Shown here one piece after another: positions 1 to 64,000 of a DNA stretch of 64,000 bases. Below the pieces are notes generated by a model, which saw only the letters and a program-made list of their open reading frames with translations, did not search any database and was not told where the DNA came from. Numbering within the stretch: position 1 is the first letter of the stretch; each line of letters opens with the position of its first letter. The position numbers and the translations under genes were made by a program. The DNA comes from Christiangramia forsetii KT0803 (GTDB lineage Bacteria; Bacteroidota; Bacteroidia; Flavobacteriales; Flavobacteriaceae): NCBI RefSeq assembly GCF_000060345.1, contig NC_008571.1, forward strand, positions 1,612,001 to 1,676,000, in the 5' to 3' direction.

Positions 1-642
1 GCTAGTAATGCTTACAGAGTAATCGCCACTCATTGCTGCGGTAGCATTATTTATAGTAGGATTTTGTTCATTGGTTCGATTAAAACCGTTTGGTCCAGTC
101 CAATTATAGGAAATATTAGTTTCAGAACTATTGGCGAAAAGCATTAAAGTTCCTCTACTACAAATAGGAGTATTACTGCTGGCTGAAGGGGTTGCGGGCT
201 TAGCAAAAACCTCGAAGGTATCTGATACTTCCTTTTTACTACCTCCAGCATTAGGATTTTGAGAACTTATCCTAAACACATAAATATTACCTGCTGGGGT
301 ATCATCAGGAATCAAAAAAGATTTTGTAATTATAGCTGAAGCATTATTAAATGGATCGGGAGCGTTATCGGCCGTGAAAAGTAACTGAACACCTCTAGCT
401 AAAAAATTGTCATTGTTATTTCCCACCCCCGTTCCAAACTCAATAGTGTATTGAGTACTTCTAGTAAATTGATTATTCCCTCCATTCCTTACTTCAAATG
501 AAATAATGATTTCATTTCCTGCACATACATTAGAAGAATTAACGGTAATATCATTAATTTTCTGACCTTGTAGATCTGTAGATCCCAAAATTAAAAGTAT
601 CATCAGAAGAACAGTATATGATGTATGTTGGAGAATTCTCAT
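1..642 (-). CDS. Secreted Ig-like domain protein, 3' part missing
   Basis: The minus frame is open from the ATG at 642 to the window edge (214 codons seen), so the C-terminus is missing. The first ~27 residues form a signal peptide (MRILQ then a hydrophobic stretch ending before LQGQK). What follows is beta-rich and Asn/Ser-rich, with a CARDB-like first domain (about 28-140) and then an Ig/PKD-like segment containing NWTGPNGF, the pattern of repeated surface Ig-like domains in Bacteroidota. It lies 39 bp downstream of the PapD-like chaperone gene on the same strand, so it may be part of the same surface assembly. Whether a T9SS sorting domain ends it cannot be seen. Confidence 0.8.
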   Translation of the reverse strand, partial: MRILQHTSYTVLLMILLILGSTDLQGQKINDITVNSSNVCAGNEIIISFEVRNGGNNQFTRSTQYTIEFGTGVGNNNDNFLARGVQLLFTADNAPDPFNNASAIITKSFLIPDDTPAGNIYVFRISSQNPNAGGSKKEVSDTFEVFAKPATPSASSNTPICSRGTLMLFANSSETNISYNWTGPNGFNRTNEQNPTINNATAAMSGDYSVSITS

Positions 643-681
643 ACGTTATATACTTTCAATATTAAGCTTAAAATTTCTGAA

Positions 682-1500
682 TTATTCCAGTTCATAAACA
701 GTACTGGCCAATTTTTTTCCTGTATCGTTAGAATAAGAAACGAGAAGTTTTCCTTTAGAGAGATCTATATTTTCTGAGTCTTGTAATTGAAAAGAGAAGG
801 TTCTTACATTATTTGGAGTATATACAGCGATTCCTTTTACAATACCAACTTTCACTGGTTTTAAATTTTCGTATTGATATTCTACATCCAGGTTTCCATA
901 CACAGACATATTACCATCTCGTTCAATATCTAATGAAAGTATAGGTTGTTCCAGGGTTTCTAAGGAAACATTTTTTAACCTGATTTCAGTATTAGATTTT
1001 CCTTTCCTGAGTATTACAGGAATACTAATTCCAAATACCGTCTTAATATTTATAGAGATATTGTTTTCTTCTTCTTTGTTAGTTTCACTACCAAGTGCAG
1101 TTTGGTCTTCAACAGCTCTAAAATATAAATGAGAACGGTATTCACCTTCTTCCATACTATTCGTCCTTGTTACCTGAAGCCTAACTGTTTGAGCCTCTTT
1201 AGCGGCAAGTGAAACCCGTCTTGGGTAATATCTTAAGAAGGAATCAGCAAATCTTTGATTTTCATCCGGTTTTGAAATCTGTTCAAATTCTCCATTTTCT
1301 TTCATTCTATACTGAATAAAGGAAATCGCATAGGTGGCTGAATCACTACCAGTATTTACGAGATTTATTTCCTGAGACCTTTGGGTTCCATCAAAAATTA
1401 GTCGCTTTGGCATGATCATAAGATCGCCTTGAGCAAAGATATTGACAAAACAAAAAAATGAAATAAGTAAAGTTAGGAAGCGAAATTTGTAACTAATCAT
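682..1500 (-). CDS. PapD-like periplasmic (fimbrial) chaperone
   Basis: 272 residues with a signal peptide ending near FAQ (residue 24). The N-terminal Ig-like domain carries the chaperone hallmark PRRVSLAAKEAQTVRLQ (93-109), the edge strand that binds subunits, followed by EGEYRSHLYF (118-127), also typical of pilus chaperones. In that family the chaperone caps a subunit's incomplete Ig fold in the periplasm. Three DUF4402 proteins encoded just upstream in the same direction are the obvious clients. No usher gene is visible in the window. The second domain is weaker, so it may be a chaperone-like protein with a related but different job. Confidence 0.8.
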   Translation of the reverse strand: MISYKFRFLTLLISFFCFVNIFAQGDLMIMPKRLIFDGTQRSQEINLVNTGSDSATYAISFIQYRMKENGEFEQISKPDENQRFADSFLRYYPRRVSLAAKEAQTVRLQVTRTNSMEEGEYRSHLYFRAVEDQTALGSETNKEEENNISINIKTVFGISIPVILRKGKSNTEIRLKNVSLETLEQPILSLDIERDGNMSVYGNLDVEYQYENLKPVKVGIVKGIAVYTPNNVRTFSFQLQDSENIDLSKGKLLVSYSNDTGKKLASTVYELE

Positions 1501-1544
1501 TTGGGGGGTATATTTTGAATTACTAGAATAGGTGCACTATACTA

Positions 1545-2039
1545 CTAATTATAACTCACAGTAACATTAAATCCTGATGAATTTGTATAAAAACCTGATG
1601 GTTGATTTGCTTCTAGATTGAGTGTAGCTCCAATTTTAAGGATGTCGATTTCTTCACCTGTAACTTCCGGATTCACCGTAAATTCATCAATTATTAAAAA
1701 TTGATTAGAATTATTCTCATTAAATAAAGTGAAATTTTCTGGTAAGGTTATCGAGTAGTTATAGCTACCATGTTTTACAATGGCCTCTGCAGCACTTACC
1801 TGACCTGGGTTTCCTGGTGAAATCTGAATGCCAAATGCTGTTCTACTACCCTCTGGAGATAAAATAAGCTTACCGGGATTATAGCTACTTATAACATTTC
1901 CAAAATGAAGATCTACATTTTTAGTTATTTCTATAGGATCTACTACAACAGCTGTACTATTTACACTAGCCGAAGCTGAGTGTTGAGCACAAACTCCCGT
2001 ACAGAATCCAATAAAAAGAAAAAAGAGTAGTTTCTTCAT
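1545..2039 (-). CDS. DUF4402 secreted subunit-like protein (copy 1)
   Basis: Beta-rich secreted protein of about 164 residues. The start at 2039 (MKKLLFF, signal peptide ending VCAQ) is preferred; an ATG six codons upstream at 2057 would add MIQQPL before the signal peptide. After processing it begins HSASASVNSTAVVVDPIEIT, the usual DUF4402 opening, and ends FNVTVSYN with alternating hydrophobic residues and a penultimate Tyr, like chaperone-usher subunits. It sits 44 bp upstream of the chaperone gene. Function beyond a structural or surface role is inferred. Confidence 0.8.
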   Translation of the reverse strand: MKKLLFFLFIGFCTGVCAQHSASASVNSTAVVVDPIEITKNVDLHFGNVISSYNPGKLILSPEGSRTAFGIQISPGNPGQVSAAEAIVKHGSYNYSITLPENFTLFNENNSNQFLIIDEFTVNPEVTGEEIDILKIGATLNLEANQPSGFYTNSSGFNVTVSYN

Positions 2040-2081
2040 GAGAGGTTGTTGAATCACTAAATTAAGAAAGCAAAGTGTTTC

Positions 2082-2112
2082 AAAAAAAACGCCGCCATTA
2101 TCTAGACGGCGT
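2082..2112 (-). terminator. Rho-independent terminator behind DUF4402 copy 2
   Basis: Read on the minus strand, ACGCCG pairs with CGGCGT (12-nt loop) and is followed by eight T's. It lies 22 bp past the stop of the 2135-2632 gene and before the next DUF4402 gene, so it should split or attenuate the cluster's transcript. Confidence 0.8.
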
Positions 2113-2134
2113 ATTTATTTATATGGTAATTATA

Positions 2135-2632
2135 CTAGTTGTAATTTACCGTTACTGTAACAGTTCCTGAGTAGTCTCCTGCAGTCTGGGCATCATTTAC
2201 GGTTAGAGTACCCCCAACATTTAAATCCTGAGCACTTCCAGATCCAATTCTATCTGAAACAGCTACTCTATCATGACTAAAAGTAACATCCATATTGGTT
2301 CCAGGACCAGTAAGTTCAGTGTCCGGAATTGTAACATCATAACCAAAACCATTAGAGGCAGTAATTTTAAATAAGGCTGCTGTTACGGTTGTTGCAGTGG
2401 TAATATCCATTTCATCATTGCTGAATGTTCTATTACCATTAGTATTTATTGTGACATCGCCACCAGTTGCAGTACCATTAATAGAACCAAAATTTAGAGC
2501 GGTACCGTTTTCAATACTGATAGGACTTACGATTTCAGCATTTACATCTGCAGTTCCTGAATCTGAATCAGCTTGAGCAAAGGAAACTCCTGAAACGAAT
2601 AAACTTGCGAATAATAAAGTAATTTTTTTCAT
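2135..2632 (-). CDS. DUF4402 secreted subunit-like protein (copy 2)
   Basis: 165 residues, signal peptide MKKITLLFASLFVSGVSFAQ, then an acidic, Thr/Gly-rich beta protein with the DUF4402 pattern (VSPISIENGTALNFGSI around 35-52). The C-terminus is TVTVTVNYN with penultimate Tyr and a Gly at position 14 from the end, the two landmarks of chaperone-bound pilin C-termini. Directly followed by a strong terminator, unlike the other copies, which suggests it is made in excess as the major subunit (inference). Confidence 0.8.
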   Translation of the reverse strand: MKKITLLFASLFVSGVSFAQADSDSGTADVNAEIVSPISIENGTALNFGSINGTATGGDVTINTNGNRTFSNDEMDITTATTVTAALFKITASNGFGYDVTIPDTELTGPGTNMDVTFSHDRVAVSDRIGSGSAQDLNVGGTLTVNDAQTAGDYSGTVTVTVNYN

Positions 2633-2842
2633 AATAGTAGGTTTAATAGATTGTTAGCGCGGTAAATATGCAAAGAAGGGATTGTACTGACCAAAAATTT
2701 TCGTTGATCTGTGGATTAAACTCGTTAAAAAGCAAAAATATTCAATGATTGACTTTTAATATTGAAAATTCTCTTTCAAATAGCATAAAACACTAAGAAT
2801 AGTATTTAGAAGAAAAAACTTACAATAGTAATTTTAAAATTT

Positions 2843-3349
2843 TTAGTTATAGCTAACCGTTATTTCGATGGGGGAAGAAGTAGTATAATGTCCGGGCATT
2901 TGCTCTGGTTCAATTTGCAAGGTAGCCCCTAAACTAATGGTTTGGGTATCAGAATTTTTGGAACCAGCCTTGAAATCTGTAAGAAAATCTTTGATCACAA
3001 TTTCATTTGTGCCATTTGTCATTTTAAACTCTCCCGTGGGAACACTAATATTATAAGAATGGCCATTTTGTCCCCTGACTTCGAAGACTGCTGCGGAAAC
3101 ACTTGCTGCATTCTCTAAACGAACATCACCGGTAGTGATCCTTGTATGATCTGGATTTAATATTACAGAGCCACCATTACGAGCATCAATACTAGCAAAA
3201 TTCATATTTGAGGTAGTTTCAATAGAAATAGGTTCAATAATATTTACAGAGGCGGTAAAACTAGCAGAAGCACTATTCTGACAAATTCCCGAGAAGGAGA
3301 TCATCAATAAAAAAATCAAGTTGGCGATTATATTCGGTTGTGCTTTCAA
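2843..3349 (-). CDS. DUF4402 secreted subunit-like protein (copy 3)
   Basis: 168 residues. The codon at 3349 is TTG; no ATG in frame precedes the hydrophobic signal segment (ending SGICQ), so TTG initiation or an unusual start is needed. The mature part opens NSASASFTASVNIIEPISIE and ends IEITVSYN, matching the other two copies. It is the first gene of the minus-strand cluster, and two direct repeats lie 34-70 bp upstream of it (3383-3419). Confidence 0.75.
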   Translation of the reverse strand: MKAQPNIIANLIFLLMISFSGICQNSASASFTASVNIIEPISIETTSNMNFASIDARNGGSVILNPDHTRITTGDVRLENAASVSAAVFEVRGQNGHSYNISVPTGEFKMTNGTNEIVIKDFLTDFKAGSKNSDTQTISLGATLQIEPEQMPGHYTTSSPIEITVSYN

Positions 3350-3382
3350 TATAAAACTAAATATAGAAAAACAATTTAATTA

Positions 3383-3419
3383 AATCGATAAAAAGCATTT
3401 TTTAATCGATGAAAAGCAT
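3383..3419 (-). promoter_or_regulatory. Paired 16-bp direct repeats, possible operator
   Basis: AATCGATAAAAAGCAT (3383-3398) and AATCGATGAAAAGCAT (3404-3419) differ at one base and repeat with a 21-bp period, two helical turns. They lie immediately upstream of the first DUF4402 gene. Two direct repeats spaced about 21 bp are typical of LytTR-type response regulator sites; the regulator is unknown. Confidence 0.4.
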
Positions 3420-3846
3420 ACTATTTAAAAAAAATCTTTATAAATCTATTCTTACAGTCATAATTATTTTAACAGGTAGAATTACGAAGTCTCTGATAAT
3501 TAGGTTTATATAGTTCTCAGGGAGATTTTTTTTCAATTTAAATAAATCTAATAACAGGTAATCATTATATAACCTCGAATAAGGTTTCCTTGTATGATTA
3601 GTTAGCAATCAGCAATGAGAGTGGATTAATATAGAAAAATCATTGATTATATAAACCTCATATTATTGAACAATAATTACTTAAACTCATTGCGTTAAAT
3701 TCAGTTTTCATTGATTAAGATTAGATAATAAAAATTTATAAACCTCTCCCAGGTAAGTCAACAACGTATTTTAAAAATAGCAGGTTTTGGAACTTTAAAT
3801 TATTTATTCATAGTATCCTTATCCAGTTTATAGCCATTATAAAAAT

Positions 3847-3880
3847 AAAAAAGGGAAAGCCAAATAGACTTTCCCTCTTT
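3847..3880 (-). terminator. Terminator of the OmpA lipoprotein gene
   Basis: On the minus strand GGGAAAG and CTTTCCC pair around a 9-nt loop and are followed by a T-rich tract. It lies 21 bp beyond the OmpA stop codon. Confidence 0.85.
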
Positions 3881-3900
3881 TAAACCTTATATTTTGATAT

Positions 3901-4746
3901 CTAATTCTTAGCTACCGAAGCATCACCTTCAAGCATTGCAAAGAACTTATCCAGGTTAGGGATAATTACAATTCTTGTTCTACGGTTTTTCGCCATATTA
4001 TCTTTATTTGAGTTTTCTACAAGTGGCTGGTAACTACTTCTACCGGCGGCGATCAGTTTAGATGGCTCTACATTATATTTATCCTGCAGTACTCTAACGA
4101 TAGAGGTAGCTCTTCTTACACTAAGGTCCCAGTTATCTTTTAAATAAGATTCCGTTACCATAGTTCTATCATCAGTATGCCCTTCAATCATTACTTCCAT
4201 TGCAGGTTCACTATTAATTACTTCTGCAAGTTTTTTAAGCAATGGCTGAGCTTCACCGGTTACTCTATAACTACCACTTCCAAATAGAAGTTTATCTGAA
4301 ACATTAATCATTACTACAGTTTCATCTACGCTAATGTCAATATCATCTTCATCGGCGCCTTCAGAAATGTTCTGTTTTAAATTATATGAAACTGCAAGAT
4401 TAATAGAGTCCTCCAGTGTTTTTGCACCTTTAACCTTTTCAGGATCCATTTTAGCGATAGTATTCTTCATCTTATTCTTGGTATTCTTAGACATGACCGT
4501 AAGATCATTCATTTCCATCATCCCCTCATTTTCTGTTCTAAGAGAATTTATCTTTGCATTATAATCAGCAACTCTTTCTTCAATACGAGCATACTTTTCT
4601 TCAATTTCTTCTTTTTCAACGCGAGTTTTCTGTAACGTACTTCTGGTATCGTTTAATTCTCCTTCAAGCGCAACGTATTTCTTTTTAGAAACACATGAAG
4701 TTAACATGGTAGCTGCTAATACCGTTACTGTTATTACTTTTTTCAT
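3901..4746 (-). CDS. OmpA-family peptidoglycan-binding lipoprotein
   Basis: 281 residues. The signal sequence ends in the lipobox LTSC, so it is a lipoprotein. Residues ~25-85 are a charged coiled coil (ELNDTRSTLQKTRVEKEEIEE), and the C-terminal third is an OmpA/MotB-like peptidoglycan-binding domain with MIEGHTDDRT, DLSVRRATSIVRVLQ and NRRTRIVIIP. The family anchors the outer membrane to peptidoglycan. It is monocistronic with its own terminator. Confidence 0.9.
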   Translation of the reverse strand: MKKVITVTVLAATMLTSCVSKKKYVALEGELNDTRSTLQKTRVEKEEIEEKYARIEERVADYNAKINSLRTENEGMMEMNDLTVMSKNTKNKMKNTIAKMDPEKVKGAKTLEDSINLAVSYNLKQNISEGADEDDIDISVDETVVMINVSDKLLFGSGSYRVTGEAQPLLKKLAEVINSEPAMEVMIEGHTDDRTMVTESYLKDNWDLSVRRATSIVRVLQDKYNVEPSKLIAAGRSSYQPLVENSNKDNMAKNRRTRIVIIPNLDKFFAMLEGDASVAKN

Positions 4747-5175
4747 AAATTTAGATTTTTAAGTTTTTATTGTTTGATTATTTAGTTTTACTAATCGCGG
4801 TCATAAAATCTATAATAGTGCCATTTCTGGATTTATTTTCTCATTTATAGAGGCGTAATTAATATCTTAAATATTTTAAAAGGCTTATGAACCCTTGATT
4901 TTTATGATATTATCTTCTTATATACATAAATTGAAATCATATAAATTTTGATTTATTCAGCTATAATTAGTCTATTAATTCGAAGTGCAAAACTGTAGAA
5001 ACAGCTATTAACTGTGTAAAAATTCTCCACAGCCGGGGTGAAATTATAATGCATCAGAGTCTTTCTTGACTGTATTCCTGAAGGATTTTAACACAAGTTT
5101 ATTAGAAATTAGGATTCTATAGTTTCGGATTACAACCTCTAAACGATAACTTTGGAAATTGCTAAAATTTACTAA
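4747..5175. other. Divergent intergenic region between ompA-like gene and tamB
   Basis: 429 bp between two divergent starts. A TAnnTTTG box for tamB lies at 5147-5154. No ORF or structured RNA was recognised. Confidence 0.6.
5147..5154 (+). promoter_or_regulatory. Bacteroidota -7 promoter box (TAACTTTG) for tamB-tamL
   Basis: TAACTTTG matches the TAnnTTTG element of Bacteroidota sigma-A promoters and lies 21 bp before the tamB start. No clear -33 TTG was seen. Confidence 0.5.
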
Positions 5176-8100
5176 TTGAGCACCGCTAAAGAGAGACTTT
5201 TTAAAGTACTGAAGATCACCGGAAAAGTGTTTCTCGGGATACTTATACTTTTATTGCTAATTCTTTTATTTATTAGAAGTCCCTGGGGACAGAATATTAT
5301 TAAAGATAAATTCATCTCTTCTATTGAGAAAAAAACGGGTGCTAAAATCGATCTGGATAGAATTTTTATTCAATTTAATGGGGATATCCAGGTAGATGAT
5401 TTATACATCGAAGATCCAAAAGGGGATACTATTATTTATTCCAACCGTATTTCTGCAAATATTTCTGTTTGGCCTTTAATTCAAGGCAATGGTTTTAGTT
5501 TGAATTCTCTCGACGCGAATAATGTAAAGGCCAATATCATCAGGAAAGACTCTATTAAGGGGTTTAATTACGAGTTTTTGATGGAAGCCTTTGCATCTGA
5601 TACTACTCAGACACAAACTACAACACCGGTTGATACTTCTGCTGCTCCTATGGATATTTCCCTGGGTGATTTTGACCTAAAAGATTTCGACATAAAATAT
5701 ATAGACCAGGTTTCAGGAATAGATACCAAGGCGAAATTTGAAGAATTAAAGCTTTCTTTTTCTAAAACTGATTTGCAGAATATGGCATTTCAGGTATCGG
5801 AAGCTATTCTGAATAATGCTAATATCAGCTACGATCAAACCAAACCTTTTCCTCCTTCGGAAGAAGAGGAGGCTCCAATGCCTGTTTTCGGGATCGAAGA
5901 ACTTAAGTTTAACAATGTTAGTGCCTCTTATAACTCAGTTCCAGATTCTGTTTCAGCACAGATTGGATTAAATGACTTTGAACTGGCCGAAGCCAATTTC
6001 AACCTTAAGGATAGCATCATTTCCGGATCTCAGATAAAACTGCATGATTCCAGGATAGCCTTAAAAATGCAGCAAAATACTTCTACAGGTAATTCCGCTG
6101 AAGCTGTGGCTGAAACTACTGACGGATTTGAATGGCCGGGCTGGAAGATTGATATTAAAAGTATCGATCTACAGCATAATAATTTGGCGTATAATGTAAA
6201 TGATGCAAATGTAACCGAAGGAGTTTTTGATCCCAATGCGATTTTATTAGACAGCTTAACGCTTCAGGCATCTGATATTGTTTATCAAAATAAAGAGGCA
6301 AAACTGAATATTTTAGAATTAAAATTCCAGGAAGGCTCCGGCTTCAATATCAAACAGTTTAATATTGAAGCATTAGTGAACAACCAGCGTATGGAATTCA
6401 CCAATTTAAATCTACAGGCAAATAATAATTCACTGGCAGGAAAAGTTGTTCTTACCTATGATGATTTAAATAGTTTTATGAATAATCCGGGTGACGCAAG
6501 ACTGGATACAAGTCTTCAGGATATTTATGTAAACATTAGTGATTTTTACAGCTTTCAGCCTGATCTGAAAAATAATGAATATATAAAAGCTCTTGCCGGT
6601 TCTCCAATTCGGGGTAATCTTAATGTGAATGGTAAGATTGATAATTTAAACCTGAATTCGCTAAATATTAGATGGAGAAATACCAGTATTAACGGTAATG
6701 GAAGTATCGTAAATGCTCAGGATCCTGAAAAACTAAGTTTTAATTTGCCCAATGTTCGGCTAAATTCTACCAGAGCTGACCTGACTAAATTCGTTAGTGA
6801 ATCTGATCTTGGAGTTAAATTACCAGAAAAGTTGAGTCTTCAGGGAAGTTTTTCCGGAAATACCAGCAAAATTAAAACCAATGCAAATCTTAAAACTACC
6901 GATGGTGATCTTTTTGTAGATGGTAATTTTGAAATGGGGGATAAGATGGTTTTTGATGCTGAAGTCCGCGGGGATAGTATTTCATTAGGAAGTTTGTTGC
7001 AGAATGAGGCTTTAGGGGATATTCAACTGGATATTGACTTATCGGGAAGTGGGAGCACGGTTTCCGATCTTAATGCCAGCCTGGACACCAAAATTTCATC
7101 TTTCACATATAATGGATATGAGTTCAGGGATGTAGATATAACGGGAGAACTGGAAAACGGTAAAGGCCCGGTTAATCTTACGTATCAGGATACAAATCTG
7201 GATATGGAAGCTCAGTTAATGGTAGCGCTGGATTCAGTTTCTCCAAGGTTCGATTTTAATGTTTATATGGATGGTGCAGACCTTGAAGCAATTGGTCTCA
7301 CACGAAGAAGTATAAAAACTGGTTTTGAGCTGAAAGGTTGGTTTGAAGGTAATTCCAGCGCCTATGAACTAGAAGCCGAAATTATAGATGGGGTTGCGGT
7401 ATACAATAATAAAACCTATTTACTGGGTAATTTTGAGGCTGCTGCTTTTGTAGGAACAGATACAACCTCGGTAATGGTTGATAATCGTATGCTGGATCTT
7501 AATCTTCAGTCAAATGCCAGCCCGGGAGCTTTTAGTGCTGCCATAAACCGACACTTTAAAAGGTATATTACTGAAAATTATCAGGAAGATAGCATAACCA
7601 ACCCGGTAAATTTAAAACTGGATGCAAAGATTAGTCAGGCGCCAATTCTCAACGAAGTATTCCTGGTAAATCTGGAAGAACTGGATACAGTAGATATAAA
7701 CGTAGACTTCATAGAATCTGAACGAAAATTAGATGCCTCAGTCTCTTTACCTTTTGTTAATTACTACAGCAGTGAGATCGATAGTCTAAAACTGGAACTG
7801 CGATCGGACCCATCAGATCTTAATTTTGAATTCGCCTTCAATGAATTGAATACCGGCCCACTGGCAATTAAGAAAACAATAATTTCCGGGGATGTTTTAA
7901 ATAGTAAACTAAACCTTGATTTTTCTTCTTTCTATGAGGAAAAGCAAATCGTACATGTAAAATCTGAACTTAATTTTCAGGGAGATACCTTAAAATTTCA
8001 TTTAGAGCCACAAGATCTTATTCTTAACGGAAATCCATGGCAAATTGATAATGCCAATCAAATAAGTTTCGGTACCGAATATTTAGATTTTCAGAATTTT

Positions 8101-10218
8101 CGATTATCGAGGAATGATCAGGAAATGAAACTTGGCAATGATACACCGGGAATTGAAAAGGATCATCTAAGTCTTGACTTTAAGAATTTCAAATTAGCCG
8201 CTTTATTAAATTACCTGAATCCTGAAGAAAAATTAGCCCAGGGCCAGATCAATGGGAACCTGGTTTATGAAGAACCATTTGGTGAAAGTGGTATTCTTGC
8301 CAATATGGAGATCAACCAATTACAAATGCTGGGCGTAGATCTAAATACATTAAGTCTTAAAGGTGAATCTGCTGGATTTAGTCAATACGATTTCGAGATG
8401 GCTTTAAAAGGTGGGGAAATAGATCTTGATCTCACGGGTTCTTATGTAGCAGCAGAACCATCAGCCACACTTGACATGCAACTTGATTTGAATAAATTTC
8501 AGATGAGTGCTTTAGAAGGTTTTTCACAGGGGATGATCAAGAATGGGGATGGAAGTTTTTCAGGAAACATCAGCCTAAACGGTACAGTGTTAGAACCAAT
8601 ATATGAAGGGAGTCTTGAGTTTTCCAGCGCAAAATTCAATGTTGCGATGTTAAATGAAAATTTCGAATTTCCTAACGAAACGCTTACGCTGGATAACCAG
8701 GGAGTTTATTTCGATAATTTTAATATCGAAGATGCAAATGATAATTCAATAGTGGTTAATGGTAAAATTATTACTGAAAATCTTCTGAATCCAGGATTCG
8801 ATTTAGATGTTCAGGCAGATGGATTTAGATTACTTAATTCTACCGAAGAAGATAATGATCTATTTTATGGTACTGCCGTAGTAGATGTAGATGGTACCGT
8901 TACGGGAGATCTTACGCTACCGGTTGTAAATATGGATATAGATATCAAAGAAAGTACAGATTTCACGTATGTGGTTCCTGAAACCGAATTACAGATGCAG
9001 GAGAGAGATGGTATCGTAATTTTTGTTAATAAAGAAAACCCGGAGGATATTCTTTCCCAAACCGAAGAAGAATCTTATGTGATATCGGGTTACGATATTT
9101 TTATGAAAATTGGTGTTGATGAGGGAGCAACTTTCAGCATTATTATCAATGAAGAAACCGGGGATAAATTCCAGGTACAGGGCGAAGGGGATTTAATTTT
9201 TAATATGTATCCTAATGGACGTATGGCGCTTACCGGGATTTATAATGTAAATGACGGTTTTTATGAAATGAGTCTCTATAACCTGGTTAAAAGACGTTTT
9301 GAACTTGCCGATGGGAGCCGTGTTTCCTGGGCTGGAGACCCTTTTGATGCACAATTAGATGTTAGTGCAATCTATCGTGTAGAAACTTCTGCTTCTTCGC
9401 TTATGGCTGCACAAACTACTGCCCTCGATAATGGATCTGATAAATTTCGTCAGGAAATACCTTTTCTGGTCTACTTAAATGTTGATGGGGAATTAATGCA
9501 ACCAACAATTTCTTTCGGTTTAGATATGCCTGAAAGTGAAAGAGGTGTTGCAGGAGGTGAAGTATATGGCAGGGTGCAAACATTAAACAGCCAGGAACAG
9601 GAACTCAACAAACAGGTATTTTCATTATTGGTGCTTAATCGTTTCTTTCCTGAAGGCAATAGTACAGGTGCCGGGGGAGGAACTATGGCCGTTGCCAGGG
9701 ATAATTTAAACAGTGCTCTTTCAGATCAATTAAATATGCTTTCCAGTCGTCTTGTTGGTGAAAGCGGGGTTCAGCTTAATTTTAACGTAGACAGTTTTAC
9801 AGATTATCAGGGAGATGGTGGCCCCCAGGATAGGACTCAGTTAGATATAAGCGCACAAAAAGCATTTTTAGATGATAGGCTGGTAGTAGAGGTTGGAAGT
9901 GCCGTAGATATCCAGGGAGGAAATCAGGCAGGGCAGGAGGCAACTCCGGTAATTGGAAATGTTGGTATTTCTTATCTGCTTGACGAGGATGGGGTATGGA
10001 GAATTAAAGGCTTCAGTAGAAGTCAATACGAAAATGTGATAGATGGACAATTAGTAGTTAGTGGTATTGCCCTAATTTTCACTAAGGAATTTAATAAATT
10101 CAAGAATATGTTTGAAAAGGCGGTGATGGAAAAGGTTCAGAAGAAAGAGGAGGATAAGGATTCAACGGATAAAGATAAAGAAACTACAAAATCAGAAAAC
10201 AAAGCCGATGAGAATTAG
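5176..10218 (+). CDS. tamB: Translocation and assembly module protein TamB
   Basis: 1680 residues, an inner-membrane-anchored periplasmic bridge protein. Residues ~15-32 form one membrane helix (VFLGILILLLLILLF). A long AsmA/TamB-type beta-helical body with repeated N-x-L/G-N strands follows, and the C-terminal ~400 residues are the DUF490/TamB domain (for example GEGDLIFNMYPNGRMALTG). The start is TTG at 5176; the frame has no earlier ATG and the next Met falls far inside. The last 11 bp overlap the BamA-like gene, the usual TamB/TamA-type pairing for outer membrane assembly or lipid transport. The C-terminus is a Lys/Glu-rich tail. Confidence 0.93.
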   Translation: MSTAKERLFKVLKITGKVFLGILILLLLILLFIRSPWGQNIIKDKFISSIEKKTGAKIDLDRIFIQFNGDIQVDDLYIEDPKGDTIIYSNRISANISVWPLIQGNGFSLNSLDANNVKANIIRKDSIKGFNYEFLMEAFASDTTQTQTTTPVDTSAAPMDISLGDFDLKDFDIKYIDQVSGIDTKAKFEELKLSFSKTDLQNMAFQVSEAILNNANISYDQTKPFPPSEEEEAPMPVFGIEELKFNNVSASYNSVPDSVSAQIGLNDFELAEANFNLKDSIISGSQIKLHDSRIALKMQQNTSTGNSAEAVAETTDGFEWPGWKIDIKSIDLQHNNLAYNVNDANVTEGVFDPNAILLDSLTLQASDIVYQNKEAKLNILELKFQEGSGFNIKQFNIEALVNNQRMEFTNLNLQANNNSLAGKVVLTYDDLNSFMNNPGDARLDTSLQDIYVNISDFYSFQPDLKNNEYIKALAGSPIRGNLNVNGKIDNLNLNSLNIRWRNTSINGNGSIVNAQDPEKLSFNLPNVRLNSTRADLTKFVSESDLGVKLPEKLSLQGSFSGNTSKIKTNANLKTTDGDLFVDGNFEMGDKMVFDAEVRGDSISLGSLLQNEALGDIQLDIDLSGSGSTVSDLNASLDTKISSFTYNGYEFRDVDITGELENGKGPVNLTYQDTNLDMEAQLMVALDSVSPRFDFNVYMDGADLEAIGLTRRSIKTGFELKGWFEGNSSAYELEAEIIDGVAVYNNKTYLLGNFEAAAFVGTDTTSVMVDNRMLDLNLQSNASPGAFSAAINRHFKRYITENYQEDSITNPVNLKLDAKISQAPILNEVFLVNLEELDTVDINVDFIESERKLDASVSLPFVNYYSSEIDSLKLELRSDPSDLNFEFAFNELNTGPLAIKKTIISGDVLNSKLNLDFSSFYEEKQIVHVKSELNFQGDTLKFHLEPQDLILNGNPWQIDNANQISFGTEYLDFQNFRLSRNDQEMKLGNDTPGIEKDHLSLDFKNFKLAALLNYLNPEEKLAQGQINGNLVYEEPFGESGILANMEINQLQMLGVDLNTLSLKGESAGFSQYDFEMALKGGEIDLDLTGSYVAAEPSATLDMQLDLNKFQMSALEGFSQGMIKNGDGSFSGNISLNGTVLEPIYEGSLEFSSAKFNVAMLNENFEFPNETLTLDNQGVYFDNFNIEDANDNSIVVNGKIITENLLNPGFDLDVQADGFRLLNSTEEDNDLFYGTAVVDVDGTVTGDLTLPVVNMDIDIKESTDFTYVVPETELQMQERDGIVIFVNKENPEDILSQTEEESYVISGYDIFMKIGVDEGATFSIIINEETGDKFQVQGEGDLIFNMYPNGRMALTGIYNVNDGFYEMSLYNLVKRRFELADGSRVSWAGDPFDAQLDVSAIYRVETSASSLMAAQTTALDNGSDKFRQEIPFLVYLNVDGELMQPTISFGLDMPESERGVAGGEVYGRVQTLNSQEQELNKQVFSLLVLNRFFPEGNSTGAGGGTMAVARDNLNSALSDQLNMLSSRLVGESGVQLNFNVDSFTDYQGDGGPQDRTQLDISAQKAFLDDRLVVEVGSAVDIQGGNQAGQEATPVIGNVGISYLLDEDGVWRIKGFSRSQYENVIDGQLVVSGIALIFTKEFNKFKNMFEKAVMEKVQKKEEDKDSTDKDKETTKSENKADEN

Positions 10219-12481
10219 AGTTTCCGTTTTAGTGATTTTAACCATCATACTTGTTCAGGCTTGTAGTGTAGAGAAATTTATACCTGAAGATGAACAGTTA
10301 TATACGGGCGCAAGTATTGAAATAGAATCTGATACCACCATTAAGAATGAACCACAACTAAAAAATGAACTTATAAGTGTTTTAAGGCCAAAACCTAATA
10401 GTCAGATCCTGGGAATGAGACCGGGACTTTATTATCATTATAAATCTCAACGAGAGAAACCGGGCTTTATTAATAAATTTCTAAACAAGAAGTTAGGAGA
10501 AGAACCGGTTTATGTATCAGATGTAGATCTTATCAATACAGAAGATCTACTCTTAAATCGTTTAGAGAACAGGGGCTTTTTCTATTCCAGGGTAAGTTCA
10601 GATACCGAGATCAATGAAGATTCAAAAACTGCATCAGTCTCTTATGATCTTACGGTTCCAGAACCATATACTATGGCAACGTATCAGATGGATACAGATT
10701 CGCTACTGGTTTACCGGGAGATCAAAAAGAATCTTGGGGAGACACTACTTGAAGAAAGTATGCGGTTTGATCTCCCAGAATTGAAGCTGGAAAGAGAACG
10801 TATCGACCTACATTTAAAAAGTATTGGTTACTATAACTTTAACCCCGGTTTTTTGATCTTCGAAGCAGATACCAATCAATATGACCAAAAGAAATTTGAT
10901 TTGTTTCTTAGATTGAAAAAAGATGTTCCTTCAAAATCTGTTATTCCTTATCGAGTTTCAAATGTGAATGTCTATGCGAATTATAATGTTGATGAAGATA
11001 GCGTCTCCAATAATTATAAACGCTTTAATGATAAAAACTACCTGCAGGATGAATTGTTCTTTAAACCAAAATATCTTGACCCATACATCCTTATAGAATC
11101 TGGTGAAAATTATAGCCCTAAAGATTCCAGAGCAACCAGCCGAAGACTGGGAACCATTGGAGCTTATAAATTTGTAAACATTAGGTATGATGAAGTAGAT
11201 ACACTTGCAGTGGATAGTTTAGGATTGCTTGAAGCGAATATTTTCTTATCACCCCTGAAAAAGAGAGCAATTAAAGCCGAAATACAGGGTGTTACTAAAT
11301 CGAATAGTTTTGCCGGGCCTCATTTAGGACTTACATTTTCTAACCGGAATTTGTTCAAAGGAGGAGAAAGACTGGATATTTCTTTAAATCTGGGTTACGA
11401 AGTACAATTAGGGTCTGGAGGGCTTCCGGGAAGAAATTCACTTAATTTGGGAATAAGTAACGATCTTATTATTCCCAGGCTATTATTTCCTATAAAGTTT
11501 AATAATAATTTTTTTGAATATGACATCCCAAAAACAAAAATAAGCCTTGGAGGAGACTATTTAAGAAGAGCGCAGCTTTTTACGCTAGCTTCCTTAAATG
11601 CATCCTTCGGATATTTTTGGAATGCCAATAAATATGTTACCCATGAGTTTGATCCTATCAGCTTAAATTTTGTCCAGCTAAGTAATACAAGTAAAGAATT
11701 TAACGATATTCTTGATGAAAATTCATTTTTACAAAGAAGTTTTGATCAGGAATTTATTGCGGGTCTAAGATATTCTTTCATTTATAACGGGATGATAGAT
11801 GCCACAAAAAAGCATGTGTTCTTTGTGAATACAAATTTCGATATTGCCGGAAATACCATGAGTCTCATAGGAACGGAGAATGAGGAAGGTGAAGATGAAG
11901 TTTTTGGATTAAACTATGCACAATATGCAAAACTCGATCTGGATCTTAGATATCATTTTAGATTGGGAAAACAAAATACCATTGCCACAAGACTTTTTGG
12001 AGGCTATGGAATTCCATATGGTAATTCTGAAGTTTTACCTTTTAGCAAACAATATTTTTCTGGAGGACCTTATAGTGTAAGAGCATTTAGTACACGTTCT
12101 TTAGGCCCTGGAACTTATATTCAGGAAGAAGAGGATTCTGGATATAGAGACCAGTCGGGAAATATACGATTCGAAGCCAATGCTGAATATAGATTCCCAA
12201 TTGTAACTTATTTAAACGGAGCATTTTTTATAGATGCAGGGAATGTATGGAATTCTGATTCTGAAACTGATACCGGAGGAGAAGCGGGTCAATTTCAGTC
12301 TGATTTCCTTACGGAATTGGGAATTGGTGCCGGAGCAGGATTACGTATCGATATTCAAAGTTTTGTAATAAGATTCGATCTTGCATTTCCAATGCACGAT
12401 CCTCAGAAACCTGTCGGGGATCGATGGGTGAACGATTTTGGAAGCCCGGTATTTAACTTTGCGATAGGTTACCCTTTCTAA
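10208..12481 (+). CDS. tamL: BamA/TamA-family outer membrane lipoprotein TamL
   Basis: 757 residues. The signal peptide ends VQAC (Cys19), so unlike classical TamA it is a lipoprotein, the form named TamL in Bacteroidota. POTRA-like segments span about 30-340 (VSDVDLINTEDLLLNRLENRG). The C-terminal Omp85 barrel follows, with FSGGPYSVRAF resembling the conserved barrel-pore motif and DAGNVWNSDS and FRFDLAF-like strands near the end. Translation is coupled to tamB by an 11-bp overlap. It converges with upp, with 4 bp overlap. Confidence 0.92.
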   Translation: MRIRVSVLVILTIILVQACSVEKFIPEDEQLYTGASIEIESDTTIKNEPQLKNELISVLRPKPNSQILGMRPGLYYHYKSQREKPGFINKFLNKKLGEEPVYVSDVDLINTEDLLLNRLENRGFFYSRVSSDTEINEDSKTASVSYDLTVPEPYTMATYQMDTDSLLVYREIKKNLGETLLEESMRFDLPELKLERERIDLHLKSIGYYNFNPGFLIFEADTNQYDQKKFDLFLRLKKDVPSKSVIPYRVSNVNVYANYNVDEDSVSNNYKRFNDKNYLQDELFFKPKYLDPYILIESGENYSPKDSRATSRRLGTIGAYKFVNIRYDEVDTLAVDSLGLLEANIFLSPLKKRAIKAEIQGVTKSNSFAGPHLGLTFSNRNLFKGGERLDISLNLGYEVQLGSGGLPGRNSLNLGISNDLIIPRLLFPIKFNNNFFEYDIPKTKISLGGDYLRRAQLFTLASLNASFGYFWNANKYVTHEFDPISLNFVQLSNTSKEFNDILDENSFLQRSFDQEFIAGLRYSFIYNGMIDATKKHVFFVNTNFDIAGNTMSLIGTENEEGEDEVFGLNYAQYAKLDLDLRYHFRLGKQNTIATRLFGGYGIPYGNSEVLPFSKQYFSGGPYSVRAFSTRSLGPGTYIQEEEDSGYRDQSGNIRFEANAEYRFPIVTYLNGAFFIDAGNVWNSDSETDTGGEAGQFQSDFLTELGIGAGAGLRIDIQSFVIRFDLAFPMHDPQKPVGDRWVNDFGSPVFNFAIGYPF

Positions 12482-13137
12482 TGTTGTAATTTGTTACCAT
12501 AACAAAGATCGCCGGCATCACCTAATCCCGGAACGATATACCCGTTTTTATCGAGCTCATGATCTATAGTGGTGATCCATAATTTGGAATTTTCAGGAAA
12601 TTCAGATTTTAAATACTCTACACCCTCATCAGATCCAATCACAGAAACTAAATGGATTTTTTCCGGTTTTCCCATAGATTCTAAAGCTTTTAAAACATTC
12701 ACAAACGATCTTCCGGTAGCTAACATAGGATCGGCCAGTACAAGCGTTTTTCCCTCTAAAGAAGGGGAAGCCAGGTATTCTACAAGAATTTCAAATTTCT
12801 CATCATTATCAGGATGATGTCTATAGGCGGAAATAAAGGAATTTTCAGCATCGTCAAAATAATTTAGTATTCCCTGATGTAGCGGCAATCCGGCACGAAG
12901 TATAGAACAAATCACCAATTCGTTCTTAGGCATTGGAACATTCGATTTTCCAAGAGGAGTATTTACTTCAGAAGTTTGATATTCCAACTCTTTACTGAGT
13001 TCGTAAGCCATGATCTCCCCAAGTCTTTCGATGTTTCTTCGAAATCGCATTCTATCTGTTTGAATACCGGTATCCCTTAATTGAGATATGAATTTATTAG
13101 CTATTGAATTATTCTTCAGTATTTCCTGAACCTCCAT
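12478..13137 (-). CDS. upp: Uracil phosphoribosyltransferase
   Basis: 219 residues; converts uracil and PRPP to UMP in pyrimidine salvage. The PRPP-binding loop VLADPMLATGRS and the uracil-binding C-terminal signature PGLGDAGDLCYG are both present, as is the R-A-G-L-P motif (SILRAGLPLHQG). Length is normal. The gene is convergent with tamL and has a TAAATTTG promoter box just upstream. Confidence 0.95.
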   Translation of the reverse strand: MEVQEILKNNSIANKFISQLRDTGIQTDRMRFRRNIERLGEIMAYELSKELEYQTSEVNTPLGKSNVPMPKNELVICSILRAGLPLHQGILNYFDDAENSFISAYRHHPDNDEKFEILVEYLASPSLEGKTLVLADPMLATGRSFVNVLKALESMGKPEKIHLVSVIGSDEGVEYLKSEFPENSKLWITTIDHELDKNGYIVPGLGDAGDLCYGNKLQH

Positions 13138-13162
13138 TATAATATTTTAAAATTTTTCAAAT

Positions 13163-13170
13163 CAAATTTA
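13163..13170 (-). promoter_or_regulatory. -7 promoter box (TAAATTTG) for upp
   Basis: On the minus strand TAAATTTG fits TAnnTTTG, 26 bp before the upp ATG. Confidence 0.45.
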
Positions 13171-13332
13171 CACTTTTCCCAGTAGAACTAAAATGCGATT
13201 TGTAATAGCTGTAGTTTCGACTTATATTCAAATACTTAGGCTTCACTTTAGTTTTTAGAAGTCCACATCATTTTTCCCCTGGTTTTAGAATAATAACGTA
13301 ACTTTAAAAGTAAACAACTAAAAATCAGTTTT

Positions 13333-13710
13333 ATGCTGACTAATTCAAAGGCATTTACTACATATTCAACAAATAATATAGATCGTTCCAAAGAATTCTA
13401 TAATAACATTCTTGGCATAAAAGCTAAGAAAAATAAGATGGGACTACTAGAGTTAGAATTGAAAAATTGCCAGGTATTAATCTATCTTAAAGAAGATCAT
13501 AAACCAGCAGATTTTACAGTTCTTAATTTTATTGTCCATAATATTGAAGAGGAAGTAAGTCTGCTTACTAAAAAAGGTATTCAGTTTGAAACCTATGAAA
13601 ATGAGCTTAAAACTGATTCCAGAGGAATACATAAAGGAGATGTAGGGCCTGTTATTGCCTGGTTTAAGGATCCCGCAGGTAATATTTTATCTCTTATCGA
13701 AGAAATCTAA
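13333..13710 (+). CDS. VOC-superfamily (glyoxalase-like) protein
   Basis: 125 residues with the betaalphabetabetabeta glyoxalase/bleomycin-resistance/dioxygenase pattern: FTTYSTNNIDRSKEFYNNIL at the start and AWFKDPAGNILSLIEE at the end. The family binds a metal and acts on small molecules; the substrate cannot be told. Its stop codon is immediately followed by the ATG of the next gene, so the two are probably translated together. Confidence 0.85.
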   Translation: MLTNSKAFTTYSTNNIDRSKEFYNNILGIKAKKNKMGLLELELKNCQVLIYLKEDHKPADFTVLNFIVHNIEEEVSLLTKKGIQFETYENELKTDSRGIHKGDVGPVIAWFKDPAGNILSLIEEI

Positions 13711-14085
13711 ATGATCATGGATGGCAGAGAAGAATTAATAAGAAAATTAAACAATGCTTTTGCAGATTGTGACACAAAATTCCTTTCAGATAATGTTACG
13801 GATGATATCCAATGGAAAATAATTGGAGAAAAAACAATTTCAGGAAGAAAAGAATTTGAAAAGTCGCTTAATAGGATGAAGACTGGAGGTCCAATGGATA
13901 TAACCGTTCAGGATATAATCTCTTTTAAAGAAAAATCTGTTGTTGAAGGGATTGTTGAGTTTATGGTTGAACCTGGCAAGAAAAGAAAATACGCGTTTTG
14001 TGATATTTATACATTTTCTACTACTAATGAAAATAAAATCGTGGAGCTCAGAACGTACATTAAACAAATAAAGAAGTATAAATAA
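13711..14085 (+). CDS. SnoaL/NTF2-like protein
   Basis: 124 residues starting directly after the VOC gene's stop (MIMDGREELIRKL; the ATG two codons later is an alternative). The pattern LNNAFADCDTKFLSDNVTDDIQWKIIGE and the later GIVEFMV and KIVELRTYI strands fit the NTF2-like cone fold (SnoaL family). Such proteins are often small-molecule isomerases or binding proteins; no specific activity is implied here. Confidence 0.75.
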   Translation: MIMDGREELIRKLNNAFADCDTKFLSDNVTDDIQWKIIGEKTISGRKEFEKSLNRMKTGGPMDITVQDIISFKEKSVVEGIVEFMVEPGKKRKYAFCDIYTFSTTNENKIVELRTYIKQIKKYK

Positions 14086-14116
14086 ACTTTAAATAAGAAC
14101 CTTTAATAACTTGAAT

Positions 14117-14752
14117 ATGAAAACTTTAGCAGCATTAATAAGCTTTTCGATTTTAGGTGTACTCTATATTGGAAGTACTTTCTGTCAAAATCATAAAAGT
14201 TCCTGTGAAGAGCGGGTAATTATTGAAAACAAAATTGATGTTTTTGAGTATTTAGATGAAACCCAGGAAGCTTTGGAAGAAAGTTTACAGGGATTGTCTG
14301 GCGAGCAAATGCAATTTATAATAGATGAAAATAGTTGGTCTGCAGCACAGATTATTGAACATATTAATATAGTGGAGTTTTCTTTAAAATCTCTGCTTGA
14401 ATCCAGAGTAAGCGAAAATACTTCTACCATGAATGAAGAAGTAGAAATGACTGATGAAGAAGTGGTTCAATTTATTACCGATAGATCTAAAAAAATTCCA
14501 ACTCAGGATCAGTTTAAACCTTCAAATAAATTTAAAAACGCTGATGAAGCCATTGAGGCTTTTAAGGATCAACGGGAAGAACTTGTAGATTGGTTAAAAG
14601 ATTCAGAGGTGGATATGCGAAGTTTTGTAAATGAATTTCCTTTTGGAAAGATTGACGGATATCAAACGCTCTTATTTATGGCTGGTCATACAGCACGCCA
14701 TACCGCACAGATAGAAGAATTAAAGAAAGACCCAAATTTTCCGGAGGATTAA
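14117..14752 (+). CDS. Exported DinB-like four-helix protein
   Basis: About 211 residues. The ATG at 14117 is preferred over a TTG two codons upstream because it opens a clean signal peptide (MKTLAALISFSILGVLYIG). The mature part has the DinB/YfiT helical bundle pattern, with metal-ligand-type histidines in SAAQIIEHINIVE and GHTARHTAQIEEL. DinB-like proteins include metal-dependent thiol S-transferases. Export is unusual for the family but common in flavobacteria. Confidence 0.8.
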   Translation: MKTLAALISFSILGVLYIGSTFCQNHKSSCEERVIIENKIDVFEYLDETQEALEESLQGLSGEQMQFIIDENSWSAAQIIEHINIVEFSLKSLLESRVSENTSTMNEEVEMTDEEVVQFITDRSKKIPTQDQFKPSNKFKNADEAIEAFKDQREELVDWLKDSEVDMRSFVNEFPFGKIDGYQTLLFMAGHTARHTAQIEELKKDPNFPED

Positions 14753-14848
14753 ACTGATAGGTTACATGTGAAAGATGAAGCTTTAGCAACAAGATTGGAA
14801 TTTTGGCTGTATTTTTGATATCATAAAGTGGACTTAAGATTTACAGAT

Positions 14849-15469
14849 ATGCGTTCGAAATTACTTTTTATTTTACTCTTTAGTATTGGCTTTACTGGAT
14901 TTTCCCAGGTAGAAATTCCCCGCACTACTAATACCGGACCTATTTTTAAAGCTGAAGAATCAAAATCTACAGGATTTCCGATTCTTAAAAATGAAGAAAC
15001 AGAAACAAAAAGCAGGTTCTTAAAGGAAAAACCGAAACCTATAGATCTTAGAGATAACCCGAAAGGCTTAATGACAGAAGCTGATGTCATCAAAAAAAGA
15101 TGGGCAGAAGACAACGAAATTAAAGAGGAATTTAGAATGGATCAAAGCCTGGGAAATGTAGTTACCCAGGGGAAATTTGTTGAAGTTTATTGTCGGGATC
15201 ACCAGTATATCGATGGTGATAAAGTACAAATATTTGTAAATGGGGAGCTTGTAGCTGCCAGTGTTAGTTTAAGAGCCGGTTTCACCCCAATTCTAGTAAC
15301 ACTGCAAGATGGTTTTAATAGTATTGAATTTGTAGCTCTAAATCAGGGTAGTTCTGGACCAAATACAGCAGAACTGCGTGTTTTAAGTGAAAAGGGAGAT
15401 CAACTAGCTGTTAAAGAGTGGAACCTTCTTACCGGAGCTAAAGCAGAACTTATAGTTGTAAAAAATTAA
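14849..15469 (+). CDS. Conserved secreted protein of unknown function
   Basis: About 206 residues. The ATG at 14849 (MRSKLLFILLFSIGFTGFSQ) gives a signal peptide; an upstream GTG at 14828 is less likely. The C-terminal half (~110-206) is a compact beta-sandwich-like region with DGDKVQIFVNGELV and NTAELRVLSEKGD. I do not recognise a named domain; similar proteins appear common in Flavobacteriia (from memory). Confidence 0.7.
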   Translation: MRSKLLFILLFSIGFTGFSQVEIPRTTNTGPIFKAEESKSTGFPILKNEETETKSRFLKEKPKPIDLRDNPKGLMTEADVIKKRWAEDNEIKEEFRMDQSLGNVVTQGKFVEVYCRDHQYIDGDKVQIFVNGELVAASVSLRAGFTPILVTLQDGFNSIEFVALNQGSSGPNTAELRVLSEKGDQLAVKEWNLLTGAKAELIVVKN

Positions 15470-15679
15470 AATATCCAGATTGGAGCTTAAAGTAGGAGTG
15501 ACCAGTTTTTATATATAAAATACTTCAATACGCTTTCTTTAGCTTAATCCAAATCTCTTCGATTTTCGCTTAGTAAGCATCATTTCTTTCTTTGATAAAA
15601 CCAGGTGTGATATATTCAAGCGCTCCCTATTCATCTTTTTTATAGATTTTACTTAACTTAGAAGGACCAATTATTTATC

Positions 15680-16147
15680 ATGAAAAAGGTTCTTATAGGA
15701 GTGGATTATAATCCAAATTCAGAAAAAGTTATTCATAAGGGATATGACCTCGCTAAAAAGCTTGGAGCTGAAGTTTGTTTAATTCATGTTCTGGCAGATG
15801 TTGGTTATTATGGAATGAATTATCCGAGTTTTATGGGTTATGAAGGATATAATGAAATGTCGGTAGATCTAAATGTTATTTCAGAACTAAAAGAGGTAGC
15901 CAGAAATTTTATAGAAACCGCCGCTAACCATTTGAATGATCCATCTGTATCCACTCATATGGCTGATGGACCTACCGCCTCTGCGATTCTGCAATATGCT
16001 AAAGAATGGGATGCGGACATGATTGTTTTGGGTACCCATAGCCATTCGGTTCTTGAAAAAATTTTGATGGGAACAACTGCAAGTCATATTCTCGAAAAGA
16101 CAAAAATTCCGGTTTATTTAATTCCTATAAAAGAGAAGGATAGCTAA
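15680..16147 (+). CDS. Universal stress protein (UspA family)
   Basis: 155 residues with the Usp fold: KKVLIGVDYNPNSEKVIHKG at the start and MIVLGTHSHSVLEKILMGTTAS plus KIPVYLIPI at the end. The ATP-binding signature is normally G-x2-G-x9-G-S/T; here the second Gly is Ser (GTHS), so nucleotide binding may be altered. A single Usp domain; stress or signalling role inferred from the family. Confidence 0.9.
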   Translation: MKKVLIGVDYNPNSEKVIHKGYDLAKKLGAEVCLIHVLADVGYYGMNYPSFMGYEGYNEMSVDLNVISELKEVARNFIETAANHLNDPSVSTHMADGPTASAILQYAKEWDADMIVLGTHSHSVLEKILMGTTASHILEKTKIPVYLIPIKEKDS

Positions 16148-16250
16148 ATAAAAAAAATGCCATTTTTAATAATCTTCTGTTAATCATTTGAAATCCAATT
16201 TACTAATGAGTAAATTCAGGCAATTAAATGTTTAATTAAAATTATATATT

Positions 16251-16454
16251 ATGGGAATAGTGAAAGTTATTGAAGTTATAGCAACCTCTGAAAAAAGTTT
16301 TGATGAAGCGACAAGAAATGCAGTGAAAGAAGCTTCTAAATCAATAAAAAATATAAAATCTGTTTATGTAAAAGAAATGAAGGCGCATGTAAGCGGTGAT
16401 GCAATTACATCCTACGCAGTAATTACCAAAATTTCTTTTGAAAAAAATGCATAA
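16251..16454 (+). CDS. Dodecin-like protein
   Basis: 67 residues matching dodecin across its whole length (KVIEVIATSEKSFDEATRNAV, then an antiparallel beta sheet). Dodecins form 12-mers that store flavin by stacking it on a Trp with help from a Gln. Here the aligned positions appear to be Ser (NIKS) and Ala (SYAV), so classical flavin binding is doubtful. It is followed by a strong terminator. Confidence 0.85.
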   Translation: MGIVKVIEVIATSEKSFDEATRNAVKEASKSIKNIKSVYVKEMKAHVSGDAITSYAVITKISFEKNA

Positions 16455-16477
16455 ATCAGTTTAAGTTATAAAATATT

Positions 16478-16504
16478 GGTCGGACGTGTTTCCGGCCTTT
16501 TTTT
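16478..16504 (+). terminator. Terminator of the dodecin-like gene
   Basis: GGTCGGA pairs with TCCGGCC (one G-T wobble) and is followed by seven T's, 23 bp past the stop codon. Confidence 0.85.
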
Positions 16505-16888
16505 ATGTTTGAAAGTTTTAAAACTATTTAATTTTGTATTAGAATTCGTCCTGACTTCCTTTGCCTGAAAACTTAGTATTCTGTTCCCTAAGTTGATCTT
16601 TTTTTCTTATTGAAGCTATGGCTGTGCTAATCTAAAAAGCTTTCATTAGGAGTATACTTTTATTCTCGGTTCCAAACAGAATCTCAAGATGAGTTCAAAC
16701 GAATTGCAAAATTGGAAAAAAGCAAGGAATCGCCAAATTGGCAATTATTTAGGTATAAAACCCGAAAGCATGAGGAAAATAATAAAGAAGTACTCTTACT
16801 TAACATTTTTTAACAGCTGAACCTAACATACATCAATTATATCAGGCTTTATTAATTGTATCTTTAAATGAATGTAAAGATTGAAATT
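16505..16888. other. Intergenic region with a gene remnant
   Basis: About 380 bp between the dodecin terminator and the monooxygenase gene. The only coding-like content is the Crp/Fnr HTH remnant at 16689-16820. Confidence 0.5.
16689..16820 (+). pseudogene. Remnant of a Crp/Fnr-type regulator (HTH end)
   Basis: A 43-codon frame whose middle reads IGNYLGIKPESMRKIIKKY. This resembles the C-terminal DNA-recognition helix of Crp/Fnr regulators (typically IASYLGITPESLSRIRK). The cNMP-binding domain that should precede it is absent, so this is most likely a decayed fragment, though a tiny expressed protein cannot be excluded. Confidence 0.45.
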
Positions 16889-17185
16889 ATGAAGAAATAT
16901 GGATTATTAGCAACAGTTAAAGCGAAACCCGGAAAAGAATCTGATGTGGCTTCCTTTTTAAAAGATGCTGTTGAGTTAGCAAAGAAAGAAGAAAAAACAA
17001 TTACCTGGTATAGTTTTCAGATCGATGAAAATAGCTTCGGTATATTCGACACATTTGAAAATGAAGATGGGAGGGAAGCTCATTTAAATGGAGCAATTGC
17101 TGAAAAATTAATGGCAAATGCTGATACACTGTTAGTCGAAAAACCAGAAATTAAAAAAATTGATATTCTGGCATCAAAGGAGTAA
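16889..17185 (+). CDS. Antibiotic biosynthesis monooxygenase (ABM)-type small protein
   Basis: About 98 residues from the ATG at 16889 (MKKYGLLATVKAKPGKE); an ATG seven codons upstream is possible. The ferredoxin-like ABM pattern is clear: AKPGKESDVASFLKDA, ITWYSFQIDENSFGIFDTF and EAHLNGAIAEKLMA. The family includes cofactorless quinol monooxygenases and heme-degrading enzymes; the substrate is unknown. Confidence 0.8.
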   Translation: MKKYGLLATVKAKPGKESDVASFLKDAVELAKKEEKTITWYSFQIDENSFGIFDTFENEDGREAHLNGAIAEKLMANADTLLVEKPEIKKIDILASKE

Positions 17186-17321
17186 TAAGCATATCGGGAA
17201 AAGATTGCTATGAAAAATTCTTATTACTGAATTTGTTGTTGGTTAAGGATAAAAATTTCTAAAAAAGTTGTTTCCCACAATTGAAATTTTTGTCCTTTTT
17301 AATTCTAAAAAATGAAATTGC

Positions 17322-17723
17322 ATGAAAGTTACTTTAGATAAAGCAGAGAAGATCATAGCAGCCGCGAAAAAGAAGGCTGCTGAAATAGATACAAAAATGA
17401 ATATTGCAGTGGTAGACGAAGGCGCAAACCTTGTGGCCTTCGTAAGAATGGATGGAGCCTGGTTAGGATCTAAAGACATTGCTATTAAAAAAGCTAAAAC
17501 TGCGAGGTATTTTGATATGGATTCAGGAGAGATCGGAAAGTTGTCTCAACCTGGAGGCGCATTGTTTAATATAGAACATTCTAACAATGGTTTGATCACA
17601 TTTCCCGGAGGCGTGATCATTAAAAATAGTGATGGTGAAGTTTTGGGAGCTGTGGGTGTTAGCGGAAGTACCGTTGAGAATGATCATGAAGTAGCAAATG
17701 CCGGAGCAAAAGCTTTCAGTTAA
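17322..17723 (+). CDS. GlcG/HbpS heme-binding family protein
   Basis: 133 residues, the normal size for the GlcG/HbpS/PduO-C family: [38 protein letters not shown] and [20 protein letters not shown]. Members bind heme or corrinoid-like ligands or act in glycolate and diol metabolism loci; no such pathway is next to it. It lacks a signal peptide and ends in a clear terminator. Confidence 0.88.
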
Positions 17724-17747
17724 TTTGCTATTACAGTAATTATAATG

Positions 17748-17770
17748 AAACCCGCTATTCGGCGGGTTTT
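17748..17770 (+). terminator. Terminator of the HbpS-like gene
   Basis: AAACCCGC pairs with GCGGGTTT around a short loop and runs into T's, 25 bp past the stop codon. Confidence 0.85.
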
Positions 17771-17819
17771 ATTTCTTCTATTTTTTTTATCCACAAAGTA
17801 TCATAAAATCATAAATTGC

Positions 17820-17910
17820 GTCATTCTGTCCCGATAACTATCGGGATTGTTTCAGAATCCCATAAGATTAATAAGATAACTTGAGACCCTGAAAATAAAT
17901 TCAGGGTGAC
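17820..17910. repeat. Intergenic repeat element, copy A
   Basis: Starts GTCATTCTGTCCCGATAACT and ends CAGGGTGAC, imperfectly inverted ends (GTCATTCTG versus CAGGGTGAC). It contains the small palindrome CCCGATAACTATCGGG. A second copy lies at 53365-53459. Repeats of this look are scattered in flavobacterial intergenic DNA. Confidence 0.75.
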
Positions 17911-17956
17911 AAAACAATTATAGTACAAAAACATTATATACAAATTCTAATTTTCT

Positions 17957-18964
17957 CTAAAAGGAAATCACATTCTTTCCTACCGATTTTCCTGATTCCT
18001 GTAGTTTGTGTACTTTTTTCAGAGTTTCTGCACTTAAACCCTCGAATGTTTCATTCAAAGTAGTTTTTATCTTATTGGCCTCAATAAGCTTTCTTACCTT
18101 ATTCAGAATTTCATGCTGCATTATCATGTCATCAGTTTTAAACATACTTCTGGTAAACATAAGTTCCCAATGAAAACTTACACTTTTCTCCTTCATCAGG
18201 TTTAAATCTACATTTTCAGTAGTATTCACAATACAACAAATTCCACCCTGAGGCGCAATCAATTCGGTCATTGCTTTCCAGTTTCCAGAAGTATCAGCAA
18301 AATTAAGAATGTAGTCTACATTTCGAGTATCTCCCATACTATCCATAAGATTATGATGATCTACAATTTTATCAGCTCCCATTTTCTCACACCATTTTTT
18401 GGTAATATCCCGGGATGCCGTTGCAATGACCTTAAAATTAGTTAGCTGTTTAAGAATTTGGATCGCGATGGATCCAACACCACCGGCACCGCCTATAATA
18501 AGTACAGTCTTAGCTTTACCCTCATTTTCTTTAATTCTTAATCTATCAAATATAGATTCCCAGGCTGTCAAAGAGGTAAGGGGCAAAGCAGCGGCTTCTT
18601 CCCAATTTAAATTATCAGGTTTATAACCAACAATTCTTTCATCAACTAACTGAAATTCGGAATAACATCCTGGACGCGTTAGGTCGCCTGAGTAATATAC
18701 TTCATCACCAACCTTAAACATTTCAACATCATCGCCTACGGCTTCTACAACTCCTGAAGCATCCCAGCCAATTATTTTTGGATTATCCAATTCTGAATCC
18801 TTTGCTGCACTTTGCCGAACCTTGTAATCTACAGGATTCACTGAAATCGCTTTAATCTTAACCAGGAGATCTCTCTTTTGTGGTTTTGGTTTATCAATTT
18901 CAAAATCGATAAAACTATTTTCTTTCTCAATGGATAACGACTTTTTGAAACCTACTGCTTTCAT
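17957..18964 (-). CDS. Zinc-type alcohol dehydrogenase-like / quinone oxidoreductase
   Basis: 335 residues of the MDR superfamily, NADPH-dependent. GroES-like N-terminus with ISVNPVDYKVR and GWDASGVVEAVGDDV, then the Rossmann motif IIGGAGGVGSIAIQ. It lacks the structural-zinc Cys cluster, as quinone-oxidoreductase types do. It best matches the zinc-binding alcohol dehydrogenase family protein group. Monocistronic; substrate unknown. Confidence 0.9.
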   Translation of the reverse strand: MKAVGFKKSLSIEKENSFIDFEIDKPKPQKRDLLVKIKAISVNPVDYKVRQSAAKDSELDNPKIIGWDASGVVEAVGDDVEMFKVGDEVYYSGDLTRPGCYSEFQLVDERIVGYKPDNLNWEEAAALPLTSLTAWESIFDRLRIKENEGKAKTVLIIGGAGGVGSIAIQILKQLTNFKVIATASRDITKKWCEKMGADKIVDHHNLMDSMGDTRNVDYILNFADTSGNWKAMTELIAPQGGICCIVNTTENVDLNLMKEKSVSFHWELMFTRSMFKTDDMIMQHEILNKVRKLIEANKIKTTLNETFEGLSAETLKKVHKLQESGKSVGKNVISF

Positions 18965-19603
18965 ATTCCTTTTCTTTGTAATTAATTTGATTATTCATAA
19001 AACATTTTAACTGATAAGAGGCTTTATTCCAGGTCTATTTCAGAATCTTATAATCTGCCTTTTAAATCATCTTAATGAATTTAATAAGCCTTTGAAATAA
19101 CTATTCATTATCAGAAAACTAAGCATATAAGTTAATAGTCATCAAGCAGTATCCAGTTTTTATATTCATAATTTTTTTCTAAAATATCAAACTTAGGATT
19201 CAGCTCTTAATGAAGAACTTTTTCTAAATATATAGAAACCGGACAAGTTGTTAAGGTGACCTTAAAAACCGATTAAAACGAATGTTACTTAGGTTTCGTT
19301 AAAATGCCTTCAGAATTTATTAAAGATGCGGACTAAGTATATATTCTATAACAAGCTTATTTTTAACAGATTATTATAAGACATGCTTAATAAATAATAA
19401 TTTTATTAAGTCTGAGCTTTAAATCTTTTATAATCGGATTCCTATGACTATCTTTACCAAAATTTTGATGCAGGCTGAGCTCAGCCATTGCTCTCTCTAA
19501 ATTAAACCTTCAAAAGATAATCTTACACATTAAATTTTCTGGTATTCGTTTAGTTGGTTCAAAACATCAAAGTTTGAAACGAATAGTAATTAAAATTTAG
19601 TGA
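18965..19603. other. 639-bp divergent intergenic region
   Basis: No gene recognised on either strand. The one structured spot is a perfect palindrome at 19251-19265 (TTAAGGTGACCTTAA). Confidence 0.5.
19251..19265. promoter_or_regulatory. Perfect 15-bp palindrome, possible operator
   Basis: TTAAGGT-G-ACCTTAA, symmetric about a central G, in a long non-coding gap. Looks like a dimeric regulator site; no regulator can be named. Confidence 0.3.
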
Positions 19604-20062
19604 ATGGCAAGATCCGGACAAACCCAAAACAAACGAGAAAAAGAAAAAAAGAAGCTTAAAAAGCGAAAAGAAAAAGAAGCTAAGAAGCTGGAGAGAAAAG
19701 AAAATTCTAACAAAGGAGGTTCATTTGAAGATATGATCGCCTATGTAGATGCAGATGGAAATCTAACAGATACTCCACCAGATCCTTCCCAGAAAGTAGA
19801 AGTAGAGGCTGAAGATATTGAGATCGCTATCCCTAAGAAAGAAGATAGAGAATATGACGAACCTGAGACAGATACTGAAGGAAAAGTTTCATTTTTTGAT
19901 CATTCAAAAGGTTTCGGATTCATTATAGGGAAAACTACCGGTGAGAAATATTTTGTACACGTTAGCGGTCTTATTGATGAAATTGATGAGAACGATAAAG
20001 TAAGTTTTGAACTTGAACAAGGAATGAAAGGACTTAACGCTGTACGAGTTAAGAAAATCTAG
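19604..20062 (+). CDS. Cold-shock-domain protein with basic N-terminal extension
   Basis: 152 residues. Residues ~8-50 are very Lys/Glu-rich (KREKEKKKLKKRKEKEAKK), then an acidic linker, then a C-terminal cold-shock domain (~90-152) with RNP1-like KGFGFIIG and RNP2-like YFVHVSGL. The domain resembles the three tandem csp products downstream, so this is probably an RNA-binding or RNA-chaperone relative with an extra basic arm. Confidence 0.88.
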   Translation: MARSGQTQNKREKEKKKLKKRKEKEAKKLERKENSNKGGSFEDMIAYVDADGNLTDTPPDPSQKVEVEAEDIEIAIPKKEDREYDEPETDTEGKVSFFDHSKGFGFIIGKTTGEKYFVHVSGLIDEIDENDKVSFELEQGMKGLNAVRVKKI

Positions 20063-20393
20063 TAGCATTTATAAAGATTATTTTCTATTCTAAGTAGTCT
20101 ACAAACTATCCTGAATTGTAAATTATTGAAAATTAATAGATTATTGTGATGAGCACTAAACAATTAAGTGTACATTTGCATAGTTAAAATAATTTAGTTT
20201 TCTTCACTTAAGATCCATTCAGGATATATCAAGTTTTAGTCACTTTAGTATTTAGACATTAAAATAAAACAGTACCAGTATCAATAATCCAAAATTTGCT
20301 CAGAAAAGAGCTTCCGATTTTTCAAAGACTCTACGAAGTCGGGTAAATTCTTATTTCAAAACTAATAATATTAGTAAGCATGCTAATGGCAGT
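20063..20393. other. 331-bp gap that contains the desaturase's hidden N-terminus
   Basis: From 20268 to 20393 the desaturase frame stays open for 42 codons and encodes desaturase-like sequence (SKTLRSRVNSYFKTNNISKH), but no ATG, GTG or TTG is present. The rest shows nothing recognisable. Confidence 0.6.
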
Positions 20394-21377
20394 ATGATCG
20401 TAAAAACGGTTTTAATGCTTTTGGTATTTATTGTTCCATTGGTCATTATCAATACTGGAATAGTAACTAGTATTTGGTTAATTTTCACTTTATATATCAT
20501 TAGTGGATTTGGAATGGCCGGAATTGGAATGGGTGTAATGCATGATGCAATTCACAATTCATATTCCAAAAACCAGAAAGTAAATCAGTATCTGGGATAC
20601 ACGTTGAATTTGATTGGTGCAAATGCCAGCATCTGGAAAATACAGCATAATGTACTGCATCATACGTTCACTAATATAGAAGAGGCAGATGATGATATAA
20701 ATCCGCCATTTTTTTTAAGGTTTACACCACATACCAAAAGATATTTCATACATAAATTCCAACATATTTACTCGTGGTTCTTCTATGGCCTTTCAACAGT
20801 ATCATGGGTAACTGCGAAAGATTTTGTTAGAATGGCTCGTTTTAAGAAAATGGGGTTTTTTAAAGGAGGAAATGCTTTTAACACCGAGTTGATGAAAGTT
20901 ATCGGATGGAAAGTACTTTCCTTTGGATTTGTACTGGTTTTACCAATCATTATGGCTCCGGTAGCCTGGTGGATCATTGTGTTGGCTTTTATAAGCATGC
21001 ATTTTGTAACCGGATTAATGATCACAACAGTTTTTCAATTAGCACATATTGTCCCAACAACAGAATATCCTTTGCCTAATGAAGAAGGTATTGTAGAAGG
21101 GGATTGGGCAAGCCATCAACTTTTTACAACGAGTAATTTCTCACCAAAAAGCAGGTTGTTTTCCTGGTGTATTGGGGGATTAAATTACCAAATTGAGCAT
21201 CATTTATTACCAAATATATGTCATGTTCATTATAGAAAAATTTCGCATATTGTAGCGCAAACCGCAAAGGAATATGGTTTGCCATATCATAATAATCATA
21301 ATTTTGTCTCGGCAGTAGGAGAGCATTTTAAAATGCTTCGCCAGCTAGGAAAGATGGATAATCTTAGAGCAGGATAA
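20394..21377 (+). CDS. Membrane fatty acid desaturase
   Basis: 327 residues from the first ATG. It has the three di-iron histidine boxes: HDAIH (50-54), HNVLHH (85-90) and QIEHH (266-270), the last of the front-end/linoleoyl-CoA type, plus 4 or more membrane segments. It introduces double bonds in acyl chains, fitting its place beside the cold-shock genes. Family members usually carry about 40 more N-terminal residues; those are present upstream in frame (20268-20393) but without a normal start codon and directly behind a TAA. The start may be a rare codon (ATC at 20280, ATT at 20367) or the gene may be damaged. Confidence 0.88.
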   Translation: MIVKTVLMLLVFIVPLVIINTGIVTSIWLIFTLYIISGFGMAGIGMGVMHDAIHNSYSKNQKVNQYLGYTLNLIGANASIWKIQHNVLHHTFTNIEEADDDINPPFFLRFTPHTKRYFIHKFQHIYSWFFYGLSTVSWVTAKDFVRMARFKKMGFFKGGNAFNTELMKVIGWKVLSFGFVLVLPIIMAPVAWWIIVLAFISMHFVTGLMITTVFQLAHIVPTTEYPLPNEEGIVEGDWASHQLFTTSNFSPKSRLFSWCIGGLNYQIEHHLLPNICHVHYRKISHIVAQTAKEYGLPYHNNHNFVSAVGEHFKMLRQLGKMDNLRAG

Positions 21378-21393
21378 TAATAAAAGATTGGAT

Positions 21394-21420
21394 GCCGTAC
21401 GATCTCTAAACAAGAACGGC
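21394..21420 (+). promoter_or_regulatory. Leader hairpin of csp copy 1
   Basis: GCCGT (21394-21398) pairs with ACGGC (21416-21420) about 28 bp before the start codon. The surrounding leader is shared with the other two csp copies. Confidence 0.5.
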
Positions 21421-21448
21421 AAATTTATAAATAATAACAAGTATAGTA

Positions 21449-21643
21449 ATGCAAGAAGGTAAAGTAAAGTTTTTCAATAACACCAAAGGATTTGGTTTTA
21501 TTAAAGCTGACGATTCAAACGAAGACATCTTTGTACACTCAAGTGGTCTAATTGACGAAATTCGTGAAGACGACAGAGTACAGTTCGAAGTTGAGCAAGG
21601 TAAAAAAGGTCTTAACGCTGTTAACGTTGAAGTAATTGACTAA
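21449..21643 (+). CDS. Cold shock protein, tandem copy 1
   Basis: 64-residue CspA-type RNA chaperone: MQEGKVKFFNNTKGFGFIKA with RNP1 KGFGFI and RNP2 DIFVHSS. It is identical in protein sequence to copy 2 and nearly so to copy 3. It lies 71 bp behind the desaturase gene and is preceded by a structured leader. Confidence 0.95.
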   Translation: MQEGKVKFFNNTKGFGFIKADDSNEDIFVHSSGLIDEIREDDRVQFEVEQGKKGLNAVNVEVID

Positions 21644-21689
21644 TTATTCTCAGATTTCATTTGAGATCTGAAAATAATAAAGATTGGAT

Positions 21690-21716
21690 GTCGTACGATC
21701 TCTAAACAAGAACGGC
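21690..21716 (+). promoter_or_regulatory. Leader hairpin of csp copy 2
   Basis: GTCGT (21690-21694) pairs with ACGGC (21712-21716) through one G-T wobble, so pairing survives a base change relative to copy 1. Confidence 0.5.
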
Positions 21717-21744
21717 AAATTTGTAACAATTAATAAGTATAGTA

Positions 21745-21939
21745 ATGCAAGAAGGTAAAGTAAAGTTTTTCAATAACACCAAAGGATTTGGTTTTATTAA
21801 AGCTGACGATTCAAACGAAGACATCTTTGTACACTCAAGTGGTCTAATTGATGAAATTCGTGAAGACGATAGAGTTCAATTCGAAGTTGAACAAGGTAAA
21901 AAAGGTCTTAACGCCGTAAACGTCGAAGTAATCGACTAA
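21745..21939 (+). CDS. Cold shock protein, tandem copy 2
   Basis: 64 residues, protein identical to copy 1; the DNA differs mainly at third codon positions toward the 3' end, so the duplication is not brand new or is homogenised at the 5' end. Start codons of copies 1 and 2 are 296 bp apart. Confidence 0.95.
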   Translation: MQEGKVKFFNNTKGFGFIKADDSNEDIFVHSSGLIDEIREDDRVQFEVEQGKKGLNAVNVEVID

Positions 21940-21990
21940 CTATTTTAAAATCCTGTAATAGGTTTTTAGAGATAGTATTATAGATCGTTT

Positions 21991-22017
21991 GCCGTGCGAT
22001 CTTTAAAAGCAAACGGC
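21991..22017 (+). promoter_or_regulatory. Leader hairpin of csp copy 3
   Basis: GCCGT (21991-21995) pairs with ACGGC (22013-22017); the loop differs from copies 1 and 2 but stem, spacing and the AATAAGTATAGTA before the ATG are kept. Confidence 0.5.
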
Positions 22018-22043
22018 ATTTATAACAATTAATAAGTATAGTA

Positions 22044-22238
22044 ATGCAAGAAGGTAAAGTAAAATTTTTCAATAACACCAAAGGATTTGGTTTTATTCAA
22101 GCTGAAGGATCAAACGAAGATATATTTGTACATTCAAGTGGTCTAATCGATGATATTCGTGAAGATGATAGAGTTCAGTTTGAAACTGAGCAAGGAAAAA
22201 AAGGATTAAACGCTATAAACGTTGAACTAATTGACTAA
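22044..22238 (+). CDS. Cold shock protein, tandem copy 3
   Basis: 64 residues, differing from copies 1 and 2 at a few places (IQAEGSNED, IDDIRED, VQFETEQ, NAINVELID). RNP1 KGFGFI and RNP2 DIFVH are kept. Last of the array, followed by a terminator. Confidence 0.95.
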   Translation: MQEGKVKFFNNTKGFGFIQAEGSNEDIFVHSSGLIDDIREDDRVQFETEQGKKGLNAINVELID

Positions 22239-22264
22239 TTAGTTGTGATTCTTTTTAAAAAATT

Positions 22265-22292
22265 AAAGTCATCTTAACAGATGGCTTTTTTT
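22265..22292 (+). terminator. Terminator of the csp array
   Basis: AAAGTCATCT pairs with AGATGGCTTT (one wobble) and is followed by a T run. Confidence 0.8.
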
Positions 22293-22335
22293 ATGTTCCT
22301 TTTTATGCTCCGTGGGAAGTAGTTTGAAACCTATA

Positions 22336-23253
22336 TTAATTTAGCTTACTGGTGATTTGAATATATACCTCCTTGATTTTAGGTTTCTCCTGCATTATTT
22401 CATTTCTTAGATCATCAACGATTTTTTCAGCTTCCAAAAACTCCAGATTATCTACAAGATCAATTTCAACTATTAGTAATATCTTATCTGGCCCAAAATG
22501 CATTGTTTGGGGGATGTTTGATGCATTTACATACGCTTTAGAGTTGATAAGATTATCAATATCTTCAATAACTTCATCATGTGCGCTTTCTCCGAGCAAG
22601 AGCCCTTTGCTTTCTTTCGCAAGAAAAGTTGCTACCGCTAAAAGAATTGTGCCAATAACAATTGAGGCAGCGCCGTCGAGATAGGGGTTACCGAATACTT
22701 GTGAGAGAAAAACACCAATAAGTGCGACAGTAAGGCCCACAACTGCAGCTGTATCTTCAATAATTACAGCAAAAGTGGCGGCATCTTTACTCTTAATAAT
22801 ATTCTTGATCAGGTTTTTAGATTTATGCTTCCTGGACTTATTGAAGGTTTTAAGCGCGAGATATAGAGCTGTTCCTTCAAAGACAATAGCCGCACCCAGT
22901 ACCCAGTAATTCCAGGTAGGATCTTCAATAACGTGAGGATCCTGTATAGCGTGAATACCTTCATATATGGCAAATCCGCCACCGAGAGCGAAAATAAGGA
23001 TACTTACCACAAAACTCCAGAAGTAAACTTCTTTACCGTATCCAAACGGATGCATTTTATCAGGTTTCTGCTTAGATCGCTTTATTCCCAGGAGCAAGAG
23101 TAAACCATTCCCTGTATCTACTAAAGAATGTATTCCTTCAGCGAGCATTGCCGAACTTCCTGTAAAAAAAGAAGCCAAGAATTTACTTATAGCGATTAAT
23201 AAATTTGCGCCTATCGCGCCATAGATTGCAATATTAGATCCTCCTGCTGCCAT
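22336..23253 (-). CDS. Cation diffusion facilitator (CDF) transporter
   Basis: 305 residues, typical CDF size. The six-helix membrane part has AEGIHSLVDTGNGLLLLLG (the HxxxD metal site) and VVIIEDTAAVVGL-like helices with VIIEDTAA giving the second ligand pair, then a cytoplasmic C-terminal domain (FLEAEKIVDDLRNEIMQEKP). It exports divalent metals such as Zn2+ in exchange for protons. Monocistronic, facing away from the AI-2E transporter gene. Confidence 0.92.
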   Translation of the reverse strand: MAAGGSNIAIYGAIGANLLIAISKFLASFFTGSSAMLAEGIHSLVDTGNGLLLLLGIKRSKQKPDKMHPFGYGKEVYFWSFVVSILIFALGGGFAIYEGIHAIQDPHVIEDPTWNYWVLGAAIVFEGTALYLALKTFNKSRKHKSKNLIKNIIKSKDAATFAVIIEDTAAVVGLTVALIGVFLSQVFGNPYLDGAASIVIGTILLAVATFLAKESKGLLLGESAHDEVIEDIDNLINSKAYVNASNIPQTMHFGPDKILLIVEIDLVDNLEFLEAEKIVDDLRNEIMQEKPKIKEVYIQITSKLN

Positions 23254-23364
23254 TTAATAATTTTTGATGAAATTACAATTATCTTAAAAAAGATAAGAAT
23301 CCTTTATTAGAAAGTCGATAAAACATTTCCGATATTGAAAATCTCATACCAGAAAAATCATAAA

Positions 23365-24408
23365 ATGATCTCCAAAAAGAAATTGTTGTTTTATAGCGCT
23401 ACCATAATTGTTGCAACTTATTTTTTATTCCTGGGACTCACCAAGGCTAAAGGTTTTTTCGCACCCATGATCACCGCAGTGATCCTTAGCCTGATAGTCC
23501 TGCCTTTATCTCAAAGAATGGAAAGAAAGCTGAAAAGACCTTTGGCTGCAATACTCAATAGCCTTTTGCTCTTTTTGATTTCAATAGGTTTAATGGCTAT
23601 AGTTTCTTTTCAGGTAAGATCGTTCGCTGAGGATTGGCCCCAGATTAAAGAAACAATGGAGCCTAAGATAGAAAATGCTAAAGAATTTGCTTTAGAACAC
23701 ACCCCTTTAAATAAACAGGATATTGAAGAAGCAAAAAATAGCTCTTCAACAATGGATTTACAACCAGGCAAATGGGCAAAAACATTTATGAGTGGACTCT
23801 CCAGCTTTCTTGCGAATTATTTACTGACATTCGTATATATTTTCTTTCTTCTGAATTACCGCCATATATTCAAAAACTTTCTCTTAAGGGTTTTTCCAGA
23901 TGAGAAACAGCAAACCATTAAAACCATCATTGTAAAATCTGCGGAAGTAGCTCCACAATATCTGCTGGGAAAACTAATATTAATGGGATTATTAGCAGTT
24001 ATTTATTCCATTGGTCTTGGAATTTCAGGAGTAAATAATTTTATTCTGGTAAGTGTTATCGCCGCTGTACTTACATTGATACCTTACATAGGAAATGTGA
24101 TTGGATTTGTTATGGCAGTAGCCTTTGGGTTTTTAACTTCCGGAGATATTACTGTTCTTATTGGCATAGCACTAACGTTTACTATCACCCAGTTTGTTGA
24201 AAGTTATGTATTACAGCCTTACGTGGTAGGGGAAAGGGTAGATGTACATCCGTTTTTTGTAATAGTTTCAGTAATTCTGGGAAATATGGTCTGGGGAGTT
24301 ATAGGAATGATCCTCGCTATCCCTATCATGGCAATTATTACAGTTGTGCTGCTAAATATTCGTCAATTAAGACCATTTGGTATTCTTTTCAGTAAAAAAG
24401 AGTTTTAA
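23365..24408 (+). CDS. AI-2E family transporter
   Basis: About 347 residues from ATG 23365 (MISKKKLLFYSAT); a TTG ten codons upstream is weaker. Eight or so membrane helices, with the family signatures LTLIPYIGNVIGF and FVESYVLQPYVVGERVDVHPFFVI. Members are putative exporters or Na+/H+ antiporters; the AI-2 name reflects one E. coli member and does not establish the substrate here. Confidence 0.9.
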   Translation: MISKKKLLFYSATIIVATYFLFLGLTKAKGFFAPMITAVILSLIVLPLSQRMERKLKRPLAAILNSLLLFLISIGLMAIVSFQVRSFAEDWPQIKETMEPKIENAKEFALEHTPLNKQDIEEAKNSSSTMDLQPGKWAKTFMSGLSSFLANYLLTFVYIFFLLNYRHIFKNFLLRVFPDEKQQTIKTIIVKSAEVAPQYLLGKLILMGLLAVIYSIGLGISGVNNFILVSVIAAVLTLIPYIGNVIGFVMAVAFGFLTSGDITVLIGIALTFTITQFVESYVLQPYVVGERVDVHPFFVIVSVILGNMVWGVIGMILAIPIMAIITVVLLNIRQLRPFGILFSKKEF

Positions 24409-24632
24409 AGCTCGCGAATAGAACTCCTGCTGAACTTGAAGAAGCCATAGGATTATTAGGTGCTAATAGTACTATGTAATGTTTGTAATGAAGGTTTATA
24501 GGTATTTTTATTATAATTTGATGAAGCTGTTTACTCAAAATTAGATATTTAAGTTTTTCTAAGATTCTTCATTTCATTCAGAATAACACATTAGACAGCT
24601 TCTTTTGGTTCAGGATTAGATACAACTCGACA

Positions 24633-25082
24633 TTATAGCAATTTTTCAAAACATACACTATTCTCCATATTTTCATAGGGTGGATACTTGTCTATGAGTT
24701 CAAATCTATTTTTTTTATAAAAATTTATAGCTTCAAACTGCCTTTTGCCGGTTTCAAGAATCAACTTAGTGTAACCAGTTTCTTGAGCCCATGCTTCTAT
24801 ATTCCTTAATATTTCCCCTGCATAGTTTCTATTTCTAAATTTTACATCTACAAACATTCTCCTTAATTCTGCAATTCCTGGTTGATATTCTTTAAAAGCA
24901 CCACAACCTACGGGAATCTCATTAAGATAAAGAACAATTACATTTTTAATAGCATCAAGTTTGTTTAACTGATCATAAAAATCGTGTTCATCTCCATCAC
25001 TAATGGCTAAATATATATCTAGCTTTTGTTCCAGGGAGATAAACCCTTCGTCATCAGAGTTTGTGCGTTGTATTCTTAACAT
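24633..25082 (-). CDS. GNAT family N-acetyltransferase
   Basis: 149 residues from ATG 25082 (a TTG one codon earlier is less likely). Acetyl-CoA site: AELRRMFVDVKFRNRNYAGEIL (R/Q-x-x-G-x-G/A variant) and KLILETGKRQFEAINFYKKNRFE at the end. The acceptor is unknown. Confidence 0.85.
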   Translation of the reverse strand: MLRIQRTNSDDEGFISLEQKLDIYLAISDGDEHDFYDQLNKLDAIKNVIVLYLNEIPVGCGAFKEYQPGIAELRRMFVDVKFRNRNYAGEILRNIEAWAQETGYTKLILETGKRQFEAINFYKKNRFELIDKYPPYENMENSVCFEKLL

Positions 25083-25228
25083 CAATCGGTATTTATATTT
25101 TTAAAAGATATATGATTATTTTCTCTTTTGAAATGTATATCGGCATAAGCAACATAGAAAATAATATTTTATGATTTCATTGGCGAATAACTTTTATGGA
25201 CTCTTTAGCTTTATATAAAATTAACGTC

Positions 25229-25678
25229 ATGAAAAAAATATCAATATTTATAGCGGGATGCCTAACTGTAGGAATGCTCAGTTGTCAGGAAAAAAAAGAT
25301 GAAAAAGATAGTAATAAAAGTGAAGTTCCAGAGGCCGTAGCCATGGCTTTTCAAAAGAAATATCCTGGGGAAAATGATCCAGACTGGGAGCAGGATGAGC
25401 ATGGTTACTGGGAATCGCATTTTAAACAGGATGGTGAGAAATACAGGGCAGATTTTAATACTGACGGTTCCTGGGTGGAGACTGAAAATGATATTAAAAC
25501 TGAAAATCTTCCGGAAGCCATTAAGAAAGTTATAAAAGAGAAGTATTCAGATTATGAAATTACTGAAGTAGAACATGTGATCAGTGCTAAAAAAGGGGAG
25601 TTCTACGATGTGGAGTTTAAACAGAAAGGTAAGAATAAGGATGTTGAGTTTCGCGAAGATGGTACTGAACTAAACTAG
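25229..25678 (+). CDS. PepSY-like lipoprotein
   Basis: 149 residues from ATG 25229 (an upstream ATG at 25196 gives an unlikely leader). The signal ends LSCQ, so a lipoprotein. Two PepSY-like repeats follow: AVAMAFQKKYPGENDPDWEQDEHGYWE with YRADFNTDGSW, then AIKKVIKEKYSDYEITEVE with YDVEFKQKGKNKDVEFREDG. The fold resembles beta-lactamase-inhibitor-like periplasmic proteins; function unknown. It lies 9 bp before the next gene. Confidence 0.85.
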   Translation: MKKISIFIAGCLTVGMLSCQEKKDEKDSNKSEVPEAVAMAFQKKYPGENDPDWEQDEHGYWESHFKQDGEKYRADFNTDGSWVETENDIKTENLPEAIKKVIKEKYSDYEITEVEHVISAKKGEFYDVEFKQKGKNKDVEFREDGTELN

Positions 25679-25687
25679 TTTATTTTG

Positions 25688-26728
25688 ATGCGTAATCAAT
25701 TTGGAGCAAAGCCCACAAACCAAGATCTTAAGAAATATTCGAGCTCAGATAATTGGGATGGCAATAAATTCATTAATCTGGAAAAAACCGGAATGAACAT
25801 TAGTTTTCAGGATATTCCAAAGCTTCTCTATAAACAGTTCTGCGAGAAAAAAGGAAGAGAGCCAAAAATTCCTATCCCGGTTGCAGAATTTAAGAGAAAA
25901 GATTTTCTAGCACCGTCAGATAATGCAAAATTTATATGGTATGGCCATTCGGTTATTCTTATGAGAATAAAGGGACAGACTATGCTTATAGATCCAATGT
26001 TTGGCTCTAACGCAGCACCAATTTCACCATTTTCAGTAAAAAGATTTAGTAAGAATACTCTGGATATAATTGAAAAATTACCCGGGATCGATCTGCTTTT
26101 GATTTCTCACGATCATTATGATCATTTAGATTATGACAGTATTAAACTCTTAAAAAGCAAGGTTAAGAGGTTTGGTGTTGCTTTGGGTGTTTCAAGACAT
26201 CTAAAGAAATGGAATATTCCTATGGATAATATTTCTGAATTTGACTGGTGGGATAAAATTGATTTTGAAGGTATTGAAATCACATTTACACCATCCCGTC
26301 ATTTCTCCGGCCGCGGATTAAAAGACCGGGCTAAATCACTTTGGGGAGGTTGGGCCTTTAAAACCTTTAATGAAAATATCTGGTTTAGCGGGGATGGCGG
26401 ATATGGTAAGCACTTTAAAGAAGTAGGCGAAAGATTAGGTCCATTTGATTTTGGTTTTATGGAATGCGGCCAGTACAATGAAAAATGGCATCAAATACAT
26501 ATGTTTCCTGAAGAAAGCGTTCAGGCTGCGATAGATGCAAAAGCAGATAAAATTATGGCGGTACATTGGGCCGCATTTGCTTTGGCACAACATCATTGGA
26601 AAGATCCAATCGAAAGATTTACAATTAAAGCGCAGGAAATGGGGATCTCCAACTCCAGGCCTCAAATAGGCGAATTATTTAGTGTGAAATCTCAACAGAC
26701 TAAAAATTGGTGGGAAAAAATCGATTAA
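25688..26728 (+). CDS. MBL-fold metallo-hydrolase (UlaG / NAPE-PLD-like)
   Basis: 346 residues from ATG 25688. Metal-binding motif SHDHYDHLDYD, later ligands in TPSRHFSGRG, WFSGDGGYG and MAVHWAAF, matching the UlaG/NAPE-PLD group of lactonases and phosphodiesterases. No signal peptide, so cytosolic or membrane-associated. All zinc ligands are present, in contrast to the protein at 42615-43331. Confidence 0.9.
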   Translation: MRNQFGAKPTNQDLKKYSSSDNWDGNKFINLEKTGMNISFQDIPKLLYKQFCEKKGREPKIPIPVAEFKRKDFLAPSDNAKFIWYGHSVILMRIKGQTMLIDPMFGSNAAPISPFSVKRFSKNTLDIIEKLPGIDLLLISHDHYDHLDYDSIKLLKSKVKRFGVALGVSRHLKKWNIPMDNISEFDWWDKIDFEGIEITFTPSRHFSGRGLKDRAKSLWGGWAFKTFNENIWFSGDGGYGKHFKEVGERLGPFDFGFMECGQYNEKWHQIHMFPEESVQAAIDAKADKIMAVHWAAFALAQHHWKDPIERFTIKAQEMGISNSRPQIGELFSVKSQQTKNWWEKID

Positions 26729-26747
26729 AATTGAATATATTCCTAAG

Positions 26748-27500
26748 ATGGCAGATCTTGAGAAAATAGGACTTGGTGGTGGTTGCCATTGGTGTACTGA
26801 GGCTGTTTTTCAGGCACTCCGGGGAGTTGTGAAGGTAGAGCAGGGTTATGTTAGCTCGTATCATGAGAATATAAGTTTCTCTGAAGGTATAATTGTTCAT
26901 TTTTTGCCTTCTGAAATTTCTCTGGACATCCTGATAGAGATTCACTTACGGACTCATAAAAGTACTTCTTCCCATAGCATGCGTCAAAAGTACCGATCGG
27001 CGGTGTATACTTTTTCTCAGGAACAAAGTGAAAAATCTAGTCAAATTTTGAAAAAACTACAATCTAAATTTGAAAAGCATATTATTACAGAGGTATTGTC
27101 TTTTCAAAAATTTCGGGCATCACGTGAAGAAATTCAAAACTATTACCGGAATGATCCTGAAAAACCTTTTTGTAAAAAATTTATTGACCCTAAACTGGAA
27201 TTTCTGAAAAACAAATTTTCTAAAAACTTAAAACCTTCAAGCACTCAATTTGTAAGAGATATATTAAATAATTTTCCGATAGGATATTCGGAAGTTTGGT
27301 ATTTAGGTAAACGATATGGAGTGAGTAAAACGGAATTTAATAATGGGAATAGTACTAAGTTATATGCTGAAGAATTAGGAGGGAAAATTTTTATTAGTCT
27401 AAATTTCTACAAAACTCAAAATTCAATGCTTTTAAAACCTTGTGAGATGCCGGTAGATAAAGTGTTACATTTTTTAGGGCATTTTAAAATGTTAGAATAG
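26748..27500 (+). CDS. msrA: Peptide-methionine (S)-S-oxide reductase with extra C-terminal domain
   Basis: 250 residues. Residues ~5-160 are an MsrA domain with the catalytic Cys13 in GGGCHWCTEAVFQ (usual GCFWC; Phe is His here), VVKVEQGYVS and SMRQKYRSAVYTFSQEQ. Residues ~163-250 form a second small domain (GYSEVWYLGKRYGVSKTEFN, LLKPCEMPVDKVLHFL) absent from classical MsrA. MsrA reduces oxidised Met using thioredoxin. The extra domain also carries a Cys (KPCEMP) that could serve as a resolving Cys; that is a guess. Confidence 0.85.
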   Translation: MADLEKIGLGGGCHWCTEAVFQALRGVVKVEQGYVSSYHENISFSEGIIVHFLPSEISLDILIEIHLRTHKSTSSHSMRQKYRSAVYTFSQEQSEKSSQILKKLQSKFEKHIITEVLSFQKFRASREEIQNYYRNDPEKPFCKKFIDPKLEFLKNKFSKNLKPSSTQFVRDILNNFPIGYSEVWYLGKRYGVSKTEFNNGNSTKLYAEELGGKIFISLNFYKTQNSMLLKPCEMPVDKVLHFLGHFKMLE

Positions 27501-27903
27501 TTTTATACCTAAAGCCGTTGCTTCTAGATCTATGCAAAATAGAACAGAAAAAGTTCTATTCGCCATTTTACTCATATACATATTTAAACTATAATGTACC
27601 GCATTATGTTACTTTGCTTTGGTAAAAGCGAAGTAATAACTACAATATTTCTTTAAAAAAATCTTATCAAATGCCTTTTTTACAATGTTAATGGAACACT
27701 TTTTATGCGACGACGTTAGGAGGGAAGCATAATGTGTGTGGAATGGTATGTTTTCCTTTATTTCAATACGGTTTTCCGTAATATATTACTTGTTAAAATT
27801 CTGTATATTTGAGTATTACATTTTGCTATGTGTAATTCTACCCTACAGAATATTATCTAATCGCTCTAAATCTAAACTAGAGTAAACTAATAAAAGAAAA
27901 AGT
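27501..27903. other. Intergenic left border of the accessory island
   Basis: 403 A+T-rich bases without a gene. Base composition becomes more A+T-rich from here on. It contains a promoter box at 27804-27811; no attachment site or integrase was found. Confidence 0.5.
27804..27811 (+). promoter_or_regulatory. -7 promoter box (TATATTTG) for the DUF2779 gene
   Basis: A full match to TAnnTTTG, 92 bp before the start codon. It would drive the DUF2779 gene and, before the IS insertions, the WYL gene behind it. Confidence 0.5.
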
Positions 27904-29871
27904 ATGAGAGTTCTTTCAAAATCAAGATTCAAATTAGGGCTTGAATGTCCAAATAAACTTTTTTATACCAATAATAAGGAATACGCAAATACTAAAAATG
28001 AAGATTCCTTTTTAGAAGCATTGGCTCAAGGAGGTTTTCAAGTTGAAGAACTGGCAAGAATGCACTATCCTAATGGCATTTTAATTGAAGGAAATGACTG
28101 GGACTACCAACTTTTATCGAACCAAACGAAAGAATTATTAAAAGAAGAGAACGTTATTATTTATGAAGCTGCTTTTTTAGTAGATGGATTATTTATTAGG
28201 ACTGATATATTAGTTAAAAAAGGTAATAATATTGAGTTAATAGAAGTTAAGTCAAAATCATTTACACCAGATGATGATTATATATTTATTGGTAAAAGCA
28301 GAAAAATGTTAGCTGGTTGGAAACCATATTTATTTGATGTTGCTTTTCAAAAATATGTAATGCAATTATGTTATCCAGACTGGGATATTAAGTCTTTTAT
28401 TATGATGGCTGATAAATCTAAAAAAGCGAGTATAGATAGTTTAAATCAATTATTTAGGATTAGTAATAAAGAAGATAATCGTACTGGAATAATTAAAAAA
28501 GTAAATTCATTAAATGAAACTGGGAATTCAGTTTTGGGAAGAAAAAACATCACTGATATTATTGCAGAAATTGAATTAAATAAACATTTATACCATAGTA
28601 ATTTAGATTTTAAGAAATCTATTAACTTATTTAAAGAATTATATAAAAATAATGAATACGCTAATTGGCCTACTACTTTTAGTGCCTGTAAAAAGTGTGA
28701 GTTCAAATCATCTAATAAAACTAATCAAGATTTAAAATCTGGTTTTAGAGAATGTTTTAGTAAGCAGCATAATTGGAAAGAAAAAGAATTTAATGAGCCT
28801 AATACTTTTGATATTTATGACTTTCGAAAAGGAACAAAACTATTTGATGAAGGAGTTTTTTTTAAAAAAGATCTTACGGAAGATAGTATTGGATTAAAAG
28901 AAGAAGCCGAAAAGCTTACAACATCTCATAGACAATGGTTGCAAATTGAAAAAGAAGTAAATAATGATGATACTATTTATGCTGATATTGAAGGTCTGAA
29001 AAAAGAAATTGATAATTGGAATTATCCTTTACATTTTATTGATTTTGAAACAAGTACTGTTGCATTACCTTTTAATAAAAATCTAAGACCATATGAACAA
29101 ACAGCTTTTCAATTTTCACATCATATATATTATGAAGATGGAACAATAGAACACGCAAATGAATATATAAATAATATAGCAGGAGTATTTCCTAATTTTG
29201 AGTTTATTAGAGCCTTACAAAATGCTTTGGGAAATGATAATGGAACAATATTTAGGTATTCACACCATGAAAATACAATTCTAAATGCTATATATGTTCA
29301 ATTATTGGACTCAAATGAAAAAGACAAAGATGATTTAATAACTTTCATTGAAAACATTTCTCACTCTAAAAGAGATAGTACTATAAAATGGCAAGGGGAA
29401 AGAGATATGGTAGATTTATGGGAAATTGAAAAACGTTATTATTACAATCCTATTACAAAAGGTTCTAATTCAATAAAAGCTGTTTTACCAGCATCACTAA
29501 ATTCTAGTAAATATTTAAAAGAAAAATATTCAAAACCAATAAATGAAATAAAAATTACAAGTAAGAATTTTTCTAAAGAACATATTTGGTTAGAAATTGA
29601 AAATGATATTGTAAAAAATCCCTATGAAATGTTACCTCCAGTTTTCCAAGATTGGAGTGAAGATGAAATAGAAAAAACATTATCTGAAATAGAAGGTATT
29701 GCAGATGGTGGAGCAGCATTAACAGCATATGGTAAATTACAGTATACAGATATGGAGCAAGCCGAAGTAGATAAAATAACTTCTGCCTTACTAAAATATT
29801 GTGAACTAGACACTTTAGCAATGGTTATGATTTTCGAACAGACACTGTCCCGTAAAGTGTGTAAAGTTTAA
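27904..29871 (+). CDS. DUF2779 nuclease-like protein, C-terminus altered by IS256
   Basis: 655 residues as it stands. The N-terminal part looks like a Cas4/RecB-type PD-(D/E)xK nuclease: D101 and E114-V-K116 (TDIL...IELIEVKS), and four cysteines placed like an Fe-S cluster (C15 in LECPNK, C262 and C265 in SACKKCEF, C284 in RECF). From ~378 the DUF2779 part begins with FIDFET, the first acidic motif of DEDD exonucleases. The last ten residues come from the IS256 end: the natural tail HFKELIDSI lies beyond the element at 31176-31211. Base use is A+T-rich like the rest of the island. Role in defence or DNA/RNA processing is inferred. Confidence 0.85.
   Translation: MRVLSKSRFKLGLECPNKLFYTNNKEYANTKNEDSFLEALAQGGFQVEELARMHYPNGILIEGNDWDYQLLSNQTKELLKEENVIIYEAAFLVDGLFIRTDILVKKGNNIELIEVKSKSFTPDDDYIFIGKSRKMLAGWKPYLFDVAFQKYVMQLCYPDWDIKSFIMMADKSKKASIDSLNQLFRISNKEDNRTGIIKKVNSLNETGNSVLGRKNITDIIAEIELNKHLYHSNLDFKKSINLFKELYKNNEYANWPTTFSACKKCEFKSSNKTNQDLKSGFRECFSKQHNWKEKEFNEPNTFDIYDFRKGTKLFDEGVFFKKDLTEDSIGLKEEAEKLTTSHRQWLQIEKEVNNDDTIYADIEGLKKEIDNWNYPLHFIDFETSTVALPFNKNLRPYEQTAFQFSHHIYYEDGTIEHANEYINNIAGVFPNFEFIRALQNALGNDNGTIFRYSHHENTILNAIYVQLLDSNEKDKDDLITFIENISHSKRDSTIKWQGERDMVDLWEIEKRYYYNPITKGSNSIKAVLPASLNSSKYLKEKYSKPINEIKITSKNFSKEHIWLEIENDIVKNPYEMLPPVFQDWSEDEIEKTLSEIEGIADGGAALTAYGKLQYTDMEQAEVDKITSALLKYCELDTLAMVMIFEQTLSRKVCKV
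29832..29840. repeat. 9-bp target duplication of IS256, left copy
   Basis: TTTCGAACA directly before the IS; the same nine bases follow the right end at 31175-31183. Confidence 0.9.
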
Positions 29872-31174
29872 ATAACAGGGGTTGGACTTTTTTAAAGTCT
29901 GACCCTTTTTTCATAGATCGTAAGGAACTGATTTAAAATAATGCCCCAGTTCCTGATAGGCATTGACCACTTCTTTGTAGCTTCCCTTGTAGCCAAATAT
30001 ACAGATTTCATTACTGCTTCATCAGTAGGGAAGGATAATTTGTTTTTAGTGTATTTTCTTATTTTTCCGTTCAGGTTTTCAATAAGATTGGTGGTATAAA
30101 TGATTTTCCTGATCTCCAGTGGAAACTCAAAGAACACGGTAAGATCTTCCCAGTTGTCCCTCCAGCTTTTGATGGCATAGGAATATTTGCTCTCCCATTG
30201 TGCTGCAAAATCTTCCAGGGCAGCTTTGGCGGCCTGTTGGTTGGGAGCATTGTAAATATGCTTCATATCAGCGGTAAAGGCTTTTTTATCTTTCCAGACC
30301 ACATAACGGCAAGCATTCCTGATCTGGTGCACCACACAGATCTGGGTTTTAGACGCTGGGAAGATATTTCTGATGGTATCGGTAAAGCCATTGAGGTTAT
30401 CGGTAGCGGTGATCAGGATATCTTCGGTGCCCCGTGATTTTATATCGGTAAGTACAGACATCCAGAAAGCTGACGACTCATTTTTTCCCAACCAAAGCCC
30501 CAGGACTTCTTTCTTTCCATCCCTGCGAAGCCCGACTGCTATGTACACCGTCTTGTTGATTACCTTGGAGTTCTCTCGAACCTTGAAGACAATCCCATCC
30601 ATCCAAACGATCAGGTACACAGGCTCTAAAGGTCGGTTTTGCCAGGCCACAATATCTTCGGTTACTTTCTCGGTAATCCTGGATATGGTGGAAGTAGAGA
30701 CTTCAAAATTATAGACCTCTCGAATTTGCTCTTCAATATCACTATTGCTCATTCCTTTGGCATAGAGCGAGACAATCACGTTTTCAATGCCATCGACCAT
30801 ATTGCCACGCTTGGGTACAATCATAGGAGTAAAGGATGCTTCACGATCCCTGGGGACCTGGATCTGGGATTCACCAAAGGAGGTGCGAACCTTTTTCTGG
30901 CCATAGCCGTTACGGGTATTAGAGTTACCAGACTTCTGGCTTTTGTCATAACCTAAATGACCATCGAGCTCTCCTTCGAGCATTTTTTCAATACCACGCT
31001 TTTGCAGTTCTTTTAAGAAGCTGTTGAGCTGATCTCCACTTTTGAACTGCTTTAAAAATTCATCGCTAAATAAATCTTCTTTTTTCATACTGTGTAAAAT
31101 TTAAAATTAGACAAAAAAATAACAGGGGTCGCGACCCCTGTTATTTTCTATTTACACAGTTTATGAGATAGTGC
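29841..31174 (-). mobile_element. IS256-family insertion sequence
   Basis: 1334 bp. Imperfect inverted ends (left GACACTGTCCCGTAAAGTGT, right read inward GCACTATCTCATAAACTGTG) continue into matching TGTGTAAA and AATAACAGGGGT blocks at 29858-29884 and 31132-31158. Flanked by a perfect 9-bp duplication, within the family's usual 8-9 bp. It carries one transposase gene and looks intact. Confidence 0.95.
29892..31088 (-). CDS. IS256-family transposase
   Basis: 398 residues, the normal length for Mutator-like IS256 transposases. N-terminal [16 protein letters not shown]-type region ([10 protein letters not shown]), then the DDE core: WMDGIVFKV (first Asp), [14 protein letters not shown] (second Asp), [13 protein letters not shown] and [13 protein letters not shown] (Glu). 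No stop or frameshift, so it is probably active. It lies inside IS ends at 29841 and 31174. Confidence 0.96.
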
Positions 31175-31183
31175 TTTCGAACA
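31175..31183. repeat. 9-bp target duplication of IS256, right copy
   Basis: TTTCGAACA, identical to 29832-29840. Confidence 0.9.
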
Positions 31184-31211
31184 CTTTAAAGAACTTATAG
31201 ATTCCATTTAG
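31176..31211 (+). pseudogene. Severed C-terminal tail of the DUF2779 gene
   Basis: Codons for FEHFKELIDSI and a TAG stop. Joining 29840 to 31184 (one target copy removed) reads on without a break from VMIFE to HFKELIDSI, giving an ancestral protein of 654 residues. The stop lies 3 bp before the ancestral WYL start at 31215. Confidence 0.9.
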
Positions 31212-31222
31212 ATTATGCCAAA

Positions 31223-31225
31223 TAA
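31223..31225. repeat. 3-bp target duplication of IS3, left copy
   Basis: TAA before the IS left end TGA; matched by TAA at 32480-32482. Short, but the WYL frame is restored exactly when one copy is removed. Confidence 0.8.
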
Positions 31226-31285
31226 TGAAGTACCCCCATTTATTAGGACAGCTTAGCTGCTAAATTAAGTTCTATTTTTCATTTA

Positions 31286-32116
31286 TTAGGCAGCTTTTCT
31301 TTCTTGTTCTAAATATCGGTTAAGGGGTATTTCATTTTCTATTCCCTGATGTCTTCTTCGATGGTTATAAAAATCAAAATAGTTTTCTAGTTGTTTGTAA
31401 AGATCTACTCCAGATTCTGGCGGATTGAGATAGATGCTTTCATATTTCACACTTCTCCAGAGGCGTTCTATAAACACATTATCTATAGCCCTTCCTTTGC
31501 CATCCATACTGAGTTTAATGTTCTTAGAGAGTACACTATGAGTAAAAACCTCCGAGGTGAACTGACTTCCCTGATCAGTATTGAGTATCTCAGGCTTGCC
31601 ATGTACGTCAATGGCTTCTTCTAAAGTTTCTTTACACCACTGGGCATCCATGGAATTGGATACCGACCAGTTGAGTACATAGCGGCTATGCAGGTCGATG
31701 ATCGCTACCAGGTACATAAAACCTTTCCGCATCGGTATGTAAGTAATATCGATTGCCCAAACTTGATTGGGACGATCTACCTTCAAGTTCCGCAACAAGT
31801 AAGGATATACCTTATGTTCTTTATTGCGTCTGGAGGTATGCTTCCCAGGCATAATGGCCTGAAGCCCCATCACTCTGGAATATAAACGCTCAATACGTTT
31901 TTTATTGATCGTATATCCTTTATCCATCGTAAGCCAGGTATGCATCCGCCTGGCACCTTTAAAGGGATGATCGGTATAATGTTCATCCATCAGGCGCATC
32001 AGTTCTAAATTGAGCGTGCTTTCTCCGCGGGGTTTATAATAAATTCCGCTGCGGTGGATTTGCAATAGCCTGCATTGTCGCTGTAGGCTGAGTTTTGAAT
32101 GATCCTTGCTTATCAT
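31286..32116 (-). CDS. IS3-family transposase OrfB (integrase core)
   Basis: 276 residues from its own ATG; in vivo it is probably made as an OrfAB fusion. HTH_21-like N-terminus (YTDHPFKGARRMHTWL), then the rve DDE core: VWAIDITYIPMRKG (D), LNTDQGSQFTSEVF (D) and NVFIERLWRSVKYE (E). Uninterrupted. The -1 frame upstream is open to the slippery site at 32152-32158. Confidence 0.95.
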   Translation of the reverse strand: MISKDHSKLSLQRQCRLLQIHRSGIYYKPRGESTLNLELMRLMDEHYTDHPFKGARRMHTWLTMDKGYTINKKRIERLYSRVMGLQAIMPGKHTSRRNKEHKVYPYLLRNLKVDRPNQVWAIDITYIPMRKGFMYLVAIIDLHSRYVLNWSVSNSMDAQWCKETLEEAIDVHGKPEILNTDQGSQFTSEVFTHSVLSKNIKLSMDGKGRAIDNVFIERLWRSVKYESIYLNPPESGVDLYKQLENYFDFYNHRRRHQGIENEIPLNRYLEQERKAA

Positions 32117-32139
32117 TGTTCTACGCTCCTTTAAAGGTT

Positions 32140-32415
32140 TTATCGCAAGGCGTTTTTTAAAAAATCATTTTCCACTTTTAGCTCCCCAATTACTTTAAGG
32201 AGTTGGTCTTTCTTTTCCTCTTCTTCTGATTTCTTAGACTTACTTCCTTTAGAAAAGACCGCATCAGCATCTTTTAAAAATTCTCGTTTCCAGGTACTGA
32301 TTTGTTGCGGAGTGATTTCAAATTTTTGTGCGAGTTCCTGAGTCGTTTGACGCTCTTTTAGCGATTCAAGGACTACTTTCGTTTTGAACTTTGAGGTGAA
32401 TTTTCTTCGTGTCAT
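32140..32415 (-). CDS. IS3-family transposase OrfA (HTH)
   Basis: 91 residues: MTRRKFTSKFKTKVVLESLK and a helix-turn-helix (QELAQKFEITPQQISTWKREFL), then a leucine-zipper-like end (LLKVIGELKVENDFLKNAL). It ends just after a slippery heptamer that allows fusion to OrfB. Confidence 0.95.
   Translation of the reverse strand: MTRRKFTSKFKTKVVLESLKERQTTQELAQKFEITPQQISTWKREFLKDADAVFSKGSKSKKSEEEEKKDQLLKVIGELKVENDFLKNALR
32152..32158 (-). promoter_or_regulatory. Programmed -1 frameshift site (A_AAA_AAC)
   Basis: On the minus strand A AAA AAC sits in the orfA frame (TTA AAA AAC). Slipping back one base reads AAA AAA CGC CTT and continues openly into OrfB. CCTTTAAAGG just downstream could form a small stimulating hairpin. 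Confidence 0.75.
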
Positions 32416-33503
32416 AATACAGTAAAATTAAAGTTATTTTTGAACTTAACTTACTGTCCTAATTTTAGGGGGATGATCATAATAAAGAAGCTTTAAAAAG
32501 ATATAGAATTATTCATAGCGTACTTAGAAGGGGAGGTAAGCATAAATCAAGTAGAATTACGGAAATATGTAACGAAGCTGGTATTCCTGTTAGTATCAGA
32601 ACTATACAAAAAGACTTAAGTGATTTAGCAGAAGATACTGAACTAGCTTTATTTCTACCTATAAAGCAAGATAAGAGTACAAAAACTTATTATTACGAAG
32701 TAATACCTGAAAATATTTTCCCTTCCATTGAGTTAGAAAAAGAGGAAGTTAATGCATTATTATTCTATGCTAAAACAATTAGACAATACAAAGAATACCC
32801 AATCTTTAATGAGATTTCTAATGCTGTAAAGAAGGTGATTGAAAATTCAAATATTTCTCCTAAAACTAAAGAACTTTTTGAAAAAGAAACTTTATTAGAG
32901 ACAGAAAATCATCATCACATTAATGGAATAGAATTAATAGCAGACATACTAGATTCAATAACTAAAAAGAAAGTTATTGAAATTGAATATCAAAAATTTG
33001 ATGGTAATTCTAAAGTTCATAAAATCAAACCTATTTTATTGAAGGAAGATAAACAAATGTGGTATATATTGGGAATAAATATTAAATATAATAGATTAAT
33101 AACTTTTGCATTAGATAGAATAATTGATATAACAGTTACTAAAGAAGAGTTTGATACTATTGAATTTGATAGTTTAGAATATTTTAAATATTCCTTTGGA
33201 ATTACAGTTTCTGATGACGAACCTATAGAAGTTGTAATTAATTTTAATCCAAAACAAGGAAATTATCTTAAAACACTTCCTATTCATAATACTCAAGAAA
33301 TTATAGAAGATAATAACGAAAAATTTATTATTAAGGTAAAAGTAAAGCCATCATATGAATTTTATTCAAAAATTTTTAGCTATGGTTCAGATGCTACAAT
33401 TATATCTCCAAAGCCAATTATAGATAGAGTTTTAAAGACTTTTGAAAAGGCCGTAAACAAATATAATTCCAATTAATTATTAAATAAATTGATCTTTTTT
33501 TAA

Positions 33504-33524
33504 TGGCGCAAGTAGGTTGCGCCA
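33504..33524 (+). terminator. Strong hairpin between WYL and ubl genes
   Basis: TGGCGCAA and TTGCGCCA pair perfectly (8 bp) around GTAGG, 28 bp past the WYL stop. The following TGTTGTTATTTATTTG is moderately U-rich, so it can be an intrinsic terminator or attenuator that separates the Ubl operon from the gene upstream. Confidence 0.6.
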
Positions 33525-33578
33525 TGTTGTTATTTATTTGTACCATAAATTATTGTTTAATTCCAAAAAAATAAAAAA

Positions 33579-33848
33579 ATGGATAACAAATTAAAAAAAG
33601 AAGACAAAAAAAAGATGGTAACTATTATAGTTAATGGTACACCATATGAAGAAGAAAAAAATGAGATAACTTATGAAGAAGTAGTTACACTAGCATTTTC
33701 TGATTTCCCTCAACACCCTGAAAGAACTTATTCAGTTACTTATGAAAGAGGACAAGGAAATAAACCTACTGGAATTTTATCTCCAGGTGGAAAAGTTAGA
33801 GTAAAAAAAGGAATGACTTTTAAAGTTAAACATACTGGACAATCTTAA
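33579..33848 (+). CDS. Ubiquitin-like protein (multiubiquitin-domain type)
   Basis: 89 residues. After a Lys-rich lead (1-12) a single beta-grasp domain runs from MVTIIVNGTPYEEE (13-26) through ITYEEVVTLAF (30-40) and YSVTYERGQG (51-60) to GKVRVKKGMTFKV (71-83). This is the pattern of the prokaryotic Multi_ubiq family. It ends HTGQS with no Gly-Gly, as usual for that family. It is the first gene of a tight operon with an E1-like enzyme 6 bp downstream, which supports a role as the conjugated modifier. A short lead before the domain makes MVTI (residue 13) an alternative start. Confidence 0.85.
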   Translation: MDNKLKKEDKKKMVTIIVNGTPYEEEKNEITYEEVVTLAFSDFPQHPERTYSVTYERGQGNKPTGILSPGGKVRVKKGMTFKVKHTGQS

Positions 33849-33854
33849 ATTGAA

Positions 33855-35030
33855 ATGATAGTAAGTTTAGCAAAAAATAATGAGGATATTGATAGATTAC
33901 TAAAAAAAGGGTATGCTTTATCAATAGATAGCAATCATCTAGTTATTAGAGATATACCTTATATAGACAATAATGGAAACCTTCAAATTGGTGCAATAGT
34001 TTCAATAGTAAATTTTATTAACCAAAATAAAATGAGCATGAGAGACCATCAAATATTTTTTTGTGGTAGTCCTCCTTATGAATTGAACGGAAAACCAATT
34101 AGAAATCTTGGTGGTGGTGCAACATCAATTCATTTGACATCAAAAGATTTAGTTGTGCAAAGGTCTTTTTCTAACAAACCTCCAAGTGGAAAGTTTAAAG
34201 ATTGGTTCGAAAAAATTGAAAATTATGTTACCATAATTTCTGGACCAGCTATGGATAAATTTGATGCTAATCCTTATACTTTTAGAGTAGTTGATGAAAA
34301 TTATAAGTCAGTATTTAAATTTAGAGATACTCTAACAAGTAGGGCAGAAATAGGAGAGTTAAGTGCTAAACTTGAAGAAGATACAATTGCTATTATTGGT
34401 CTGGGAGGAACAGGTTCTTACCTTTTAGATTTTTTGGTAAAAACTCCAGTTAAAGAAATTAAAGGGTTTGATGGAGATTGGTATCATGTTCATAATGCAT
34501 TCCGTTCCCCAGGAAAATTAGATGAAGAAGAATTAGGTAAAAGAAAAACAGAGGTCTATAAAAACCGTTATCAAAATTTCCGTAGCAATGTAAATATTTA
34601 CTCAAATTATATTACTTGTGATTCAGAAGATGATTTGACTGGAGTTACTTTTGTTTTTGTGTGTGTTGATAGTGGAGATTCTCGAAGAGAAATATTTGAT
34701 TTACTTGTAAAACTAAAAATTCCATTTATAGATGTAGGTATGGGATTAGATAAAGATACTGGGTTAGTAAGTGGCACACTTCGTACTACATATTTTCCTA
34801 CTGAATCTGCACAAAGCATTATAGATAAAAGGCTAGCTCCATTAACTGATATTCCCAATGATGTTTATAAAAGTAATATTCAAATTTCAGAACTTAACGC
34901 TTTAAATGCTTGTTTAGCGGTTATAAAATATAAACAAATAAGAGGTTTTTATTTGGATGACAATTCATATTTCCACATGTTATTTAACGTTGATGGAGTA
35001 AATTTAGTAGGGGAGAATGGGAAAAATTAA
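33855..35030 (+). CDS. E1-like ThiF-family adenylyltransferase with N-terminal extension
   Basis: 391 residues. From ~177 it is a ThiF/E1 adenylation domain: AIIGLGGTGSYLLDFL (ATP-binding G182LGGTGS188), GFDGDWYHVHNAFRSPG (Asp and Arg of the active site) and VFVCVDSGDSRR (265-278). The zinc CxxC pair of ThiF/MoeB is absent. Residues 1-~165 are a separate domain (DUF6791-type); its start, LLKKGYALSIDSNHLVIRDIP, resembles prokaryotic E2 family E, so it may be an E2-like or degenerate E2 domain fused in cis. The enzyme would activate the 89-residue Ubl. Its end overlaps the next gene by 14 bp. Confidence 0.88.
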   Translation: MIVSLAKNNEDIDRLLKKGYALSIDSNHLVIRDIPYIDNNGNLQIGAIVSIVNFINQNKMSMRDHQIFFCGSPPYELNGKPIRNLGGGATSIHLTSKDLVVQRSFSNKPPSGKFKDWFEKIENYVTIISGPAMDKFDANPYTFRVVDENYKSVFKFRDTLTSRAEIGELSAKLEEDTIAIIGLGGTGSYLLDFLVKTPVKEIKGFDGDWYHVHNAFRSPGKLDEEELGKRKTEVYKNRYQNFRSNVNIYSNYITCDSEDDLTGVTFVFVCVDSGDSRREIFDLLVKLKIPFIDVGMGLDKDTGLVSGTLRTTYFPTESAQSIIDKRLAPLTDIPNDVYKSNIQISELNALNACLAVIKYKQIRGFYLDDNSYFHMLFNVDGVNLVGENGKN

Positions 35031-35436
35031 ATTATTAAAAGTTGAATATTTACCAAAAGACTTAGAGCAAGGAATACTATATGTTTCTGAAGAATTTGGT
35101 ATAGCTGGTCATTTGTGTCCATGTGGTTGTGATAATAAAATAATGACTCCATTAGACCCATCTGAATGGTCTTTCAAAGAAATAACTAATAAGCCAACTT
35201 TATATCCTTCAATTGGTAATTGGCAATTGCCTTGTAGGTCACACTACTGGATTACTAATGGAAACATTGAATGGTCATATGATTGGAGTGAAGAGGAAAT
35301 CATTGCTGGTCGTGAAGCAGAAGCAAGAAAAAGAAAAGCCTATTATGATGATTTAGAAGCAAAACAGACTAAAAAATCAATTTTTAGAAGAATTTCAAAT
35401 TGGTTTTTAAAATTAATATTAAATATTAAAAATTAA
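35017..35436 (+). CDS. DUF6527 zinc-binding protein of the Ubl operon
   Basis: 139 residues. The DUF6527 signature is clear: GHLCPCGC (H32, C34, C36, C38) and LPCRSHYWITNGNIEW (C73, H76), a likely metal site. DUF6527 proteins recur beside multiubiquitin-type Ubl and ThiF genes and are suspected peptidases or processing factors for the Ubl; that is from memory and inference. The C-terminus (IFRRISNWFLKLILNIKN) is hydrophobic with basic residues and could touch a membrane. Translation is coupled to the E1 gene. Confidence 0.85.
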   Translation: MGKIKLLKVEYLPKDLEQGILYVSEEFGIAGHLCPCGCDNKIMTPLDPSEWSFKEITNKPTLYPSIGNWQLPCRSHYWITNGNIEWSYDWSEEEIIAGREAEARKRKAYYDDLEAKQTKKSIFRRISNWFLKLILNIKN

Positions 35437-35449
35437 TAAATAGAAAATT

Positions 35450-35590
35450 ATGATTACAATCGAAGCAATTAAACCTGGTCCAAAACCTAAAAAGGATGAT
35501 GGCTCATTAGACAAAAGAAGGAGAGTTACTCCCGACAAAAAGAAAGATTATCCACCATTAAAAAAGCACAAACACAAAAAGGGCGATTAA
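35450..35590 (+). CDS. 46-residue lysine-rich small protein at the end of the Ubl operon
   Basis: An ATG 13 bp after the DUF6527 stop opens a 46-codon frame: MITIEAIKPGPKPKKDDG, then KRRRVTPDKKK and PPLKKHKHKKGD. 13 Lys and 3 Arg, several Pro, no hydrophobic core, so probably disordered. Position, strand and spacing fit the operon. Not recognised; it could be an accessory factor or a lysine-rich Ubl acceptor (speculation), or a chance frame. Confidence 0.55.
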   Translation: MITIEAIKPGPKPKKDDGSLDKRRRVTPDKKKDYPPLKKHKHKKGD

Positions 35591-36555
<965 letters not shown>

Positions 36556-36978
36556 ATGCAAACACATCCAAACTCTGTACTCAATATTGTTCCTGATGAT
36601 TCTGTAAAAGAAATCCATCATCTTGATTTTGGTGATATTATTTTTTTGGATCAAACAATTATTACGGAATTATACGAAGGTATTACGTACGGCTGGGAAC
36701 AAGCCAGCCAGGTAATTGTTCTGGCTGAAAAGTCATATGGACAAGATTTTTATGTGAATTATATATCTAACCGTTTACACGATTATTCCGTAGTGGCACA
36801 GGATTGGTCTAAATTCTTTAAACAAAACCGCCAGTTAAGAAGTTTCTGCATAGTTACTCACAGTAAAACCGGAACGACGAACATAGCCGTTGAACGTATA
36901 TTTTATAAGGAAGGTAATATTATGCATTTTACAGATCTATCTGAAGCACTTAAATTCACAGGGAATTTAAAAAATTAA
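36556..36978 (+). CDS. Conserved hypothetical protein (140 aa)
   Basis: No signal peptide or membrane segment. Alternating alpha/beta pattern: VKEIHHLDFGDIIFLD, EASQVIVLAE-like ASQVIVLAEKSYG, SFCIVTHSKTGTTNIAVERIF, ending HFTDLSEALKFTGNL. The layout suggests a small STAS/SpoIIAA-like fold, but I cannot name the family. It has its own promoter and faces the DUF4251 gene, marking the return to ordinary chromosome. Confidence 0.7.
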   Translation: MQTHPNSVLNIVPDDSVKEIHHLDFGDIIFLDQTIITELYEGITYGWEQASQVIVLAEKSYGQDFYVNYISNRLHDYSVVAQDWSKFFKQNRQLRSFCIVTHSKTGTTNIAVERIFYKEGNIMHFTDLSEALKFTGNLKN

Positions 36979-36992
36979 TAACGCAAATTACA

Positions 36993-37508
36993 CTAAAAGT
37001 CTTCTTCACTCTTGATTTCAGAAATTTCTCCACGAAAGGAAATAGTGGAACGTTCAGAAGTGTTTACTGAAGTGTTCACGTTCTTATTGGGAAATAATGT
37101 AATTATAAAATCCAGGTCCTCCCCGTTTTGGGAACCTCTGAATTCTAATAAAAGTCTGGCTTTATCAGTCTGTTCTGTTATCTTAAGATCCTTAGCGATG
37201 CCTTTATATTTTATTCCACCTTCATTACCGTATGATGATCCCGAATATCTAATTCCGAAGAATGGGAGAAATACATCTACGCTATCTCCTTTGAATTCGA
37301 TGAAATTTGTATTTCCAACAATATTCACATTACCACCGATAGAGGTATTTGCAAAATCATTAACTATCTTAAAATTACGTGCCGATACTAATGATTTTAG
37401 ATCTTCATATTCCCTCAATTCAGTAGCTGAAGGGTCTTTAGTGCCAGCACATGAATACATTACGATGAAACTTAAAACAATAAACGTTATCGCAAAGATC
37501 CTTTTCAT
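36993..37508 (-). CDS. DUF4251 lipoprotein
   Basis: 171 residues, lipobox MYSCAG. The DUF4251 core shows in SARNFKIVNDFAN, VDVFLPFFGIRYSGSSYGNEGGIKYKG and ISFRGEISEI. A periplasmic or outer-membrane lipoprotein of unknown function found in Bacteroidota. Convergent with the preceding gene. Confidence 0.88.
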   Translation of the reverse strand: MKRIFAITFIVLSFIVMYSCAGTKDPSATELREYEDLKSLVSARNFKIVNDFANTSIGGNVNIVGNTNFIEFKGDSVDVFLPFFGIRYSGSSYGNEGGIKYKGIAKDLKITEQTDKARLLLEFRGSQNGEDLDFIITLFPNKNVNTSVNTSERSTISFRGEISEIKSEEDF

Positions 37509-37523
37509 TTTATTGCTCTTATT

Positions 37524-37721
37524 CTATTCTTCATCATCACTAAGAGAATCTAGCGTATCCTTAATTGCTTCATTTTCTTCCTTAGAAACCTCATTTTGTT
37601 GCTTCTTTATTTTTAGATTTCCATCACCATCTTTCTTCAAATTATCATCCTTTTCATGAAAATTAGAAGGTCTTCCTGCATTTTTCTGCCAGTCGGCTTG
37701 CTTATTAGTATCGTCAGACAT
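37524..37721 (-). CDS. Small acidic hypothetical protein
   Basis: 65 residues, hydrophilic and probably disordered: MSDDTNKQADWQKNAGRPSN, then Lys/Asp-rich, ending DSLSDDEE. 15 bp upstream of the DUF4251 gene on the same strand. No family recognised. Confidence 0.6.
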   Translation of the reverse strand: MSDDTNKQADWQKNAGRPSNFHEKDDNLKKDGDGNLKIKKQQNEVSKEENEAIKDTLDSLSDDEE

Positions 37722-37794
37722 AATCTTTGTTTTTTTCTAATTTAGTGATTTGTATAGCCTACAACGTTAAGTTTAAAATTCATTTAACAACGAA

Positions 37795-38649
37795 TTAGGG
37801 TATTTTCACATTAAATATAAAGGCTCTGTATTTTAATAGTGCTACAAAAATAGTCGCACCAAGGGCATTCCCAACTAAAGCTGTGATCAGCGTTTTTAAA
37901 TAGATAATAAAGTCGATTTCCGGTGAAACCAGCATACCGGCAAATATTTCAATATGACCAATGATACTATGGTGTAAACCTGTAAATCCCATGACAGCGG
38001 TAATTATATAAATGATAAAGATCTCTCCGGTCGTTTCTTTTGAAGATGTTACCAGCCAACTAAGTAATCCCATAAGCCAACCTGCAAGAATCGCACTTAC
38101 CAGGATTGTAGTTATATCATAATCTACAAAATGTTCCCCAACTTTGGCAATGGAATTTATATCGAATATGCCTAATTTTGGTCCAACCCAGGATAAAGTG
38201 AGTGCCATGAGCATCCCTCCTATCAGATTCCCAAGGATTACTATTCCCCAAATTCCAAATAAACTAAGAATGCTTCTTTTCTTATTTAATACCGGAAGGG
38301 TTAGCAGGGATGTTTGTTCAGTAAATAAAATAGATTGTCCCAGTACCACCATGATAAAGCCTATGGGATAAACCAGGGCGATAAGTTTAAATAGTGTTTC
38401 CTCGGCTACTTTTCCTTCAAAATAAAAGAAAACCGAACAAATCATAAGGAAACTAAAACCTATTTCTAATCCCGCAGTAAATGAACTTAGAAGAATACTA
38501 CTTTTGCTTCTGTCATAAGTCTCGCAACCTTCAATGATTTGTTCTTTTAAGATCTCCCCATGAGATTTAGTCTTCGTGTCATCATTGCTGCTATCAGACT
38601 TTTCTAACTCTTTGTCTACTTCTTCCTGTTCTATTTCGTCTTTTTCCAA
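37795..38649 (-). CDS. Formate/nitrite transporter (FNT) family protein
   Basis: 284 residues. A charged N-terminal tail (1-35, EIEQEEVDKELEKSD) precedes six membrane helices with FNT landmarks: VVLGQSILFTEQT, GNLIGGMLMAL, GLHHSIIGHIEIFAGM and LVGNALGATIFVALL. FNT channels pass small monovalent anions such as formate, nitrite or hydrosulfide. The acidic tail resembles the YfdC-like subgroup; the substrate is unknown. Confidence 0.88.
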   Translation of the reverse strand: MEKDEIEQEEVDKELEKSDSSNDDTKTKSHGEILKEQIIEGCETYDRSKSSILLSSFTAGLEIGFSFLMICSVFFYFEGKVAEETLFKLIALVYPIGFIMVVLGQSILFTEQTSLLTLPVLNKKRSILSLFGIWGIVILGNLIGGMLMALTLSWVGPKLGIFDINSIAKVGEHFVDYDITTILVSAILAGWLMGLLSWLVTSSKETTGEIFIIYIITAVMGFTGLHHSIIGHIEIFAGMLVSPEIDFIIYLKTLITALVGNALGATIFVALLKYRAFIFNVKIP

Positions 38650-38684
38650 TTGCGTCTAAATTTCTATAAATATATACTTAAAAT

Positions 38685-38716
38685 AAAAAATCCGGAAACA
38701 GGAAATTGCTTCCGGA
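38685..38716 (-). terminator. Terminator of the nucleoside deaminase gene
   Basis: On the minus strand TCCGGAA and TTCCGGA pair around a 12-nt loop and are followed by a T run, 51 bp past the stop. Confidence 0.8.
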
Positions 38717-38766
38717 CTAGTTTGATTTATTAATTCTAATTCAATATTAAATTTCTCTGCATTTAA

Positions 38767-39216
38767 TTAAGACCATAATTGTACTGCTTTATCACGACAT
38801 AGCTGTATCATTTTGAATTCCTGATGTCTCTTATCTGCATCTGTCTTGTAATACATATCGCTATATTTAAAACCATATTCCTTTGCATCCAAAGCAGAAG
38901 CTCCATAATAGATATTATCAAAATCTGCCCAATACGCTGCTCCAAGGCACATCATACATGGCTCACAGCTGGTAAAAAGGACACAGCCCTGAAGACTACT
39001 ACTATTTAGTTTCCTGCAAGCTTTTTGTATAGCTCGCAATTCAGCATGTTCGGTACAATCTTCTTTAGCCAATACTTTATTACAGGATTCAGCAATAATT
39101 TCATCTCCTTTTGTAATTACTGCGCCAAAAGGACCACCATTATCCATATCTCTGCCTTCACGGGCAAGATCTATTGCCCTACTCATCATTTTCTTTTGTA
39201 AATCCTTTATTTTCAT
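38767..39216 (-). CDS. Nucleoside deaminase (guanine deaminase-like)
   Basis: 149 residues, cytidine-deaminase-like fold with the zinc site: TEHAELRAI (His and catalytic Glu) and SCEPCMMCLGA (two Cys). The C-terminal part (AKEYGFKYSDMYYKTDADKR) resembles bacterial GuaD-type guanine deaminase, a purine catabolic enzyme. A TAATTTTG box lies only 8 bp upstream of the ATG, suggesting a very short leader. Confidence 0.88.
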   Translation of the reverse strand: MKIKDLQKKMMSRAIDLAREGRDMDNGGPFGAVITKGDEIIAESCNKVLAKEDCTEHAELRAIQKACRKLNSSSLQGCVLFTSCEPCMMCLGAAYWADFDNIYYGASALDAKEYGFKYSDMYYKTDADKRHQEFKMIQLCRDKAVQLWS

Positions 39217-39406
39217 AATACTACAAAATTACAGTTTTCTCTGAATTTTACTGGCTATTTCACAGTATTCAGCATAAGATTAAGTACATTTTAAGGTTCC
39301 AATATGTAAGTCTAAAAATACTATTAAAACTTTGCCAAATCTAGCCTAAGAGGCTTGGTAAGCCCTTAAGAAATAAGTTTATTTAACTAAATAAAAAATC
39401 GATAAT

Positions 39407-39706
39407 ATGGAGACTATATTTGAATTTGTGAATATTGATAAAAGTGAAAATCTGGAAGCTTTTACCCAGAAAAAATTAAATAAACTTGAGACTAAATATG
39501 ATTGGATCGTAAGAGCCAATATTTTTTTTAAAAGAGACGAAAATAAAAAACCAAACGGATATATTACTGAAGTAAGATTAAGTGCTCCGGGACCTGAGAT
39601 ATTCGCTCAATCGGATGAGAATTCTTTTGAAGCTTCAATTGCTGAAACTACTAGGGATCTGGATAGACAATGTGAAAAGCGTAAAGCTAAAATGAGTACG
39701 CATTAA
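39407..39706 (+). CDS. Ribosome hibernation / HPF-RaiA family protein
   Basis: 99 residues, short-HPF size: VNIDKSENLEAFTQKKLNKLE, then NIFFKRDEN, EVRLSAPGPEIFAQSDENSFEASIAET and DRQCEKRKAKM. Binds the decoding centre of idle ribosomes; dimerises or stabilises them in stationary phase. Followed by a strong terminator. Confidence 0.9.
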   Translation: METIFEFVNIDKSENLEAFTQKKLNKLETKYDWIVRANIFFKRDENKKPNGYITEVRLSAPGPEIFAQSDENSFEASIAETTRDLDRQCEKRKAKMSTH

Positions 39707-39728
39707 GCTTATTATTTATAGATATAGC

Positions 39729-39758
39729 AAAGCCCTTTCTACCGAAAGGGCTTTTTAT
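39729..39758 (+). terminator. Terminator of the HPF gene
   Basis: AAAGCCCTTTC and GAAAGGGCTTT form an 11-bp stem with a short loop, followed by TTATTTTT. Confidence 0.9.
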
Positions 39759-39782
39759 TTTTATTCAGTTTGGAAATAATTC

Positions 39783-41768
39783 CTAGGCTTTTAAGCCTTT
39801 TTCATCCAATTTTTCTTTAAAATCATTGATAATACCACCCTTTATTAAAATATTTATCTGGCGGTCACTCATGGTATGTTTAGTCTCGAATTCTTCTGTG
39901 CCACCAGATTTCTTCTCGACAATTACCTGAATATTATTTCTACTTTCAACATTCTTTTTCAGATTCTTAAATTTTACAGTATCACCCTGCTCTATTTTAT
40001 CGTAGTCTGCAATATCTAAGAATTCAAGAGGTAGAATACCAAAATTCACTAAATTTTGCCAGGCAATACGTGCGTATGAATTTGCGATAACGGCAACCTG
40101 TCCTAAATATTTTGGAGCTAATGCCGCATGTTCTCTACTGGATCCCTGGGCATAATTATCTTTAGCTACTACAATATGTCCACCAAATTCTTCTTTGGCC
40201 TTCATTGCCCTATCATAAAAAGTATCATCAATTACGATGTAAGAATATTTACTAATTTCCGGTAGATTACTTCTGAATGGCAACACCTCTGCCCCTGCTT
40301 TCAAAATTCCATCAGTAGAAATATTATCTCCCATTTTCAATAGAACCGGAACTTTATAATCATCCAGAATTGGATCTATATGAGGTAATGATTGAATGTT
40401 TGGTCCTTTCTTTAATTCTACATCGGTACCATCCTCTAAGGGAGCAACCAACATTTCAGTATTAATAATTTCTAATTCAGGTTTTTCAAACTTTGGATAG
40501 CTCATATCATAAAGCTTTTCCATGTCTCTGGGATCAGTAATTTTACCGGTTAAGGCAGAAGCTGCTGCAGTTTCCGGACTACATAAGTAAACCTGATCAT
40601 CTGCTGTTCCAGATCTATCGGGGAAATTTCTTGGCATCGTCCTTAAACTGATCGTGTTTGAAGCCGGTGCCTGCCCCATCCCAATGCATCCCATGCAACC
40701 TGATTGATGAAATCTCGCTCCAGCGGTGATTAGGTTCGCAAAAGCCTTATTTTCAATCATATTCTGAATCATTTGTCTTGAAGTAGGATTGATATCAAAA
40801 GAAACATCATTATTGACAGATTTCCCTTTTACAATAGCCCCTGCGATCCAGAAATCCCTCAATCCCGGATTGGCAGAAGATCCCACCACAACCTGACTAA
40901 TAGGTTTACCGGCTACTTCACTTACAGGCACCACATTTCCAGGGCTTGTAGGTTTTGCTATTAGAGGAACCAACTCATCAAGAATTATTTCCTCATGAAA
41001 ATCATACTCGCAACCTTCATCTGCTTTTAATTCAGACCAGTCTGCTTCTCTATCCTGAGATTTTAAAAAACGTTTGGTTTCTTCATCACTCGGGAAAACT
41101 GTAGTTGTAGCTCCCAATTCTGCTCCCATATTTGCGATTACGTGACGATCCATGGCGCTTAAGTGCTTTAACCCGTCTCCATAATATTCTATTACCTTCC
41201 CTACTCCTCCTTTTACATCATATCTTCTAAGCATTTCCAGGATAACGTCTTTCGCGCTTACCCAATCTGGTAATTTCCCGGTAAGCTTCACTCCCATTAC
41301 TTTTGGCATTTTTACAAAATAGGGTTGTCCGGCTATAGCTGCTGCAACATCCAAACCTCCTGTACCAATAGCAAGCATCCCTAGAGAACCAGCTGCAGGC
41401 GTATGACTATCAGAACCAATCATGGTTTTACCAGGTTTTCCAAATCGTTGCATATGTACGGGGTGGCTTACACCATTTCCGGGCCTGCTATACCATAGCC
41501 CAAAACGTTGAGCTGCGGAAAGTAGAAATAAGTGATCATCAGCATTTTTGAAATCTGTTTGAAGAAGATTATGGTCAACATATTGAACGGCAACCTCTGT
41601 TTGAGCTTTTTTTAAGCCCATGGCTTCCAGTTCCAGCTGTACTAAAGTTCCGGTAGCATCTTGCAATAAGGCCTGGTCTATTTTAATACCAATTTCTTTT
41701 CCCGGTTCCATTTCACCTTCTAAAAGATGTTCTTTAATAAGCTTTTGCGTGACATTAAGTTTTGACAT
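39783..41768 (-). CDS. acnA: Aconitate hydratase (Aquifex-type, monomeric)
   Basis: 661 residues, the short type of bacterial aconitase. Fe-S ligands in LCSPETAAA and SGCMGCIGMG; substrate site IGSDSHTPAAGSLGMLAIGTGG and swivel domain YAQGSSREHAALAPKYLG. Converts citrate to isocitrate in the TCA cycle. Transcribed alone; neighbours give no pathway context. The symbol follows general usage; the sequence is closer to TIGR01342-like aconitases than to E. coli AcnA. Confidence 0.92.
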   Translation of the reverse strand: MSKLNVTQKLIKEHLLEGEMEPGKEIGIKIDQALLQDATGTLVQLELEAMGLKKAQTEVAVQYVDHNLLQTDFKNADDHLFLLSAAQRFGLWYSRPGNGVSHPVHMQRFGKPGKTMIGSDSHTPAAGSLGMLAIGTGGLDVAAAIAGQPYFVKMPKVMGVKLTGKLPDWVSAKDVILEMLRRYDVKGGVGKVIEYYGDGLKHLSAMDRHVIANMGAELGATTTVFPSDEETKRFLKSQDREADWSELKADEGCEYDFHEEIILDELVPLIAKPTSPGNVVPVSEVAGKPISQVVVGSSANPGLRDFWIAGAIVKGKSVNNDVSFDINPTSRQMIQNMIENKAFANLITAGARFHQSGCMGCIGMGQAPASNTISLRTMPRNFPDRSGTADDQVYLCSPETAAASALTGKITDPRDMEKLYDMSYPKFEKPELEIINTEMLVAPLEDGTDVELKKGPNIQSLPHIDPILDDYKVPVLLKMGDNISTDGILKAGAEVLPFRSNLPEISKYSYIVIDDTFYDRAMKAKEEFGGHIVVAKDNYAQGSSREHAALAPKYLGQVAVIANSYARIAWQNLVNFGILPLEFLDIADYDKIEQGDTVKFKNLKKNVESRNNIQVIVEKKSGGTEEFETKHTMSDRQINILIKGGIINDFKEKLDEKGLKA

Positions 41769-41924
41769 AGTTGGAATTTTAAACTTTAAATTAGGAACTT
41801 TTGATGTAAGAATTGTTCCATTTAACAGAACCTTAGTTTTAAAATTTAAATCGCTACTAAGGAGCTGGAAATAATTAGTATTTGAGAATACCCTATATTT
41901 AACTGAGAAATACTATTGAGATAG

Positions 41925-42488
41925 ATGAATCAAATAATAAAACGAGCAATTGTTGGAGGTGTGGTTTCCACTATAGTCATGGGAACAGGCGCATTTATTT
42001 TAGGACAAATCTCCGGTTACAAGGCGATGGAATTATTGAAAAATTCCATGTCTGGGATTAACATGCTTTGTAATACTGTGATTCTGGGATCTACCACCAT
42101 TCTTGCCCTTATGCTAACGCTTCTAGGCCTTAGTCGCTCTTCGGAATCCAGACTAACCGACAGGCATTATAAAGATGTTTTGATGATCGCAAAATCTGAC
42201 ACTATTCTAATTGTTGCAGCGGTTATTACTTTTCTCATGCTCAATTTGCCAATTAGCGAGTCTGAAGAAGTGGGAAGTGCATGGTATCAAACCATTTACT
42301 ATGTAAGTCTTGGAATGGCGTCTTTACTGGGCGGAGGTTTTATTGCGGTAGTAATGATGCTCTATGGTACTATAACCAATGTTATTTTGATCGTTGGCCT
42401 GAATATAAAGGAGCATCCTCTTATTTCTACTGAAGAAGCAGAAGAGGCTGAAGAACAGGAACAAAAAGAAAAAGAAGAAAAAAAGTAG
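41925..42488 (+). CDS. Membrane protein of unknown function
   Basis: 187 residues with four predicted membrane helices (about 9-28, 47-66, 92-108, 126-155) and a C-terminal Glu/Lys tail (EEAEEAEEQEQKEKEEKK). No motif or family recognised. Divergent from aconitase. Confidence 0.7.
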   Translation: MNQIIKRAIVGGVVSTIVMGTGAFILGQISGYKAMELLKNSMSGINMLCNTVILGSTTILALMLTLLGLSRSSESRLTDRHYKDVLMIAKSDTILIVAAVITFLMLNLPISESEEVGSAWYQTIYYVSLGMASLLGGGFIAVVMMLYGTITNVILIVGLNIKEHPLISTEEAEEAEEQEQKEKEEKK

Positions 42489-42504
42489 TTTTATTAAAAT
42501 AAGA

Positions 42505-42595
42505 AAAGGGCATTTAGAAAGAAAATCTAGCTGACGGATTTGCTGAATTCAAGACAATCGTGGTCAAAAAGAATCTTTCAAAATAGCCCTTTTTT
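42505..42595 (+). terminator. Long imperfect stem-loop ending in T run
   Basis: AAAGGGC-A-TTTAGAAAG near 42505-42520 pairs with CTTTCAAAAT-A-GCCCTTTT near 42575-42592, enclosing ~50 nt. The outer GGGC/GCCC stem and T run make a terminator; the long inner arm is unusual for one and could be a small structured RNA. Confidence 0.5.
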
Positions 42596-42614
42596 AAAAA
42601 AATTATTTTACTAT

Positions 42615-43331
42615 TTAACTTTTACCAAGTTTATTTAGTAGATCAATTTGATCTCCCTCCTCAAGATTAAAAGCCGGCTTTCCTTTTCTTGGAAATAGAA
42701 AAGTAAATGGCGTATCAAATGCCGCCCAACTTTCAGCAAGCCCATAATCGTTATTTTCATTCTTCATTTCGGGTCTAATGAAAGTATTCAGTTCAGAATC
42801 ATAATCAGATCCCACCGCATCTTCTCCGGGGAATAACATTCCGTCATTAATTTCAGTATAGATCACTACAGAAGCGCCTTCGTTGCCAGGTAGGTCAAAA
42901 ATATTTATGTCAAAACTGTCAAGTACTTTATCTTTTGCAGTTAGATCTTTTGTTTTAAAATCATCTTTGAAATTATTCCTTGGATGGGCATAGACCGGAG
43001 CTCCACCGGCATCTTCTGAAATGGTTTTCAAATCGGCATACGCAGATTTTAAAATTCCATCACAGGTTATTAAAATACCTTTAATATTATATCCTTCTTC
43101 TACTAGTTTTTTTATAGCAGGTTTTGAAGATTTTTCAACCACATCTATTAGTAGCATGTCTCTACGATTCAAATGTCTAATTGCATAGCCCTGATTAAAA
43201 ACTCCATTTTCTTTTTCACCCTTTATTATAAAAGTATCAGGGATCAATTTTAAAAATTTCCCTGTTCCACCTTGTTCAATAAATTCTGCTGATTGGCTGT
43301 GAAGCACCTCCATTTTATCTACTGTCTTCAT
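42615..43331 (-). CDS. MBL-fold-like protein lacking zinc ligands
   Basis: 238 residues. The strand order and loops follow a metallo-beta-lactamase domain: NQGYAIRHLNRRDMLLIDVV, then ILITCDGILKSAYADLK where THxHxDH would be, VYAHPRN, FDLPGNEGASVVIY (TPGHTxGS in active members) and MLFPGEDAVG (LFTGD). The metal-binding His and Asp are largely missing, so hydrolase activity is unlikely. Probably a binding or regulatory protein. Monocistronic. Confidence 0.65.
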   Translation of the reverse strand: MKTVDKMEVLHSQSAEFIEQGGTGKFLKLIPDTFIIKGEKENGVFNQGYAIRHLNRRDMLLIDVVEKSSKPAIKKLVEEGYNIKGILITCDGILKSAYADLKTISEDAGGAPVYAHPRNNFKDDFKTKDLTAKDKVLDSFDINIFDLPGNEGASVVIYTEINDGMLFPGEDAVGSDYDSELNTFIRPEMKNENNDYGLAESWAAFDTPFTFLFPRKGKPAFNLEEGDQIDLLNKLGKS

Positions 43332-43412
43332 AAATATTTGATTTTAATTGATAGTTGAAGATACAAAACAAGGCTGGAGGCATCAACCCAGTTTTTAAAT
43401 GTTTAACTGCTT

Positions 43413-43976
43413 TTAGGAGTTAATTAACGGAATAATGAAAGCCGTAAAATTACCATGATGACTTAATGAGATTGGCAGTATTTTATCCTCTTTTTTTAGA
43501 TGTATGCATGGAAGACCTTCTGCATTTTTATAAACTTTTATAAACGATTCATCCACAGATAACCCTGCCGAAATATTCCTACGAAGATCCTTCTTTGAAT
43601 GGGATATATTAAAATAGATTTTTTGAAATACCTCTTCTTTAGCATCAATGCTACTATGAATATAATTTGCATTAATCTCCGTAGTGGTAGAGTACCTCGA
43701 ATGATCAACTTTTACAATTCCTGATTTATTATCTGAATTTAAAGAGCATCTATATGCTATAGGATTTAGCTTTCTTGGTAACTTAAAAGCTCTCTGGTGT
43801 GCTTTATAGGCAGCTTCTTTCATAGACCATAATTGCCAGAGCAATATTTCAGGATTTTCAGATTCTTTAATTAGGACGATCTCTTCTTCGGAAAAAACCT
43901 TTTTTAAAAATCTAAAATCTTCCGACTTATTAGTAGGCAATGAAATGCTAAGGTCTATAATATCATTCCCTATCAA
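43413..43976 (-). CDS. 4'-phosphopantetheinyl transferase
   Basis: 187 residues with the PPTase signatures IGNDIIDL (5'-terminal Asp), LWSMKEAAYKAH (W-x-x-KEA-x-x-K) and FNISHSKKD. It attaches the phosphopantetheine arm to carrier proteins, here most likely the ACP encoded just upstream: the two genes overlap by 4 bp (ATGA). Last gene of the type III PKS cluster. Confidence 0.9.
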   Translation of the reverse strand: MIGNDIIDLSISLPTNKSEDFRFLKKVFSEEEIVLIKESENPEILLWQLWSMKEAAYKAHQRAFKLPRKLNPIAYRCSLNSDNKSGIVKVDHSRYSTTTEINANYIHSSIDAKEEVFQKIYFNISHSKKDLRRNISAGLSVDESFIKVYKNAEGLPCIHLKKEDKILPISLSHHGNFTAFIIPLINS

Positions 43977-44227
43977 TTAGTTGCGAGCTTTTTTTGAATG
44001 ATAGATTTGGCATCTCCTACCGTTAACATTCCTTCCATAGAATCATTATCTATTTCTATATTAAATTCATCTTCCACATCAAGTACCACATCCACGAGAT
44101 TTGCAGAATTTATCTGAAGATCGTTCAGAAAGTCTGTTTCTTCCTGAAAGTTATTCAAACCTTCCATTCTTTGAACATAAGGCTCAACGATCTTTTTAAG
44201 TCTTGTAAGTATTTCTTTTTCAAGCAT
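43973..44227 (-). CDS. Acyl carrier protein
   Basis: 84 residues, four-helix ACP. The phosphopantetheine Ser41 sits in LQINSANLVDVV; the usual DSL is NSA here, an uncommon variant. Helix 2 has VLDVEDEFNIEID, as in FabF-type ACPs. Overlaps the PPTase gene and is 6 bp from the ketosynthase, so it is the cluster's own carrier. Confidence 0.9.
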   Translation of the reverse strand: MLEKEILTRLKKIVEPYVQRMEGLNNFQEETDFLNDLQINSANLVDVVLDVEDEFNIEIDNDSMEGMLTVGDAKSIIQKKLATN

Positions 44228-44233
44228 TTTTTT

Positions 44234-45502
44234 TTAATATTTTTTAAATAATACTACTGCATTTACGTCCCCGAAACCGAAACTGGCTTTAGCCAGAATA
44301 TTAATTTTTTTATCAATTTTCTTCCTCGGAATTTTATCGGGATCAATTAATGCCGAAATTTCAGGATGAATATCTTCACAATTCATATTTCCGAATATAT
44401 AATCTCCATAGATCTGAAGAACTGATGAAACACATTCCATAGAACCGGAAGCACTTAAACAATGGCCGGTCATTCCCTTTAAAGAGTTAATATACGGGAA
44501 ATCAGCTCCATTTCTTTTCAAGGCTTTTGTCCAATTTAAAATTTCCACCGAATCTCTGGATGTAGCTGTTAAATGACCATTTACAGCATCTATTTCATCA
44601 GGCCGAATATTGGAGTTTTTTAAAGCCATTTTTATACAGCGTTCTACGGCTTCATTATTGGCAGCCGTCATACTACCTTCACCTCGCTGGCCACCACTAT
44701 TGATCTCTCCGCCTAAAACTTCGGCGTAAATTCTTGCTCCTCGCTCGATGGCCGAATCCAAATCTTCCAAAACCAAAGCTCCTGCACCACTCCCGGGAAC
44801 AAATCCTGCAGCAGATTCACTCATAGGCCTGGAAGCTTTTTCAGGATCATTATTATACTTATTTGGCAGAATACGCATCGCATCAAAACCACCCCAGATA
44901 TAAGGGCCATGATCTCCGCAACTCCCAACAAGCATACGTTTCGTCTTGCCAGATTTTATTCTGTCATATCCCATAAGCAGTGCTTCGGTTCCAGTAGTAC
45001 ATGCAGATGAATTTGTCGTGACTTGATTGCCACAACCTAAAATCCCTCCGAGATAAGCACTAATGCCACTTGCCATAGTTTGCACCACACTGGTACTGCC
45101 TAATCTTCTGGTATTGCCCTCATCAATTAAATGAATGGCCTCCCTGAATTTATCAACTCCAAGAATTCCTGTTCCGAAAATAATTCCTGAACCCCAGTCC
45201 GGTGAGTTATCGTTGGTAATAGTAAGCCCTGCGTCTTTCCAGGCATCTGTGCCTGAAATGACTCCATAAACAATTCCGCTACTATTTAGTCCGCGAAGCT
45301 GAAGAGGTGTAAAATATTGTTGCAGTAAAGTTTCAGTTATTTCCGGCTTCCCTCCTATCTGGCAACTGAATTTTAATTTTTCTAATTCCGGAAAAAAACG
45401 AATGCCGCTTTTATTCTGTTTTATGGCATTTTCAAAATTATCAAGACCCACCCCATTTGGCGCAGCAACACCCATTCCGGTAATGACCACTCGTCTATTC
45501 AT
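44234..45502 (-). CDS. Beta-ketoacyl-ACP synthase (KAS I/II type)
   Basis: 422 residues, normal FabF/FabB length. Catalytic triad Cys in TNSSACTTGTEALL (~168), His in NGHLTATSRDS and His in KGMTGHCLSASGSME. Condenses malonyl-ACP onto acyl chains. In a cluster with ACP, dehydratase and reductase it should build a dedicated acyl chain rather than serve bulk fatty acid synthesis (inference from context). Confidence 0.92.
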   Translation of the reverse strand: MNRRVVITGMGVAAPNGVGLDNFENAIKQNKSGIRFFPELEKLKFSCQIGGKPEITETLLQQYFTPLQLRGLNSSGIVYGVISGTDAWKDAGLTITNDNSPDWGSGIIFGTGILGVDKFREAIHLIDEGNTRRLGSTSVVQTMASGISAYLGGILGCGNQVTTNSSACTTGTEALLMGYDRIKSGKTKRMLVGSCGDHGPYIWGGFDAMRILPNKYNNDPEKASRPMSESAAGFVPGSGAGALVLEDLDSAIERGARIYAEVLGGEINSGGQRGEGSMTAANNEAVERCIKMALKNSNIRPDEIDAVNGHLTATSRDSVEILNWTKALKRNGADFPYINSLKGMTGHCLSASGSMECVSSVLQIYGDYIFGNMNCEDIHPEISALIDPDKIPRKKIDKKINILAKASFGFGDVNAVVLFKKY

Positions 45503-45511
45503 ATCATCCTG

Positions 45512-45952
45512 TTAACCTTTTATGATCATTCCGGCAATTACTCCTTTGCAAACCAGATTACCTTCAGAATCAGCCATTTTTATTTTACACTTCAGTTTAT
45601 TAAATCTAAAGTATTGCTTTTCTGAAATTACTGTGACTTTTTCTCCCGGATAAACCGGTTTCAGATATTCTATTTCTGAAGATGATAAGGCCACTCCAGG
45701 TGTTTCTTTCTTAGTTCCTTCAGCATTTAATAAATAAATCCCTAAACATACAACTCCTATTTGAGCCATACATTCGGTTAAAATAACCCCGGGCGTGATA
45801 GGATTATCTTTAAAATGACCTTTATAAAAATCAAGATCCGGGGAAAATGTATATTCTCCAGTTATAGAATTTTCGCTTACCTCTAAGATCTTGTCTACAA
45901 ATAAAAAAGGGGTTGAATAAGGTAATTGTGCAAGGATTGATCTACTGTCCAA
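45512..45952 (-). CDS. FabZ-like 3-hydroxyacyl-ACP dehydratase
   Basis: 146 residues, hotdog fold, with PYSTPFLFVDKILE, YKGHFKDNPITPGVILTECMAQIG (catalytic His in GHF, Glu in TECMAQ). Removes water from 3-hydroxyacyl-ACP. 9 bp from the ketosynthase and 12 bp from the reductase gene. Confidence 0.9.
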   Translation of the reverse strand: MDSRSILAQLPYSTPFLFVDKILEVSENSITGEYTFSPDLDFYKGHFKDNPITPGVILTECMAQIGVVCLGIYLLNAEGTKKETPGVALSSSEIEYLKPVYPGEKVTVISEKQYFRFNKLKCKIKMADSEGNLVCKGVIAGMIIKG

Positions 45953-45964
45953 TGGCTTTGTAAT

Positions 45965-46759
45965 TTACATTAAATGTTCCCCGCCATTCACAGGAATAAT
46001 AGTTCCCGTGATCCAACTTGCTTCATCCTTACTCAATAGGTACACCGCATTTGCCACATCATCTGGCACGGTTAATCGTCTAAAAGGATTGTGTTTTAAC
46101 GCATGTACCCGTAAGGTTTCATTCCCGGGAATCATCTGGAAAGACCGGGTAACGGTAATCCCTGCCTGAATGCAGTTTGCCCTAATACCGTGTCTGGCAA
46201 ATTCCAGGGCCATACTCCTGGTTAAAGCTTCAAGGGTGACTTTTGCTGCAGAAACAGCTGCATAATTCTTCCATGCTTTCTTATTCCCATCACTTGTAAA
46301 GGAAATTACCCGTGCATCTTTAGCGAAAAGATGATTTCTGAAAATTGCCTGCGCCCAATCATAAAGACTAAGGGCCATAGCATCTATAGTTAACTGAAAA
46401 TCTATATTCTCCAGTAGATTATCATCACCGGTCATTGGCTTTAGATTTCCTTTGGCTATGCTGTGAAGAAGGGTTCGGATTCTACCATTTTCACCCAGGA
46501 TATCTTTAATTTTTAAAATAAGTTCTTCCCGACTTTCTTTCTTGACTGCATCGGCATTAAAACTTTCAAATTTTACGTCTGAATTTCTAATTTCGTCGAA
46601 GGCTTCTTCAATATCAGGAATCTCACTTCTTCTATCGCGATGAATAATGATAATATTCATGCCGTGTTTAGCCAGTTTCTTTGCGCTGGCATAACCGAGA
46701 CCGCTACTTCCGCCAAGAATAAGCGCCCAGTACTCCTTATCTTTAAATTCTGCTACCAT
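45965..46759 (-). CDS. SDR reductase, probably enoyl-ACP reductase (FabL/FabI-like)
   Basis: 264 residues. NAD(P)-binding LILGGSSGLGYASAKKL and active site YAAVSAAKVTLEALTRSMALEF. The S-D-G-N-K-K-A-W stretch and the GITVTRSFQMIPG substrate loop fit FabL-type enoyl reductases better than FabG ketoreductases. It is the only reductase in the cluster, so the missing ketoreductase step must come from elsewhere or from this enzyme. The start overlaps the PKS gene by 7 bp. Confidence 0.8.
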   Translation of the reverse strand: MVAEFKDKEYWALILGGSSGLGYASAKKLAKHGMNIIIIHRDRRSEIPDIEEAFDEIRNSDVKFESFNADAVKKESREELILKIKDILGENGRIRTLLHSIAKGNLKPMTGDDNLLENIDFQLTIDAMALSLYDWAQAIFRNHLFAKDARVISFTSDGNKKAWKNYAAVSAAKVTLEALTRSMALEFARHGIRANCIQAGITVTRSFQMIPGNETLRVHALKHNPFRRLTVPDDVANAVYLLSKDEASWITGTIIPVNGGEHLM

Positions 46760-47805
46760 TCTATTAAAATTCTTTGTGCTGAAAAGCCCGGTCCAAAACT
46801 TAGCATAATTCCTTGTTCTCCTTCCTGAATTTCCTTCTTCAGAAAACGCTCAAGAACATAGAGAACTGTTGCACTGCTCATATTGCCATAAAGGCGTAAT
46901 ACTTCCCGGGTATCATCTATATTCTTTCCTAAGTTACCAAAAAGATCAGAAACCGTCTGTACAATTTTTCTGCCTCCGGGATGAAATATTAAATGATCAA
47001 CCCTTTCTATGGAAGAACCATGCTTTTTAAGAAATGGATGTATAATATCTGGAAAGTGATTTGAAATTGTTTCAGGCACCGCAGGATCTAATATCATTTG
47101 TAATCCCTGATTGGTAAGATCAAATCCCATCATTTGGGTTGCATCATAAAAATGATACATTTCTTCTCCAATAATTGCAGGACCTTTAGCATCTTCTTCT
47201 GAAGAAAGCAAAACACAGGCAGCACCATCACCAAAAATAGCCGCACTAACCATATTTGCCATGCTGAAGTCATTCAGCTGAAAAGTTGCTGTAGGGCTTT
47301 CTACTGCTACTACTGCAGCCCGTTTTCCAGGATTAGATTTTAAAAAATTATTAGCATAGATCATTCCTGAAATTCCCGCGGCACAGCCCATTTCGGTAAC
47401 CGGCAACCTTATAATATCTCTTCTTAAATTAAGATCATTGATAAGGTATGCGTCCAAAGATGGGATCATAATCCCTGTACAGCTTACGGTAATTATATAG
47501 TCTAAAGATTCAGGTTCCCAGCCAGAATTAGTTAATGCCTTATTCAATACCTCTTTCCCTAGTTTTTTAACTTCCCGAACATAAATATTGTTCTTATCTT
47601 CAAAGGAAGTTGCGGTGAAAACATCCTCGGGAGACATAATAGAATAACGTTTATCTACCCCTGCTCCTTCAAAAATCTTTAGAATTTTTCTCCTAAATCT
47701 TTCATCCTGATCTCCCAGCCACTCCTCTACCAATGGTAATACATCTTTAGTATCTCTAGAATATTCTGGTAATTCTTTTTCAGCACTAATAATTCTTACA
47801 CTCAT
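46753..47805 (-). CDS. Type III polyketide synthase
   Basis: 350 residues, chalcone/stilbene synthase family. Catalytic triad Cys141 (EMGCAAGI), His275 (IFHPGG) and Asn308 (LYGNMSS). These enzymes extend CoA or ACP-linked starters with malonyl units and cyclise them to resorcinols, pyrones or phloroglucinols. Neighbouring fatty-acid-type enzymes suggest a long acyl starter; the adjacent methyltransferase and FAD enzyme suggest later tailoring. Confidence 0.93.
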   Translation of the reverse strand: MSVRIISAEKELPEYSRDTKDVLPLVEEWLGDQDERFRRKILKIFEGAGVDKRYSIMSPEDVFTATSFEDKNNIYVREVKKLGKEVLNKALTNSGWEPESLDYIITVSCTGIMIPSLDAYLINDLNLRRDIIRLPVTEMGCAAGISGMIYANNFLKSNPGKRAAVVAVESPTATFQLNDFSMANMVSAAIFGDGAACVLLSSEEDAKGPAIIGEEMYHFYDATQMMGFDLTNQGLQMILDPAVPETISNHFPDIIHPFLKKHGSSIERVDHLIFHPGGRKIVQTVSDLFGNLGKNIDDTREVLRLYGNMSSATVLYVLERFLKKEIQEGEQGIMLSFGPGFSAQRILIEW

Positions 47806-47813
47806 AAAGTCAA

Positions 47814-48530
47814 TTATTCTTTTTTAATGATCCACTGATATCTAAATGCCCATTTCCAGGATATTTCATGATTCTTTGCGGCCACTTTTTTAGCAAAATT
47901 CTGAATATCCCTTTTCTTAAAACCTCGAAGTATTGAAGTCAAGCCGTCTTTCCTGGCGATCTCATTATTTACAAAAACCACACAAAACGCCTGAAACAAA
48001 ATATATGCAGAACTATTTCTATGCAGATCATTTATTACCACACCCAATTTTGACTGGTTGTATAATTGCTTTAACAGGTCTACTATTTGTTTGTCCTTGA
48101 AATGATGTAAGGTTAGCGTACAAAGAATGATATCAAAATTCATGTTCTTAAAAGAATCGCTAAAAATATTCAACTCTTCAAAACTGATATTATCAAAATC
48201 CCCTGAGAGTTCCCGAGCTATTTCGACAGCATGGGCATTGGCATCGATCCCTATTAGTTCCAGATTATAATCCTTTCTTTTCCCCCATTTCGCAATTTTT
48301 CTAAGCATGGCTCCATTTCCGCAGCCTATATCAGCTATTCTAATTCTTCTCGAATTTGATTGATTTTCTAAAAGCTTCTCAATCCCATTAATAGTAATTT
48401 TATTTCCACCTAGCCAGGCATTGATATTCTCCAGATCTTTTAAAGTTCTTCGCAATTCATTACCCTGTAGATCAAAATCATCCATGATCTCGCTCTTATC
48501 GGTACGCCTGGAAGTATCTATTTTAAACAT
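47814..48530 (-). CDS. SAM-dependent methyltransferase
   Basis: 238 residues, class I fold, SAM motif IADIGCGNGAMLRKIAK and FDIILCTLTLHHFKD. 8 bp from the PKS gene and overlapping the oxidoreductase gene by 8 bp, so it probably methylates the polyketide product (C- or O-methylation not decidable). Confidence 0.9.
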   Translation of the reverse strand: MFKIDTSRRTDKSEIMDDFDLQGNELRRTLKDLENINAWLGGNKITINGIEKLLENQSNSRRIRIADIGCGNGAMLRKIAKWGKRKDYNLELIGIDANAHAVEIARELSGDFDNISFEELNIFSDSFKNMNFDIILCTLTLHHFKDKQIVDLLKQLYNQSKLGVVINDLHRNSSAYILFQAFCVVFVNNEIARKDGLTSILRGFKKRDIQNFAKKVAAKNHEISWKWAFRYQWIIKKE

Positions 48531-49656
48531 GAATTGGTTGTCCGTGAGTTCTTTTAATGATATGAGGTAATAATTGAGGTACTCTATTCAGAAACCCTTG
48601 AGAGATATTAGTTAAGGTTTTATTCAGAAATACTTTCTGCAGTACTCTGCCGGCTTTTAATCTCGAACTAAATTTCTGATTCCATTCCTGAACATAGTTA
48701 TTTTCAACATCATTTCTGGTAATGTTTTTAAGATTATAGAACCTAAGAATTCCTTCTGAAGCAATTTTGGCACTATGTATAGCCATAGCCATTCCATTTC
48801 CACATAACGGGTGAATTAAACCTGCCGAATCACCTATCATCAGAATATGGTTTTCAATCATAGATTTTTTATCAAAGCACACCTGCGCTATAGATAGTTC
48901 CTTATCGAATACCATTTCAGCATTATTGAAAAATTTTCTTAGATGAGGGTTTTTCATCAACACCTTTTCTTTATAATCTTCGGTGTTTTTATAATTTTTG
49001 AAACTGGCATAGCTTGCCAGATAACAAACATTTATGGTATTTAATTCCGTTTTTGAAAGTCCGCAATATCCTCCACTGAAATTATGAAGGGAAACAAGAT
49101 TTTCCGAATAAAATTCTGAATTCGTTTTATAATGTGCTTTAACAGCCAGCCAACCCGATTGTTCTTGAATGAATTTTCTGCTTAATTTCTTATCAAGATT
49201 TGATCTTTTACCATAAGCTCCCAGAACGAATTCTGAAGTAATTATCTCTCCCTGAGAAGTAGTCACTATAAACTGCTCATTAGTATATTCAATTTCTACA
49301 GCCAGTGAGTTTATTATAGTACATCCTGAATTTTCAGCTTTTTTATATAAGAGATGATCCAGCGAATAACGGCTTATTCCGATCCCTCCCATATTGAGGT
49401 CACAACTAATTAATTTTCCCGAAACTGAAGAATATTCAACACGGTTTATAATCGGAGCTTTTAATGCTTCTATATTTAGGTTTAGTGAATTTAAATAGGG
49501 TATCACCTCTCTTGATAAATATTCGCCACATACCTTATGATGAGGATACTGCTCCTTTTCTATAAGAATAACATCAATCTCTTTCTGGCATAAATGTATC
49601 GCTGCTGTTAAACCAGCCAGGCCTCCACCAATTATTATAACCTGAGTGTTCTTCAC
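48523..49656 (-). CDS. FAD-dependent oxidoreductase (geranylgeranyl reductase-like)
   Basis: 377 residues. FAD-binding IIIGGGLAGLTAAIHL and VILIEKEQYPHHKVCGEYLS at the start, and IGDSAGLIHPLCGNGMAMAI near 280, the p-hydroxybenzoate hydroxylase/GGR fold. First gene of the PKS cluster; the most likely job is hydroxylation of the aromatic product, as SrsC-type enzymes do in Streptomyces phenolic lipid synthesis. Confidence 0.88.
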   Translation of the reverse strand: MKNTQVIIIGGGLAGLTAAIHLCQKEIDVILIEKEQYPHHKVCGEYLSREVIPYLNSLNLNIEALKAPIINRVEYSSVSGKLISCDLNMGGIGISRYSLDHLLYKKAENSGCTIINSLAVEIEYTNEQFIVTTSQGEIITSEFVLGAYGKRSNLDKKLSRKFIQEQSGWLAVKAHYKTNSEFYSENLVSLHNFSGGYCGLSKTELNTINVCYLASYASFKNYKNTEDYKEKVLMKNPHLRKFFNNAEMVFDKELSIAQVCFDKKSMIENHILMIGDSAGLIHPLCGNGMAMAIHSAKIASEGILRFYNLKNITRNDVENNYVQEWNQKFSSRLKAGRVLQKVFLNKTLTNISQGFLNRVPQLLPHIIKRTHGQPIHV

Positions 49657-49681
49657 TTTTTGAAGTTACTTAAAAGAATAA

Positions 49682-49711
49682 AAAAATCCCGGAATACTTC
49701 CCGGGATTTTT
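49682..49711 (-). terminator. Terminator of the OmpA gene at 49733
   Basis: AAAAATCCCGG and CCGGGATTTTT form an 11-bp stem around an 8-nt loop. The symmetric A/T flanks make it work on either strand. Confidence 0.85.
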
Positions 49712-49732
49712 AAAACTTATATGATAAATATA

Positions 49733-50440
49733 TTAGTTATTATCATTTTTTATTTCAGCCTCTTTTTTAGCCTGTTCCTTAAGTTCTTCATTCGCAACAA
49801 TTGCAAGCTCTACTCTACGATTCTTAGAACGACCATCGGCAGTGGTATTATCATATTTCGGCTGAGATTCCCCATACCATTTTGTAGTAAATCTACCTCT
49901 GTCAATTCCGTTATCTACAAGATATCCGGTTACAGCCTGAGCTCTATTCTTTGACAGCGTTAAGTTGTAGCTATCACTACCTGTATCATCGGTATGTCCT
50001 TCTACAAGAACATTAGATTGAGGATATTCTTTGAAAATATCAGCAAGTTTATTAAGTGTAGTTTGAGACTTAGCATTAATATTATATTTTTCAGTATCAA
50101 AGTAAACTCCACTAGATTCATCAAAAGTCACATTAATACCCTCTCCTACACGTTCTACTTCAGCTCCAGGAATTTCTTCCTCTATCTGCTTAGCCTGCTT
50201 ATCCATTTTATTACCAATGATCGCTCCGGCAGCTCCACCAACAACTCCACCAATAATAGATCCAAGTGCAGTATTACCATCACCAGTGTTATTACCTATT
50301 ACACCACCAATAACGGCACCACCTGTGGCACCAATTACAGCACCTTTCTGTTTGTTATTCGCATTTCTAGTTGCTTCACACCCGAATAAAAGGCTTGATA
50401 CTACTAATACTGCAAACATTTTATTAAAAACTGTCTTCAT
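49733..50440 (-). CDS. OmpA-family lipoprotein with glycine zipper
   Basis: 235 residues, lipobox LLFGC. A Gly-rich hydrophobic zipper (GAVIGATGGAVIGGVIGN... and IIGGVVGGAAGAIIGNKM, 37-80) may insert in a membrane. The C-terminal OmpA domain has VLVEGHTDDTGSDSYN and LSKNRAQAVTGYLV and RSKNRRVELAI. Peptidoglycan-associated envelope lipoprotein of the YiaD/OmpA type. Downstream of a lipocalin-like gene in the same direction. Confidence 0.92.
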   Translation of the reverse strand: MKTVFNKMFAVLVVSSLLFGCEATRNANNKQKGAVIGATGGAVIGGVIGNNTGDGNTALGSIIGGVVGGAAGAIIGNKMDKQAKQIEEEIPGAEVERVGEGINVTFDESSGVYFDTEKYNINAKSQTTLNKLADIFKEYPQSNVLVEGHTDDTGSDSYNLTLSKNRAQAVTGYLVDNGIDRGRFTTKWYGESQPKYDNTTADGRSKNRRVELAIVANEELKEQAKKEAEIKNDNN

Positions 50441-50458
50441 AGCTATTTGCTTTATTTA

Positions 50459-50938
50459 TTATTTTGAAAAATTCATTCGTATGGTAAAAGGAGAACCATC
50501 TAAACTTACTGTCTGCTCCCAAACCATATTGGTATCAGTTACACTTTTAAGATTCAGTCTGAATCCCTGATCACCGGTAGTAGATTTATATTTATCGTTC
50601 GTCGGTTTAAGAAGAAAATCATAGACTCCTGCAGGAGTATTTTCTTCGTCTATAGACCAAATATAATAATTGGTATCACCATCACAACCCACACCGCTAA
50701 TAGTATAAGTACCACGGTTGTTGTTGGAAACAAAATCCCAGGTACTATTCTCAAAACAAGAAGCCGAAGCCTCATTAAATAGAGTTACATTAAAATCTCC
50801 GGGATTATTTGGATAGGTAATATTGGTTAAAGTCCAGTTTCCATCAAAGGTCTTGCGGGCTTCTTTAGCCACTTTACTGGTTCCACCGCATGAGGCAATT
50901 AATGCCGCCATGGTAAATAAAATTAGATACTTTTTCAT
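50459..50938 (-). CDS. Lipocalin-like lipoprotein
   Basis: 159 residues, lipobox IASCGG. Lipocalin-type opening FDGNWTLTNITYPN followed by FENSTWDFVSNNNRGTYTI and later beta strands to MVWEQTVSLDG. Small-ligand binding in the envelope is plausible; no ligand known. 18 bp upstream of the OmpA gene, likely one transcript. Confidence 0.8.
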   Translation of the reverse strand: MKKYLILFTMAALIASCGGTSKVAKEARKTFDGNWTLTNITYPNNPGDFNVTLFNEASASCFENSTWDFVSNNNRGTYTISGVGCDGDTNYYIWSIDEENTPAGVYDFLLKPTNDKYKSTTGDQGFRLNLKSVTDTNMVWEQTVSLDGSPFTIRMNFSK

Positions 50939-50957
50939 TTTAGATTTGATTTAAACT

Positions 50958-50997
50958 AAAAATCCAATGTGTACTTTAAATACAAGAACACATTGGA
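50958..50997 (-). terminator. Terminator of the DUF1328 gene
   Basis: TCCAATGTGT and ACACATTGGA form a perfect 10-bp stem with a 15-nt loop; on the minus strand TTTTTAG follows. Confidence 0.8.
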
Positions 50998-51018
50998 TGA
51001 TGTAAACTGATTTTTATA

Positions 51019-51180
51019 TTATTTTCTGAAAAGTCTGCTTAAAACAGAAATCACTAACAATACAAGGAAAATGTAAAATATTATCTTTGCAATGTCTGCA
51101 GCTCCTTCTGCAACACCACCGAATCCAAAGATTGCGGCAATGATCGCGATGATCAGAAAAATAACGATTAAACGTACCAT
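51019..51180 (-). CDS. DUF1328 / UPF0391 small membrane protein
   Basis: 53 residues from the ATG at 51180: [19 protein letters not shown], then [19 protein letters not shown] and a second membrane helix ending SRLFRK. This is the YtjA-like two-helix family, often induced by envelope or osmotic stress. It has its own terminator. Confidence 0.88.
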
Positions 51181-51311
51181 AATTTATAGATTTAATTGAT
51201 TAGTCTAGTCTAAATTACAGTAGTGATAGTCCCTCAACAAAAGATTATTAATAATTTAACAGTGGATTTGTTAAGGATTCTTAATTAGTTTGCGCTTACT
51301 GGGGAAGCTTA

Positions 51312-53288
51312 TTAATATTCTATTAAATTTTTTAATTTTTCTTTGAATCTTTCCTGAGGCAAGTATTGTTTTTCAAGATTTTTAGCAAAAGGAATTGGGG
51401 TATCCATGCTACCAACCCTTATAACCGGTGCATCCAGGCTTTCGAAACAACTTTCAGAAATTTGTGCAGCTACTTCCGAAGCAAAACTTCCAAATTGTGA
51501 ATCTTCCGTAAGAATAATGCACTTACCGGTTTTAGTGACCGATTTACAAATACTTTCCATATCTAATGGCTGAAGACTTCTAAGATCAATAAGATCGGCC
51601 TTAATATAGCTCATTTCTTCAAGCACGTCTATCGCCCAATGTACCCCGGCGCCATAACTAATGATACTTATTTCCTCACCTTCCCTTAATAAGGAAGCTT
51701 TTCCAAAAGGTAATGTATAATAATCTACTGGCACTTCCTGTCTTATACTTCTATAAAGCCCTTTATGTTCAAAAAACAATACCGGATTAGGATCATTAAA
51801 AGCTGTATTCAATAAACCCTTGGCATCATAAGGGAATGCCGGGTAAATAACTTTTAAACCGGGCACCTTTGTAAACCAGGCTTCATTGGTCTGGCTATGG
51901 AAAGGTCCAGCTCCCACTCCACCACCACAAGGCATTCTAAGAACAACATCGGCGTTTTGATCCCATCTGTATTTCACCTTAGCCAGGTAATTCACAATAG
52001 GGTTAAAACCGGAACTCACAAAATCACTGAATTGCATTTCTACCATAGCTTTCATACCATTGATTGAAAGTCCCATAGCTGCTCCAACAATTGCAGACTC
52101 ACAAATAGGTGTATTGCGAATACGATCTTTGCCAAATTCTTCCACGAAACCTTCTGTGATTTTAAACACACCTCCATAATCTGCAATATCCTGTCCCATT
52201 AAAACAAGATTCTCATGCTTCTTCACAGATTCTTTTAATGCTTGTGAAATAGCATCAATAAATCGAATATATTCAGTATTTTCTTTAGGTTTAATTTCCT
52301 GATATTCAAAATTTTCATAAACATCATCTAATTCTTTTGTTGCATCTGAAACTATTATATCTTCAGAAAATGCTAACTGTAGATTCTTGTCAATTTCAGC
52401 TAATATTTCTGTTCTAAATTTCTCTTTTAGATCGTTTGTTAGAATATTTTTTGCAATTAAATATTCTTCAAAATTTAAAACAGGATCTTTTTGTTGCCAT
52501 TCATCCATTAATTCCTGCGGCACATATTTCGTCCCACTTGCTTCTTCATGCCCCCGCATTCTGAAGGTTTTAAACTCCACCAGAACAGGCCGAGGTTCTT
52601 TTCTAATACTTTCAGCTATTTCAGAGATTTTTGTATAGACTTCAAGTATATTATTTCCATCGATGATATGCGATTCCATCCCGTAACCAGCGCCTCTATC
52701 TGCAAGATCTTTACAACGATACTGCTCTACGGTAGGTGTAGATAACCCATAACCATTATTTTCAATACAAAATAAGACCGGCAAATCCCAAACCGAAGCG
52801 ATATTCAATGCTTCATGAAAATCACCTTCACTAGTCCCTCCTTCTCCCGAAAAAACAGCAGTTAATTTCTTTTCATTCTTTAATTTGTGCGCTAGGGCGA
52901 TCCCATCGGCTACTCCAAGCTGAGGACCTAGATGTGAGATCATCCCCACAATATTATATTCCTGGGTTCCGAAATGAAAACTGCGATCGCGCCCTTTCGT
53001 AAAACCAGAAGCTTTTCCCTGCCATTGTGCAAATAAGCGGTTTAAAGGAATCTCCCTGCTTGTAAAAACACCCAGATTTCGGTGCATAGGCAGGATATAT
53101 TCTTCTGTTTCAAGAGATTTTGTAACACCTACTGAGATTGCTTCCTGCCCTATTCCGCTAAACCATTTTGAAATCTTCCCCTGTCGTAACAAGATCAGCA
53201 TCTTTTCCTCTATCATTCTGGGTTTCAGCATGGACCTGTAGAGATCGAGCATCGCATCATTAGACAATTGAGTTTCCTTATATTCCAT
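51312..53288 (-). CDS. 2-oxoacid dehydrogenase E1, fused alpha and beta subunits
   Basis: About 658 residues from ATG 53288 (MEYKETQLSN); longer starts would run into the intergenic repeat at 53365-53459. Residues ~1-320 are E1-alpha, TPP-binding GEGGTSEGDFHEALN and CIENNGYGLST; ~335-658 are E1-beta (LVLMGQDIADYGGVF, FHSQTNEAWF). The order matches the fused branched-chain or pyruvate-type E1 of Bacteroidota. No E2 or E3 gene is adjacent. Confidence 0.9.
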   Translation of the reverse strand: MEYKETQLSNDAMLDLYRSMLKPRMIEEKMLILLRQGKISKWFSGIGQEAISVGVTKSLETEEYILPMHRNLGVFTSREIPLNRLFAQWQGKASGFTKGRDRSFHFGTQEYNIVGMISHLGPQLGVADGIALAHKLKNEKKLTAVFSGEGGTSEGDFHEALNIASVWDLPVLFCIENNGYGLSTPTVEQYRCKDLADRGAGYGMESHIIDGNNILEVYTKISEIAESIRKEPRPVLVEFKTFRMRGHEEASGTKYVPQELMDEWQQKDPVLNFEEYLIAKNILTNDLKEKFRTEILAEIDKNLQLAFSEDIIVSDATKELDDVYENFEYQEIKPKENTEYIRFIDAISQALKESVKKHENLVLMGQDIADYGGVFKITEGFVEEFGKDRIRNTPICESAIVGAAMGLSINGMKAMVEMQFSDFVSSGFNPIVNYLAKVKYRWDQNADVVLRMPCGGGVGAGPFHSQTNEAWFTKVPGLKVIYPAFPYDAKGLLNTAFNDPNPVLFFEHKGLYRSIRQEVPVDYYTLPFGKASLLREGEEISIISYGAGVHWAIDVLEEMSYIKADLIDLRSLQPLDMESICKSVTKTGKCIILTEDSQFGSFASEVAAQISESCFESLDAPVIRVGSMDTPIPFAKNLEKQYLPQERFKEKLKNLIEY

Positions 53289-53364
53289 TGTCCTTGATTT
53301 GGTATTATTAGAAAGCATAAAATAGTTTTGTTTGTCCGTAAAGCATTCTAAACTGAAAAATGAT

Positions 53365-53459
53365 GTCATTCTGTCCCGATAACTATCGGGGTTGTTTCAG
53401 AATCTCAGCTTAATATAAATCAATGCAATATTGAGAACATTAAATAAATTCAGGGTAAC
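53365..53459. repeat. Intergenic repeat element, copy B
   Basis: Begins GTCATTCTGTCCCGATAACT, as copy A at 17820-17910, with TATCGGGGTTGTTTCAGAAT next, and ends AAATTCAGGGTAAC. The middle differs. It lies between divergent genes. Confidence 0.75.
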
Positions 53460-53510
53460 GAAAGAACGATTAAGATGAAAAACGGATATACATGAAATAG
53501 TTTTATACCT

Positions 53511-53518
53511 CAAATGTA
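53511..53518 (-). promoter_or_regulatory. -7 promoter box (TACATTTG) for the E1 gene
   Basis: TAnnTTTG match on the minus strand; the transcript would cross repeat copy B before the start at 53288. Confidence 0.35.
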
Positions 53519-53576
53519 ACTAAATTTCTATTTGCTAAGAAAAATATAAACAAACGGCATATCCCCTTATTTTATT

Positions 53577-53584
53577 TAACTTTG
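53577..53584 (+). promoter_or_regulatory. -7 promoter box (TAACTTTG) for the 2OG-oxygenase operon
   Basis: TAnnTTTG match 32 bp before ATG 53616. Confidence 0.5.
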
Positions 53585-53615
53585 TTTGTTACCTTATAAT
53601 AAAAAATCGCTCAAA

Positions 53616-54569
53616 ATGGCAATGAATAATATACCTAGTGTAAATCTAGCCGACTTCTTATCGGATGATCCGAAGCGCAAAGAAAAATTTGTAAATGAAA
53701 TTGGTAAAGCATATGAAGAGATTGGCTTCGTGGCGTTAAAGAACCATTTTTTAAGTGATCAGCTGGTAGAAGAACTATATAAAGAGGTTAAATCCTTTTT
53801 TGATCTTCCAGTTGAAACTAAACAGAAATATGAAATTGAGGGCCTTGCCGGCCAAAGAGGATATATTTCTTTTGGAAAAGAACACGCTAAAGGAAAAAAG
53901 GAAGGCGATCTTAAAGAATTCTGGCATTTTGGTCAGGAACCCTCTAAAGATGCAAACCTTACTGAAGAATATCCTGAAAATGTACGGGTTGAAGAATTAA
54001 AGGACTTCAATCATACTGGAATGGAGGCCTACAGAATGCTTGAAAAAACAGGGATCTATGTACTAAGAGCACTTGCTTTATACATCGGGCTAGAAGAGCA
54101 TTATTTTGATCACTGGGCAAGTAATGGGAATAGTATTTTAAGACCAATTCACTATCCGCCAATACAGGAAGAGCCAAAAGGAGCTGTAAGAGCTGGTGCT
54201 CATGGAGACATTAACCTAATTACTTTGTTAATGGGTGCTTCTACCGGCGGACTTCAGGTTCTAAGAAAAGATGGAGAATGGATCGATGCGATTCCGCAGG
54301 AGGACGAATTGGTAATTAATGTGGGGGATATGCTGGAGAGGCATACCAACAATAAACTGAGGTCTACAATTCACCGGGTAACGAACCCTCCTAAAGATCA
54401 ATGGGGAAAACCTAGATATTCTATACCTTTCTTTATGCATCCAAGAAGTGAAATGAAACTGGATTGTTTAGAAGAATGTATTGATGAAGATCATCCAAAA
54501 CAATTTGAAGATATTACTGCAGGTGAATTTCTTCATCAAAGACTTGTTGAGATAGGTCTTAAAAAATAA
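53616..54569 (+). CDS. 2-oxoglutarate/Fe(II) oxygenase (isopenicillin N synthase family)
   Basis: 317 residues from ATG 53616 (MAMNNIPSVNLADFLS); an upstream TTG overlaps the promoter and is rejected. Fe ligands HGD (AGAHGDINLITLL) and H in STIHRVTNP; 2OG-binding R-x-S in KPRYSIPFF. Oxidises small molecules; substrate unknown. First gene of a string with the eIF1-like, DUF1835 and nucleoside phosphorylase genes. Confidence 0.9.
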   Translation: MAMNNIPSVNLADFLSDDPKRKEKFVNEIGKAYEEIGFVALKNHFLSDQLVEELYKEVKSFFDLPVETKQKYEIEGLAGQRGYISFGKEHAKGKKEGDLKEFWHFGQEPSKDANLTEEYPENVRVEELKDFNHTGMEAYRMLEKTGIYVLRALALYIGLEEHYFDHWASNGNSILRPIHYPPIQEEPKGAVRAGAHGDINLITLLMGASTGGLQVLRKDGEWIDAIPQEDELVINVGDMLERHTNNKLRSTIHRVTNPPKDQWGKPRYSIPFFMHPRSEMKLDCLEECIDEDHPKQFEDITAGEFLHQRLVEIGLKK

Positions 54570-54574
54570 TAGTT

Positions 54575-54931
54575 ATGGCAAAAAAGAAATTAGGCCTTGA
54601 GGATCTGGGAGGTTTCGTTTTTTCCACAAATGATGATTTTGACGAATCTGAATATACCGATGGAGAATCTCAGAATGACCTCACTCCAAAAGATCAGCAA
54701 CTTGAAGCGCATTTTAGCAATAAAGGGCGAGGAGGTAAAACAGTAACTATAATAAAAGGTTATGAAGGATCTGATGAAGATCTCATCGCCCTGGGTAAAA
54801 TGTTGAAGAAAAAATGTGGCGTTGGCGGTTCTACCAAAGATGGAGAGATAATTATTCAGGGGGACCACAGAGAAAAAGTAATGAAAATACTTAAAAAAGA
54901 AGGATATAATGTAAAACGTGTTGGAGGTTGA
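54575..54931 (+). CDS. Translation initiation factor SUI1/eIF1 homologue (YciH-like)
   Basis: 118 residues; N-terminal ~50 acidic, then the SUI1 domain: GRGGKTVTIIKGYEGSDEDL, KKCGVGGSTKDGEIIIQGDHR. Five bp after the oxygenase stop. Bacterial homologues modulate start-codon selection or stress translation. Confidence 0.92.
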   Translation: MAKKKLGLEDLGGFVFSTNDDFDESEYTDGESQNDLTPKDQQLEAHFSNKGRGGKTVTIIKGYEGSDEDLIALGKMLKKKCGVGGSTKDGEIIIQGDHREKVMKILKKEGYNVKRVGG

Positions 54932-54957
54932 TCTAATACGCTTTTTTATACTATAAA

Positions 54958-55887
54958 ATGGAAAATAAAACCCTACACATTGTAAACGGCGACAGTCTGG
55001 CTGAGCAGATGCAGGAATTGAATCTGCCTGGAGAAATCGTTGTCTGGAGAGAACTGCTTTGTGAAGGGCCGACTCAAAAAGAGATCAATTCTGATTTTTT
55101 CAAGTTGAGAAAAAAATTTCTTCTTAAAACCTATAATATTTCAGCTGAAAATTATGAGGAGCGATTTGTTTCTGAAATCAAGCGATTAAAATCCTTAAAT
55201 AATTATGACAATGTAGTACTCTGGTTTGAATTCGATCTTTTCTGTCATATCAATATGTTAGCAGCGATAAGTATTCTTGTAGATAAGCATGGGGAGATCC
55301 CTATTTCTCTTGTTTGCAGTAAAAAACTTAAGGGTGAAAAGGAACTCCAGGCCCTATCTCAACTTAGTCTAAAAGAATTAGAGAACCATTATAAGAACAG
55401 TATTCAGCTAAATCATGAAGATATAGAAGCTGCAGCTCTTATATGGGAATTATATTGCGGGGACAATCCATTAAAATTGAAACCCCAGATAAAGATCAAC
55501 ACCAATTTTGAGTATTTATCCAGTTGCATTAGAGCCCATATTGAACGATTTCCGAATAGTATTACCGGCATCAATTCTTTAGAAAGAAATGTGCTTCGGT
55601 TGATTGAAAATCAGGAGATCAAGAATGAAAATCATCTTCTAGGTTATGCCCTTCAGTACCAGGGATATTATGGTTATAGTGATACGCAAATGCAAAGACT
55701 GCTAAAGAAACTTTCTATTTTCTACCATAATAAAGAAGGCAAGATCGTTCTTAACGAAAAAGGACAACATGTACTTGAAGAAAAAAAGAATTTTTACAGA
55801 GAACTAAATAATGAGGAATATTTTGGCGGCACCAAAATGTATGCTTTCCTCTATGAGTCTGAATCCCACCGATTATTAAAATTATAG
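54958..55887 (+). CDS. DUF1835-domain protein
   Basis: 309 residues, DUF1835 opening TLHIVNGDSLAEQMQELNL, then WRELLCEGPT and LWFEFDLFCHINML; C-terminal DUF3658-like part. Function unknown. Tight with neighbours (1 bp before the phosphorylase gene). Confidence 0.88.
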   Translation: MENKTLHIVNGDSLAEQMQELNLPGEIVVWRELLCEGPTQKEINSDFFKLRKKFLLKTYNISAENYEERFVSEIKRLKSLNNYDNVVLWFEFDLFCHINMLAAISILVDKHGEIPISLVCSKKLKGEKELQALSQLSLKELENHYKNSIQLNHEDIEAAALIWELYCGDNPLKLKPQIKINTNFEYLSSCIRAHIERFPNSITGINSLERNVLRLIENQEIKNENHLLGYALQYQGYYGYSDTQMQRLLKKLSIFYHNKEGKIVLNEKGQHVLEEKKNFYRELNNEEYFGGTKMYAFLYESESHRLLKL

Positions 55888-55888
55888 A

Positions 55889-56758
55889 ATGAGTTTAGAA
55901 GCTTCAGAATTGATCCTGAATAAGGACGGTTCTATTTATCACCTTGGTTTATTACCAGAAGAAATAGCTAACACCGTTATTACTGTTGGAGATCCTGCAA
56001 GGGTGCAAAAAATAAGTGTTCATTTTGATTCGATTGAAGTAAAGAAGCAGAAAAGGGAATTTTGCACACATACTGGTATTTATAAAGGAAAAAGGATCAC
56101 AGTAATGTCTACCGGTATGGGCACCGATAACATAGATATCGCCCTTACCGAGCTTGATGCACTTGTAAATATCGATCTTAAGGCCAAAAAGATCAAAGAT
56201 AAATTAACCAGTCTTGATATTATAAGAATTGGAACCACCGGTTCAATTCGAAAAGAAATCCCTGTAGGCAGCTATATTATAAGTGAATTAGCCCTCGGTT
56301 TTGATGGCCTTATGCATTACTATAAAGACGATTCATTTCTTAAAAAAGATATCGCTAATGCCTTTGTAGAACAAACCAATTGGTCTGTTAAAAAAGCGCT
56401 CCCATATGTTGTTGAGGGTGGAAAAGATCTAATACAAAGATTGAGTTCTGATGCTACTATTAAAGGATTTACAGCTACAAATGTCGGGTTTTATGGACCA
56501 CAGGGAAGAATTCTTCGAGCCGAGGTTCCGGACCCTAAAATGAACGATAGAATTGCAGCTTTCGAGTACAATGGCCATTCAGTCACCAATTTAGAAATGG
56601 AAACTTCAGGTATCTATGGGATATCCCGATTATTAGGTCATAATGCTGCTTCAATGAACCTTGTACTTGCTAATCGTGCTACAGGAGAATTTCTTGAAAA
56701 TGCTTCTGAAATGATGGATGAGCTTATCATTTATACACTTAATAAGATCTCCCAATAA
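55889..56758 (+). CDS. Nucleoside phosphorylase (uridine phosphorylase-like)
   Basis: 289 residues, NP-I family: ITVGDPARVQKIS, VMSTGMGTDNIDIALTELDAL, RIGTTGSIRKEIPVGSYI and NLEMETSGIYG. Cleaves nucleosides with phosphate; closest to uridine phosphorylase type. Pyrimidine salvage like upp elsewhere in the window. Confidence 0.9.
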   Translation: MSLEASELILNKDGSIYHLGLLPEEIANTVITVGDPARVQKISVHFDSIEVKKQKREFCTHTGIYKGKRITVMSTGMGTDNIDIALTELDALVNIDLKAKKIKDKLTSLDIIRIGTTGSIRKEIPVGSYIISELALGFDGLMHYYKDDSFLKKDIANAFVEQTNWSVKKALPYVVEGGKDLIQRLSSDATIKGFTATNVGFYGPQGRILRAEVPDPKMNDRIAAFEYNGHSVTNLEMETSGIYGISRLLGHNAASMNLVLANRATGEFLENASEMMDELIIYTLNKISQ

Positions 56759-56831
56759 CTGTCTTATTTAACAATATATTAAAAGCAAAGCATGGTGTAC
56801 TTTGTATTTTTAACCAAACAATAGATAACCC

Positions 56832-58886
56832 ATGCAGCAACTTAATGAAGACCGTTTTAGACATAGAGATCTAAATTGGTTGAGTTTTAATGAGAGGGTT
56901 CTTCAGGAAGCCGCAGATAAAATTAATCCTTTGTACGAAAGGATGAAATTTCTCGCAATATTCTCTTCTAATCTGGATGAATACTTTAGAGTAAGAGTAT
57001 CTCAATTGCGCCAAATGAAGCGGGTAAAGAAAAGTATTCGTAAAAAATTGGCTCTGCGTCCTTCAAAAATTACCAAACAAATTATTCAGGAGGTAAAGAA
57101 GCAACAGAATGATTTTGGAGATATTTATCATAACCATATAATTCCTGAACTAGCCGAAAATGGAATACATATAAGAGATGCTGAACATTACAGTGATACT
57201 CATAAGAAATTTGTTGATTCATTTTTTAATAATAAAGTTGAAAAGCATATAAAACCTATTGTCCTGGACCTGGAAAATGAAAATGAATTATTCCTGGAGA
57301 ATTCGGTGCTATATTTCCTTATTACATTTAAAAATGAAAATAAACTGGCGGTAATAAATATCCCTGTAGAGGACTGCGGAAGGTTTGTGATGATGGACGA
57401 TGTACAGGATGAACATAATATTACCTACCTGGATGAGATTGTTCGGCATGAAGCATTTAAAATTTTTCCTGAAGACGATATAACCGGTATTTATGAAATT
57501 AAACTCTCTCGTGATGCTGAACTTTATATAGATGACATTTATGAAGGTGTACTGGCAGAGAAAATCTATATCTCTTTAAAACAACGTACAGAAGGCCAGC
57601 CTACAAGACTTCTTTATGATGCAAAAATGCCTAAGGAAGTTCAGAAGAAAATACGCAAACTTTTGAAACTGGGAAAAATAGATATGATGCCGGGCGGCCA
57701 ATATCATAATTTCAAAGATTTCTTTTCCTTTCCAGATCCCACTAATAATAAGAAATTACATTTTAAAGAATTACCGGCGCTTCCCCATAAAACATTAGAC
57801 AAGAGTAAAGACTATTTCAAGGCTATTGCAGAAAAAGACCAGTCCTTACATTTCCCTTATATGTCCTTTTCTTATGTGGAAAAGTTTGTAGATATGGCTG
57901 CGGAAGATAAAGATGTGACTGAAATAAGTATTTCCTTATACCGGGTGGCAGATGAGTCTGAACTGACAAATTCCCTGATGAAAGCTCTTAAAAATGGAAA
58001 AAGGGTTACCGTTTTTGTTGAGGCCAAAGCAAGATTCGATGAAGAAAATAATATTAGTTGGGGACGAAAATTTGAAGAAAAAGGAGCGAATGTTATTTAT
58101 AGCTTTCCTAAAGTAAAGGTACATTCCAAGATCATGCTTATTTCCCGCCAGGAAGGTGATGAAAATGTGAAATATGCTTATATAGGAACGGGGAATTTTA
58201 ATGCGGAAACATCAGCGATCTATTGTGATCATGCCATATTTACTGCAAATAAAAATATAACTAAAGAACTTTACAGATTATTTAAAGTTCTGGAAGGTGA
58301 GTTAATTATACCAAGAGAAAAGAATCTGTTAATTTCTCCATTTTCTACAAGACAGGAGTTTACTAAACTCATCTACAATGAAATTGAGAATGCACGGGAA
58401 GGCAAAAAAGCTAAGATCACAGCTAAAATGAACAGCCTTGAAGATGAAGATATAATTGAACTACTTTATAAAGCAAGTAACGCAGGTGTGGAAATTAGAA
58501 TGCTTATACGTGGCTTTACCTGCCTTATCCCCGGAGTAAAAGACCTGAGTGAAAATATTTATATAACAAGTGTAGTAGATCGCTTTTTGGAGCATGGTAG
58601 AATTTATCTTTTTGAAAATGGTGGGGATGATTTAATGTTCTACGGAAGCGCTGACTGGATGAATAGAAACCTTGATCGTAGGATTGAAGTTATTTCGCCG
58701 GTTCTGGACGATGATATTAAACAGGAATTTAAAGATATTCTTGATATTCAATTAAATGATAACGTAAAAGCAAGAATTCAAGATCCTGAGGAAACCAATA
58801 AATATGTGCAAAGAGAAGAGGGAGAAAAAGAAATTCGTTCTCAATATAGCATTTATGAATACTTAAAGAAAAAACACGCAACATGA
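56832..58886 (+). CDS. ppk1: Polyphosphate kinase 1
   Basis: 684 residues, standard length. N domain RDLNWLSFNERVLQEA, C domains with VKVHSKIMLISR (phosphorylated His), YIGTGNFNAETS and YGSADWMNRNLDRR. Makes polyphosphate from ATP. Overlaps the next gene by 4 bp. Confidence 0.97.
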   Translation: MQQLNEDRFRHRDLNWLSFNERVLQEAADKINPLYERMKFLAIFSSNLDEYFRVRVSQLRQMKRVKKSIRKKLALRPSKITKQIIQEVKKQQNDFGDIYHNHIIPELAENGIHIRDAEHYSDTHKKFVDSFFNNKVEKHIKPIVLDLENENELFLENSVLYFLITFKNENKLAVINIPVEDCGRFVMMDDVQDEHNITYLDEIVRHEAFKIFPEDDITGIYEIKLSRDAELYIDDIYEGVLAEKIYISLKQRTEGQPTRLLYDAKMPKEVQKKIRKLLKLGKIDMMPGGQYHNFKDFFSFPDPTNNKKLHFKELPALPHKTLDKSKDYFKAIAEKDQSLHFPYMSFSYVEKFVDMAAEDKDVTEISISLYRVADESELTNSLMKALKNGKRVTVFVEAKARFDEENNISWGRKFEEKGANVIYSFPKVKVHSKIMLISRQEGDENVKYAYIGTGNFNAETSAIYCDHAIFTANKNITKELYRLFKVLEGELIIPREKNLLISPFSTRQEFTKLIYNEIENAREGKKAKITAKMNSLEDEDIIELLYKASNAGVEIRMLIRGFTCLIPGVKDLSENIYITSVVDRFLEHGRIYLFENGGDDLMFYGSADWMNRNLDRRIEVISPVLDDDIKQEFKDILDIQLNDNVKARIQDPEETNKYVQREEGEKEIRSQYSIYEYLKKKHAT

Positions 58887-59734
58887 AAACGATAAAAGTA
58901 GGAGGCGTTCCTGAACATTTCAATCTTCCATGGCATCGTTGTATAGAAAACGATAAATTCAAAAAAGAAGACATCAATGTTGTTTGGAAAGAATTTCCTG
59001 AGGGAACAGGTGCTATGTGTAAAGCGCTACGTTCAGGAGAAATTGATGTAGCCGTAATACTTACTGAAGGTGTAATTCGGGATATCATTAATGGGAACAA
59101 AAGTAAGATCATCCAGACCTATATTGCCAGTCCTTTGATTTGGGGAATTCACGTAAATGCTGGTTCTCCATATAGAGACATTCAGGATCTTAAAAATACG
59201 AAAGCGGCAATAAGTCGAATGGGGAGCGGGTCTCATTTAATGGCGTATGTAAATGCTGAACACATGGATTGGAATACGGATGAGCTCCAGTTTGAAATCA
59301 TCAATAATCTGGATGGTGCCATTGATGCACTTAAAAAAGATGATGCCCAGTATTTCATGTGGGAGCATTTTACCACCAAACCTTTAGTAGACAATAAAAC
59401 CTTCAGGCTAATCGCAGACTGCCCTACTCCATGGCCTTGTTTTGTTATTGCCGCGAGCGAGGAAAGTATTGAAACAGAACCAGAGGCACTACAGAAGATG
59501 CTCGGAGTATTGAATTCAGAAACTGAAAATTTCAAACTTCAGAAGAATATTGAAGTAGAGCTTTCTGAAAGGTACGATCAGAAACTGGAAGATATCAGGA
59601 AGTGGCTGGATCTTACGAGCTGGAGTCAGGAACAGATCTCAGATAAAAATGTGGAAAAAGTAATGGATAAATTAAAGACTTTAAATCTTATCGACTCAAA
59701 AATTAAAGTCTCGAAGGTTATCCATAATTTCTAA
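58883..59734 (+). CDS. Cytosolic periplasmic-binding-protein-like protein (Ca3427-like)
   Basis: 283 residues with no signal peptide or lipobox (begins MKTIKVGGVPEHFNLPWHR). Type II binding-protein fold: FPEGTGAMCKALRSGEIDVAVILTEG, AAISRMGSGSHLMAYV, PWPCFVIAAS. Looks like the Ca3427/NMT1-like group seen in yeasts and bacteria. No ABC transporter is near; it is coupled to ppk1 (ATGA overlap). Confidence 0.8.
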   Translation: MKTIKVGGVPEHFNLPWHRCIENDKFKKEDINVVWKEFPEGTGAMCKALRSGEIDVAVILTEGVIRDIINGNKSKIIQTYIASPLIWGIHVNAGSPYRDIQDLKNTKAAISRMGSGSHLMAYVNAEHMDWNTDELQFEIINNLDGAIDALKKDDAQYFMWEHFTTKPLVDNKTFRLIADCPTPWPCFVIAASEESIETEPEALQKMLGVLNSETENFKLQKNIEVELSERYDQKLEDIRKWLDLTSWSQEQISDKNVEKVMDKLKTLNLIDSKIKVSKVIHNF

Positions 59735-59738
59735 TCTT

Positions 59739-60404
59739 TTACCATTCTATGGGTTGCTCACCTTGACTCTTTAGATATTCGTTGGTCTTACTAAAATGTT
59801 TATTTCCAAACCAATAACCACGATTGGCACTTAAAGGGGAAGGATGCCCACTGGTTAAAATTAGATGTTTAGAGTTATCAATTAATTTAGTTTTTTTCTT
59901 CGCATAACCACCCCAAAGTAGAAAAACCACATTTTCTTTAGTTTCAGAAACTATACGAATTACCTGATCTGTAAAGGTTTCCCAGCCCTTATTTTGATGA
60001 GAACCTGCCTGGTGAGCTCTAACGCTAAGGGTGGCATTTAGCAATAATACCCCCTGATTTGCCCATCGTTCAAGATTTCCGGTAGAGGGAATAGGTTTAT
60101 TTAAATCGCTCTCTATTTCCTTAAAAATATTGATCAATGATGGAGGGAATGCTACCCCATCTTTCACAGAAAAACATAAGCCATTTGCCTGCCCTATTCC
60201 GTGATAGGGATCCTGTCCTAAAATTACCACTTTCGTATCTTCAAAAGAAGAATAATCAAAAGCAGCGAAAATTTCATTTCCAGGAGGAAAACATTTATGT
60301 TCTGAATATTCATCCTTTATATAGGTTATAAGATTTTCGAAATATTCTTTTTCAAATTCGTTATCCAGCTTGTTTTTCCAGCTTTGATCTATTCTTACGT
60401 TCAT
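59739..60404 (-). CDS. ung: Uracil-DNA glycosylase
   Basis: 221 residues, family 1 UDG: VVILGQDPYHGIGQANGLCFSV (catalytic Asp in QDPYH) and HPSPLSANRGYWFGNKHF (His of HPSPLS). Removes uracil from DNA. Convergent with the binding-protein-like gene and divergent from mutS2. Confidence 0.97.
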   Translation of the reverse strand: MNVRIDQSWKNKLDNEFEKEYFENLITYIKDEYSEHKCFPPGNEIFAAFDYSSFEDTKVVILGQDPYHGIGQANGLCFSVKDGVAFPPSLINIFKEIESDLNKPIPSTGNLERWANQGVLLLNATLSVRAHQAGSHQNKGWETFTDQVIRIVSETKENVVFLLWGGYAKKKTKLIDNSKHLILTSGHPSPLSANRGYWFGNKHFSKTNEYLKSQGEQPIEW

Positions 60405-60414
60405 GAGAATTAAG

Positions 60415-60422
60415 TAACTTTG
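60415..60422 (+). promoter_or_regulatory. -7 promoter box (TAACTTTG) for mutS2
   Basis: TAnnTTTG match 30 bp before the mutS2 ATG, in the ung-mutS2 divergent gap. Confidence 0.5.
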
Positions 60423-60451
60423 TAATGCCTCAAAAGTAGGGAAAAATTGAT

Positions 60452-62635
60452 ATGATAAAAATTAGTTCCAGGAGTCTTGATGATCTTGAGTTTCCGGTAG
60501 TTTGTAATCAAATTAGCGATTTATGCGTTACCGGACAGGGAAAAGAAAAGGCTCTTAATATTCAACCTTATCCAAATTACAGGAAAACTGTTTTCGGGCT
60601 TGATCAAACCAACGAATATTTTGATTCAAAAACGAATGATCAGCCTATACCTAATCACGGGTTCGATGCTATTCAATCTGAAATAAAACTATTGGGAATA
60701 GAAGGATCTGTGATCGAGATTGGAGGATTTCGGAAAATCGCCTCGATTACTGAAACAGTAAATACGCATCTAAAATACTTCAAAAAATATCATGAAGTAT
60801 TTCCGGCCCTTTCTGAAACTGTTTCTCATATTGAATTTGATCTAAGTCTTACCAATACTATTAATGGCGTGATAGACAGGTTTGGGGAAATGAAAGATGA
60901 CGCTTCTCCCCTTCTTCAGAATTTAAGAAGATCTATCAATTCTGTAAAAGGAAAAATAAATTCAAGTTTTAATTCGGCGCTCTCCACCTATCAATCTTAC
61001 GGTTATCTGGATGACATTAAGGAAAGTGTCGTTGAAAATGTTAGGGTTCTCGCTGTAAGTGCTATGCACCGTAGGAAAGTAAAAGGTGGGATTATGGGTA
61101 ATTCCAAAACTGGAAGTATTGTATATATTCAGCCTGAAGCCACCTATCAATTTACCAGAGAACTAAATAATCTTGAATATGAAGAAAAAGAAGAAGTAAA
61201 ACGAATTTTAAAATCTCTTACAGAATTTACAAGACCTTATCGTGAAATTTTAACCGAATACCAGGATCTGCTAAGTGATATGGACGTGATTTCAGCAAAA
61301 TCGAAATATGCTGAAAAAATAAATGGGGTTCTTCCAAAAATCACAAAAGAAAGAGAGCTTCATATAGAAGAAGCATATCACCCCCTGCTTTATTTAAGCA
61401 ATAAGAAAAAAGGAGAGAAGACATTTCCGCAAAGTATCGAGTTGATGCCTAATAACCGGATCATGGTCATTTCTGGGCCTAATGCCGGTGGTAAAAGTAT
61501 TACACTTAAAACAATTGGTTTACTACAGGTGATGCTTCAAAGTGGAATTTTGGTTCCAGTTCATGAATATAGCCGAATGTGCATATTCAAAAAAATATTA
61601 ACCGATATTGGAGATAATCAGTCTATTGAAAACCACCTAAGTACATATAGTTATAGGCTGAAGAATATGAATCATTTTCTAAGAAAATGTGATGATAAAA
61701 CCCTGTTCTTAATTGATGAATTTGGAACGGGAAGTGATCCGGAGCTCGGTGGTGCACTGGCTGAAACTTTCCTGGAGGTATTTTATGAAAAGGGCTCTTA
61801 TGGAATTTTGACTACGCATTATGCAAATCTGAAGAAACTTGCTAATGAACTTCCAGAGATGAGCAATGCGAATATGATGTTTGATAGCAAAACTCTGGAA
61901 CCAATTTATAAACTTCAGGTTGGAGAGGCAGGTAGTTCTTTTACTTTTGAAGTAGCTCAGAAAAATGGAATTCCATATAGTCTTATTAATCGCTCCAAAA
62001 AGAAAGTAGAGAAAGGAAAAATACGTTTTGACCGCAGTATTGCTAATCTTCAAAAAGAAAGGTCTGTTTTAAGAAAAACTACCGATTCGCTTAAACAAAA
62101 GGAGGAAAAAGCAGCTGCGCAAAAAGAAAAACTCGAAGAAGTGAACTCTAAAGTTCAGCAGAAATTAGAGAGTTATCAGGAATTATATGATTCTAATCAG
62201 CGTCTCATATACCTTGGTCAAAAGGTGAACGATATTAGTGAGAAATACTTCAATAATAAAAAGAAAAAGGAGCTTATTGGGGAGTTCCTGAAAATGGTGG
62301 AAATTGAAAACTCCAAGCGTAAAAAAGAAGGTGTAAAAGAACAGAGAAAGAAAAAAGCTAAGGAAAAACAGCTTAATCAGGAAGTTCAGAAAAAGATTGA
62401 ACCAATTCGGGAAAAGAAGAAAGAAGAGAAAAAGAAAGAGGATCATATTAAAAAACAAGAAGCGAATAAACCTAAAGCCAAACTTAAAATTGGAGATCGT
62501 GTTCGTTTGGAAGATGGAAAGGCCGTTGGCTCCATAGATACTATTGAAAAAGGAAAAGCAATCGTAAATTATGGTATGTTTACTACATCGGTTGGCTTGG
62601 AACAATTGGAACTTGTACAGTCGGCTAAAAAATAA
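60452..62635 (+). CDS. mutS2: MutS2-type ATPase without Smr domain
   Basis: 727 residues. MutS core: Walker A GPNAGGKSITLK (342-349), Walker B LFLIDEFGTGSDPELGGALAE and the lever/clamp region. Residues ~530-660 are a Lys/Glu-rich coiled coil, then a small KOW-like end (KIGDRVRLEDGKAVGSI). Classical MutS2 carries a C-terminal Smr nuclease domain; none is present here. Expected role in recombination control or ribosome rescue. Confidence 0.9.
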   Translation: MIKISSRSLDDLEFPVVCNQISDLCVTGQGKEKALNIQPYPNYRKTVFGLDQTNEYFDSKTNDQPIPNHGFDAIQSEIKLLGIEGSVIEIGGFRKIASITETVNTHLKYFKKYHEVFPALSETVSHIEFDLSLTNTINGVIDRFGEMKDDASPLLQNLRRSINSVKGKINSSFNSALSTYQSYGYLDDIKESVVENVRVLAVSAMHRRKVKGGIMGNSKTGSIVYIQPEATYQFTRELNNLEYEEKEEVKRILKSLTEFTRPYREILTEYQDLLSDMDVISAKSKYAEKINGVLPKITKERELHIEEAYHPLLYLSNKKKGEKTFPQSIELMPNNRIMVISGPNAGGKSITLKTIGLLQVMLQSGILVPVHEYSRMCIFKKILTDIGDNQSIENHLSTYSYRLKNMNHFLRKCDDKTLFLIDEFGTGSDPELGGALAETFLEVFYEKGSYGILTTHYANLKKLANELPEMSNANMMFDSKTLEPIYKLQVGEAGSSFTFEVAQKNGIPYSLINRSKKKVEKGKIRFDRSIANLQKERSVLRKTTDSLKQKEEKAAAQKEKLEEVNSKVQQKLESYQELYDSNQRLIYLGQKVNDISEKYFNNKKKKELIGEFLKMVEIENSKRKKEGVKEQRKKKAKEKQLNQEVQKKIEPIREKKKEEKKKEDHIKKQEANKPKAKLKIGDRVRLEDGKAVGSIDTIEKGKAIVNYGMFTTSVGLEQLELVQSAKK

Positions 62636-62673
62636 AACATAATTATCTTGAATTAAGATAAATCCATATCTCC

Positions 62674-62732
62674 AGGTCACATCGAGCGCAGTCGAGATGC
62701 TTTTAATGACCCTTCGACTGTGCAGGGAGACA
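62674..62732. repeat. Flavobacterial intergenic repeat, TCGAGCGCAGTCGAGA type
   Basis: AGGTCACATCGAGCGCAGTC, then GAGATGCTTTTA and CCTTCGACTGTGCAGGGAGAC, inverted GTCGA/TCGAC blocks. Only copy of this type seen here; similar elements are frequent in Bacteroidota intergenic DNA. Confidence 0.6.
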
Positions 62733-62774
62733 AAAGCATATTCAAGGTATTAATTGAAAAAGATTAAATAAAAT

Positions 62775-63191
62775 ATGAATTCAGTTCCGGAAAATAAAAA
62801 AATTATACTTTTTGATGGCGTTTGCAATCTATGCGATGGTGCCGTTCAGTTTATTATTAAACATGATAAGAAAGATATTTTTAGATATGCTTCCCTGCAA
62901 AGTGAAATAGGCAGGAAACTAGTAGATGAAAGAGGTCTGGATCCTGAAGAATTAGATTCAATTATTTTAATAGAGCCAGGCGTCGCTTATTATAGAAAGT
63001 CCAGCGCAGCTCTTGAAATCTCCAGAGATCTTTCAGGAGGATATTCCTTATTAAAAAACTTTCTGTTTATGCCGGAATCTCTCAGGGATGGAGTTTATGA
63101 TTTTATAGCCAATAATCGTTATAAATGGTTCGGGAAAAAAGAACAATGTATGATCCCTTCTCCCGAATTAAAAGCTAAATTTTTAGATTAA
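62775..63191 (+). CDS. DCC-family thiol-disulfide oxidoreductase-like protein
   Basis: 138 residues. The DCC motif DGVCNLCDGAVQFIIKHD lies near the N-terminus (CxxC), with FRYASLQSEIGRKL and MPESLRDGVYDFIANNRYKWFG later. Predicted thioredoxin-like redox protein. Convergent overlap of 4 bp with the symporter gene. Confidence 0.9.
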   Translation: MNSVPENKKIILFDGVCNLCDGAVQFIIKHDKKDIFRYASLQSEIGRKLVDERGLDPEELDSIILIEPGVAYYRKSSAALEISRDLSGGYSLLKNFLFMPESLRDGVYDFIANNRYKWFGKKEQCMIPSPELKAKFLD

Positions 63192-64000
63192 ACTTTTTCG
63201 CTTTCGGTAATCGTTTCTTCTTCCGGGTGATACTCATCATCCCAATTTTTTACATTAGGAGGCCCCATCATATCTACAGATTTTGCAACCATTAGAGATA
63301 CCGCAGCATCACCAGTTACATTTACGGTAGTTCTACACATATCAAGAGGTCTGTCTACTGCAAAGATCAAGGCTAATCCTGCTTCAGGAATTCCAGCCTG
63401 GGCTAACACTATAACCAACATCACCATTCCCGCACCTGGTACAGCGGCGGAACCAATAGATGCTAATGTAGCAGTAGCAATAATTCCTAGTTGCGCTCCA
63501 ATTGTTAGATCAATTCCGAATGCCTGAGCAATAAACACTGCGGCAACAGCCTGATAAAGACTAGTACCATCCATATTTATCGTGGCTCCAATAGGCAAAA
63601 CAAAACTGGTAACTTCTTTATGCACACCCATGTGTTCTTCTACTCGTTCCATCGTTACTGGAAGTGTTGCAGCACTTGAGCTCGTTGAGAATGCGAGTAA
63701 TTGTGCCGGAGCAATTCCATTAATAAAAAATGATGGTGTGTTCTTTGTAAATATCCATACTAATAGCACATAAACTCCAATCATTAATGCCAGACCAACG
63801 AGTACTGTTAATGCATACATGACCAATGCGGCAAAAAGATCGGCACTTGGAGACTCAACTACCAGCGCTGCTAATAAGGCAAACACACCATATGGAGCTG
63901 TAAGCATTATCAGATCTATCATTTTCAGTATCACTTCATTAAAGCCATCAAAGAAATCTTTTACCGGTTTAGCTGTTTTTTCAGGAATAAGTATTAATCC
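63188..64000 (-). CDS. Dicarboxylate/amino acid:cation symporter (DAACS), 5' part missing
   Basis: The frame is open to the right edge; upstream codons read GLILIPEKTAKPVKDFFDGF, so a longer protein than any start in the window. Family motifs: AFSTSSSAATLPVT (serine-rich hairpin), LPIGATINMDGTSLYQ and VDRPLDMCRTTVNVTGDA. Na+- or H+-coupled uptake of glutamate, aspartate or C4-dicarboxylates. C-terminus acidic. Confidence 0.93.
   Translation of the reverse strand, partial: GLILIPEKTAKPVKDFFDGFNEVILKMIDLIMLTAPYGVFALLAALVVESPSADLFAALVMYALTVLVGLALMIGVYVLLVWIFTKNTPSFFINGIAPAQLLAFSTSSSAATLPVTMERVEEHMGVHKEVTSFVLPIGATINMDGTSLYQAVAAVFIAQAFGIDLTIGAQLGIIATATLASIGSAAVPGAGMVMLVIVLAQAGIPEAGLALIFAVDRPLDMCRTTVNVTGDAAVSLMVAKSVDMMGPPNVKNWDDEYHPEEETITESEKV

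Follow-up and report, generated by a model that had tools for sequence, protein, structure and literature searches.

The closest described relatives of the locus analysed here are the Bub operons, which encode the ubiquitin-like protein (Ubl) BubA together with BubB and BubCD and for which Citrobacter structures are available (9ea4, 9eav); judging from PDB entry titles and Pfam, BubB is probably the E2 and BubCD the E1-JAB component. In the parts of PMC1779556 that describe the type 6e systems (Iyer et al. 2006), these share with our locus one to three Ubl repeats and a Zn-finger-like protein, and a subset has, as here, an E1 in which an uncharacterised N-terminal domain replaces JAB; section 14 of that paper names neither DUF2779 nor WYL. 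The sections of PMC13373217 on controllers report CapW or CapH+CapP on 219 of 544 Bub operons and de-repression of CapW by ssDNA, and the same source says that phage protection by Bub operons has not been demonstrated. In CBASS, the passages of PMC9122588 on CapW place its gene divergent from the defence operon, with palindromes that overlap the promoters.

We analysed a window of 64,000 nucleotides from Christiangramia forsetii KT0803, in which positions 27904-35590 carry, by Pfam, genes for DUF2779, WYL, Ubl, a DUF6791-ThiF E1 and DUF6527, followed by a 46-aa protein. This is the gene list that a sequence-only reading of the same DNA had proposed, with Pfam families now attached to five of the genes and none to 35450-35590, and its assignment of Ubl, E1 and DUF6527 to the multiubiquitin-type systems was also right: the core belongs to a class already known, described as type 6e by Iyer et al. 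2006 and today called Bub operons. That reading had further presented the attachment of DUF2779 and WYL to these genes as not known to be described, which fails for WYL, since a WYL protein (CapW) on Bub operons is already in print in the controller sections of PMC13373217, and stands for DUF2779, whose place within a Bub front end is new as far as our literature searches reach. On balance we lean towards viewing the locus as a mobile Bub-type Ubl operon joined to a portable regulatory front end.

Adjacent and in the same order, the Ubl, E1 and DUF6527 genes occur in the window and in 78 of the 80 core loci listed, the exceptions (L079 without Ubl and L038 without DUF6527) both lying at a contig end; these 80 are the ones listed out of 179 E1 relatives, and every count over 80 given here refers to them. 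The Ubl (33579-33848, forward strand; 89 aa) matches Multi_ubiq (PF14452, 3e-13) and, in the PDB, the multi-ubiquitin domain protein 9cd2 (E 1e-4). The E1-like enzyme (33855-35030, forward) matches DUF6791 (1e-43), ThiF (3e-16) and NF004803, and the best PDB matches of its AlphaFold model (pLDDT 88) are Citrobacter BubCD. An alignment of 58 rows, made up of 57 of the 80 listed loci and the window, holds G182, G184, G185, G187, D206, R217, K231 and D272 in 58/58, and the adenylation site that we take these residues to form is intact. In the N-terminus of the E1, which had been thought possibly E2-like, there is no conserved E2-type catalytic cysteine, no column in residues 1-165 having Cys in at least 15 of the 58 rows; the DUF6791 part of the model runs in the order helices, strands, helix. 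The locus shares with the Bub operons a Multi_ubiq Ubl and a ThiF E1, but its E1 carries DUF6791 instead of JAB, its Ubl ends in -TGQS, and neither a separate E2 (BubB) nor a JAB domain was found by Pfam among the genes of the window. One distant relative of the E1 (L241, 34%) was present in viral contigs. Beyond the E1 lie the DUF6527 putative zinc protein (35017-35436, forward; Pfam 7e-25), with an amphipathic C-terminal end and C34, C36, C38, C73 and H76 invariant in 78/78, and p46 (35450-35590, forward), a Lys-rich protein of 46 aa which matches no Pfam family and follows DUF6527 in five of the 80 listed core loci (L001, L002, L003, L004 and L043). In our working model the Ubl, the DUF6791-fused E1, DUF6527 and p46 make up the core, and the genes from Ubl to p46 are uninterrupted, as the sequence-only reading had seen.

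Both insertion sequences that had been recognised at the locus lie upstream of this core. An IS256-family element (29841-31174, reverse strand; transposase 29892-31088, Transposase_mut 2e-108) sits in the end of the DUF2779 gene between 9-bp direct repeats of TTTCGAACA (29832-29840 and 31175-31183), and an IS3-family element (31229-32472, reverse; frames 31286-32116, matching NCBIfam IS3 at 6e-73, and 32140-32415) sits in the start of the WYL gene, with a weak candidate duplication, ATGA at 31225-31228 and 32473-32476, that competes with 4-5 bp matches in other registers. The DUF2779 gene (27904-29871, forward; PF11074, E 5e-23) had been rebuilt as 654 aa; its present frame is not cut short, running about 10 residues into IS256, from which its last residues derive, and ending at 655 aa. 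In an alignment of 48 DUF2779 sequences, drawn from frames of at least 580 aa, 13 positions are invariant in 48/48 and the protein of the window keeps them all. Those of the N-terminal part (D101, E114, K116 and Q149 with the four cysteines C15, C262, C265 and C284) we take to be the Cas4-like D, ExK, Q and Fe-S motifs, and those of the C-terminal part are presumably the DEDDy motifs DxE (D380/E382), D (D504) and YxxxD (Y632/D636). The protein is therefore predicted to combine a Cas4/RecB-like Fe-S nuclease domain with a DEDDy 3'-5' exonuclease domain. The earlier description of DUF2779 as nuclease-like is upheld in substance by these motifs and by PMC3985635, the relevant passages of which place it in RNase H-like clade F.17, predict 3'-5' exonuclease activity and add a DUF83 (PD-(D/E)XK-like) domain, in common with our locus, and draw no link to a WYL or Ubl operon.

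Profile searches of Pfam and the PDB did not recover the Cas4-like domain for DUF2779, PDDEXK_1 matching one of 23 members weakly (E 0.07, Pfam); comparison with the PDB by single sequence and by profile gave no usable match, and an AlphaFold model from a 5-row alignment was too poor to use (pLDDT 37.5). DUF2779 had no match among annotated phages, nor in a pattern search of viral contigs, and was found in four plasmid records; in the two examined, no WYL or ubiquitin-like annotation lies within about 8 kb, the gene table there being incomplete.

The stop codon of the rebuilt DUF2779 gene (TAG, 31209-31211) and the ATG of WYL at 31215, located by eye, leave the 3-bp gap described earlier, and the rebuilt WYL protein comes to about 337 aa by our count rather than 334. 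Its original start (31215-31228, forward) is now separated by IS3 from the body (32475-33476, forward), which comprises HTH, WYL and WCX parts. The frame is open from IS3 to the stop (333 aa), and since its first in-frame ATG, GTG or TTG is the GTG at 32835, the HTH part is left without a usual start codon; Pfam matches within 32835-33476 are to WYL (8e-11) and WCX (6e-10). IS3 has cut the start codon and HTH off the body, which would disable the sensor, and it is a prediction in keeping with this anatomy that the intact core is derepressed in this strain. The wHTH-WYL-WCX layout recurs in L043, L002 and L170, which like the window piece have WYL and WCX; the HTH part rests on alignment in all four, with no HTH family reported. 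Full-length WYL from L043 found no match in the PDB as a single sequence; the profile did, with closer kinship to other WYL regulators (7p5x, 4e-10) than to solved CapW, for which the matches were weak (7tb5, which we take to be CapW, 5e-4, and 9c5g, E 4e-3). With CapW/BrxR, as presented in the pertinent passages of PMC9122588 and PMC9122601, the locus shares a WYL-WCX protein by a defence operon and a palindrome at the promoter, but its WYL gene follows a nuclease gene on the strand of the operon instead of diverging from it. CapH+CapP and CapK+CapS are likewise exchangeable DNA-damage controllers before Bub operons in the controller sections of PMC13373217, although the proteins differ from those here and DUF2779 is absent from those sections.

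The palindrome in question, ATGGCGCAA-GTAGG-TTGCGCCAT (33503-33525), lies just before the Ubl gene and is a candidate WYL operator, or a terminator. Shuffling the intergenic stretch produced a palindrome with arms at least this long in 224 of 3000 trials, so at one locus it would not be significant by itself and the argument lies in conservation: identical arms precede the Ubl in the window and in L002, L004, L043 and L170, five DUF2779-WYL-Ubl loci in which the flanks diverge. Searched for in 243 sequences, a strict pattern occurs in six records, which are confined to L002, L004, L043 and the window, the last with two copies of itself; a relaxed pattern adds L170 (with its copy L145), L242 (the L002 site) and two unrelated places (L046, L228). 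A scan scores the palindrome as terminator-like (1 found against 0.0 expected), which would suit a role in intrinsic termination or attenuation that shields the Ubl genes from transcription through DUF2779-WYL, while WYL acts elsewhere. We consider this unlikely, because a terminator requires pairing and not a particular sequence, yet the arms are the same in all five loci, and because L114 and L008, which have other HTH sequences, have a different palindrome in this position, with TTTGTA after it in either case. We find it somewhat more plausible than otherwise that the front end consists, in our working model, of the DUF2779 protein, a CapW/BrxR-like WYL repressor and this palindrome.

The sequence-only reading had staked the association on DUF2779 and WYL also lying by Ubl genes elsewhere, and they do so in the same order and free of insertion sequences in Gramella sp. 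AN32 (L002) and Hyunsoonleella flava (L043); Lacinutrix (L004) has this order too, but frameshifted, with the DUF2779 frame broken. The combination is rare, DUF2779 being present in three of the 80 core loci listed. An M78 peptidase lies near 50 of the 80 and WYL near 10, as counted from 5 kb before to 7 kb after the Ubl start with small home-made profiles (not Pfam) iterated at E 1e-4, and four of the ten WYL-bearing loci (L035-L038) are verbatim copies of one stretch. Among 45 full DUF2779 genes, a count that leaves out three partial pieces in L133 and L134, WYL lies within 250 nt of six, coming first in four of these six pairs, and for 33 no WYL was found within 2 kb, for some because flank was wanting.

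The front end is also found before other operons. In L170, the block DUF2779-WYL-palindrome, its first gene interrupted by a single in-frame stop, precedes Multi_ubiq, Prok-E2_E, JAB-ThiF (JAB below the curated Pfam cut-off) and DUF6527, and in L114 a frameshifted DUF2779, WYL and the different palindrome precede PycTM, PycC and an E2-like protein, a Pycsar operon, so the DUF2779-WYL pair is not Ubl-specific. Conversely, an XRE and M78 pair replaces it in L001, L003 and L006, L001 having XRE, M78 and RT in front of nearly the same core. DNA homology between the window and L170 spans DUF2779 and WYL up to 33576, ending at the Ubl start, and coding-part homology with L001 and L003 begins at 33594 within the Ubl gene; the modules therefore meet at the Ubl start. 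The E1 genes of L001 and L043 differ by a dS of only 0.07 despite their different front ends, which points to a recent swap, and between the window and L002 dS is 0.30 for E1 and 1.4 for DUF2779, so the front end does not share its history with the core. Single vertical inheritance of the whole operon was rejected on these differences in dS.

The locus is bordered on the left by LE (27582-27747), an intergenic repeat of about 165 bp with copies 85% identical in L001, 79% in L043 and 77% in L003, and on the right by RE (35600-36376), a conserved non-coding stretch copied in L001, L003, L004 and L043 and beside other cassettes. Across the host's family, 159 of 397 genomes, its own included, contain a match to LE, which borders gene cassettes in many of them. 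Classical integrons were rejected as an account of the LE arrays, IntI (TIGR02249) exceeding its cut-off in none of 19 genomes, all 19 of which have weaker tyrosine-recombinase matches. A structured-RNA reading of LE was rejected as well, four copies folding with z-scores of only -0.5 to -1.9, and an Rfam scan around the locus returned nothing at gathering score. The LE and RE repeats flank cassettes of unrelated content, which, together with the differing histories of front end and core, would be expected had unrelated defence genes merely gathered between the repeats with no shared mechanism. We regard such hitch-hiking as quite improbable, given that the genes are co-directional with gaps of a few bases, that the palindrome stands at the junction in five loci and that the front end turns up again before a Pycsar operon and before another type of Bub operon.

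Our best reading of the front end is a portable controller that keeps defence operons repressed until DNA is damaged. A WYL dimer would hold the palindrome and silence the Ubl promoter, as its position and published CapW suggest; ssDNA arising from DNA damage or phage DNA would bind the WYL domain and free the promoter, as published for CapW; and the Ubl would then be activated by the E1 and attached to targets. DUF2779 may process DNA ends, making or trimming the WYL ligand, or may be a co-induced effector, and this is the weakest step. In this strain, with WYL start and HTH removed by IS3 and DUF2779 and the core still readable, the core would be expressed without control. In favour of the model are the intact order in L002 and L043, the front end before the L170 and L114 operons, the module junction at the Ubl start with the recent swap between L001 and L043, the six full DUF2779 genes with WYL within 250 nt, the conserved palindrome, and the ssDNA de-repression and promoter palindromes reported in the CapW passages already cited. 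Against it count the rarity of DUF2779 by core loci and of WYL by DUF2779, the WYL-first pairs, the co-directional WYL gene and its weak kinship to solved CapW, the terminator-like score and shuffle result of the palindrome, the E1 without a conserved E2-type cysteine and the Cas4-like domain without a profile match. The broken DUF2779 frames in L114, L170 and L004 suggest that the nuclease may be dispensable, or that those loci are dead.

It is possible, though less likely than not, that DUF2779 stands outside the sensing step and is a defence nuclease in its own right, encoded in the operon that WYL controls, much as restriction systems lie upstream of CapK+CapS; 88 of 443 capKS are just downstream of R-M systems in the controller sections of PMC13373217. 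The many DUF2779 contexts without WYL or Ubl fit this, as do its neighbours in L172 (a PDC-S37-like helicase/nuclease) and L173 (a dGTPase-like gene), but the ordered DUF2779-WYL-palindrome block before three different operon types speaks against it. Bub operons are newly defined, and this front end, in which a nuclease is joined with a sensor of the ssDNA type and which precedes Bub as well as Pycsar operons, gives a direct handle on the signal that switches such operons on. With its sensor broken and its core intact, this natural strain is a ready test of uncontrolled Ubl conjugation in the cell.

The genes named in the sequence-only reading for 27904-35590 all proved to be real, each matching its Pfam family above cut-off (DUF2779, WYL with WCX, Multi_ubiq, DUF6791 with ThiF, and DUF6527) except the 46-aa protein (p46), which has no Pfam match. 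Both insertion sequences lie antisense to the operon, IS256 being flanked by a 9-bp duplication (TTTCGAACA) and IS3 by a weaker one of 4 bp. IS256 costs the DUF2779 gene, a frame of 655 aa, only its last few residues. IS3 entered 14 bases inside the WYL gene, and the WYL frame that stays open after it has its earliest ATG, GTG or TTG at 32835, beyond the HTH part. The downstream core of Ubl, E1, DUF6527 and p46 is uninterrupted, as had been proposed, and for its first three genes dN/dS was 0.12-0.17 against the locus of Hyunsoonleella flava (L043) and 0.14-0.35 against that of Gramella sp. AN32 (L002).

Scanning genome contigs with E1 returned 179 relatives in many phyla, of which 80 are listed; relatives were also present in 114 plasmid records. 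Ubl adjoins E1 in 79 of the 80 listed loci, and so does DUF6527, the exceptions to these adjacencies (L079 and L038) both lying at a contig end; a stretch repeated verbatim in four of these loci (L035-L038) means that not all of the 80 count as independent. Within the genus, the core occurs in two of 24 genomes, this strain and Gramella sp. AN32. The core belongs with the operons now named Bub, and corresponds to type 6e of Iyer 2006, the subset in which an unknown domain replaces JAB (available text of PMC1779556); the top PDB matches of the predicted E1 model are likewise the Citrobacter BubCD structures.

Five listed loci (L001-L004 and L043) carry an E1 91-93% identical to that of the window. 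The order DUF2779-WYL-Ubl-E1-DUF6527-p46 is intact in Gramella sp. AN32 and H. flava, and is found with several frameshifts in Lacinutrix neustonica (L004), whilst Maribacter (L001) and Aurantibacter (L003) have divergent XRE, M78-peptidase and reverse-transcriptase genes instead of DUF2779-WYL (Pfam on L001). Near the core of the 80 loci we counted M78 peptidase in 50, WYL in 10 (seven once L035-L038 are merged), DUF2779 in three and none of these in 24; in L008, a WYL gene precedes Ubl on its own. The proposed combination thus exists free of insertion sequences, but is rare. As a separate observation, a reverse transcriptase stands next to the XRE-M78 pair before the Ubl core in two of the 80 loci (L001:7443-8672, L003:7442-8671).

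The locus is not only real but modular, and its DUF2779-WYL front end is portable. In another genome of the family (L170), DUF2779-WYL precede Multi_ubiq, Prok-E2_E, JAB-ThiF and DUF6527, a different Bub core, and in a genome of the class (L114) they lead into a Pycsar operon with genes for PycTM, PycC and an E2-like protein. DNA homology between the window and L170 spans DUF2779 and WYL and stops at the Ubl start, which is where the coding part of its homology with the Maribacter and Aurantibacter loci begins. E1 of Maribacter and H. flava differ by a dS of only 0.07 despite unlike front ends. Between the window and Gramella sp. AN32, dS was 0.30 for E1, 1.43 for both DUF2779 and WYL, and 2.3 for the housekeeping aconitase; between Gramella sp. 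AN32 and H. flava it was 0.54 for DUF2779 and 1.6 for WYL. These unequal values indicate that nuclease, sensor and core have had separate histories, though their order recurs. Judged from gene order, the architecture in six loci (the window, L002, L004, L043, L170 and L114) supports the proposal that the nuclease belongs to a portable WYL controller; three of them, L004, L170 (one in-frame stop) and L114 (a frameshift), have a disrupted DUF2779 frame. Splits near the linker between the two predicted nuclease domains were seen in L170:9431-11398, L114:8337-10239 and a further locus, L165 (two stops, one frameshift), and this point marks a domain border or a tolerated fission.

The motifs of DUF2779 presumably fit a Cas4-like Fe-S nuclease and a DEDDy exonuclease, and the window protein keeps all 13 positions that are invariant in 48 of 48 aligned relatives. 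Profile searches did not confirm the Cas4-like half, which had been put forward earlier. The available text of PMC3985635 places DUF2779 in an RNase H-like 3'-5' exonuclease clade and describes it together with a DUF83 domain. A WYL gene lies within 250 nt of six of 45 full DUF2779 genes (two DUF2779-WYL, four WYL-DUF2779) and within 2 kb of 12 of 45, flanks being shorter than 2 kb at some of the loci scanned. The genome itself has two WYL-domain matches in total, one in the operon. The other is 3.3 kb upstream of the only other DUF2779 gene found (L112, 2680000-2699999; 50% identical), with a putative ATPase-like P-loop gene between.

Amongst the core proteins, E1 is assigned to NCBIfam NF004803, scoring 799 bits where the cut-off is 419, and its nucleotide-binding residues are kept in 58 of 58 aligned rows. 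Its N-terminus had been suggested as possibly E2-like, but no cysteine is conserved in the DUF6791 part across these 58 rows, so a canonical E2 role is not supported. Ubl ends in -TGQS in 70 of 79 sequences and -TGES in five, and no sequence has GG among its six C-terminal residues. The DUF6527 protein (35017-35436) and its relatives have an amphipathic, possibly membrane-binding end, a W or F being present among the final 15 residues of all (78/78) and the C-terminal helical moment exceeding the mean of their own shuffles in most (67/78). In a more distant Ubl locus, a small basic p46-like protein also ending HKHKKGD (L138:3232-3363; 19 bits) is encoded upstream of the Ubl gene, and may be a substrate or adaptor.

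The locus is bordered by a repeat of ~165 bp (LE, 27582-27747) and a longer one (RE, 35600-36376), both of which also surround the cores of L001, L003 and L043. Of 397 genomes in the family, 159 contain a match to LE (two candidate stretches scored per genome), and in the arrays inspected (L221-L238, L003, L172) its copies lie kilobases apart in the same direction, enclosing a ParD/ParE pair (L231), a DNA methylase (L222) or the Bub core (L003), with a patatin-SMODS pair beside one copy in L003. No integron integrase scored above cut-off in the 19 genomes tested; four of 24 predicted LE pairs covary, but the folding of individual copies is hardly better than that of shuffled sequence. LE may possibly represent an undescribed cassette platform. 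The next Aurantibacter cassette (L003:12667-16425), with an HTH-Peptidase_S24 (LexA-like) regulator, patatin and SMODS nucleotidyltransferase, is a CBASS-like operon with a different DNA-damage-type regulator. Adjoining LE elsewhere (L238:9233-11074), a SocA_Panacea/MqsA-like antitoxin gene and a weak MqsR-like gene precede a Multi_ubiq Ubl.

The WYL-Ubl gap holds a palindrome, ATGGCGCAA-GTAGG-TTGCGCCAT, which is a candidate operator; the imperfect palindromes bound by CapW, a published WYL repressor, overlie the -10 site (available text of PMC9122588). Identical arms (8-10 bp) occupy the same position in L002, L004, L043 and L170. Across 243 sequences a strict pattern matched nowhere but in L002, L004, L043 and the window with its copies. 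Relaxing the pattern brought in L170 with its copy, the L002 site once more and two places unrelated to the rest. L114 and L008, with different HTH sequences, have different palindromes at the equivalent place, and TTTGTA follows in these and the rest alike. Opposing an operator is the terminator-like character that the pattern scan gave the site, and 224 of 3000 shuffles yielded arms at least as long, which also counts against the operator reading.

In the available text of PMC13373217, CapW represses until ssDNA is bound, 219 of 544 Bub operons carry CapW or CapH+CapP and 59 carry CapK+CapS, and phage protection by Bub is not shown. No link of DUF2779 (PF11074) to WYL or Ubl operons was found in the available text of the accessible papers naming DUF2779 (subscription journals mostly outside this scope), and the word WYL is absent from those other than PMC3985635; nor was a link found in titles and abstract starts among the matches listed for the broader literature. 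By analogy with CapW, the WYL protein would silence the Ubl promoter and ssDNA would lift that silencing, and DUF2779 might generate that ligand, trim it, or serve instead as an effector induced alongside the core. Given that WYL is broken in this strain, the core is predicted to be derepressed.
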